Shown here piece after piece: positions 1 to 33,767 of a DNA stretch of 33,767 nt (position 1 is its first letter; each line of letters opens with the position of its first letter). Below the pieces are notes generated by a model. The model saw nothing but the letters and a program-made list of their open reading frames with translations, ran no database searches and was not told the DNA's origin. The stretch is taken from assembly GCA_009843785.1 (NCBI GenBank), contig VYCT01000195.1, positions 1-33,767 of the forward strand. The letters run 5' to 3'. Both the position numbers and the translations under genes were made by a program. This DNA is from Candidatus Poribacteria bacterium (lineage in GTDB: Bacteria; Poribacteria; WGA-4E; WGA-3G).

Positions 1-69
1 TCCTTATATAATCTGAGGTGACTCTAATTATAAATTATAAACAACCAGATTTCACTGGAGGTGGAAACT

Positions 70-375
70 ATGTTTATGCGGAAACTCAAAACCGGGCTTC
101 GGTTGCTTGGCACTTTCCTTCTGAGGATTTTGTTAGGAATTGTGGCTGCGTACTTATGGATCACCGGACTGGCTTTCATGGGGCGCGCTACAGTCGGTAG
201 GCTCTCTGACCGTTATATGGATGGTCGCTATGATGGATTGAGGGATACAGTGTTCGACATTATTAATCCTATCGCGTGGTATGGCGGTTGGGTATTAGTA
301 GGTATAGCCATTATCTGGGGTTTTTCACAAGGCAGGTTAAATATTCGGAGATGGTTAAGGAAACAGCATGCTTAA
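70..375 (+). CDS. Small two-TM membrane protein, unknown function
   Basis: I do not recognise a family. The protein is about 101 aa, with a basic N-terminus (MFMRKLKTG), a hydrophobic segment at about residues 12-35, a short polar stretch rich in Arg/Asp, a second hydrophobic segment at about 70-86 and a basic tail (RRWLRKQHA). It is probably an inner-membrane protein. An in-frame GTG lies at 61, but the ATG at 70 is preferred because GGAGGTGG (57-64) is then a correctly spaced ribosome binding site. It ends 36 bp before the sigma-factor/propeller gene on the same strand, so the two are probably co-transcribed. A role beside that membrane-tethered regulator is possible but is inference from position only. 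Confidence 0.6.
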   Translation: MFMRKLKTGLRLLGTFLLRILLGIVAAYLWITGLAFMGRATVGRLSDRYMDGRYDGLRDTVFDIINPIAWYGGWVLVGIAIIWGFSQGRLNIRRWLRKQHA

Positions 376-411
376 ACGGTTTCAATTCTACTCACCAAAT
401 GGAGAATCCTG

Positions 412-3400
412 ATGGTAGAAAACGATGTTCAACTGATTCGCAGAATCTTATCAGGCGACGACGCAGCATTTAGTGTTTTGGTCCAGAAATACCAAAAGAA
501 CGTTCACGCGCTTGTGTGGCGGAAGATTGGGGATTTCCATATTGCTGAAGAGATTACGCAAGACACCTTCCTCCGAGTCTACAAAAGCCTCGCTACGCTT
601 AAAAATCCCAACCTGTTTGCTGGGTGGCTTTATGTCATCGCAAATCGGCTTTGCATTAATTGGAGCCAAAAAAACGGCCCGGCGATGCAATCCTTAGAAA
701 ACACACCGATGGAAGAGATAGAGCGATCTTCCTATGCGCATTATCTATCAGAACAACGCGAGGTAAAAGCCGCCGATCATCACGGCGAAACCGTCCAAAA
801 ACTGCTTCAGAAATTGCCGGAGAGTGAACGCACAGTAGTGACATTGTACTATCTCGGTGAAATGACAGCGAAGGAGATTGGCAATTTCTTAGGGGTGTCA
901 GTGAACACGATTAAGAGTCGGATTCGCCGGGCGAAAAAGCGTTTGCAGAACGAAGAAGAACTCTTAATTAGCAAAACGCTTGGGAGTGTTCAATTACCTG
1001 TCAACCTAACCGAGCGCATCATGCAAGAAGTTGCCAACATAAAACAGACATCCGCTCCGGTTGCGAAACCGTTGCTACCGTGGGCGGCGTTTGGTGCAGC
1101 TGCAGTTTTGGTGATATTGCTTCTCGGTGTCAGCAATCAATACCTCGCCCGTTTCCAGAAACCGTATAGTTTTGAGGCACAATCTGAACCTACGATTGAA
1201 ATTGTTGATGCACCTATGACGCTTGAGATTGACGCGAAACCGGCTGTGCGAAATCAGGCTGGACGTGCTTTTATCCCTAATGAAAATGAGGGGAACGGTT
1301 TACAAACTTCTGAAACAGTCTCACCAACCGATACGCTGGAAATTTCTCCTAAGTTTTCGACTTCACAATGGACTCAGGCAGATGGGCCTCAAGGCGGTAC
1401 CGCCCTTGACATCTTCGCTACACCTGAAAAGACCCTTTATGCCGTTACACCTTCAGGTATCTACAGATCGACAGCAGATGAGACTGCGTGGACGCTCACT
1501 GACACCAGTGTTCCAATTGGTGCATCACGAATGCCTATGGCAGCGTCCGAGGAGACTCTCTATATTGTCTCTGCTGATGCAGTGTTTACTTCAACCGATG
1601 CTGGCGGGACATGGAACGTGCTTTGCCCTCGCCCCAAAGGACATGCTATTGGGTTGATAATAGTAGATGAAACGCAAGGGCACAGTTCACAAACACATCC
1701 AGCAATGTATCTCGCCCTTAAAAATAAAGGTGTTTTCCGCTCTACCGATGCTGGTGCACAATGGACACTTCTTAACGATGGATTGACAGACAAAAGCGTT
1801 TCGGCAGTGGCTGCAATCGGGAACACGGTGTTTGCTGGAACAAGCAGCGGACTCTATCGCCTCACTTCAGGGGCTTGGGAACAATTATCTGTTGCTGCCT
1901 CCGAAGTTATTCATTCTTTAGTGGCACATGAAAACAACCTCTATATCGTGACGGGGCACGATCTTTTTACCTTCGGACTGCTTGAATCAAGGTTAAAGGA
2001 TGCGGGGCAAATAGTGCGCGGTTACAACGCGAGTTCAAGTAGAATTTTCTATTCGACCGATTTGGGAGCGTCGTGGACTGAGATAACACCGAAAAATAAG
2101 TCTCCGTTTGTGAGAACACCAATGGGTATGCAGCTTATAGTTGCCGGTGAGACACTCTTACTGTTGGGTGTTGCTGAATTGCGTTCAACGGATGGCGGGC
2201 AAACTTGGACAGACCTCGGATTCGATAGAAATCTATTTACGTTGGGCAACTTTTCAACTGTAGCGATAGATGAGCATACGTTTTACAACGTTAGTGCCTC
2301 CGGTGTCTATCGAACAACCGATGGTGGTGAATCGTGGCAACCCTTTATGAACGGAATGGCAGGGACCAGAATGCAGGATTTAGTGGCGTTCAATGACAGA
2401 CTCTACATGCACACCGGCAGCGATGTTTTCCAATCAACCGATGTGGGCACATCGTGGAAAAACGTTCCGATTAATTCTGGTGGGGTCACGCTTCAATCGG
2501 TAAAAGCAAAACAACCTCAAAGCAACTTCTCGCTCGATTCAAGATTGATAGTTGCGGACAACACTCTCTATGGAATTATACCCGATGAAGATGACCTACG
2601 CGTTTTTCATTTGTCTCTCAATAGCGATATGTTCGTCCCTGTTCATAGGATTCCCTCTTTCGCGAGGCGATCATCTGCCTTTAATGTGTTCACAGGAAAA
2701 GGATTAGCCTTTGAGGTATGGACCAGCGTTGAAGAGGTAGAACCGGTTCACTCGTCCGATGGTCACCAAGAAAACGATAGTGTACCTGTCACGTTGTATT
2801 TTAAGAAAAAACATTGGGGCGCTGGCGGGTTCGCTGTCAGCGGTGAGACGTTCTACATGGAGTGCCAGCGAAGGCTTTTCAGATGGGAACCGGGCAGCGC
2901 CGAATGGAAAAACACCGGATTGATTGATACGACCGAGCAGCTTGACAACACATCCGATCATGGGTTCAAATTAGCCGCTTCAGCAAAAACCGTCTATGTG
3001 GGCAAACGCGACGGTAAACTCTTTCAGTCGCTTGATGCTGGAGACAGTTGGAAAAATATCACGTCAAGTCTACCACTTCATTTTACCCGTTTCAACGAAA
3101 TCGTGTTCGTAGGTGCAACGGTTTACGTCGCAACTGATATGGGGGTCTTATCCTCACAAAATGGAGAACATTGGCGCATAATAACAGATAGAATAGGTGC
3201 CTGTCCCATCATAGACAGATTCGCTGTAGATGACACTACAGTTTACGGTGCCGCGGATACCGGTATCTATCGCTTGGAAGGTGAATGGCAACAGATTTCT
3301 CCAGAAGCCCCGGGTAAAGTCGTATCTCTCATCGTTAGCAATGACAGACTTTATATTGCTACCGAACAGCGCGGCCTATTTCACATCTCGCTCGAAACAG

Positions 3401-3426
3401 AAGCGTGGGTAGGCGTGATGAAATAA
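412..3426 (+). CDS. ECF sigma-70 factor fused through a TM helix to an Asp-box (BNR-like) beta-propeller
   Basis: The 1004-aa protein has three parts. Residues about 18-86 are an ECF region 2 (AEEITQDTFLRVYKSL, then FAGWLYVIANRL). Residues about 127-178 are region 4 with a helix-turn-helix (AKEIGNFLGVSVNTIKSR). A hydrophobic segment at about 222-242 follows, then a low-complexity linker to about 315. The remaining roughly 680 residues hold repeated Asp-box motifs: STDAGGTW (394), STDAGAQW (444), STDLGASW (548), STDGGQTW (592), TTDGGESW (635), STDVGTSW (675) and SLDAGDSW further on, typical of sialidase/sortilin/YCF48-like propellers. The start ATG has GGAG at 401-404. If the TM is used, the sigma domain is cytoplasmic and the propeller periplasmic, which would suit direct sensing without a separate anti-sigma factor; that mechanism is inference. 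ECF factors are normally about 180-200 aa, so this is a fusion. No frameshift was seen. Confidence 0.88.
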   Translation: MVENDVQLIRRILSGDDAAFSVLVQKYQKNVHALVWRKIGDFHIAEEITQDTFLRVYKSLATLKNPNLFAGWLYVIANRLCINWSQKNGPAMQSLENTPMEEIERSSYAHYLSEQREVKAADHHGETVQKLLQKLPESERTVVTLYYLGEMTAKEIGNFLGVSVNTIKSRIRRAKKRLQNEEELLISKTLGSVQLPVNLTERIMQEVANIKQTSAPVAKPLLPWAAFGAAAVLVILLLGVSNQYLARFQKPYSFEAQSEPTIEIVDAPMTLEIDAKPAVRNQAGRAFIPNENEGNGLQTSETVSPTDTLEISPKFSTSQWTQADGPQGGTALDIFATPEKTLYAVTPSGIYRSTADETAWTLTDTSVPIGASRMPMAASEETLYIVSADAVFTSTDAGGTWNVLCPRPKGHAIGLIIVDETQGHSSQTHPAMYLALKNKGVFRSTDAGAQWTLLNDGLTDKSVSAVAAIGNTVFAGTSSGLYRLTSGAWEQLSVAASEVIHSLVAHENNLYIVTGHDLFTFGLLESRLKDAGQIVRGYNASSSRIFYSTDLGASWTEITPKNKSPFVRTPMGMQLIVAGETLLLLGVAELRSTDGGQTWTDLGFDRNLFTLGNFSTVAIDEHTFYNVSASGVYRTTDGGESWQPFMNGMAGTRMQDLVAFNDRLYMHTGSDVFQSTDVGTSWKNVPINSGGVTLQSVKAKQPQSNFSLDSRLIVADNTLYGIIPDEDDLRVFHLSLNSDMFVPVHRIPSFARRSSAFNVFTGKGLAFEVWTSVEEVEPVHSSDGHQENDSVPVTLYFKKKHWGAGGFAVSGETFYMECQRRLFRWEPGSAEWKNTGLIDTTEQLDNTSDHGFKLAASAKTVYVGKRDGKLFQSLDAGDSWKNITSSLPLHFTRFNEIVFVGATVYVATDMGVLSSQNGEHWRIITDRIGACPIIDRFAVDDTTVYGAADTGIYRLEGEWQQISPEAPGKVVSLIVSNDRLYIATEQRGLFHISLETEAWVGVMK

Positions 3427-3456
3427 CCTCCACTTTTACAAGTAAAAGGTGAAACT

Positions 3457-4267
3457 ATGAAAGTTTTAGGCATCTCACTTCTCATCGTCCTACTTGTCCT
3501 CCCGCTCGCTTTCGCGGCAGAAGACAAACAGACTTCTGATGTTACCAGTCTTTACCACTTCGCCAATATCTTGGGCGTTCAGGTGTCATTGGAGCAAATC
3601 GAAAACACGCTCATTGAGAAAACTGACGGGCATCGTGTCGCCGATTTTGCGAATCTTATTGCCGCTGCCAAGGAAATCGGACTTGAATTGCAAGCACACA
3701 ATCTCACTTATGAGGAACTGCAAAAATTTAAAACGCCGGTTATTGCTTATCCCAAGACTGCATTTGAAGACGAAAATCGCGCAAAAGCAGATGCTACTCC
3801 TCCGTAACGATAACATCGTTTATCCGTGGCGCGCTGCCGACATTGAGCTGAATTTTGATCTGGAACAGATGCCCAAAGGACGATTTCATGAGAAACTCAT
3901 AGTTGAATACATTGACCACAAAGGCGAAATAAGGACCATCAAGTTACCGATATCGGGGGACGGAAGTCAAGCCTATACACTCGCGCCCGAACGTTTTTTC
4001 TTCGGACAAATTAATTCCGCTGGAAAAAATACGAAAGTGTTAGTGCTTAGCAATCACACGAATATCGAACTCAAGATCGAAAAAGCCGAAGCCGATATTG
4101 GAACAATTGCGGTAAAACGACAAGAGAACAGTAACAACTATCAATTGACGTTAACGTTGCCATCAGTTTTAACGAAGGGTGTTCTGAAAGGCGAAGTTCG
4201 GCTTCGGACGAGCCATCCGAAGATGCAACTTATCAAGATTCCGATTTTTGCTTTCGTCACAAAGTAG
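3457..4267 (+). pseudogene. Frameshifted, internally deleted C39-peptidase-like/DUF1573-like secreted protein
   Basis: Two overlapping frames together look like one gene. Frame 1 (3457-3807) begins with a signal peptide (MKVLGISLLIVLLVLPLAFA). It continues with a C39-like fold segment (SLYHFANILGVQVSLEQIE, then a KTPVIAY strand) in which the usual CGP catalytic cysteine motif is absent. It then runs into TPP-stop. From about 3806 onwards the sensible reading is frame 2, ending at 4267 (PWRAADIELNFDLEQ, then LKIEKAEADIG and a beta-rich tail), which resembles the end of one DUF1573/Ig-like repeat and a second repeat. Both the C39 His region and the CGC signature of DUF1573 are missing, so an internal deletion plus a frame change best explains it. 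The RBS AAGGTGA is at 3446-3452. A sequencing error would explain the frame change but not the missing core motifs. The family assignment is moderate. Confidence 0.6.
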
Positions 4268-4321
4268 GAACGTTCATACCCGAACACCCGAACACTCTGA
4301 CAATAGATAAGGAGCAATACC

Positions 4322-5953
4322 ATGCAATATCTCAGAGATCCATTTCTAATAATTCTAATTGGTATTTTAATGACTCCAATCATGTTGTTCGCAGCACCAC
4401 ACGAGCCATCCCCTGCTGGTGGGGGTTGGCTTGAGCTGAACCCTAAACTCGGGCTAACCCAAACCGATGCGCCTTGGTTCTCGGAACTGACCGGCGAACT
4501 CACAATTGAAGCGTGGATCTACGTAGACGAAACGTTACCCAAGCAAATCACCTTTTCATTCGTTGGTCAAACAGACCGATTCAGCTGCTTTATGTTTGGG
4601 ATACCTGCGGACGAAGATAGAGATAATATTATGGATACTCGGATTGGTGTCTTTTCCAACGGAACTAAAGAACCCTCATATGTGTCGAAGATGGAAAGTC
4701 TGCCGATACGTCAGTGGGTGCATTATGTAGCAACGATCGACCGAGGTGCTGCTATCGGCAGCGACGGTCTTATTAGAGGAGGATGGGAGGGGAGCGAACT
4801 GCCAGTGCCAATTGAGAACCGTCTCGTGCTTGGCGGGACACCAACTTTGACGAAAGTGCCAATGCCGGACAAAATGCGTTTCGCTGCAGGTGTCTATATT
4901 GATGAGTTGCGAATCAGCAGCGTCGTCCGGTATAAAGGCAACTACGACGTACCGACACATGCGTTCACTGCAGATACGGATACCATAGGACTCTATCATT
5001 TTGATGAAGGGTCAGATCAGCACTATGAAGATAGTTCAAAATCCAAGATTCCATTAATCCGAAGTGAGATAGCTCCTGAGGTGCTTGCTGAAAATGAAGC
5101 AGCGACAGCCTCGCCCGTGCTGCCAAAAAGTGAAGAAGAGCTGCTTCAGCTTATCCGTGAAGGAGTCGCTTATTACGATGCGCTGCTTAAAAGCGGACGT
5201 GTTGACTTTCTTCGGGAGACTACCAGTGTTGCGTCTGCTGGGAACCCTATGGGACGTGCCCCCAGCGGCACATGGAAAGGAACTTTCGAGTTTTCAGGTC
5301 GTAAAATGAGATGCGTTGTGACACGAGATGCTGTCCAGCATGACCCTGATCGGAAACATCTAATTAAAGGGACAGAGCAGTACGCGTATGATGGCGAAAC
5401 ATTTGAGAGACTTCGGGAAACATTCAACGATATGAGTCTAAGTCGCAGAAGCGAAATCGTCGATGACCCCTCTGATGATCCACGCTTCTGGGGATGGAAT
5501 CTCAGTGGTCAAGATAAGTCTCTCGTAATGCTTATTGATGGACTTGATGTCGAAAGTATTAAAGAGGTGCGTCTCAACGACAGTGATGTCTATCACATCA
5601 AAGGAGATATGCTGGGTACCACTATAGAATTGTGGCTGAACCCAAAGAAAAGTTACCGCCCCGAACGCTTTAAGGTTTCCAATCCTATGCTTTCGATGAC
5701 AAAGGATTTCAAGTTCAAAGAGGTCGCACCTGATCTCTGGTTCCCGGAATCTGCCAAATGGGTTAACAGTGTAACTGATATGAAGACCGGCACGAAAACT
5801 GATGCTTCGACCACGACCGTGCAATTCACAAACATCCGGATTAACGAACCTATTCCTGAATCCCGGTTCTCTATTAAGCCACCTCCTGGGACGAGAGGGT
5901 ATGACATGCGTACCCGAGAAAACTTTGAAGTTCCGGAGGAGAACAACAAATGA
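4322..5953 (+). CDS. Secreted LamG-domain protein with possible LolA/LolB-like C-terminal domain
   Basis: The 543-aa protein has a signal peptide at residues 1-25 (ending MLFAA). A concanavalin A-like LamG_3 domain spans about 30-235: TIEAWIYVDE, WVHYVATIDRG, YIDELRISSVVRY and the terminal GLYHFDEGS, all typical of this fold. After a Glu-rich linker, residues about 265-535 form a beta-rich region (GTWKGTFEFSGRKMRCVV, YAYDGETFERLRETF, LWFPESAKW) that resembles outer-membrane lipoprotein-sorting (LolA-like) folds. That second assignment is tentative. The start ATG is preceded by AAGGAG at 4309-4314. It lies 54 bp after the pseudogene and is the last gene of the first plus-strand cluster. No lipobox cysteine is visible, so it is probably periplasmic or secreted, binding carbohydrate or peptidoglycan-like ligands if LamG is functional. 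Confidence 0.75.
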   Translation: MQYLRDPFLIILIGILMTPIMLFAAPHEPSPAGGGWLELNPKLGLTQTDAPWFSELTGELTIEAWIYVDETLPKQITFSFVGQTDRFSCFMFGIPADEDRDNIMDTRIGVFSNGTKEPSYVSKMESLPIRQWVHYVATIDRGAAIGSDGLIRGGWEGSELPVPIENRLVLGGTPTLTKVPMPDKMRFAAGVYIDELRISSVVRYKGNYDVPTHAFTADTDTIGLYHFDEGSDQHYEDSSKSKIPLIRSEIAPEVLAENEAATASPVLPKSEEELLQLIREGVAYYDALLKSGRVDFLRETTSVASAGNPMGRAPSGTWKGTFEFSGRKMRCVVTRDAVQHDPDRKHLIKGTEQYAYDGETFERLRETFNDMSLSRRSEIVDDPSDDPRFWGWNLSGQDKSLVMLIDGLDVESIKEVRLNDSDVYHIKGDMLGTTIELWLNPKKSYRPERFKVSNPMLSMTKDFKFKEVAPDLWFPESAKWVNSVTDMKTGTKTDASTTTVQFTNIRINEPIPESRFSIKPPPGTRGYDMRTRENFEVPEENNK

Positions 5954-6047
5954 TACGTTTCAGACGCGCAAAGCGTTGCGCATGAACCACATGTTTCAGA
6001 ACTGTTCCTACCGGCAAAGGGAAAATTGAGGGACCTTGCAAAATATT

Positions 6048-6077
6048 TTGACAAATCCAAAGTTTTTGTGGTAATAT
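6048..6077 (+). promoter_or_regulatory. Sigma70-type promoter for recJ-rel
   Basis: A perfect -35 TTGACA (6048-6053) is followed by an 18-bp spacer and a -10 TAATAT (6072-6077). It lies about 78 bp upstream of the recJ start in a gap between the LamG gene and recJ. It is the best promoter match in that gap, so recJ and the overlapping rel probably start here. Confidence 0.7.
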
Positions 6078-6154
6078 GTCAAGAGTCGTAAATTATTACT
6101 TGCAGTCTGTATGCTGCAAAGCATCAATTCCCGTTTCAACACCTGTAGGAACAC

Positions 6155-8737
6155 ATGAAAAAACCCACCCGCAAGAAGTGGCAGTTTAGCAATTCAGATA
6201 TTGACAGCAGTTTGACATTGGCATCCGAAGCGGGTGTCTCGCCGTTCGCTGCGCAGCTGCTAATCAATCGAGGCATAAAAACCGCTGCCGAAGCGCGCGC
6301 CTATCTCTACCCGACTTTTGATGAACTCCACTCGCCTTTTAAATTAGCCGATATGGACAAAGCCGTGGAACGGATACACACGGCGATCTCACGTGGTGAG
6401 AAAATCTGTGTCTATGGCGATTATGATATCGATGGCACCACCGCAACCGCACTATTGCTCCACACGTTCCGACAGATGGATGTCCCCGCCGACTACTATA
6501 TCCCAAATCGATTTGATGAAGGCTACGGACTCAGTGAAGATACCATTAAAAAGATCCACAGAGAAAACAAGGCAAAATTGATAATTACTGTAGACTGTGG
6601 CATCAACTCGGTTAATGAGGTAGCATTAGCCAACCAACTCGGCATGGAGGTCATTATCACCGACCACCACCAGCCAGAAGCAGAACAGCCCGCAGCGCAC
6701 GCATTAATTTCTCCTAAGGTGCCAGGGAATGAATACCCTTATACCGAACTTGCAGGTGTCGGCTTAGCCTTCAAATTGGCACAGGGGTTGATAGAAGATA
6801 ATAGAGCGTTTCTTGAGTCCCTCCTCGACCTGGTTGCATTGGGCACCGTTGGAGACTTGGCATCGCTCACTGGAGAGAATCGCATTTTGAGCCGTTTAGG
6901 ATTAGTAGAACTTGACAAACGCGAACGTCCTGGCATTCATGCTTTATGCGAAGCAGCGGGTCATAAAATTGATACGCCGCTCGACGGATACGCACTCTCT
7001 TTTAAATTAGGGCCCCGAATCAACGCTGCGGGAAGAATGGATACCGCCCACAAAGTGGTTGAACTGCTTACCACCGACGCTGAGGATGTTGCAACCCGGA
7101 TCGCATCCCAACTCAATCAGACAAATCGGGATCGACAAGATTTGGAAAAACAGATTCAAGACCAAGCAGTGGAGATCATTAAAAAAGAGGTTGCTGATGA
7201 CACCATAGGGATTGTTGTTGCCAGTGACAAGTGGGACGGAAAGGCACAAGGTGTCGTCGGGATCGTCGCCGGACGTTTGAAGGAAACCTACTATAAGCCT
7301 GCCATTGTCCTTGCAATTAACGGCGATAAAGCGACTGGATCCGGACGTTGTATTGAAGGCATGAACCTCGCGAATAGCCTTGTCGCCTGCACAGCGTTAC
7401 TCGTGAAACACGGTGGACACGCAGCCGCTGCTGGGTTAACGATCGAAACCAGAAATATTCCCAAATTCAAAGACGCTTTCAATGAATACGCTTCTAAACA
7501 TCTGACAGCGGAGGCACTGCAACCGAAGCTGGACCTTGAATTTGAAACGCATCTTTCGCTTTTGACGTTAGACTCCCTAAAGGAACTTGAGAAATTTGAA
7601 CCCTTTGGACAGAAGAATCCATCGCCGCTTTTTGGCAAAAGACGCGTCAAAGTTGTTGAGGGTACGCCCCGAACAATGGGGCAGGATGGCAGCCACCTGA
7701 AAATGTTCGTCAGCGACACTGGGGTGAAACACTGTGCAATCGCCTGGGGTGCTGGCGACAAACTCGTCACTTTCAATCGTCCCAATGTCTCACTGGATGT
7801 CGCTTTTTCACCACAGATCAACGAGTGGCAGGGCACCCAATCTGTACAACTTATCCTTAGAGATTGGGAGGTGCATGCTGAAGGCAGGGACATGAACTGG
7901 GATGTTTTTCCCAGACTTACTGATGAATCTTCCGTAAAGATTGCCGACAGGCGCAACACGAAAAAAAAGAATTATCTTTTAAAGTTGCTTGAGCGAGAAG
8001 AATCTTGTATAATTTATGTACGAGATGAAGAAATGCTGGACTTTTTGCTTACAAAGCTTCTACCGGAGAGCCTTGAGGGTATCGCGGCGCACGATAAGAC
8101 AACATCCGGTGAAGCGGAAGCAGCGTTGTTGAAGCAGTTGGCGCGTGGCGAACTCAGGACAATCGCCTCAAGTAGCAGTTTATCAAGCCATGAAGCGTTT
8201 CCGTTCGTGAAGCACGTTGTCTTTTGCCATCTCACGCCGAGTCCAGACCTCTTTTTCAAACGATGCGCGCCTGCTTTCGCAACGCAAGAGACCTCTTGCC
8301 TGCATCTCATCTACGGCGATACAGATGGGACAGAGATGCGGGATTGGGTCAGTAAAAAATATCCTGAGAAAGCCGAATTACAGCGATTGTACGGGGGCAT
8401 CCGTAAAGCCATCGAGTCCAACGGCGCGGCGGGATATGCTGAAGCGGCAATCCTGAATGGCACGCTCGGAACACCCTTGACAGTTGAAACCGGACTCACG
8501 ATCTTTGAAGAATTGGAGTTTATTGAGCGGTATGGGGAATCAGGACACAGACTTGTGAAACTCCGTCCTGCTCAGAAGAGTGATTTATCCCGTTCACCAA
8601 CTTACTTGAGAGGGGAATGGATTAAGCAGACGAGTCCCTCTTTTATTGAGTTTCAGTTGAAAGAGAACATTGAATCTATGTGGGAGCGTGTAGAAAATGA
8701 GTGTCAAATCGCTAATACGCCAGATTCAGACATATAA
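6155..8737 (+). CDS. recJ: Single-stranded-DNA-specific exonuclease RecJ
   Basis: RecJ degrades single-stranded DNA 5'-3' in recombination and mismatch/base-excision repair. The DHH phosphoesterase motifs are visible: GDYDIDG (D89, D91, D93), VDCGIN (D147), DHH (170-172), then GPRINAAGRMDTA and the DHHA1 motif GGHAAAAG at about 420. An OB-like region follows (about 460-570). At 860 aa it is longer than E. coli RecJ (577 aa) and has a C-terminal extension of about 270 residues like the RecJ_C region of Firmicutes-type RecJ. All metal-binding residues I can check are present. The start has AGGA at 6147-6150 and fits the N-terminus of the family. The last 41 bp overlap the start of rel. Confidence 0.95.
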   Translation: MKKPTRKKWQFSNSDIDSSLTLASEAGVSPFAAQLLINRGIKTAAEARAYLYPTFDELHSPFKLADMDKAVERIHTAISRGEKICVYGDYDIDGTTATALLLHTFRQMDVPADYYIPNRFDEGYGLSEDTIKKIHRENKAKLIITVDCGINSVNEVALANQLGMEVIITDHHQPEAEQPAAHALISPKVPGNEYPYTELAGVGLAFKLAQGLIEDNRAFLESLLDLVALGTVGDLASLTGENRILSRLGLVELDKRERPGIHALCEAAGHKIDTPLDGYALSFKLGPRINAAGRMDTAHKVVELLTTDAEDVATRIASQLNQTNRDRQDLEKQIQDQAVEIIKKEVADDTIGIVVASDKWDGKAQGVVGIVAGRLKETYYKPAIVLAINGDKATGSGRCIEGMNLANSLVACTALLVKHGGHAAAAGLTIETRNIPKFKDAFNEYASKHLTAEALQPKLDLEFETHLSLLTLDSLKELEKFEPFGQKNPSPLFGKRRVKVVEGTPRTMGQDGSHLKMFVSDTGVKHCAIAWGAGDKLVTFNRPNVSLDVAFSPQINEWQGTQSVQLILRDWEVHAEGRDMNWDVFPRLTDESSVKIADRRNTKKKNYLLKLLEREESCIIYVRDEEMLDFLLTKLLPESLEGIAAHDKTTSGEAEAALLKQLARGELRTIASSSSLSSHEAFPFVKHVVFCHLTPSPDLFFKRCAPAFATQETSCLHLIYGDTDGTEMRDWVSKKYPEKAELQRLYGGIRKAIESNGAAGYAEAAILNGTLGTPLTVETGLTIFEELEFIERYGESGHRLVKLRPAQKSDLSRSPTYLRGEWIKQTSPSFIEFQLKENIESMWERVENECQIANTPDSDI

Positions 8738-10901
8738 TCCGGACGCAGACGTTGAACTTCTGGAGCGTTGCTACCGTTTCGCGCAAGAAGCGCATGAAGG
8801 GCAAAAACGCAAGTCTGGCGAACCCTACTTCACGCACTGCGTCAAAACCGCTGAGATCCTCGTAGGACTTCACCTTGATACGCACACGATTTGTGCCGGG
8901 CTTATGCACGATGTCCTCGAAGATACAGGCATTACGCGCGAGGAACTACAGGTCCGCTTCGGTGCGAACATTGCGAATCTTGTTGAAGGTGTAACGAAAA
9001 TTGGGCAATATAGACCGAGTGTCGGTTCCCCGACTTCCAACACACCTATTACGGTTGAGGATCGCGTCCATCGGAAACGCCAAGCCGAAACCTACCGGAA
9101 ACTCCTCTTAGCAACAGCAGAAGATATGCGGGTCATCCTGATTAAACTCGCGGATCGACTTCATAACATGGAAACGTTGAGGTTCCTCACCAGCGAGAAA
9201 TGTCAACGTATTGCTAAGGAGACCTTGGAGATTTACGCACCGATCGCACACCGGTTGGGAATTTGGCGTATCATGAGTCGCCTTGAAGACTTGGCATTCA
9301 AACATCTCTACCCCACCGAGTATCGAAAAATTGCGGATCTCCTGAACCAGAAACTCACGGAGCGCGAGGCATACTGTGATAGAATGGTGAAACAGATTCG
9401 TCAAGTCCTTGAAAAACGTGGTGTCTATGCCGATGTCCACGGCAGAACAAAGCATATCTATAGTATCTACCAAAAGATGCAACAGAAAGGTACGCCTTTC
9501 AGCGAGATCCGGGACCTCGTCGGTCTCAGAGTGCTTGTTAAAACGGAACCGGACTGCTACACGGCACTCGGTGCCCTCCACAACCAATGGAATTACCATC
9601 CCGATCGGCTGCGAGATTGGATCGGACAACCTAAGAAAAATGGGTATCAGTCACTCCATACCACGATTTTAGATGACGGTAAACCCGTTGAGGTACAAAT
9701 CCGCAGTTATCAGATGCATAAAGTCGCTGCGGATGGTATTGCTGCGCATTGGAGCTATAAGGAGGGGGTGCCAATGAGTAGACAGGGACGCTCTATTTTC
9801 GCGAGTTATAAGCAGATACTTGAAGACATACAGGAGATACAGGATAGCCCACATCAGTTTGTAGAATCGATGAAGTTGGAGCTCTTCCAAGATGAAGTCT
9901 ACGTTTTTTCGCCGAAAGGCGACCTTTTTAAATTACCGGCAGGCGCGACTGTTATCGATTTCGCCTATAAAATCCATACGGACATCGGGCATACATGTGT
10001 CGGGGCAGAGGTCAATGGGTCTATTGCCCCAATCCGGCGAGTACTTGAGAATGGCGACCAAGTTAATATTCGGACGCAGTCAAATGGAAAACCGAGTCGC
10101 AGCTGGTTACCGCATGTGAAAACCGCTGCGGCACGCGGTAAAATTAGGCACTGGTTCCGTGAAAAGGATAGGGCGGATGCCCTGGAATTAGGTAAGAAAT
10201 TTCTCGAAGCGGAGTTGCGTGCCTTCTATCTTAACGCTCGTGATTACCTCAACTCCCCGGAACTGCTCAATATCGCCAAACAGCTCAAGCTCAAAAACCT
10301 TGAAGAACTTTTTGTCCGCATCGGCAACGGCGATGAATCGGCTATTCAGGTCGTCAATCTCTTGAAACCTGAGGTGCCGAACCCTGAGACTGAAACTGTA
10401 GAAGCTGTTAAACCCGAACGGAAACCAGAGTCAGCCGCTATCCAACTTGAAAATAACATTGACTTAGGTATGATGCGAATCATGAAATGCTGTAACCCGA
10501 TCCCTGGCGATCAAGTTGTGGGCTACCTCACTCGCGGGCGCGGCGTTTCTGTCCACAGAGCCGGATGCATCCGTATCCTCGATGAACCGGAACGGCTCTT
10601 GGTAGTCAAATGGCTCGAAAAGTCGATGTCCGAAAACGGAGACCACCCGGCTGATGTCTACCCTGTCAAAATCCTCGTCGAATGCAGCGATCGTCCCGGA
10701 ATGCTCGGTGAAATCACAACTGCTATCGCACAATACAAAGTGAACATCCGCTGTGGTACCTTCCAACCCTCTACCGTCCATCTTGATGCTACAGCTGCTG
10801 ACAACCTCACAATAGACGTAACAGGTGCTGAGCAGCTCGATAAAGTCATGGAAGCGATTCGGCAGCTGAAAGGCGTACAACGCGCCATCCGCCTCTCCTA
10901 A
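8697..10901 (+). CDS. rel: Bifunctional (p)ppGpp synthetase/hydrolase Rel (RelA/SpoT family)
   Basis: The enzyme makes and degrades the stringent-response alarmone (p)ppGpp in the cytoplasm. Domains of the 734-aa protein in order: HD hydrolase (H47, H71-D72 in LMHDVLEDT, D153 in LADRLHN), so hydrolysis residues are kept; synthetase (IRDLVGLRVLV with D273, NGYQSLHTT, VEVQIR with E332); TGS at about 393-455 (VYVFSPKGDLFKLPAGATV); a helical/zinc-finger-like region with MKCCNPIPGD; and a C-terminal ACT domain at about 655-734 (VECSDRPGMLGEITTAI). Both catalytic sites look intact, so a bifunctional Rel is more likely than a synthase-only RelA. The ATG at 8697 lies 41 bp inside the end of recJ with GGGAG at 8682-8686, suggesting translational coupling. 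Confidence 0.95.
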   Translation: MSVKSLIRQIQTYNPDADVELLERCYRFAQEAHEGQKRKSGEPYFTHCVKTAEILVGLHLDTHTICAGLMHDVLEDTGITREELQVRFGANIANLVEGVTKIGQYRPSVGSPTSNTPITVEDRVHRKRQAETYRKLLLATAEDMRVILIKLADRLHNMETLRFLTSEKCQRIAKETLEIYAPIAHRLGIWRIMSRLEDLAFKHLYPTEYRKIADLLNQKLTEREAYCDRMVKQIRQVLEKRGVYADVHGRTKHIYSIYQKMQQKGTPFSEIRDLVGLRVLVKTEPDCYTALGALHNQWNYHPDRLRDWIGQPKKNGYQSLHTTILDDGKPVEVQIRSYQMHKVAADGIAAHWSYKEGVPMSRQGRSIFASYKQILEDIQEIQDSPHQFVESMKLELFQDEVYVFSPKGDLFKLPAGATVIDFAYKIHTDIGHTCVGAEVNGSIAPIRRVLENGDQVNIRTQSNGKPSRSWLPHVKTAAARGKIRHWFREKDRADALELGKKFLEAELRAFYLNARDYLNSPELLNIAKQLKLKNLEELFVRIGNGDESAIQVVNLLKPEVPNPETETVEAVKPERKPESAAIQLENNIDLGMMRIMKCCNPIPGDQVVGYLTRGRGVSVHRAGCIRILDEPERLLVVKWLEKSMSENGDHPADVYPVKILVECSDRPGMLGEITTAIAQYKVNIRCGTFQPSTVHLDATAADNLTIDVTGAEQLDKVMEAIRQLKGVQRAIRLS

Positions 10902-10963
10902 ATCCAACCTATCGTTATCTCAATTGCATGATATTGGGGAAACGCGCTACGGATTGCGCTGCG

Positions 10964-11176
10964 CTACACAGGGTTAGGCATTCTTGATATAACTTTGGAC
11001 ACTCTTCCACTCTTCAGACATTTCGTGCAAACGCGAATGCGCCGCGTACCTTCCTCTGTTTGAACGCGAACCCGTTGAAGATTTGGAAGCCAACGCCGCT
11101 TTGTATGCCGAAATGATTTACTAATTTGGTTACCCGTCATCGGGCGTTTGCTACAGATGCTACAGACGCGTGACAT
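10964..11176 (-). CDS. rpmB: 50S ribosomal protein bL28
   Basis: The protein is 70 aa, the usual size for bL28, and carries the characteristic blocks SRVCSICSKRP, SFRHTKRRWLPNLQ and RVCTKCLKSGRV. Four cysteines (C5, C8, C50, C53) form a zinc-ribbon type site (C+ form). The reading frame extends 13 codons further upstream, but the ATG at 11176 is chosen because AAGGAGATA (11181-11189) sits just before it and family members begin with MSR/MA-type N-termini. It converges with rel on the opposite strand, 62 bp apart, and has its own promoter. Confidence 0.96.
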   Translation of the reverse strand: MSRVCSICSKRPMTGNQISKSFRHTKRRWLPNLQRVRVQTEEGTRRIRVCTKCLKSGRVSKVISRMPNPV

Positions 11177-11227
11177 CTTGATATCTCCTTTTTTCTCTAT
11201 TAAAGTGTTGGTCAAACCTAAACATTA

Positions 11228-11256
11228 ATGATACCACAATTAGGCGGGAAAAGCAA
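11228..11256 (-). promoter_or_regulatory. Promoter of rpmB
   Basis: Read on the minus strand: -35 TTGCTT (11256-11251), a 17-bp spacer, -10 TATCAT (11233-11228). This predicts a leader of about 45 nt before the rpmB start, which carries the AAGGAG site. Confidence 0.6.
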
Positions 11257-11475
11257 ATTTTCTTTAGCAACACCGCAGGGTCATTTAGTTTTAAATAAAT
11301 TATGGGATTTTCTAATTTTTTCAATCTTCTTTTTTAAGTCCGGTGCCCCTTCCCAGTAACGGGTGGGACCCCGGTTCCAAACCGAACCTACCGGGCGTGG
11401 AAGTCTAAAACCTAATAACTGAAACTAATAGCTAACTGCCGATTACTGACTGCTGACTGCTATGAGAAAATAAGC
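11257..11475. repeat. Gene-free spacer holding fragments of dispersed repeats
   Basis: I see no gene here. At 11276-11295 there is a copy of one end of the element found complete at 23613-23754 (CAGGGTCATTTAGTTTTAAA), but I find no matching second end. At 11379-11396 there is an 18-bp motif (AAACCGAACCTACCGGGC) that recurs, inverted and with one mismatch, at 27138-27155. From about 11410 to 11462 a degenerate run of CTAATAACTG/CTGACTGCT-like units resembles runs near 13080 and 21360. Confidence 0.5.
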
Positions 11476-11504
11476 ATGACTTTTTTTGCGGAATCTGTTA
11501 TACT
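11476..11504 (+). promoter_or_regulatory. Candidate promoter for the GT4 glycosyltransferase
   Basis: ATGACT (11476-11481), 17-bp spacer, TATACT (11499-11504). It lies about 80 bp upstream of the glycosyltransferase start. The -35 box is only partly consensus. Confidence 0.4.
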
Positions 11505-11585
11505 ACCTAAGAAGTTCCAATCGCACTCGCAAATATAGGAGAAACGATTTCATTCGATGACCCCCTTGCACCCAAAACCGAAAAT

Positions 11586-12875
11586 ATGAAAGTTGCTTAT
11601 ATTACCGCAGGTGCTGCTGGCATGTACTGCGGAACTTGTATCCACGACAATATGGTAGCCACTGTTTTGAAGAAGCAGGGGCATAACGTTTCGCTCATTC
11701 CTACCTATACCCCTACCCGTACAGATGAGGCAAATGTTAGCATGAACCGCGTCTTTTTTGGGGGCGTTAACGTTTATCTGCAGCAGAAACTCTCTCTTTT
11801 TAGGCACACCCCGTGGACGTTTGACAAACTCCTCGACAGCCCAGCACTGTTAAACGGATTGGCACGGTTCAGCGGCTCAACAGACGCTCGCGACCTTGGA
11901 CAACTCACAGTATCTATGCTCCATGCCGAGCAAGGGTATCAAAAGAAGGAATTAGCGAAGTTAGTCAAATGGCTCGCCGAGGAGAATAAACCCGATATCG
12001 TCTACCTCACCAATTCCATGCTCGTAGGTTTCACGCGAGAAATCAAGAAGGCCTTGGATGTGCCGGTTATCTGTGCCTTGCAAGGCGAAGATATTTTTCT
12101 GCAAGATCTCATCGAACCGTATAAGACAGAAGCGTTAGCCCTCCTCCAAGAACGGGCGAAAGATCCGGACGGTTTCGTGGCACCTTGTGCCTACTATGCC
12201 CGATTTATGGCAGACGTATATCTTGACGTGCCTGTTGATCAGATTGACGTAGTCCCGCTCGGATTAAACCTGGACGGCCACGGTTTACGTGTCGAAAAAC
12301 CGGACCCGCCACCCTTCATTATCGGTTATTTAGCACGCATCTGTCCAGAAAAAGGTCTCCACATCTTAGTGGATGCTTTTCACAAAGTGGCGGAAGCGTT
12401 CGGTGCCAATAACGTTCAACTGCATGTAGCAGGGTACCTCGGGAAAAAAGATGAACCGTATCTCGAGGAGCTCGTGAATCAGATTCAGGCATCTGGTTTG
12501 GCAGACAGTTTTGTACATCACGGAGAAGTAACGCGTACGGAAAAAATTGATTTTCTCAACCGTCTACATGTCTTCTCTGTTCCGACTGTTTACCGTGAAT
12601 CCAAAGGATTATCGATTATAGAATCGCTCGCTAACGGTGTCCCGGTCGTCCAACCTGAGCACGGTACATTTCCAGAAATGATCGGCGCAACTGAGGGCGG
12701 AATCCTCGTGGCACCTGAATCTGCGGAGTCGGTGGCAGCAGGTATCATAGAACTCCTTAACGATACTGAGCAGCGCGAACGCCTCGGCGCAACGGGGAAA
12801 ATGAACGTCCATGAGAAGTTTAACGATGCAACCGTAGCAGAGCAACTCTTGAAAGTGTTTGAAAAGTATATCTAA
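11586..12875 (+). CDS. GT4-family (GT-B fold) glycosyltransferase
   Basis: This 429-aa protein should transfer a sugar from a nucleotide-sugar donor to a glycan, lipid or small-molecule acceptor at the cytoplasmic side. The N-terminal Rossmann half begins MKVAYITAGAAGMYCGTCIHDN, where the acceptor-site glycine-rich loop is expected. The C-terminal half carries IGYLARICPEKGLHILVDAF (about 246-265) and the donor-site EX7E motif (E338 and E346 in RESKGLSIIES), then GVPVVQPEHGTFPEMI. No signal peptide or TM is seen. The start codon lacks a good Shine-Dalgarno sequence, but no in-frame alternative lies nearby and the N-terminus fits the family. The gene stands alone, so neither donor nor acceptor can be named. 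Confidence 0.87.
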   Translation: MKVAYITAGAAGMYCGTCIHDNMVATVLKKQGHNVSLIPTYTPTRTDEANVSMNRVFFGGVNVYLQQKLSLFRHTPWTFDKLLDSPALLNGLARFSGSTDARDLGQLTVSMLHAEQGYQKKELAKLVKWLAEENKPDIVYLTNSMLVGFTREIKKALDVPVICALQGEDIFLQDLIEPYKTEALALLQERAKDPDGFVAPCAYYARFMADVYLDVPVDQIDVVPLGLNLDGHGLRVEKPDPPPFIIGYLARICPEKGLHILVDAFHKVAEAFGANNVQLHVAGYLGKKDEPYLEELVNQIQASGLADSFVHHGEVTRTEKIDFLNRLHVFSVPTVYRESKGLSIIESLANGVPVVQPEHGTFPEMIGATEGGILVAPESAESVAAGIIELLNDTEQRERLGATGKMNVHEKFNDATVAEQLLKVFEKYI

Positions 12876-12917
12876 TGTAGTTATCAGTGACCAGTTTTCA
12901 GAAAAGAGGGTTTGCGA

Positions 12918-13054
12918 TTATAGTAAAGTCCGAAAATAAATTGACATTTACCAATAATAGTTGTCCCTCGCCACATCTCCAGATTCCCCCTGATAAGGGG
13001 GTTAGGGGGGTTGTACGAATTAAGATGTCCAATTAATTGTGGGTTTTACTATAA
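12918..13054. mobile_element. MITE-like inverted-repeat element, family A copy 1
   Basis: This 137-bp element has no ORF and is bounded by imperfect terminal inverted repeats. The left end is TTATAGTAAAGTCCG, and the right end, read inverted, is TTATAGTAAAACCCAC followed by AATTAATTGGACATC. A second element with the same termini lies at 17438-17572. The interior contains a perfect C5/G5 hairpin (12986-13001, loop TGATAA). The flanks (AAAGAGGG on the left, CCCCTCTT on the right) extend the inversion loosely. No target-site duplication is obvious. It fits a non-autonomous element mobilised in trans; the transposase is not in the window. Confidence 0.6.
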
Positions 13055-13139
13055 GACAAAGGTTTCCCCTCTTCGCTGGTCACTGGTTACTGGCCACTGG
13101 TTACTGATACACTGACAACTAATTCCAAGGAAATACATT

Positions 13140-13616
13140 ATGTCTAAAACATGGCTGATTTTTGTTTTCATGACCGTCTCATCGTGGGGGCTTTACGGGG
13201 TATTTCTGCATCAAGGGCAGGTCGCGATGGCGGATCCCGTGCATGGACGCTACAAAGCATTTTTGTTTGTCGGACTTGCCTATCTTCTCGCAGCAGTCAT
13301 CGGTTCCGCGTTGATGCTCGTCATTAATGGATCCAACTGGCAATTTACAGGAAGCGGCGTCTCTTGGTCGTTTATTGCTGGACTTGTCGGTGCTATTGGC
13401 GCATTTGGCGTTCTACTCGCCTTTGGCGCAGGCGGTAGACCCGCCGTCGTGATGTCCATCGTTTTTGCAGGCGCGCCAATTGTGAACGCTATCGTTGCGA
13501 CCCTCTCGCATCCACCTGCCGGCGGTTGGGGCGCAGTGCGATGGCAGTTTGTTGCAGGTATCCTGCTCGCCGCGTTGGGTGGCTGTTTAGTGATGCTGTA
13601 TAGACCGACTACGTAG
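13140..13616 (+). CDS. Small multi-pass membrane protein, EamA/DMT-like half transporter (tentative)
   Basis: The 158-aa protein is strongly hydrophobic with about five predicted TM segments (about 4-22, 40-62, 76-98, 102-122 and 136-153). The pattern, with WGLYGVFLHQGQ in the first helix, Gly-rich helices and a final GILLAALGGCLVMLY, recalls one half of an EamA-type drug/metabolite transporter, which would work as a dimer. I see no diagnostic motif, so substrate and direction are unknown. The start is preceded by AAGGAAA at 13128-13134. It stands alone between an inverted-repeat element and an ECF operon. Confidence 0.7.
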   Translation: MSKTWLIFVFMTVSSWGLYGVFLHQGQVAMADPVHGRYKAFLFVGLAYLLAAVIGSALMLVINGSNWQFTGSGVSWSFIAGLVGAIGAFGVLLAFGAGGRPAVVMSIVFAGAPIVNAIVATLSHPPAGGWGAVRWQFVAGILLAALGGCLVMLYRPTT

Positions 13617-13653
13617 CCTCTCGAAAAAAATGATCGTAAATCCGTTTTTTCGC

Positions 13654-13676
13654 TGGCGGGGTTTCTGACCCCGCCA
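13654..13676. repeat. Perfect 9-bp stem hairpin downstream of the membrane protein gene
   Basis: TGGCGGGGT (13654-13662), a 5-nt loop, ACCCCGCCA (13668-13676). A T-run lies before rather than after the stem on the plus strand, so it is not a canonical intrinsic terminator. It may act as an RNA 3'-end stabiliser or be a repeat. Confidence 0.5.
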
Positions 13677-13808
13677 ATTATCGCGAGGTGGCTAAATACA
13701 CGCTATCCTTTCCTGACTCCACTCGCTCAATTATTTTCCCACAAAACGCATTTTTCACTATCCTTTTTACGTGACATGTCTCTAATAAGCAAGAAGAGGA
13801 GAATTGTC

Positions 13809-14393
13809 ATGCATTCCGAAGAATTGATTGACGCGAGTGATGCTGAGTTAGTCGTTATCGCACTTGCGGGTAATACACAAGCCTTTGATGTGTTAGTCAA
13901 CCGCTACCGACGCGCGATGTTGACGGTCGCGCAACAAATTGTCCGAAACGCTGCGGACGCAGAAGATGTCGTACAGGACGCGTTTTTACGGGCTTTTGAA
14001 GCACTACCCCAACTGACTGATCTGAATCGGTTTGGGGCATGGCTCCATTCTATCACTCGGAACCGTGCCTTGCGTTATTACAAAAATGCCAGTCGCTATC
14101 AGCCCCAAGAGGATATGGAGCCCTATTTGAACACGGTATCGGATACATCGGCGACGGATCCCGCTCAGATTGTGGAAAGCGAATTAACACAGCAGGGCAT
14201 TAGAGACGCTATTCAAAGTCTTCCGGCTGACTATCAGGCGGTTATTGAACTCTATTATTGGGCAGAGATGCCTCAACAACGGATGGCTGAATTCCTATCT
14301 CTGCCACTGACGACTGTAAAGTGGCGGCTCCGCAAGGCGAAGGAATTGCTGAAAACAATCTTAGAAAAGCGCGGCTATGGCGAAGATGTATGA
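13809..14393 (+). CDS. ECF-family RNA polymerase sigma factor
   Basis: This 194-aa protein has the normal length of an ECF sigma factor. Region 2 spans about 22-90 (AFDVLVNRYRRAM, DAEDVVQDAFLRAFEAL, FGAWLHSITRNRA) and region 4 about 130-182 (LPADYQAVIELYYW, MAEFLSLPLTTVKWRLRKAKELL), which directs promoter recognition. An upstream in-frame ATG at 13776 exists, but the ATG at 13809 has GAGGAG at 13796-13801 and is preferred. It is first in a run with the DUF4097-like gene (45 bp gap), the DUF2752 gene (1 bp) and a small membrane protein (14 bp). No classical zinc-finger anti-sigma factor follows. One of the downstream proteins may control it; this is inferred from position only. Confidence 0.92.
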   Translation: MHSEELIDASDAELVVIALAGNTQAFDVLVNRYRRAMLTVAQQIVRNAADAEDVVQDAFLRAFEALPQLTDLNRFGAWLHSITRNRALRYYKNASRYQPQEDMEPYLNTVSDTSATDPAQIVESELTQQGIRDAIQSLPADYQAVIELYYWAEMPQQRMAEFLSLPLTTVKWRLRKAKELLKTILEKRGYGEDV

Positions 14394-14438
14394 CAATCCT
14401 TATAGAACTTGTTTATGAATCATAGAGAGGTGGAAACG

Positions 14439-15860
14439 ATGGAACAACAAGCACAAGAACGACAACAGGAGCTCAGCGGTCTTTTCCACATGTTGGATCA
14501 CACCGCAAAGATCGCAGAGGACGCATCGTTAACAGGTGCCTTTAGTGGCGGCGAGACACGATGCATCACGCAATTCAACAACACGCTTGCGCGCTTGAGA
14601 GCACTCAACGCCGTACCTGACGGGCTTTTCGAGGAACTTCACGCTGAAGCGTCTTTTGGCCAGATCGGGATTGCCTGCCATCAACTCGCCGCTTATCTCA
14701 ATGAAGGGTTAGATGCGACCACGGATTCCAAAGGATGGTTCGCCAGCTTTTTCGGCGAACGCTTCATGGAGAATCTGAAAGAAGAGGCAACAGATAAACC
14801 GCTTGGAGATATGATCCGAAAAGCTGTTCCAGATTTCTTGACCGAGACAACGTTAGAAGACATCGCCGAAACTTTTCCTGTTGCAGCAGGCGGAAAATTA
14901 ACGATCGATGCCGACTGTGGTGGAATTGATGTGCAAAGCACAGACGATGACACCCTCTCGATCCGCGTTCAACGTGCCGCACAGATAAAAGCGAATCGGC
15001 GGGCAGCGGAAATTCTCAAGAATCTTGATGTTCAGATCATACACGAGGCCTCCGATGTTAAAATTGAGGCGAAGTTCATAGGCAGCGCGAAACGCTGGCA
15101 GAAGCGGAAAAACGATCTTGATGTTCAGTTTGATATCCTCGTGCCACGGCACTATCACCTCGATTTGAAAACCGCATGTGACGACATTTCCGTCGTGAAT
15201 GTTACAGGAGACGTGAACGTAGAGACATTCCGCGGGGGGCTCCGTCTTCAAGAGATTACCGGACGTATCGACGGCATCACCTCTTTGGGGAACATTGATC
15301 TCAAGGCGTTTCATGGAGATGCAGTACTTCAAACGACCGGTGGGAATATTGGGATCGCGGACGGGACCGGCGATGTCAAAACCAAAACATCAGCAGGGAA
15401 CCTCCAAGTGACTCACGTCATAGGCGCGGTCAATGGACGCACCTCCGGTGGTAATATTATCCTACGCGGCTGTAAAGGCGGGGCAGACCTGAAAAACGCT
15501 GGTGGGAGTATAGAGGTCGAAAACGACGGGCCCGTCCTTGCGAAAAACGCTGGCGGTTCTATCCGTTGTCACCTACAAGAGGGGTCTGCAAATCAGAGTT
15601 TATTGCTGGATTTGGAAACAACGGGTGGCAGTGTTAATGTCTCACTCGTCCCAGATATCGCTGCGACTGTTGAGGCTAAAGTACTTGGTGGCTCAGTAAC
15701 GACCGAATTTCCGGTAACCGTGGAAGCATCGGGTACTGTAAAACCTGATCAGTTGCAGGGGTCTATTAATGGTGGCGGTCCGCTGCTAAAACTCCGTTCT
15801 GTCGGTGGAAATATCATCCTAAGAAAGGTAGAAGAAGAAGATCAACCGGAAGAGGTGTAA
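14439..15860 (+). CDS. DUF4097-like (adhesin-like) beta-helical repeat protein
   Basis: The 473-aa protein has an Ala/Glu-rich helical N-terminal region (about 1-150) without signal peptide or TM. From about 155 it has a long run of short beta units with GG-x-I/V turns: GKLTIDADCGGIDV, GGNIGIADGTGDV, SGGNIILRGCKGG, NAGGSIEVENDG, NAGGSIRCHLQ, GGSVNVSLV and GGNIILRKVEEEDQ. This is the DUF4097 adhesin-like pattern, thought to fold as a right-handed beta-helix. Without a signal peptide it is predicted cytoplasmic, where it could interact with the adjacent sigma factor. An in-frame TTG/ATG lies upstream (14409/14415), but the ATG at 14439 follows GAGAGGTGG (14425-14433) and is preferred. Its regulatory role is inference from the operon. 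Confidence 0.8.
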   Translation: MEQQAQERQQELSGLFHMLDHTAKIAEDASLTGAFSGGETRCITQFNNTLARLRALNAVPDGLFEELHAEASFGQIGIACHQLAAYLNEGLDATTDSKGWFASFFGERFMENLKEEATDKPLGDMIRKAVPDFLTETTLEDIAETFPVAAGGKLTIDADCGGIDVQSTDDDTLSIRVQRAAQIKANRRAAEILKNLDVQIIHEASDVKIEAKFIGSAKRWQKRKNDLDVQFDILVPRHYHLDLKTACDDISVVNVTGDVNVETFRGGLRLQEITGRIDGITSLGNIDLKAFHGDAVLQTTGGNIGIADGTGDVKTKTSAGNLQVTHVIGAVNGRTSGGNIILRGCKGGADLKNAGGSIEVENDGPVLAKNAGGSIRCHLQEGSANQSLLLDLETTGGSVNVSLVPDIAATVEAKVLGGSVTTEFPVTVEASGTVKPDQLQGSINGGGPLLKLRSVGGNIILRKVEEEDQPEEV

Positions 15861-15861
15861 C

Positions 15862-16230
15862 GTGTTAAAAAGCAGGCGAAGCGAGTTGACATTAACCGGC
15901 GTGTTTGTGTGGTACATCCTGAGCGTAGGTGTTTTTATGATACTTCTGCTCCCGTTTGTTGTGCCACAACACCAGTTAACGCAATTTATTCCTGAATGCG
16001 TTTGGCAATCACAATTTCACAAACCGTGCGCTTTTTGTGGCATGAGTACCGCGTTCTATGCTATCTCGCACGGCGATTTTGTCGAAGCCCATCGCTTGAA
16101 TCCGCTTAGCATCTACATCTACTTCACCTTTCTGCTAAATACACTCTGCGCAGTGATTACTTTAAAACGAAACATACGTCTTGTTAAAAATATAGGGACA
16201 ATGCTTCATAGCGATAATGTATTGTCATAG
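15862..16230 (+). CDS. DUF2752 membrane protein
   Basis: The 122-aa protein matches DUF2752: two hydrophobic segments (about 12-34 and 82-104) flanking the signature PCAFCGMSTAFYAISHGDF (55-73) and RLNPLS (78-83). The CxxCGM motif and the following polar helix are conserved in the family; the function is unknown. It starts with GTG at 15862, one base after the stop of the DUF4097-like gene, and the RBS AGAGGTG (15851-15857) lies in that gene's last codons, so translation is probably coupled. The two cysteines (C56, C59) could bind metal or be redox active; this is speculation. Confidence 0.85.
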   Translation: MLKSRRSELTLTGVFVWYILSVGVFMILLLPFVVPQHQLTQFIPECVWQSQFHKPCAFCGMSTAFYAISHGDFVEAHRLNPLSIYIYFTFLLNTLCAVITLKRNIRLVKNIGTMLHSDNVLS

Positions 16231-16244
16231 TTTGGAGAATCATC

Positions 16245-16496
16245 ATGGGTTTACTATCAATCTTGAGTTTAGTTTGGGGCGTATTAGCGATTCTTGGCAT
16301 GGCGGTCGGCATCATTCCATGCCTTGGCTCCCTTAATTACCTTAACATTCCGTTCGCAGTTTTCGGCTTGATTTTCAGCATTGTAGTTACCGTTTTATCA
16401 TCAAAAAAGGAACTCGCTGTTGCGGGGAGTCTCCTTTGTGGCGTAGCCATTTTCATAGGTGCCATCCGACTCGTCATAGGTTTCGGCATCTTTTAA
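16245..16496 (+). CDS. Small membrane protein (DUF4190-like, tentative)
   Basis: The 83-aa, almost entirely hydrophobic protein has about three TM segments: about 4-26, 32-51 and 58-82. Between the second and third is a short charged turn, SSKKEL. The alternating Gly-rich helices ending in IGAIRLVIGFGIF resemble the small DUF4190-type membrane module. GGAGA at 16234-16238 supports the start. It is the last gene of the ECF operon, 14 bp after the DUF2752 gene. Function unknown. Confidence 0.65.
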   Translation: MGLLSILSLVWGVLAILGMAVGIIPCLGSLNYLNIPFAVFGLIFSIVVTVLSSKKELAVAGSLLCGVAIFIGAIRLVIGFGIF

Positions 16497-16550
16497 ATTG
16501 CCGATTGGCTTCAGGTGAGATTTCAAGCCTCCTCTAATCTCTAATTGTTA

Positions 16551-16606
16551 TGTAGCACAAACTTCCAGTTTGTGTCATAAGGCGCAAACTGGAAGTTTAC
16601 GCTACA
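16551..16606. repeat. Long palindrome between convergent genes
   Basis: Outer stem TGTAGC/GCTACA (16551-16556 with 16601-16606), a 2-bp mismatch, then a perfect 14-bp inner stem (16559-16572 with 16585-16598) and a 12-nt loop. It sits between the convergent ECF operon and LamG gene, where it could act as a bidirectional transcript end. A diverged copy of its left half lies at 17470-17493 inside the family A element, so it is a dispersed repeat and not only a terminator. Confidence 0.7.
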
Positions 16607-16662
16607 AAATAATTAAACTTCATTTAACCGCGCCGAAATCTCTCGGAGTGCTTCACTATTTC

Positions 16663-17424
16663 TCACCTTCGTTTGAGTTTTCCCCACGTCACTGCCAGCT
16701 TACCAACGGCTTCAACAGCTAATGATTCACTTTCCATCACGGCTGCAATTTCGTCTGCGTCCAGCACACGATCATAAAGGCGTACTTCATCAATCATACC
16801 TTTGAAAAGGTAGGTATGCGTAGGACGTTCATTCCCGCCTGCACCTATGAGGAATTCCTCGCTCGGATTAACATCAATATCAAAGTTCTCTTCTCCTATA
16901 AATTCACCGTTTACGTAGAACTTATGGTTCCCATCGGCATAAGTGCCAGCAAGGTGATCCCATTCACCGAGGTTCACAGCGGGTCCCCGAACAGGTTTCC
17001 AATGATTCGCTCCGGCACCAATCCAAAACTCCCACGTATTGCCGGGTTCAGCATAGAAGATAAACCCGCGTTGCGGAAAATCAGCACGAGACGAGACAAC
17101 AGCGCGATGGTTTGCGCTCCCCGGTTCCACGTTTGCCCATGCACATATCGTAAAGACTTCTTGATTAAGATCCTCATGATACGGAACGTTCACTTCATCG
17201 CCGTCTTGATCAAATTCAAGTGCGCTGCCGAAGTAGCCATCATCCGTCCATTTTGGGTCTCCCATCAGTTTGCCATCATGTCCGTTGCCACTTGAGTCGG
17301 TTGCGGTATCGCCACCATTTTCATTGAATGCCCAATACGCGACGATTCCATCACTAACATTTTGGGATAGCACAGGTCGCGCGGTGAGTAATAGTAAGGC
17401 AAATATAACAGTTACAACTTTCAT
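16663..17424 (-). CDS. Secreted LamG-domain (concanavalin A-like) protein
   Basis: The 253-aa protein starts with a signal peptide (MKVVTVIFALLLLTARPVLSQ). A single LamG_3 domain spans about 25-225, with all the usual landmarks: VAYWAFNENGGDTATDSSG, GNGHDGKL, GSALEFDQDGDEVNVP, FTICAWANVE, DHLAGTYADGNHKFYVNGEFIG and GMIDEVRLYDRVLDADEI. Such domains bind carbohydrate or protein ligands outside the cell or in the periplasm. The frame continues 18 codons upstream, but the ATG at 17424 is used because AGGAGG lies at 17436-17431 with a 6-nt gap and the signal peptide then starts correctly. The family A element begins right at this RBS. Confidence 0.88.
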   Translation of the reverse strand: MKVVTVIFALLLLTARPVLSQNVSDGIVAYWAFNENGGDTATDSSGNGHDGKLMGDPKWTDDGYFGSALEFDQDGDEVNVPYHEDLNQEVFTICAWANVEPGSANHRAVVSSRADFPQRGFIFYAEPGNTWEFWIGAGANHWKPVRGPAVNLGEWDHLAGTYADGNHKFYVNGEFIGEENFDIDVNPSEEFLIGAGGNERPTHTYLFKGMIDEVRLYDRVLDADEIAAVMESESLAVEAVGKLAVTWGKLKRR

Positions 17425-17437
17425 TTTTGGCCTCCTA

Positions 17438-17572
17438 TTATAGTGAAACCCATAAATAAATGGACATCTTTGTAGCATAAACTGTTAGTTTGTGCCAGTC
17501 TGAATGCCTGTTATAGGGATTCAGACTGTTTGAGAGTGCCCAACTAACTATAGGTTTTAGGTTTTAGTATAA
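17438..17572. mobile_element. MITE-like inverted-repeat element, family A copy 2
   Basis: This element of about 135 bp has no ORF. The left end TTATAGTGAAACCCATAAA continues to GGACATCTT. The right end, read inverted, is TTATACTAAAACC, then CCTATAGTTAGTTGG. These termini match copy 1 at 12918-13054; the inner sequences differ. Inside are a copy of the left half of the 16551 palindrome (17470-17493) and an inverted pair AGTCTGAAT/GATTCAGACT (17498-17528). The left end abuts the ribosome binding site of the LamG gene, so it forms that gene's immediate upstream region. Confidence 0.6.
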
Positions 17573-17732
17573 AAGACTTAACCCGTTAAGAGTGGGTAGG
17601 CAGACACGCAGTAGAGAAACTACGTTTGACATATCTGCCGACTGGTATGCAAAAAGTATAACATCTTTAATATGAGATGTCAAAAAAAAGCTAAAGGAGG
17701 ACTGAATGGCTCTGGTGAGAGCCTTAAACCTG

Positions 17733-17761
17733 TTGACTTGTTCCCCAGTTGATGCTATAAT
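17733..17761 (+). promoter_or_regulatory. Strong sigma70-type promoter reading into the IsrB element
   Basis: -35 TTGACT (17733-17738), a 17-bp spacer and a perfect -10 TATAAT (17756-17761). The predicted start at about 17768 is about 33-37 nt before the first hairpin of the insertion element. A transcript would carry flanking DNA at its 5' end and then the RNA scaffold. It may originally have served the gene now at 19063. Confidence 0.65.
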
Positions 17762-17800
17762 TTTCCTAACATCACAAGGAACCGAAAGGAACATCGGTCA

Positions 17801-18004
17801 ATAACCCCCGACTGAAGTTGGGGCTTGTGCGAAGCGTATACCAAACGTTCACTCCACAAGGTAAACCGTTGACTACAGTAAAATATCGCAGTATCTCAGC
17901 GTGGTAGTTCAAACGACGTTTCGGATGCTCCCCAAGTCTGATTCTTCTTGGATACTGTGATCTGGAAGGGGCAACATATACCCCGTAAGGGAGAAGACAA
18001 ACTT
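17801..18004 (+). ncRNA. Candidate omega-RNA scaffold of the IsrB element
   Basis: About 200 nt of non-coding, structured sequence lie directly upstream of the nuclease start, where IscB/IsrB systems encode their guide RNA. Visible pairings are the CCCCGAC/GTTGGGG hairpin (17806-17823), CTTGTG (17824-17829) with CACAAG (17855-17860), and GGGG (17969-17972) with CCCC (17981-17984). In characterised IscB/IsrB systems the guide is the 5' portion taken from DNA flanking the left end; here that would be about 17780-17800. The RNA assignment follows from position, lack of a sensible ORF and pairing; no covariance was tested. Confidence 0.55.
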
Positions 18005-19033
18005 ATGTTTGTGCCTGTTAAAACCAAAGACGGACAACACCTCATGCCTACGCACGCCGCACGCGCCAGAAAACTCGTCAAGCGTGGCGAAGCAACGCCT
18101 TACTTCAATAATGGCATATATTGTATCCGTCTGAACAAAGAACCCTCTGATAGGGATACACAAGAGATTGCTGTTGGGGTTGACCCCGGTAGCAAGAAAG
18201 AGGGCTTTACCGTCAAATCGGCAGCACACACCTACTTCAATGTGCAAGCAGACGCACATAATCAAGTCGGCAAGAAAGTCGCAAAGCGTCGCGAGTTGCG
18301 TAGAAGTAGACGTTCACGGAAATGTCCGAACCGCAAGCAGAGAACCAACCGTCTCGCGAACAAAGTGCGTATCCCTGCTGGCACCCGCGCCCGCTGGGAC
18401 TGGAAACTTCGCATCCTTGATTGGTTCTCAAAGCTGTTCCCTGTGACACATGTTTGTGTTGAGGACATCAAAGCAAGAACCATAGCAGATGCCAAGAAGT
18501 GGAATACCTCTTTTAGTCCACTTGAAGTTGGCAAACAGTGGTTCTATAGTGAAGTTTGTAAGAAATGGGAGTTGCTAACACTTCAAGGCTACGAAACGAA
18601 AGAGATTCGTGATAAACTCGGACTCAAGAAATCATCGAAGAAGTCATCTGAAGGCTTTGAAGCACATTGTGTCGATAGTTGGTGCTTGGCACATTATACT
18701 GTCGGTGGCGATAGCAGTGTAGACAACACAGAAGTAATGTGTATATCACCGATCCCTATAGCGAGACGTAATCTGCATAGAGAACAATACAAAAAGGGGG
18801 GCATTCGTTCAAGATATGGGGGCACTGTGCTGTGTGAGGGTTTGGTCAAGAACACCCTTGTTAAGCATATCACATACGGCTTAACAAGGTTAGCAGGGAT
18901 CAACGCGAAAGGTTTGTTTGCTCTCTACAGCTTGGATGGAAAACGACTCACAACAAGTGCGAAACGTATGGACTTCAAAGTCCTAAGAAAATTAAACTTT
19001 AATTATAGGATCGGGCATGCCTCCCCCAGCTAA
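18005..19033 (+). CDS. isrB: IsrB-type RNA-guided RuvC nuclease (IscB-like, no HNH domain)
   Basis: The 342-aa protein follows the IscB/IsrB domain order. An N-terminal PLMP domain (MFVPVKTKDGQHLMPTHAAR, then ARKLVKRGEA) is followed by RuvC-I (VGVDPGSKK, D60), an Arg-rich bridge helix (KRRELRRSRRSRKCPNRK, 94-111), RuvC-II (VCVEDIKART, E153) and RuvC-III (HCVDSWCLA, H221 and D224). A C-terminal domain has RRNLH, RSRYGGT (268-274) and DGKRLTTSAK. Only about 65 residues separate RuvC-II and RuvC-III, with no HNH motif, which distinguishes IsrB from IscB. All RuvC acidic residues are present, so it is probably active; characterised IsrB nicks DNA under omega-RNA guidance. The frame opens at 17948, but the ATG at 18005 begins the conserved domain and has GGGAG at 17989-17993. 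The stop codon lies inside the right-end hairpin. Confidence 0.88.
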   Translation: MFVPVKTKDGQHLMPTHAARARKLVKRGEATPYFNNGIYCIRLNKEPSDRDTQEIAVGVDPGSKKEGFTVKSAAHTYFNVQADAHNQVGKKVAKRRELRRSRRSRKCPNRKQRTNRLANKVRIPAGTRARWDWKLRILDWFSKLFPVTHVCVEDIKARTIADAKKWNTSFSPLEVGKQWFYSEVCKKWELLTLQGYETKEIRDKLGLKKSSKKSSEGFEAHCVDSWCLAHYTVGGDSSVDNTEVMCISPIPIARRNLHREQYKKGGIRSRYGGTVLCEGLVKNTLVKHITYGLTRLAGINAKGLFALYSLDGKRLTTSAKRMDFKVLRKLNFNYRIGHASPS

Positions 19034-19062
19034 AGCAAGGGGTATCCTGCCCGAATATTTTG

Positions 19063-19785
19063 ATGAATTGTCTTGATTATGGACTCTCTTTTATTAACAC
19101 CGTTGGCAACGGGAATGCTCCGCGCTTTTGGGTCGAATCGCGATGCCGCATCATAGATAACACAGATGGAAGTTTCAACGATTATTACCAATGTGGTTCG
19201 TGTAAGAGTGAACACACCTTTGCGGAGAAAAATCTCTTCATAAATCCAAACTATGACTTTCTCCCTGTTTTTGGCAAAGCACATATAGCCGTATTTAGGA
19301 GGCATGCTTACTGTAACGATAACTACGTTGAGTATAGACCGGCACAGGACTATTGGGGAGGTCCCTTGTTTGATGTTCAAGAGGCATCGCCGGTCCAGGT
19401 CCTTGATAGCAACGCAGCCATTCTTGAGGCGACCCAAAAACGTCTACCCATCGTAACGCACACAGAAATATGGGATACCCATACAGATCAGCGGGCGATT
19501 ATCGAGTATCCGGTTAAAACAATGAACATAGATGAAAACGCGGGCATCTACCAAGTTGATACAGGGATTGTGCTATTTCCAGATCTGTCAAAGCGATATG
19601 ATCGGCAGATTGAGATGTTCAGCCTCGCCTACGTTGCTTTCAACGCACCGCACTTCGCTGACTTCGTTATCGAACGCCCCACCACCATCGTTGAAAACGG
19701 CGCAGAAGTTACCCAAGTTTACCACTATTCCGAAATTCGGAGTCTAAAAGCAAAGAATACCGTGTTCTGCATTGGTGAACTCTAA
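19063..19785 (+). CDS. Hypothetical protein, unrecognised, directly downstream of the IsrB element
   Basis: I do not recognise this protein of about 240 aa. It is soluble, acidic and rich in aromatic residues, with no signal peptide or TM. Visible features are a CGSC motif near residue 43 (YQCGSCKSEH), PRFWVESRCRIIDN near the start and a beta-rich C-terminal half (IIEYPVKTMNIDE, GIVLFPDLSKRYDRQIE). A TTG at 19060 or the ATG at 19063 may be the start; neither has a close ribosome binding site. The right hairpin of the IsrB element ends about 8 bp earlier. A promoter and an AAAGGA site lie on the far side of the element, so the insertion may have cut the gene from its own promoter or removed its first codons. 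Confidence 0.6.
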   Translation: MNCLDYGLSFINTVGNGNAPRFWVESRCRIIDNTDGSFNDYYQCGSCKSEHTFAEKNLFINPNYDFLPVFGKAHIAVFRRHAYCNDNYVEYRPAQDYWGGPLFDVQEASPVQVLDSNAAILEATQKRLPIVTHTEIWDTHTDQRAIIEYPVKTMNIDENAGIYQVDTGIVLFPDLSKRYDRQIEMFSLAYVAFNAPHFADFVIERPTTIVENGAEVTQVYHYSEIRSLKAKNTVFCIGEL

Positions 19786-19824
19786 ATGCAGTTAGGTTAG
19801 CACCTGCACTGCAAACAAATTTCC

Positions 19825-19853
19825 TTGCAAAAATTTTTCTGTTTGCTTATAAT
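19825..19853 (+). promoter_or_regulatory. Promoter of the ABC sugar importer operon
   Basis: -35 TTGCAA (19825-19830), 17-bp spacer, perfect -10 TATAAT (19848-19853). The predicted transcript has a leader of about 80 nt. In the leader, AGCACCG (19863-19869) can pair with CGGTGCT (19891-19897), a 7-bp stem that may be regulatory. Confidence 0.65.
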
Positions 19854-19938
19854 GCTTGGTAAAGCACCGAACCGTATGTCAGATTTTAACCGGTGCTCAT
19901 AACAACTCGCATGATCTCTTATACGGAGGAAAGCAAAC

Positions 19939-21264
19939 ATGAAAAGTGTTCACATAAGTCTCGTTTTAGCACTGATACTTGCACTTGCATTTGTTAGTGC
20001 GCCGAAAGCTGATAACCACCAATCCCAATCCTTGACTATTGTCTGGGCAGAATGGGATCCGGCTAATTATTTACAGGAACTCTCCAAAGATTTTACCGCT
20101 GAAACCGGGATTGCTGTTGATGTCATCCAAATCCCGTGGCCGAATTTCCAAGATAAGGTCTTCACGGCTTTTGTCGGGAAGAGTGACCTTTACGACATCG
20201 TCATTGGTGATAGCCAGTGGCTCGGCAGGAACTCTCAAGGCAAAAACTACATCAATCTAACCGACTGGATTAATGAAAATATTGATGTAGATGCTATCTA
20301 CGGTCCCGCGATGACAGCGTTTGCTGAATATCCGAAAGGCAGTGGCACGTATTGGGCATTGCCCGCAGAGGTGGACGCTGCTGGATACGTCTATCGGAAA
20401 GACCTGTTTGAAGACCCGAAGGAGATGGCTGCTTTTGAGAAGAAGTACGGTTACGCACTCGCTCCACCGAAAACCTACGATCAACTCCGCGATATCGCCG
20501 AATTTTTTACGCGTCCGGACGATGATCTCTACGGTATCGCAACGTGGTATAGCAAGGAATACGACGGTATTACGATGGGTTTTCAACAGGTGATGTGGAG
20601 CTTCGGTGGTACTTATGGTGATGCCGAGACCCATAAGGTCGCTGGGCACCTTAACTCCGAAGATGCTACGAAGGCACTGGACTTTTACACCGGCTTGCTC
20701 CAGTTCTCTCCGCCAGATGCGCCCAACTACTATTGGGCAGAGACGCTGCAGGCTTACAACTCTGGTAAGGTCGCGATGGCAATGAATTATTTCGCTTTTT
20801 TTCCTGGGGTGATTAATCCAGAAGTGAATAAGATATCTCATGATAAGAGCGGATTCTTTATCGCTCCCGCCGGCCCGAAAGGACACTACATTAGTATCGG
20901 TGGCCAAGGCATGTCAATCTCTTCCTATTCTAAAAACAAGGATCTTGCCAAACAGTACATGAAGTGGTTTATGCAGAAACCGGTACAAGAAAAATGGGCG
21001 GCACTCGGTGGTTTCACACCGCATAAAGAGGTGTTGCAGTCGGATACCTTCAAAAAAGCGACCCCCTTTAACGAAGCCTTCGCCGCGAGTTTCCCATACC
21101 TTCGCGATTTCTGGGCAGTGCCGGAATATGCGGAACTCTTAGAGGCTTGCCAGACAAATTGGAGTCAAGCCATCTCCAAAATCAAGTCTTCCAAGGAAGC
21201 CCTCGACGCTATCGCGCAAAAACACGAAGAAATCTTCGAGGACGCGGGCTACTACGACGAGTAA
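19939..21264 (+). CDS. ABC transporter extracellular solute-binding protein (family 1, sugar type)
   Basis: The 441-aa protein delivers a carbohydrate or related solute to its membrane transporter. A signal peptide spans about 1-25 (MKSVHISLVLALILALAFVSAPKA). The mature part starts with the usual strand LTIVWAEWDPANYLQELSKDFTAETGIAVDV and continues with IVIGDSQWLGR, GTYWALPAEVDAAGYVYRKDLFEDP, KVAMAMNYFAFFPGV and GGQGMSISSYSKNKDLAKQYMKWFM, landmarks of family 1 binding proteins (SBP_bac_1). The length is normal. The RBS GGAGGAAAG (19925-19933) supports the start. It is first in an importer operon; the first permease follows after 140 bp, typical of higher expression of the binding protein. The sugar cannot be named. 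Confidence 0.92.
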   Translation: MKSVHISLVLALILALAFVSAPKADNHQSQSLTIVWAEWDPANYLQELSKDFTAETGIAVDVIQIPWPNFQDKVFTAFVGKSDLYDIVIGDSQWLGRNSQGKNYINLTDWINENIDVDAIYGPAMTAFAEYPKGSGTYWALPAEVDAAGYVYRKDLFEDPKEMAAFEKKYGYALAPPKTYDQLRDIAEFFTRPDDDLYGIATWYSKEYDGITMGFQQVMWSFGGTYGDAETHKVAGHLNSEDATKALDFYTGLLQFSPPDAPNYYWAETLQAYNSGKVAMAMNYFAFFPGVINPEVNKISHDKSGFFIAPAGPKGHYISIGGQGMSISSYSKNKDLAKQYMKWFMQKPVQEKWAALGGFTPHKEVLQSDTFKKATPFNEAFAASFPYLRDFWAVPEYAELLEACQTNWSQAISKIKSSKEALDAIAQKHEEIFEDAGYYDE

Positions 21265-21284
21265 AAAAGGTGGTCGGCAGTCGG

Positions 21285-21396
21285 CACTCGGGGCGTTCGC
21301 TCCACTCGCTTTCGGCAGTCGGTACCTGGGAATTGTGTTTATTTTCCTTGCCATAAAGTTCCCTTACTGACAGCCGATAGCCGACAGCCGATAGCC
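21285..21396. repeat. Degenerate short-repeat tract between binding protein and permease genes
   Basis: The 140-bp gap contains arrays of GTCGGCAGTCGGCACTCGG-like and CCGATAGCCGACAGCCGATA-like units facing each other across a central spacer; CGGCAGTCGG on the left and GACAGCCGATA on the right form loose inverted copies. The transcript could fold here, which may lower expression of the downstream permeases. Confidence 0.45.
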
Positions 21397-21404
21397 AAAA
21401 AGAT

Positions 21405-22316
21405 ATGCGAACCAACCCCCCGTTTAAAGCGTCGCGTGGGATGAGCGACTACCAATTAAAGATGACATTTATCATGCCGACCATGATTTTGCTCATCTTA
21501 ATGAACATCTTTCCGCTGCTCTGGTCGCTGTACCTGAGTTTCCATCGCTACAAAGCCTCAATGCCCGCAGCCGCAAAATTCATCGGCGTTCGTAATTACA
21601 CACGCCTCCTTGAAGATCCAGAAATCTGGGGTTATTTTCAAACCACTGCCTACTTCGTAGTGTTAGCCGTCGCGGCGCAATTCTTTATTGGATTCGGGTT
21701 AGCTTTGCTCCTGAATCGCGAGTTCCGGTCTAAAGGCTTCATTACAACACTCCTCCTGCTGCCGATGATGCTATCGCCTGTGGTCGTCGGACTCTTCTGG
21801 CGGTTTATTCTTTACTCAGATAATTCTGGATTGCTCAACTTTTTCCTCAGCCCGGTTCTGAAATCACCGATCGGTTGGACGACCCATCCAAAAGTGGCGA
21901 TGTTGGCTGTTGTGATTGTGGATACCTGGATGTGGTCGCCCTTCATGATGCTGATCGCTTTGGCGGGATTAAGTGCTGTCCCGAAATATCTCTATGAAGC
22001 CGCTGATGTTGATAGAGCCTCCGCTTGGTTCAAGTTTCGATGGATTACGCTGCCACTGGTATCCCCGCTTCTACTCATTGCGCTCCTATTCCGAACGATG
22101 GATGCCTTCAAAATGTTCGACATCGTCTATGTCCTAACCCGTGAGGGGGGACCCGGCACCGCTACAGAGACTGTATCCATGAACCTTTATAAACTCGCCT
22201 TTCGGAACTATAACACCGGCAAAGCGTGCGCGATGGCATATATTTTACTCATCATTATCGTTGCCCTGAGTAATATCTACGTGAAATACCTCAACCGCGT
22301 TAAAGGAGAGGCATAA
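21405..22316 (+). CDS. ABC sugar transporter permease 1 (MalF/UgpA type)
   Basis: The 303-aa inner-membrane protein forms half of the channel of the importer. About six TM segments are visible (about 22-42, 80-102, 112-135, 160-182, 212-230 and 273-293). The EAA loop that contacts the ATPase is clear at about 196-215 (YEAADVDRASAWFKFRWITLP). The periplasmic entry FIGVRNYTRLLEDPEIW and the motif REGGPGTATET are typical of this family. The start at 21405 has only a weak AAAAAGA ribosome site; an internal ATG at 21441 is possible but would be equally weak. The stop lies 6 bp before the second permease. Confidence 0.93.
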   Translation: MRTNPPFKASRGMSDYQLKMTFIMPTMILLILMNIFPLLWSLYLSFHRYKASMPAAAKFIGVRNYTRLLEDPEIWGYFQTTAYFVVLAVAAQFFIGFGLALLLNREFRSKGFITTLLLLPMMLSPVVVGLFWRFILYSDNSGLLNFFLSPVLKSPIGWTTHPKVAMLAVVIVDTWMWSPFMMLIALAGLSAVPKYLYEAADVDRASAWFKFRWITLPLVSPLLLIALLFRTMDAFKMFDIVYVLTREGGPGTATETVSMNLYKLAFRNYNTGKACAMAYILLIIIVALSNIYVKYLNRVKGEA

Positions 22317-22322
22317 GAAAAA

Positions 22323-23597
22323 ATGCGGAATCGGAAAAATTTTGTGCACTACCTCATCATTGCATGCATTGCCGTTGCTGTGATTGTCTACATCACCCCG
22401 ATTTACTGGATTTTGGCTACCTCCCTAAAAGGTTTCGCAGATATTACCACGAAACTTCCGAAGTTCGTTTTTAAGGTCTCGCTGGAAAACTATCAGAAGT
22501 TGATGCCTTCAGAAGGGGTACCGGGTGTAACATATCTCTTTCTGGCGGAGGTATTTATAGGGCTGCTACTGTTCGGCGTTTTCTCTCTGTTTAAAGTGAA
22601 GTTATTGAAATCGGAACCGAAAACACACTCGGAAAAAAAGCAGTTCAGCATTTTGTCTCTGCTTAAAGTGAAGTTACCCCAACATCTCGGCTTGATCTGG
22701 AATAGTATTTTCGTTTTAACCTGCCTCTATAGCTTCATAAGTCTACCGCCATTGCAGAGTCGTCTCCAAACGGATGCTCGATTCAATTTTCTGCTACTGA
22801 TCGTCTGCACAATTCTCGCCTATCTTTTGATGGTCCCTTTAAAGAAAACGGGCGGCATCGTTGGACAAACCGAGAAAAAACTGCGACTGACGCTTGTTTT
22901 ACCGAGCGTTTTTGGAACGATCGCTATTTGTGCGGCATTGGCAAACGGCGGATCCAAGTATTTCTACCAACTGCTTAATAGCATTATCATTGGTGGTGGT
23001 AGCACAATTCTCGCTGTAGGGCTTGGCACGCTTGCAGCTTATGCCTTTTCCCGATTCGACGTGGCGGGTAAGGACGACCTCCTCTTTTTTATTCTCAGTA
23101 CGCGGATGTTACCACCTGTCGTGGTTGTCATTCCAATCTATCTAATGTATAGCGCGCTTGGGCTACGCGATACACACTTTGGGTTGATTCTGCTCTATAC
23201 GACCTTTAACGTTTCGTTTGCGGTGTGGCTCATGAAAGGGTTCATTGATGAAATTCCGAAGGAGTATGAAGATGCTGCGCTTGTTGACGGCTACTCACGG
23301 TTCCAAACCTTTATGAAGGTGATCTTACCGCAGTCTGTCACGGGTATCGCCGCGACTGCGGTATTCTGTCTCATTACAGCGTGGAACGAGTTCGCCTTTG
23401 CCTTAGTGCTCACAGAGGTCGGCGGCAAAGCGGTGACCGCGCCGCCCTCAATTACAAGTGCGACGGGTTCTGCTGGAATGGATTGGGGGAAAATCGCTGC
23501 ATCAACATTTGTTTTTCTGCTCCCTGTCGCTGTTTTTACTTTCCTCATGCGCGGACACTTGCTCAGGGGTGTCACATTTGGCGCAGTTAAGAAATAG
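22323..23597 (+). CDS. ABC sugar transporter permease 2 (MalG type) with extra multi-TM insertion
   Basis: This is the partner permease, with the normal N-terminal TM (10-33), the periplasmic LPKFVFKVSLENYQKL and the core from about 215 (LLNSIIIGGGSTILAVGLGTLAAYAFSRF, an EAA loop EYEDAALVDGYSRFQTF at 315-331, and a last TM ending RGVTFGAVKK). At 424 aa it is about 130-150 residues longer than usual. The extra part lies at about 62-214, exactly between ENYQKL and the second conserved TM, and contains four more hydrophobic segments (about 70-90, 124-141, 154-173 and 188-208). The RBS AGGAGAG is at 22304-22310, overlapping the end of permease 1. No MalK-type ATPase gene follows in the window. 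Confidence 0.9.
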   Translation: MRNRKNFVHYLIIACIAVAVIVYITPIYWILATSLKGFADITTKLPKFVFKVSLENYQKLMPSEGVPGVTYLFLAEVFIGLLLFGVFSLFKVKLLKSEPKTHSEKKQFSILSLLKVKLPQHLGLIWNSIFVLTCLYSFISLPPLQSRLQTDARFNFLLLIVCTILAYLLMVPLKKTGGIVGQTEKKLRLTLVLPSVFGTIAICAALANGGSKYFYQLLNSIIIGGGSTILAVGLGTLAAYAFSRFDVAGKDDLLFFILSTRMLPPVVVVIPIYLMYSALGLRDTHFGLILLYTTFNVSFAVWLMKGFIDEIPKEYEDAALVDGYSRFQTFMKVILPQSVTGIAATAVFCLITAWNEFAFALVLTEVGGKAVTAPPSITSATGSAGMDWGKIAASTFVFLLPVAVFTFLMRGHLLRGVTFGAVKK

Positions 23598-23612
23598 TTG
23601 TCAGTTATCAGT

Positions 23613-23754
23613 CAGGGTCATTTAGTTTTAAAAATTCACTTTATATGTGCGTATATTTCCTCTGTAGGAGCGAGCTGTGCTCGCGATATTTGAAAAAAAA
23701 CGTCAACATCTGTAAACGAAAATCGAAATCAAAACCGAAAACTAAATAGTCCTG
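23613..23754. mobile_element. MITE-like inverted-repeat element, family B
   Basis: This 142-bp non-coding element has ends CAGGGTCATTTAGTTTT (23613-23629) and, at the other side read inverted, CAGGACTATTTAGTTTT. It is bordered on both sides by AGTTATCAGT (23603-23612 and 23755-23764), which looks like a 10-bp target duplication. Because the area also carries GTTGTCA/GTTATCA repeats, the duplication could be coincidental. A perfect hairpin GCGAGC-TGT-GCTCGC lies inside (23670-23684). One end of the same family occurs alone at 11276-11295. Confidence 0.65.
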
Positions 23755-23822
23755 AGTTATCAGTATTTTGTTATTGACATGCCAGAACAAATATGATTAA
23801 CTATCTCTAAAAGGAGGCACCC

Positions 23823-24161
23823 ATGAAAACGATTCTTGTGCTCTTCATATTGTGCTGTGCAGTCGTGTTGCCCGCTGTGGGTGAGTTAACTGTTGAAGAT
23901 ATCAAGGAAATTGATGTAAAGATTCGAGCGTCCGAAGATCGGATAAAAGAGTATATCAACATAAAAAATGAGAGTGTTGATAAAAGGCTTTCACTCGTTA
24001 CAACTCTCATAGTTGGACTGATAGCACTTATTGTTCCCGCTGTCGTTATTCCACAAGCGATCTTGACTTTGCGCGAGAGTGGTAACCGCGAGCGAGACCG
24101 AAAAATAGAGGAACTCACAAAAGAAATAGAAACGCTGAAGCAACAGATCGTAAATCTCTGA
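23823..24161 (+). CDS. Small exported membrane-anchored coiled-coil protein
   Basis: The 112-aa protein is not a family I recognise. It has a signal peptide at about 1-20 (MKTILVLFILCCAVVLPAVG), an acidic/basic helical region (about 22-56, EDIKEIDVKIRASEDRIKEYI), a TM helix at about 58-82 (LVTTLIVGLIALIVPAVVIPQAI) and a C-terminal coiled coil (about 88-112, RDRKIEELTKEIETLKQQI). The topology suggests a short periplasmic helix, one TM and a cytoplasmic oligomerising tail. The RBS AAAAGGAGG is strong and close. It lies 85 bp before the PhyH-HEAT pair. Confidence 0.75.
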   Translation: MKTILVLFILCCAVVLPAVGELTVEDIKEIDVKIRASEDRIKEYINIKNESVDKRLSLVTTLIVGLIALIVPAVVIPQAILTLRESGNRERDRKIEELTKEIETLKQQIVNL

Positions 24162-24246
24162 CAAACACAGTGTTCGGAAAACAGATAAGTCATGCCGAAG
24201 TTTCATTATAATCGAATTGAAAAAAGAGTAAACGGAGGTTCCTCAG

Positions 24247-25644
24247 ATGAGCAGACCAGCACTGCAACTCACCGATGAAGAGATGCGGGATTTTATTGTT
24301 AATGGCTACATCAAGGTAAAGACCGATTTCCCGCCGAGTTTTCATGAAAACGTTTACGAACAACTCGAGGCAATGTTTGAACATACGGGTAATTTAGGTA
24401 ACAATGTCCTGCCGCTCATCCCAGAAATTCAGGAGATTTTTGACCATCCTATCGTCCACGGTGCGATGCAGGGCGTACTCGGCTCGGACTATGTTATGCA
24501 TTCACACCGGTATTGCCACTACAATCCTGAAGGCAGCGATGGACAGGGTTTCCATAAAGATACCTATGAAGGCGATGAGCAGATTCGTCGGCATCGGTGC
24601 CGTTGGACGATGGGGTTCTATTACCCGCAAGATGTCACAGAAGATATGGGACCGACGGCTGTCCTGCCGGGTTCCCAGTATTACGAGACGGGTGAAAGCG
24701 CACACGAGCAGCCGGATCTTTCGCTCTGTGGTGAGGCAGGCACGGTGACAATCGTCCACTACGACCTATGGCACCGCGCAACCCCGAATCGGAGCGACAA
24801 GAAACGCTACATGGTGAAATTCCTCTTTTCCCGACTCGGTGAACCACAAGCCCCTTCGTGGAAGAGCGATACCGCTGATTGGCACAATGGCGAAAAACCT
24901 GAGCATCCGGAAATGTGGGAAGCGTTGTGGGACTGGTATTACGGGAAACACAACGGAACTGCCAACGGTATTTCGCACACTGAGGTGGATACCCTCATCG
25001 AAACTTTAGACAGCGATAATGAGAGAGAGAGGCTAAATGCCGCATATCGCTTGGGACGGATTGGTGCCGCTGCCGTACCTACCTTGAAACAGGCGTTACA
25101 CGGCACATCCGATGCTATCCGCAACTATGCAGGATATGCGTTGAGCCTCACCGGTGCGCCCGCTGTTCCAACCCTCATTGATGCATTGCAAGCGACAGAT
25201 GATTCGGTGCGGGCAACCGCTGCGTATACCTTGGCGGATATGGGAAAAACCGCGCAAGAAGCGATACCTGCCTTAACTCGCGCTGCACAAGATGCTTCCG
25301 AATGGGTTCGCCGACACGCTACAGAAGGATTGGGATTAATCGGGCAACAGGTTTCCGACGAGATGGATTTGTCTGAGACCGTAGATGTTTTAACAAACGG
25401 ATTGCAGGACGACTATTACTGGATTCGCGATAATGCTGCCCGTGCCTTAGCGAAATTAGGCACACGCGCTGAACAAGCAATTCCTATGCTTGTCGCGCAG
25501 TTAGAAGATGAGAACCGATACGTCCGTTTCCATGCAGCGTTGGCGTTAAAGCAGATTAAGACACCGGAGGCACAGGACGCAGTCTTTAATCACCTGTTTA
25601 CTTCGCGCTGGTGTGAGTTAACGACACGCGGAACGCCCTATTAG
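24247..25644 (+). CDS. Phytanoyl-CoA dioxygenase (PhyH)-family protein with C-terminal HEAT repeats, copy 1
   Basis: The 465-aa protein has two parts. Residues about 8-200 form a PhyH-type Fe(II)/2-oxoglutarate oxygenase domain. The metal triad is visible as H103-x-D105 (GFHKDTYEG) and H176 (DLWHRATPN), with R187 (KKRYMVKF) placed to bind 2-oxoglutarate. Other landmarks are MGPTAVLPGSQYY and GEAGTVTIVHYD. Residues about 245-460 are five or six HEAT/PBS-lyase-like repeats (LNAAYRLGRIGAAAVPTLKQAL, IRNYAGYALSLTGAPAVPTLIDAL, VRATAAYTLADMGKTAQEAIPAL, RFHAALALKQIKTPEAQ), a protein-binding scaffold. It is predicted to be cytoplasmic. The substrate is unknown. GGAGG at 24234-24238 supports the start. 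A close paralogue follows directly. Confidence 0.92.
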   Translation: MSRPALQLTDEEMRDFIVNGYIKVKTDFPPSFHENVYEQLEAMFEHTGNLGNNVLPLIPEIQEIFDHPIVHGAMQGVLGSDYVMHSHRYCHYNPEGSDGQGFHKDTYEGDEQIRRHRCRWTMGFYYPQDVTEDMGPTAVLPGSQYYETGESAHEQPDLSLCGEAGTVTIVHYDLWHRATPNRSDKKRYMVKFLFSRLGEPQAPSWKSDTADWHNGEKPEHPEMWEALWDWYYGKHNGTANGISHTEVDTLIETLDSDNERERLNAAYRLGRIGAAAVPTLKQALHGTSDAIRNYAGYALSLTGAPAVPTLIDALQATDDSVRATAAYTLADMGKTAQEAIPALTRAAQDASEWVRRHATEGLGLIGQQVSDEMDLSETVDVLTNGLQDDYYWIRDNAARALAKLGTRAEQAIPMLVAQLEDENRYVRFHAALALKQIKTPEAQDAVFNHLFTSRWCELTTRGTPY

Positions 25645-25712
25645 AGCGCATGCCTTAAATGCCTTAATAGAATTTGACTGCCTACTGCATGAAACAGAGG
25701 AGGACACTCCAA

Positions 25713-27119
25713 ATGAACAGGCCAACACTGCAGCTCACTGATGAAGAGATGCGGGATTTCATCATTAACGGCTATGTCAAGGTCCAGACCGATTTCCCGT
25801 CGAGTTTTCATGAAAATATTTGCCAGCAATTGGACGCGATGTTTGAGGAGACTGGGAACTTGGGGAACAATCTCCTACCAGTTATCCCTGAAATTCAGGA
25901 AATTTTTGACCATCCGGTTGTTCACGGTGCAATGCAAGGCGTGCTTGGCGCAGACTACGTCATGCATCCACACCGATACTGCCATTTTAATCAACAGGGC
26001 AGCGAAGGTCAGAATTTCCATAAAGATAGCTACGCAGGCGACGAACAGATCCGTCGGCACCGCTGCCGTTGGACGATGGCATTCTATTATCCGCAGGATG
26101 TCACGGAAGATATGGGACCGACGGCTGTCCTACCGGGTTCCCAGTATTATGAGACGGGTGAAAGTGCGCATGAACAGCCAGAAATGGCACTCTGTGGCGA
26201 AGCAGGCACGGTGACGATTGTCCACTACGACCTATGGCACCGAGCGATGCCGAATCGGAGCGACAAAAAGCGGTATATGTTGAAGTTTCTCTTTATCCGA
26301 CTCGATGAACCGCAAGCACCTTTATGGCAAAGTAACACTGCCGACTGGCGGAAGTTCGGTGATGATAAAGCATCCGAGCATCCAGAACTGTGGGAATCGG
26401 TATGGGACTGGTACTACGGGAAACAGAACGGTACTGCCAACGGTGTTCCGCATACTGAAGTGGATACCCTCATCGAAACCTTGGATAGCGATAATGAGAA
26501 AGAGAGACTAAATGCCGCTTACCGGTTGGGGCGGGTCGGTGCCGATGCCGCGCCTGTTTTGAAGCAGATGTTACATAGTGAGTCTAATACCCTCCGCGAG
26601 TATGCTGGATACGCTTTAAGCCTCACTGGCGCGCCTGCTGTTCCGACGCTTATTGATGCCTTGCAAGCGACAGACGATTCAGTGCGAGCAAGCGCAGCGT
26701 TCGCCTTGGCGGATATGGGAAAAGCCGCGCAAGAAGCACTGCCTGCGTTGATACGTGCCGCACAAGACCCCTCCGAATCGGTCCGGCGACACGCAACAGA
26801 GGGGTTGGGACTCATCGGACAGTTGGTGTCCGAGGATATGCATGTGTCCGAGACTGTGCAGGTCTTGGCAACCGGGTTAAGCGATGACTATCTTCCTGTT
26901 CGCGATAACGCTGCCCGTGCCTTGGCGAAATTTGGAACGCTTGCTGAACCGGCGATGCCCGCGCTTGTCGCGCAGTTAGAAGATGAAGACCGATATGTCC
27001 GTTTCCATGCTGCATTGGCGTTAAAGCAGATTCAAACGCCAGAGGCGCAGGATGCGCTTTTCAACCATCTATTTACTTCGCGCTGGTGTGCGCTAACAAC
27101 GCGCGGAACACCCTTTTAG
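25713..27119 (+). CDS. Phytanoyl-CoA dioxygenase (PhyH)-family protein with C-terminal HEAT repeats, copy 2
   Basis: This is the tandem paralogue of the gene just upstream, 468 aa, aligned along its whole length with long near-identical runs (QLTDEEMRDFIINGYVKVQ, EDMGPTAVLPGSQYYETGES, TLIETLDSDNEKERLNAAYR). The same metal and cosubstrate residues are kept: H103, D105, H176, R187, so both copies are probably active. The main length difference is a small insertion after ADWRKFGDDKASEHPE. The HEAT part diverges most in surface residues. The frame opens earlier, but the ATG at 25713 has AGAGGAGG at 25696-25703 and matches the N-terminus of copy 1. The gap to copy 1 is 68 bp, so they may share a transcript. 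Different substrates or partners are possible. Confidence 0.92.
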   Translation: MNRPTLQLTDEEMRDFIINGYVKVQTDFPSSFHENICQQLDAMFEETGNLGNNLLPVIPEIQEIFDHPVVHGAMQGVLGADYVMHPHRYCHFNQQGSEGQNFHKDSYAGDEQIRRHRCRWTMAFYYPQDVTEDMGPTAVLPGSQYYETGESAHEQPEMALCGEAGTVTIVHYDLWHRAMPNRSDKKRYMLKFLFIRLDEPQAPLWQSNTADWRKFGDDKASEHPELWESVWDWYYGKQNGTANGVPHTEVDTLIETLDSDNEKERLNAAYRLGRVGADAAPVLKQMLHSESNTLREYAGYALSLTGAPAVPTLIDALQATDDSVRASAAFALADMGKAAQEALPALIRAAQDPSESVRRHATEGLGLIGQLVSEDMHVSETVQVLATGLSDDYLPVRDNAARALAKFGTLAEPAMPALVAQLEDEDRYVRFHAALALKQIQTPEAQDALFNHLFTSRWCALTTRGTPF

Positions 27120-27137
27120 CAGATCCGGTTTCCTCAG

Positions 27138-27505
27138 GCCCGGTAGGTGCGGTTTTGCGGTGTACCATAGGTGTCAATTTTAGAAAAAACAACCGTCTCA
27201 GATCCAGACCTGGTAGGTTCGGTTTTGCGGCGTACACGCCCCGGGGAATGCCCATAGGGAACCTTCATACCGTTGATTCATGCGATCTGCATTCCCAACC
27301 GAACCGGATTTTAAGAGAACCGTTGCATCGTCCGCGATTGCCCTTTAGTCCCGTAGGGACGATATCTGTGTAGAAACGCGTTTGCTCCAATGCTTTAGCC
27401 CCGTAGGGCGGCATTTGTAGGGACGTTCCTACAAAATACCGTGAAAAATCGCTAAATTGACACCTATGGTGCGGTTTTGCGGTGTACCATAAGTGTTAAT
27501 TTAGC
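27138..27505. repeat. Patchwork of dispersed repeats with no gene
   Basis: The 521-bp gap between the PhyH-HEAT pair and the WD40 genes has no supported ORF. A 24-bp string is present twice, identically, at 27146-27169 and 27468-27491. The second copy lies in a 55-bp palindrome (27451-27505) whose 19-bp arms (GCTAAATTGACACCTATGG and, inverted, GCTAAATTAACACTTATGG) differ at two positions. The motif GCCCGGTAGGTGCGGTTT (27138-27155) recurs near 27211-27225 and inverted at 11379-11396. A second palindrome lies at 27414-27435 (TTTGTAGG/CCTACAAA). Runs of CCCGTAGGG occur at about 27352 and 27399. Confidence 0.7.
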
Positions 27506-27640
27506 ATAATATGTCATCCAAATTGCGACTCACAAATTTTCAACGGTCCAATAAGGTGCTTCACAGGCTCTTGCCACCCCGTAGGGGTGATGAACCTGCC
27601 AACCTTCAAATGTAGACTTTACTAACCGCGTTTGACCCAT

Positions 27641-29509
27641 CTATCTTTTCTCTCTCAGGTGTTCACCCGGTACCTTCCACAGAAGAATCGTGCTATCGTT
27701 ACTTCCGCTGGCAAGTGTCCTTCCATCTGGACTAAACGCTACGCAATTGACAACACCGGTATGCCCTGTTCGGATAGTTGTGTGCTTGCCAGTGGTTATG
27801 TCCGATATGTAAACCTCCATCCAACTCCCACTCGCAATTGTTTGTCCATCCGGACTAAATGCGATGGTGTAGATCCACTTCGGATGCTCTGGAAAGGTTA
27901 GTAAGCGTTCGCCAGTGGTAACATTCCATAATCGGATTTTTTCGTCGCCACCGGCACTCGCGAGCACCGACCTATTTGGCGAAAAAGCGACGGAGGTCAC
28001 TGAATGCGCATGTCCTATAAGGCGTGTTGCAACCTTGCCTGGGCGTGTATCCCATAACCGAATCACATTTTCATCCGTTGCGACAGCGAGCGTATACCCG
28101 TCTGGACTGAGTGAAATACTCGGTTTTTTCGTAAGACTCTCAGTAAAAGTTCGTAGAAGTTTTCCAGTGCGTACATCCCAGAGACGGATTGTCTTATCCC
28201 GACTACTGCTCACAAGTGTACTACCATCCGAAAAATAATCAAGAGAAGATACTCCGTCCTTATGTCCCGTGAGCGTTTTCAGGAGTTCACCTGTCTGGAC
28301 ATCCCACAAGCGGATTTCGCTATCTCCTGTAGCAAGCGTTTCCCCATCTGGCGAATACGCCACAGCACCGATGTAGTCTGATCCTGTGAGCGTTTTCAAG
28401 AGTTCGCCTGTCTGGATATGCCACAAACGAATCTTACCCTTTGCACTGCCTGCAGCAAGCGTTTTGCCATCCGGCGAATACGTCACAGAGCTAATGTAGG
28501 TTGTATGTCCGGTGATGGTTTTCAGGAGTTCGCCGGTGTCTGCGTTCCAGAAACGAATCGTTCTGTCATGACTCCCGCTGGCAAGCGTTTTGCCATCTGG
28601 TGAGTATTTTACAGATCGGACGTAAGCCGTATGTCCAATAAGCGTTCTCAGATGTTTACCGGTATGTGGATCCCAAAGCCGGATTGTGTTGTCTAAACCC
28701 GCACTAGCAAGCGTTGCGCCATCTATTGAATACGCGAGAGAAAAAACGATCCCTGTATGCCCAACGAGCGTTTTTAGGAGTTGTCCAGTCCGGACATCCC
28801 AAAACCGAATTTTGCCATCCTGTCCACCACTGGCAAGTGTCAAACTATCAGCGGAATAGACGATGCTATAAATATCTTCCGGATGCTCAGTAATAGTTTG
28901 GCGTAAGGCACCAGTTTGTATATCCCACAAGCGAATCGTATTATCATTTCTGGCACCGACACTCGCAAGCATCTTTCCATTGGGTGAATATGCTAACGAC
29001 TTGATGTTGCCAGTATGTCCTGCGAAGGTTCGCAGCACTTTGCCTGTGTGTGTATCCCACAACTTAATTGTGGTATCACTGCTCCCACTCGCGAGGGTTT
29101 CGCCAGTTGGACTGAATGCTACTGAATAAACACCGCGTGTGTGTCCCGCGAGAATACCTTTCTGATGCCTCGTGTCTGGATCCAACAGGCATATGTTTTT
29201 GTCCTTCGCAACAGCAAGTGTTTTTCCATCAGGACTGAACGCCAGCGCATTGACATCCCATGTATCCCCTGCAAGCAGGTCAATTTCTTCTCCAGTGTGT
29301 GCGTCATAGATCCAGATACCAATGGAACTCTTGACAGCGAGTCGGGTGCCATCTGGAAAATATGTCAATTCTCCCACACTGCCTTTCCCAAATCGGGCTA
29401 TAGCCCCGTCAGGCAGTCCCCATCGAGTATAATCTTCGGCAAAGCTATTTGATAGCGACAGCAGTGAAAAGAGGCTTATCAGAATTGTAAGCAGACTTAG
29501 ATTTATCAC
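27641..29509 (-). CDS. Exported WD40-repeat beta-propeller protein A
   Basis: The roughly 622-aa protein begins with a signal peptide (about 1-24, INLSLLTILISLFSLLSLSNSFA). A cap conserved among its neighbours follows (EDYTRWGLPDGAIARFGKG, then LTYFPDGTRLAVKSSIGIWIYD). The rest is WD40 repeats with the pattern GHT-xxV-xSVAFSPDGKTLASGS-DxTIRLWD-xxTG; I count about 14, enough for two seven-bladed propellers. No enzymatic or kinase domain is attached. Such propellers act as interaction scaffolds, and here the place of action should be outside the inner membrane. A TTG lies 18 bp further upstream, but the GTG at 29509 is preferred because AAGGAGA precedes it by about 8 nt. The upstream gap to the next WD40 gene is 473 bp, so it is probably transcribed separately. 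Confidence 0.88.
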   Translation of the reverse strand: MINLSLLTILISLFSLLSLSNSFAEDYTRWGLPDGAIARFGKGSVGELTYFPDGTRLAVKSSIGIWIYDAHTGEEIDLLAGDTWDVNALAFSPDGKTLAVAKDKNICLLDPDTRHQKGILAGHTRGVYSVAFSPTGETLASGSSDTTIKLWDTHTGKVLRTFAGHTGNIKSLAYSPNGKMLASVGARNDNTIRLWDIQTGALRQTITEHPEDIYSIVYSADSLTLASGGQDGKIRFWDVRTGQLLKTLVGHTGIVFSLAYSIDGATLASAGLDNTIRLWDPHTGKHLRTLIGHTAYVRSVKYSPDGKTLASGSHDRTIRFWNADTGELLKTITGHTTYISSVTYSPDGKTLAAGSAKGKIRLWHIQTGELLKTLTGSDYIGAVAYSPDGETLATGDSEIRLWDVQTGELLKTLTGHKDGVSSLDYFSDGSTLVSSSRDKTIRLWDVRTGKLLRTFTESLTKKPSISLSPDGYTLAVATDENVIRLWDTRPGKVATRLIGHAHSVTSVAFSPNRSVLASAGGDEKIRLWNVTTGERLLTFPEHPKWIYTIAFSPDGQTIASGSWMEVYISDITTGKHTTIRTGHTGVVNCVAFSPDGRTLASGSNDSTILLWKVPGEHLREKR

Positions 29510-29599
29510 GGTCAATTCTCCTTGCAAGTTATCTCATGAATGGACTGTAGGATCTTTTGCACGGAGATCGCATCCGACAAAATAATATTCAGGAGATAA

Positions 29600-29627
29600 C
29601 TTATAGAAAGTCACGATAGCGTGACAA
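29600..29627 (-). promoter_or_regulatory. Candidate promoter with overlapping hairpin, upstream of WD40 gene A
   Basis: On the minus strand: TTGTCA (29627-29622), 16-bp spacer, TATAAG (29605-29600), about 90 bp from the start codon. A perfect inverted repeat GTCACG-ATAG-CGTGAC overlaps the -35 box and spacer and may be an operator. The rest of the gap 29628-29982 shows only loose GTAGG-containing repeats and no ORF I can support. Confidence 0.35.
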
Positions 29628-29982
29628 ATTTCTTGTAATTACGTTTCTGTCGGTTTTTGTTGGGAATTCAGTAGGGAACCGGTTTCGTAGGCATTTAGAG
29701 GTTGGGCGAACACTGTTAAGAACTAAAAATCTGTAGGAAACAGGCTTTGAAATGTTCGCTTAGATGCTTACAAATCCAGTGAGGCGTTGCCTTTGTAGGC
29801 ATTTTACATTGAGCGGGACACTTGAAAAACAGTGTGTAGGGTTTTCAAGCGATAGTTAGCACGAAACTTTAGGGAATTTCGTGTTCGCAATGTATATGGT
29901 AACATATTTAGCCTGAAAATTCAAATTTACTTTATCTGAGGGTGTGTCAATATTTTGTCAGAAGCCGAGTTGAATGTTCATT

Positions 29983-31362
29983 CTACCGTTTATTTTTGCG
30001 TCGGATTTGGGTCAAATCCCACAATATTACCGTGCAGTCATCGCTTCCACTGGCAAGTGTTTTTCCATCAGGGCTAAAAGCTACGGATCGAACCCAATCT
30101 GTATGTCCGATGAGAGTTGCGATGGAATTGCCGGTAGTTATATCTGATATATAAATTTCTTCTCCACTTCCGTTGGCGATTGTTTTTCTATCCGGACTAA
30201 ATGCGATGGATACGATACTATTGGGTTGATCAGATAAAGTCAGCAAGAGTTCACCAGTGGTAACATGCCACAAACGAATTGTTCTGTCCTCGCTTCCACT
30301 CGCAAGCACATAACTATTTGGTGAAAAGGCAACGGAAGTTACCCGCCGTGTATGTCCCTTGAGGGTCGCTTTGAGTTTGCCGGTTCGTGTATCTTGCAAC
30401 CGAATCACATTCTCATCGGTCCCAATAGCAAGAGTATTTCCATCGGGACTGAGTGAAATACTCGAATTTGTCCTCGTAATGTTCTCAGGGTTGATTTTCA
30501 GAAGTTGTCCAATCCGTACGTCCCAAAACCGGATTGTCTTATCTGAACTTCCGCTCACGAGCGTTGCGCCATCAGCTGAATACGCGAGTGATTCAACACT
30601 TGCTGCATGTCCAGTAATCGTTTTCAGGAGTTCTCCCGTCCGCACATCCCATAAACGGATCTTGGCATCGCGTCCACCACTGGCGAGGGTCTGACCATCT
30701 GCGGAATAGACGACCTTATCGACTCTCTTTGGGTGTTGGGTGATCGTTTTCAGGAGTTTTCCAGTGTGCACATCCCATAAACAAATCTTGTTATTCTGTT
30801 GACTCCCAACACTGGCAAGCATGCTTCCATCCGGAGAATATGTTAATGACCGGGCACTACTCATGTGTCCTGTGAGCGTTCGTAGGAGTTGACCGGTATC
30901 GGGGTTCCACACATGAATTGTGTTATTTTCCCCGGCACTTGCGAGTGTTTCTCCCGTCGGACTGAATGCTAAGTTATAGACATAACGCTCGGGGCCTGTG
31001 AGGATTTTTTCCGGTTTATGTGCGCGTATATCCCATAGGTAAATATCGCTGTCGCCACTTGCAATCGCAAGTGTTTGGCCATCTGGCGCGAGTGCTATAG
31101 AAGTTACGGACAGTGCTGCTTCTACAAACAGATCAAGCACCTCACCTGTCCGTGCATCATAAATCCAGATACCGATTGTACTGGCAACGGCGAGTCGAGT
31201 GCTATCTGGAAAGTATGCGAAATCGAACATTCTGCCTTTCCCATAGCGTGCTATGGCACCTTGTGGCAGCTTCCATCGGGTGTAGTCTTGGGCAGAACTA
31301 CTTGAGAAGGATAGCAGTAAGATGAAGATTACCAGAATGAGGAACAGATTTAGCGGTTTCAT
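29983..31362 (-). CDS. Exported WD40-repeat beta-propeller protein B
   Basis: The 459-aa protein has a signal peptide (about 1-24, MKPLNLFLILVIFILLLSFSSSSA), the same cap as its neighbours (QDYTRWKLPQGAIARYGKG, AYFPDSTRLAVASTIGIWIYD) and about 9-10 WD40 repeats. The four-residue terminal blades AFSPDGKTLASGSDDCTVILWD are nearly the same as in protein C. It is about 170 residues shorter than A and C, consistent with loss of roughly four central repeats. AAGGAA (31374-31369) serves as RBS. The start is only 10 bp from the stop of protein C upstream, so the two are in one operon. No catalytic residues are apparent. Confidence 0.9.
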   Translation of the reverse strand: MKPLNLFLILVIFILLLSFSSSSAQDYTRWKLPQGAIARYGKGRMFDFAYFPDSTRLAVASTIGIWIYDARTGEVLDLFVEAALSVTSIALAPDGQTLAIASGDSDIYLWDIRAHKPEKILTGPERYVYNLAFSPTGETLASAGENNTIHVWNPDTGQLLRTLTGHMSSARSLTYSPDGSMLASVGSQQNNKICLWDVHTGKLLKTITQHPKRVDKVVYSADGQTLASGGRDAKIRLWDVRTGELLKTITGHAASVESLAYSADGATLVSGSSDKTIRFWDVRIGQLLKINPENITRTNSSISLSPDGNTLAIGTDENVIRLQDTRTGKLKATLKGHTRRVTSVAFSPNSYVLASGSEDRTIRLWHVTTGELLLTLSDQPNSIVSIAFSPDRKTIANGSGEEIYISDITTGNSIATLIGHTDWVRSVAFSPDGKTLASGSDDCTVILWDLTQIRRKNKR

Positions 31363-31372
31363 AGTCGGTTCC

Positions 31373-33271
31373 TTAGTCAGCCTTGGGTTGGATTTGTGTC
31401 AAATCCCATAACAGCACCGTGCTATCGTCACTCCCACTGGCGAGCATCTTACCATCCGGACTAAACGCTACAGATCGAACTGGACGTTTATGTCCAGTGA
31501 GGGTTGCTATGTGCTTGCCTGTGGCTACATCTGAGATATAAATATCGCCCACAGTTCCACTGGCAATCGTCTGTCCATCCGGACTGAATGTGATAGACAT
31601 GATATGGTCCAACTGTTCTGGGAAAATGAACACTAATTCACCAGAGGCAGCATCCCATAAACGGATTTTGCGGTCATTGCCACCGCTCGCCAGCACCGAC
31701 CCACTTGGTGAATATGCGACAGCGGCCACACTCCACCGATGCCCTATAAGTTCTGTTTTAACTTTGCCTGTGCGGATATCCCAGAGTTGTACGATTTCTC
31801 CATCAGTTGCAACAGCAAGGGTTTGTCCATCAGGGTTAAGCGTAATATCACGCAAACTGTTATTTCGTTCTGATTCCGTGATGTTTCCCGTGATGGTTTG
31901 TCGGATGTGTCCAGTCGGCACGTGCCACACATAGACCGTATTGTCCCAACCGCCGCTTGCAAGGGTGGTACCGTCCATTGAAAATGAGAGAGAAGGAACA
32001 CCCCTCTCATGTGCAGTGAGGGTCTTTAGGAGTTCGCCAGTCTGCGCGTTCCACAGCCGAATCTCCCCATCCCAACTCCCACTTGCCAAGACCTTTCCAT
32101 CCGGCGAATACGCTACAGAGCTGAGGTGATCTGCGTGTCCGGCAAGTGTTTTCAAAGGTTGCCCAGTCTGGATATTTCGCAGTGCAATCGCATTGTCCGC
32201 CCTCTCACTACTCGCCAGTGTGCCACCATCTGGCGAAAACGCCACCGCTCTTGCGAGAAACGTATGTCCACTGATCGTTTTGAGGTGTTCACCGGTGTCC
32301 GCATCCCAAAATCGGAGTGTCCCGTCCTCACTTTCACTGGTAAGCGTCTTACCATCAGGCGCGTACCCGAGAGAATTAACCGAGTCGGTATGTCCGGTCA
32401 ATGTTTTCAGAAGTTCGCCTGTGTGAACATCCCACAAATAGATATTGTTATTCGACCAACTCCCGCTGGCGAGTGTGCCACCATCAGATGAATAAACAAC
32501 GGAAGTAACGGACCGCATATCGGTCGTAATGGTTTTTGTGAGTTCACCGGTATGCACGTCCCACAAACGAATCTCGGCATCGCGTCCGCCACTGGCGAGT
32601 GTCAGCCCATCGGGAGAATAGGCAATACTGTAGATTCTATCTGGGTTCTCGGTAATGGTGTGCAGGAGTGCACCTGTTTGCACGTTCCACAAACAGATCG
32701 TGTTATCTTCAGTACGTCCAGTACTCGCAAGCGTCTTACCATCAGGTGAATACACCACAGACATAACGCTATCCGTATGTCCTATGAGTGTGTGCAGTAA
32801 TTCACCAGTATCTGTATCCCATAATCTAACTGTGGTATCTCGACCACCACTGGCGAGTATTTCTCCGGTCGGACTGAATGCCAACGTATAGACAGAAAAC
32901 GTGTGTCCCGTGAGGACATCTCTCTGATTTCTCGTGTCTGGGTCCAACAGATGGATGTGACTGCCACTTGCGACAGCCAAGGTGTTTCCATCAGGACTAA
33001 ATGCTATAGTGCCAGTATCCCACATATCACCCGTCAGCAGCTCAACTGCCTCGCCTGTGTCCACATCATAGATCCAAGTGCCAATTGAAGTCCTGACGGC
33101 AAGTCGGGTGCCCTCCGGGAAATATGTGAAACTATAAATTCTCCCTTTTCCGAAACGGACTGTAGCTCCTTCAGGAAGGTGCCATCGCGTATATTCTTGC
33201 GCAGAACTGTTTAATAACGAGAACAGGGAAAGCAGGAGTATCGGAATGAGAAAAAATTTCAATTTTTCCAT
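31373..33271 (-). CDS. Exported WD40-repeat beta-propeller protein C
   Basis: The 632-aa protein has a signal peptide (about 1-24, MEKLKFFLIPILLLSLFSLLNSSA), the shared cap (QEYTRWHLPEGATVRFGKG, TYFPEGTRLAVRTSIGTWIYD) and about 14 WD40 repeats, ending AFSPDGKMLASGSDDSTVLLWDLTQIQPKAD. Most blades keep the SPDG turn, the LASG strand and the LWD end. AAGGAGAA lies just before the ATG at 33271. The stop of the upstream WD40 gene is 12 bp away, and protein B starts 10 bp downstream, so these form an operon. Length and order match protein A throughout. Confidence 0.92.
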   Translation of the reverse strand: MEKLKFFLIPILLLSLFSLLNSSAQEYTRWHLPEGATVRFGKGRIYSFTYFPEGTRLAVRTSIGTWIYDVDTGEAVELLTGDMWDTGTIAFSPDGNTLAVASGSHIHLLDPDTRNQRDVLTGHTFSVYTLAFSPTGEILASGGRDTTVRLWDTDTGELLHTLIGHTDSVMSVVYSPDGKTLASTGRTEDNTICLWNVQTGALLHTITENPDRIYSIAYSPDGLTLASGGRDAEIRLWDVHTGELTKTITTDMRSVTSVVYSSDGGTLASGSWSNNNIYLWDVHTGELLKTLTGHTDSVNSLGYAPDGKTLTSESEDGTLRFWDADTGEHLKTISGHTFLARAVAFSPDGGTLASSERADNAIALRNIQTGQPLKTLAGHADHLSSVAYSPDGKVLASGSWDGEIRLWNAQTGELLKTLTAHERGVPSLSFSMDGTTLASGGWDNTVYVWHVPTGHIRQTITGNITESERNNSLRDITLNPDGQTLAVATDGEIVQLWDIRTGKVKTELIGHRWSVAAVAYSPSGSVLASGGNDRKIRLWDAASGELVFIFPEQLDHIMSITFSPDGQTIASGTVGDIYISDVATGKHIATLTGHKRPVRSVAFSPDGKMLASGSDDSTVLLWDLTQIQPKAD

Positions 33272-33283
33272 GGGAGGTTCTCC

Positions 33284-33767
33284 TTAATCGGTTTTGGAGC
33301 GGAACCGTGTCATATCCCACAACAGCACCGTGCCATCAGCACTACCACTGGCAAGCGTCCGGCCGTCAGGCGCGTACGCTACCGATAAGACGTACCCTGT
33401 GTGTCCAATCAAACCTGACTTAGGTCTCCGAGTTTCGGGGTCCCACAAGCGAACCATCATGTCCCAACTTGCGCTGGCGAGCGTGCCACCATCCGGCGCA
33501 TACGCTACCGTTAAAACGTACGTCGTGTGCCCTCTGAGCATCTGTATGTTCCGTCCGGTATACGCGTTCCACAACCCTACCGTTCTATCATCACAGGCAC
33601 TCGCAAGCGTGCTGCCATCAGGACTAAAGGTGAGTCCTGTAATATCGTTACTATGCCCCTCAAGCGTCAGTTTGTGTCTTCCGACACGTCCGTCCCATAA
33701 ACGGATCTCGTTAGCATTTCCATCGCCACTTGCAAGTGTCCTGCCATCGGGTGAAAACGCGACCGCC
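33284..33767 (-). CDS. WD40-repeat protein D, 3' part (5' end beyond window)
   Basis: The frame stays open to the window edge, giving at least 161 residues of C-terminal sequence. It starts inside a blade (AVAFSPDGRTLASGDGNANEIRLWD) and continues through about four repeats to TVLLWDMTRFRSKTD, a tail like those of proteins B and C. A TTG at 33574 is not the real start because the WD40 pattern runs through it without a break. It is the most upstream visible gene of the minus-strand WD40 operon. Whether it has the shared signal peptide and cap cannot be seen. Confidence 0.88.
   Translation of the reverse strand, partial: AVAFSPDGRTLASGDGNANEIRLWDGRVGRHKLTLEGHSNDITGLTFSPDGSTLASACDDRTVGLWNAYTGRNIQMLRGHTTYVLTVAYAPDGGTLASASWDMMVRLWDPETRRPKSGLIGHTGYVLSVAYAPDGRTLASGSADGTVLLWDMTRFRSKTD

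What the first reader, a model, noticed from the sequence alone, without database searches (positions are those of the whole stretch)
17801..19056. HNH-less IscB-like (IsrB) RNA-guided nuclease element with candidate omega-RNA
Seen: PLMP-type N-terminus, RuvC-I D60, Arg-rich bridge helix, RuvC-II E153, RuvC-III H221/D224, a C-terminal RSRYGGT domain and only about 65 residues between RuvC-II and RuvC-III, so no room for an HNH domain. A structured non-coding stretch of about 200 nt lies directly upstream. Known: IsrB is the HNH-less relative of IscB and uses a 5'-encoded omega-RNA. Inference: this is an intact, potentially active nicking system in a lineage where I know of no characterised member.
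Basis: partly seen in the sequence, partly recalled or inferred. Interest (0 to 1): 0.85.

Follow-up and report, generated by a model that had tools for sequence, protein, structure and literature searches.

The report
Start-codon-sited IsrB nickase transposon, Poribacteria
This is an intact 1.27 kb jumping element from a sponge-type bacterium (Candidatus Poribacteria) that carries a small RNA-guided DNA nickase of the known IsrB kind together with its guide RNA; its many relatives sit at gene start codons and show a simple two-residue code for the short DNA motif next to each insertion.

Summary
ORF 18005-19033 (342 aa) is an HNH-less IsrB: best solved relative DtIsrB (sequence E 6e-30; fold E 1.4e-17), catalytic D60/E153/H221/D224 unchanged in every Poribacteria copy checked. 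The 208 nt upstream (17797-18004) are an omega-RNA: HEARO-like over full length, with strong covariation and two pseudoknots across 50 copies. I corrected the ends with relatives' empty sites: element 17797-19062, inserted without duplication directly before ATGA (19063), the start codon of a host gene. Predicted guide: 17777-17796; TAM: ATGA. No transposase is inside; the ends match IS605 tnpA-tnpB elements of the same bacteria, with isrB antisense to tnpA, so trans-mobilisation by TnpA is likely (inferred). Nicking, transcription and homing are inferred; nothing was bench-tested. New member of a known kind, in an apparently uncharacterised lineage.

The parts
17733..17761 (+). Promoter-like site TTGACT-17-TATAAT (11 of 12) in host DNA, directly upstream of the guide
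   Evidence: promoter scores are raised upstream of the guides of the whole family
17777..17796 (+). Predicted 20-nt guide (host left flank, containing the host gene's Shine-Dalgarno region AAAGGAA)
   Evidence: Flank continuous with the ATGA start codon in relatives' empty sites; the 20-nt guide length is taken from DtIsrB (PMC9581776)
17797..17800 (+). Invariant left terminus GTCA; third base C, so the occupied site has no TAM after the guide
17797..18004 (+). Omega-RNA scaffold (208 nt), HEARO-like
17840..17843 (+). SL2 loop ACCA, 5' arm of adaptor pseudoknot
   Evidence: pair 48:142 = GC 29, AU 18, GU 3
17902..17905 (+). SL4 loop TGGT, 3' arm of adaptor pseudoknot
17930..17933 (+). SL5 loop CCCC, 5' arm of nexus pseudoknot
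   Evidence: 99.5% paired, almost invariant, so little covariation evidence
17968..17971 (+). GGGG, 3' arm of nexus pseudoknot
17987..17993 (+). Shine-Dalgarno-like purine stretch of isrB, inside the 3'-terminal hairpin (SL7-like), as described for DtIsrB
   Evidence: sequence; PMC9581776
18005..19033 (+). isrB, 342 aa: PLMP, RuvC I (D60), bridge helix, RuvC II (E153), RuvC III (H221/D224), TAM-interacting domain with R314/T317
19012..19053 (+). Right-end nested hairpin (outer stem CGGGCA/TGCCCG, inner hairpin with CTAAAG loop that holds the isrB stop codon); on the minus strand this is an IS605-type left end
19054..19062 (+). Right-terminal AATATTTTG; end of the element
   Evidence: empty sites of relatives
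19063..19066 (+). ATGA: retained target, predicted TAM; minus-strand TCAT is the presumed TnpA target; also the start codon of the host gene
19063..19785 (+). Host gene (240 aa, no Pfam match) whose 5' leader is interrupted by the element

Best explanation
A non-autonomous IS200/IS605-type element coding for an IsrB nickase and its omega-RNA. A Y1 transposase (TnpA) acting in trans peels it out as single strand and pastes it 3' of TCAT, that is, just before ATGA on the isrB strand, usually at a host start codon. Transcription from the host promoter runs through the last about 20 host bases (the guide), the omega-RNA and isrB. IsrB loaded with that RNA recognises the re-sealed or sister empty site (guide match followed by TAM ATGA), nicks the non-target strand with RuvC, and so favours copying the element back. 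The occupied site is spared because its guide match is followed by GTCA, not a TAM. Shown by comparison: ends, empty sites, guide/TAM arrangement, RNA fold, catalytic conservation, shared IS605 ends. Inferred: transcription, TnpA in trans, nicking, homing.
For: IsrB identity: (E 4e-43). Catalytic residues unchanged in all copies. Omega-RNA covariation and pseudoknots. Empty sites without duplication: (one is 30/30 identical left of the junction in L097 except its two outermost bases, so the 20-nt guide plus ATGA are a perfect target there). TAM: copies with R314 and T/Q317 are flanked by ATGA or GTGA in 89 of 90 readable cases, matching the NTGA of DtIsrB. TAM-reading residues covary with the flank. 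Self-site lacks TAM. IS605 ends. TnpA present in the genome. Promoter just upstream. Same-direction siting before genes.
Against: No expression or biochemical data. Structure model of low confidence (mean pLDDT 55.9), although its best hit is IsrB. No TnpA element with exactly the TCAT-type ends of the window was found, so the mobilising transposase is inferred by similarity (39/57 to L091). Homing by a nickase is less established than for the double-strand cutters TnpB and IscB. Some relatives are truncated (L010, L020, L041) and remnants exist (L008, L150). The empty sites of the window's own locus in other species differ from the guide at one to several positions.
Confidence: 0.8

Rival explanations
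1. IsrB and its omega-RNA are retained mainly as a regulator: the RNP binds or nicks at the translation start region and controls the host gene rather than promoting element retention.
For: Guides cover Shine-Dalgarno/start regions because the elements sit at start codons; a solo omega-RNA element at an ammonium-transporter start codon.
Against: All four RuvC residues are invariant; insertion sites are unrelated genes; in the occupied genome the guide finds no second target within 3 mismatches.
Confidence: 0.1
2. Passenger relic: an IS605-derived element that still moves by TnpA, while IsrB has no present function.
For: No bench data; truncated copies and remnants exist.
Against: Catalytic residues unchanged down to 57% identity; RNA base pairs kept by compensatory change; TAM-reading residues track the TAM.
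Confidence: 0.07
3. It is a shortened IscB (HNH lost recently) or a TnpB rather than a true IsrB.
For: RRXRR Pfam family is shared with IscB; some longer RRXRR proteins (open frames of 405-662 aa) occur in related genomes.
Against: Best full-length match is DtIsrB by sequence and by fold; the HNH-less length is uniform in the family (334-356 aa for intact copies); no HNH or TnpB domain.
Confidence: 0.03

Closest known systems
DtIsrB-omega-RNA of Desulfovirgula thermocuniculi (PDB 8dmb; PMC9581776)
   Same: Domain order, about 350 aa, no HNH, catalytic residues aligned, omega-RNA directly 5' with Shine-Dalgarno in the last hairpin, NTGA-type TAM, Arg reading TAM base 3
   Different: Only about 28% identity; omega-RNA 208 nt against a 262-nt scaffold; adaptor pseudoknot is SL2-SL4 (the CsIsrB/K2IsrB/BbIsrB type) rather than SL2-SL5; T317 in place of Q326
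HEARO RNA, Rfam RF02033
   Same: Full-length structural alignment at the right place and strand (E 0.0057)
   Different: 26.2 bits against a gathering score of 83; no Poribacteria copy tested reached the gathering score
IS605 tnpA-tnpB elements of the same bacteria (L091, L129, L131)
   Same: Nested-hairpin left end and position of the target; an ATAA-type isrB element (L076) is 52/55 identical to the left end of L131, target included
   Different: No tnpA or tnpB inside; isrB runs antisense to the tnpA direction, so TAM lies 3' and guide 5', where TnpB has TAM 5' and guide 3'
IscB (for example OgeuIscB, PDB 7xht)
   Same: PLMP, split RuvC, 5' guide omega-RNA, related TAM space
   Different: IscB carries an HNH domain and cuts both strands

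Membership tests
IsrB | PLMP domain, RuvC split by an Arg-rich bridge helix, catalytic D/E/H/D | tested here: met
IsrB | No HNH domain between RuvC II and III; about 350 aa | tested here: met
   68 residues between E153 and H221, no HNH hit, 342 aa
IsrB | Closest solved relative is IsrB, by sequence and fold | tested here: met
   8dmb first; the model is of low confidence
IsrB | 5' omega-RNA with core stems and two pseudoknots | tested here: met
   pairing type as CsIsrB/K2IsrB/BbIsrB in PMC9581776
IsrB | TAM of NTG(R) kind 3' of the guide-matched target | tested here: met
   Inferred from insertion flanks and empty sites, not by a TAM assay
IsrB | RNA-guided nicking of the non-target strand | not testable with these tools
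   needs purified RNP
IS200/IS605 superfamily element | Subterminal hairpins, insertion 3' of a fixed tetranucleotide, no target duplication | tested here: met
IS200/IS605 superfamily element | Y1 transposase TnpA in the element (autonomous form) | tested here: not met
   None inside; tnpA genes elsewhere in the genome. Hence filed only as a non-autonomous relative
HEARO RNA RF02033 | Score at or above Rfam's gathering threshold | tested here: not met
   26.2 of 83 bits; same for the relatives tested
IscB (NCBIfam NF040563) | Full-length match over the cut-off, HNH present | tested here: not met
   89.8 of 175 bits, residues 5-156 only
TnpB | TnpB/OrfB domains, 3' guide RNA | tested here: not met
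   No TnpB family hit; guide on the 5' side

The most novel reading that the evidence does not exclude
The Poribacteria IsrB radiation forms a self-consistent natural set of TAM specificities set by two residues (314: Arg reads G3, Gln reads A3; 317: Arg reads G4, Thr/Gln/Leu/Phe go with A4), kept in step with the transposase target, in elements that exploit host 5' leaders: because their guide is encoded outside the element on its 5' side, they persist only where a host promoter transcribes the flank, that is, in front of same-direction genes. Solo omega-RNA elements would use IsrB in trans.
Probability: 0.5. Interest if true: 0.75.

Novelty: new member of a known kind. Interest (0 to 1): 0.62.

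Why it matters
IsrB is held to be the ancestor of IscB and Cas9, yet how it serves its transposon is hardly studied. Here is a phylum with many intact copies per genome (up to 18 RRXRR hits in one same-genus genome; this count includes longer IscB-type proteins), mapped ends, empty sites, and a natural series of TAM variants that follow two residues. That makes two open questions directly testable: what nickase-only IsrB does for the element, and how TAM preference and transposase target stay in step. The start-codon siting suggests how an RNA guide coded outside the element gets transcribed. The four TAM types could be of use as compact nickases.

Tried and rejected
Rfam at gathering threshold: no hit, so a relaxed search and an own covariance model were needed. 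Single-sequence RNA folding: weak (z -1.57). AlphaFold with 37 Poribacteria sequences: low confidence; used only as support through fold search. Regular-expression reading of the right ends misassigned several TAMs; replaced by a reading anchored on the nested hairpin, with one misanchored row (L170) and three rows of doubtful residue alignment (KQRP type) removed by eye before the tree test. Search for a tnpA element with TCAT-type ends identical to the window's: not found among the tnpA loci read. Second genomic target of the window's guide: none within 3 mismatches. Literature on IsrB in Poribacteria or at start codons: none found in the held library. A chance ATGA effect as the whole cause of the start-codon siting was considered; NTAR-target elements, which cannot overlap a start codon, still lie near gene starts (5 of 11 against 7.6%) and orientation is one-sided (60 to 1). 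Selection against insertions inside genes may still contribute.

Full report
What is there. The window lies in a 6.17 Mb draft genome (G000, contig C224) whose nearest relatives are Candidatus Poribacteria. The ORF starts at ATG 18005 and ends at TAA 19031-19033 (342 aa). It matches Pfam RRXRR (E 2.6e-31). Its best solved relative is DtIsrB (8dmb; E 6.3e-30 alone, 4.2e-43 as a family profile over residues 3-328), and a fold search gives the same first hit (E 1.4e-17), although the model itself is of low confidence (mean pLDDT 55.9). The IscB model of NCBIfam covers only residues 5-156 and stays below its cut-off.

Omega-RNA. HEARO aligns full length at 17797-18006 (26.2 bits, below gathering). 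No Poribacteria copy tested reaches the Rfam gathering score. Fifty upstream regions were aligned. A structure with eight stems and two pseudoknots has 92.1% of cells paired, 27 of 54 pairs with two-sided changes and covariation 0.324, against 0.134 in shuffles and at most 0.087 when slid. The adaptor pseudoknot joins the SL2 and SL4 loops (ACCA/TGGT in the window); its outer pair is G-C in 29, A-U in 18 and G-U in 3 sequences. The second joins CCCC of the SL5 loop to GGGG before the last hairpin, but is almost invariant. This is the arrangement reported for CsIsrB, K2IsrB and BbIsrB, not the one of DtIsrB (PMC9581776). I chose the pseudoknot pairs after looking at the alignment, so their counts are descriptive.

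Ends, empty sites, guide and TAM. Copies begin GTCA or TTCA on the left and end on the right with a nested hairpin plus a short tail. The host junctions of five copies in this genome were sought in 60 relatives. The window site exists uninterrupted in at least ten of them (for example AAGGAAAATCA|ATGAATTG), and the L002 site is identical over the 28 nt left of the junction and on into the gene in L097. There is no target duplication. Hence the element is 17797-19062, 1266 bp. By analogy with DtIsrB the guide is the last 20 host bases, 17777-17796, and the TAM is ATGA at 19063. At the occupied site the guide is followed by GTCA, which is not a TAM, and no other place in the genome matches guide plus ATGA within 3 mismatches.

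A TAM code. DtIsrB reads TAM base 3 with R323 and base 4 with Q326, and its Q326R mutant accepts G4 (PMC9581776). The profile alignment puts these at R314 and T317 of the window protein (the residue numbering of the fusion chain is my own deduction). In 124 unique copies with the right end read by its hairpin: R314 with T317 goes with ATGA 42, GTGA 8, ATAA 1; R314 with Q317 with ATGA 39; R314 with R317 with ATGG 8, ATGA 1 (and one misanchored row); Q314 with Leu or Phe317 with ATAA 8; Q314 with R317 with ATAG 2. The remaining rows could not be read or have a doubtful residue alignment. On a tree built without these columns each residue changes about four times, and in the three supported independent pairs per trait the base changes with it (base 3 always; base 4 in 2.9 of 3 on average over random pairings). 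Three pairs cannot reach significance by a sign test, so this is consistent but not yet proven by independent events. The exceptions are L073 and L209, the latter of ambiguous reading.

Parentage and mobility. The element has no transposase. The genome has seven Y1 transposase genes, some with tnpB. Read on the minus strand, the right end of an ATAA-type isrB element (L076) is 52/55 identical to the left end of a tnpA-tnpB element of the same genus, target TTAT included (L131; z about 14). The window end is 39/57 like L091 of its own genome (z 8). So isrB is coded antisense to the transposon direction, its TAM is the reverse complement of the TnpA target, and its guide comes from the transposon's right flank. 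That is the same logic as TnpB (TAM equals TnpA target; PMC11870625), mirrored. Mobilisation in trans is inferred.

Siting. In a first set 18 of 51 junctions are the first start codon of an ORF of 80 aa or more, against 117 of 3014 equivalent sites. In the larger set 56 of 92 NTGR insertions lie within 60 nt before a gene start (51 exactly at it) against 8.1%, and 5 of 11 NTAR insertions against 7.6%. A gene starting in the same direction follows in 60 of 101, one in the opposite direction in 1 of 101. Promoter-like sites are stronger in the 110 nt before the left end than further upstream (p 2e-9) or on the other strand (p 1.6e-4); the window has TTGACT-17-TATAAT at 17733-17761. I infer that elements persist where a host promoter transcribes guide, omega-RNA and isrB together; avoidance of gene disruption may contribute. 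One copy (L032) sits exactly at the start codon of a tnpA gene.

Copies. This genome has seven full copies (the six others are 65-74% identical to the window's), a C-terminal remnant (L008), an omega-RNA with a truncated isrB (L150), and a compact element with complete omega-RNA and both ends but no isrB (L158), placed at the start codon of what reads as an ammonium transporter gene. Most same-genus relatives hold the RRXRR family, up to 18 hits in one genome; this includes longer IscB-type proteins.

Verdict. A member of IsrB by every defining feature that could be tested; activity was not testable. The novelty lies in the lineage and in the family-level regularities, not in a new kind of system.

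Noticed in passing
L158 (G000:C135:5665-5912, minus strand): Compact element with complete omega-RNA and both ends but no isrB, at the start codon of a gene that reads as an ammonium transporter; candidate trans-acting solo omega-RNA.
   Followed up: partly
L150 (G000:C88:536-743): Strongest omega-RNA hit of the genome is followed by only the first residues of isrB (MFVPVKSKSGW), then unrelated sequence.
   Followed up: partly
L032 / L127, junction after the isrB gene: IsrB element inserted exactly at the start codon of an IS605 tnpA gene; L091 of the window's genome shows the uninterrupted form.
   Followed up: partly
Same-genus genomes G004, G006, G010: RRXRR proteins in open frames of 407-662 aa, probably full IscB, coexist with the IsrB radiation.
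   Followed up: no
L023 and L044, columns 91-115 of alignment A1: Two omega-RNAs carry the same extra stretch of about 26 nt (CTTTGCGAATGCCACACGCGCATTCG) after the guide-adaptor region.
   Followed up: no
window 27641-29527, minus strand: 628-aa protein made almost wholly of WD40 repeats (11 stretches).
   Followed up: no
window 412-3426: 1004-aa protein joining sigma-70 regions 2 and 4 at the N-terminus to Sortilin/BNR-type propeller repeats.
   Followed up: no
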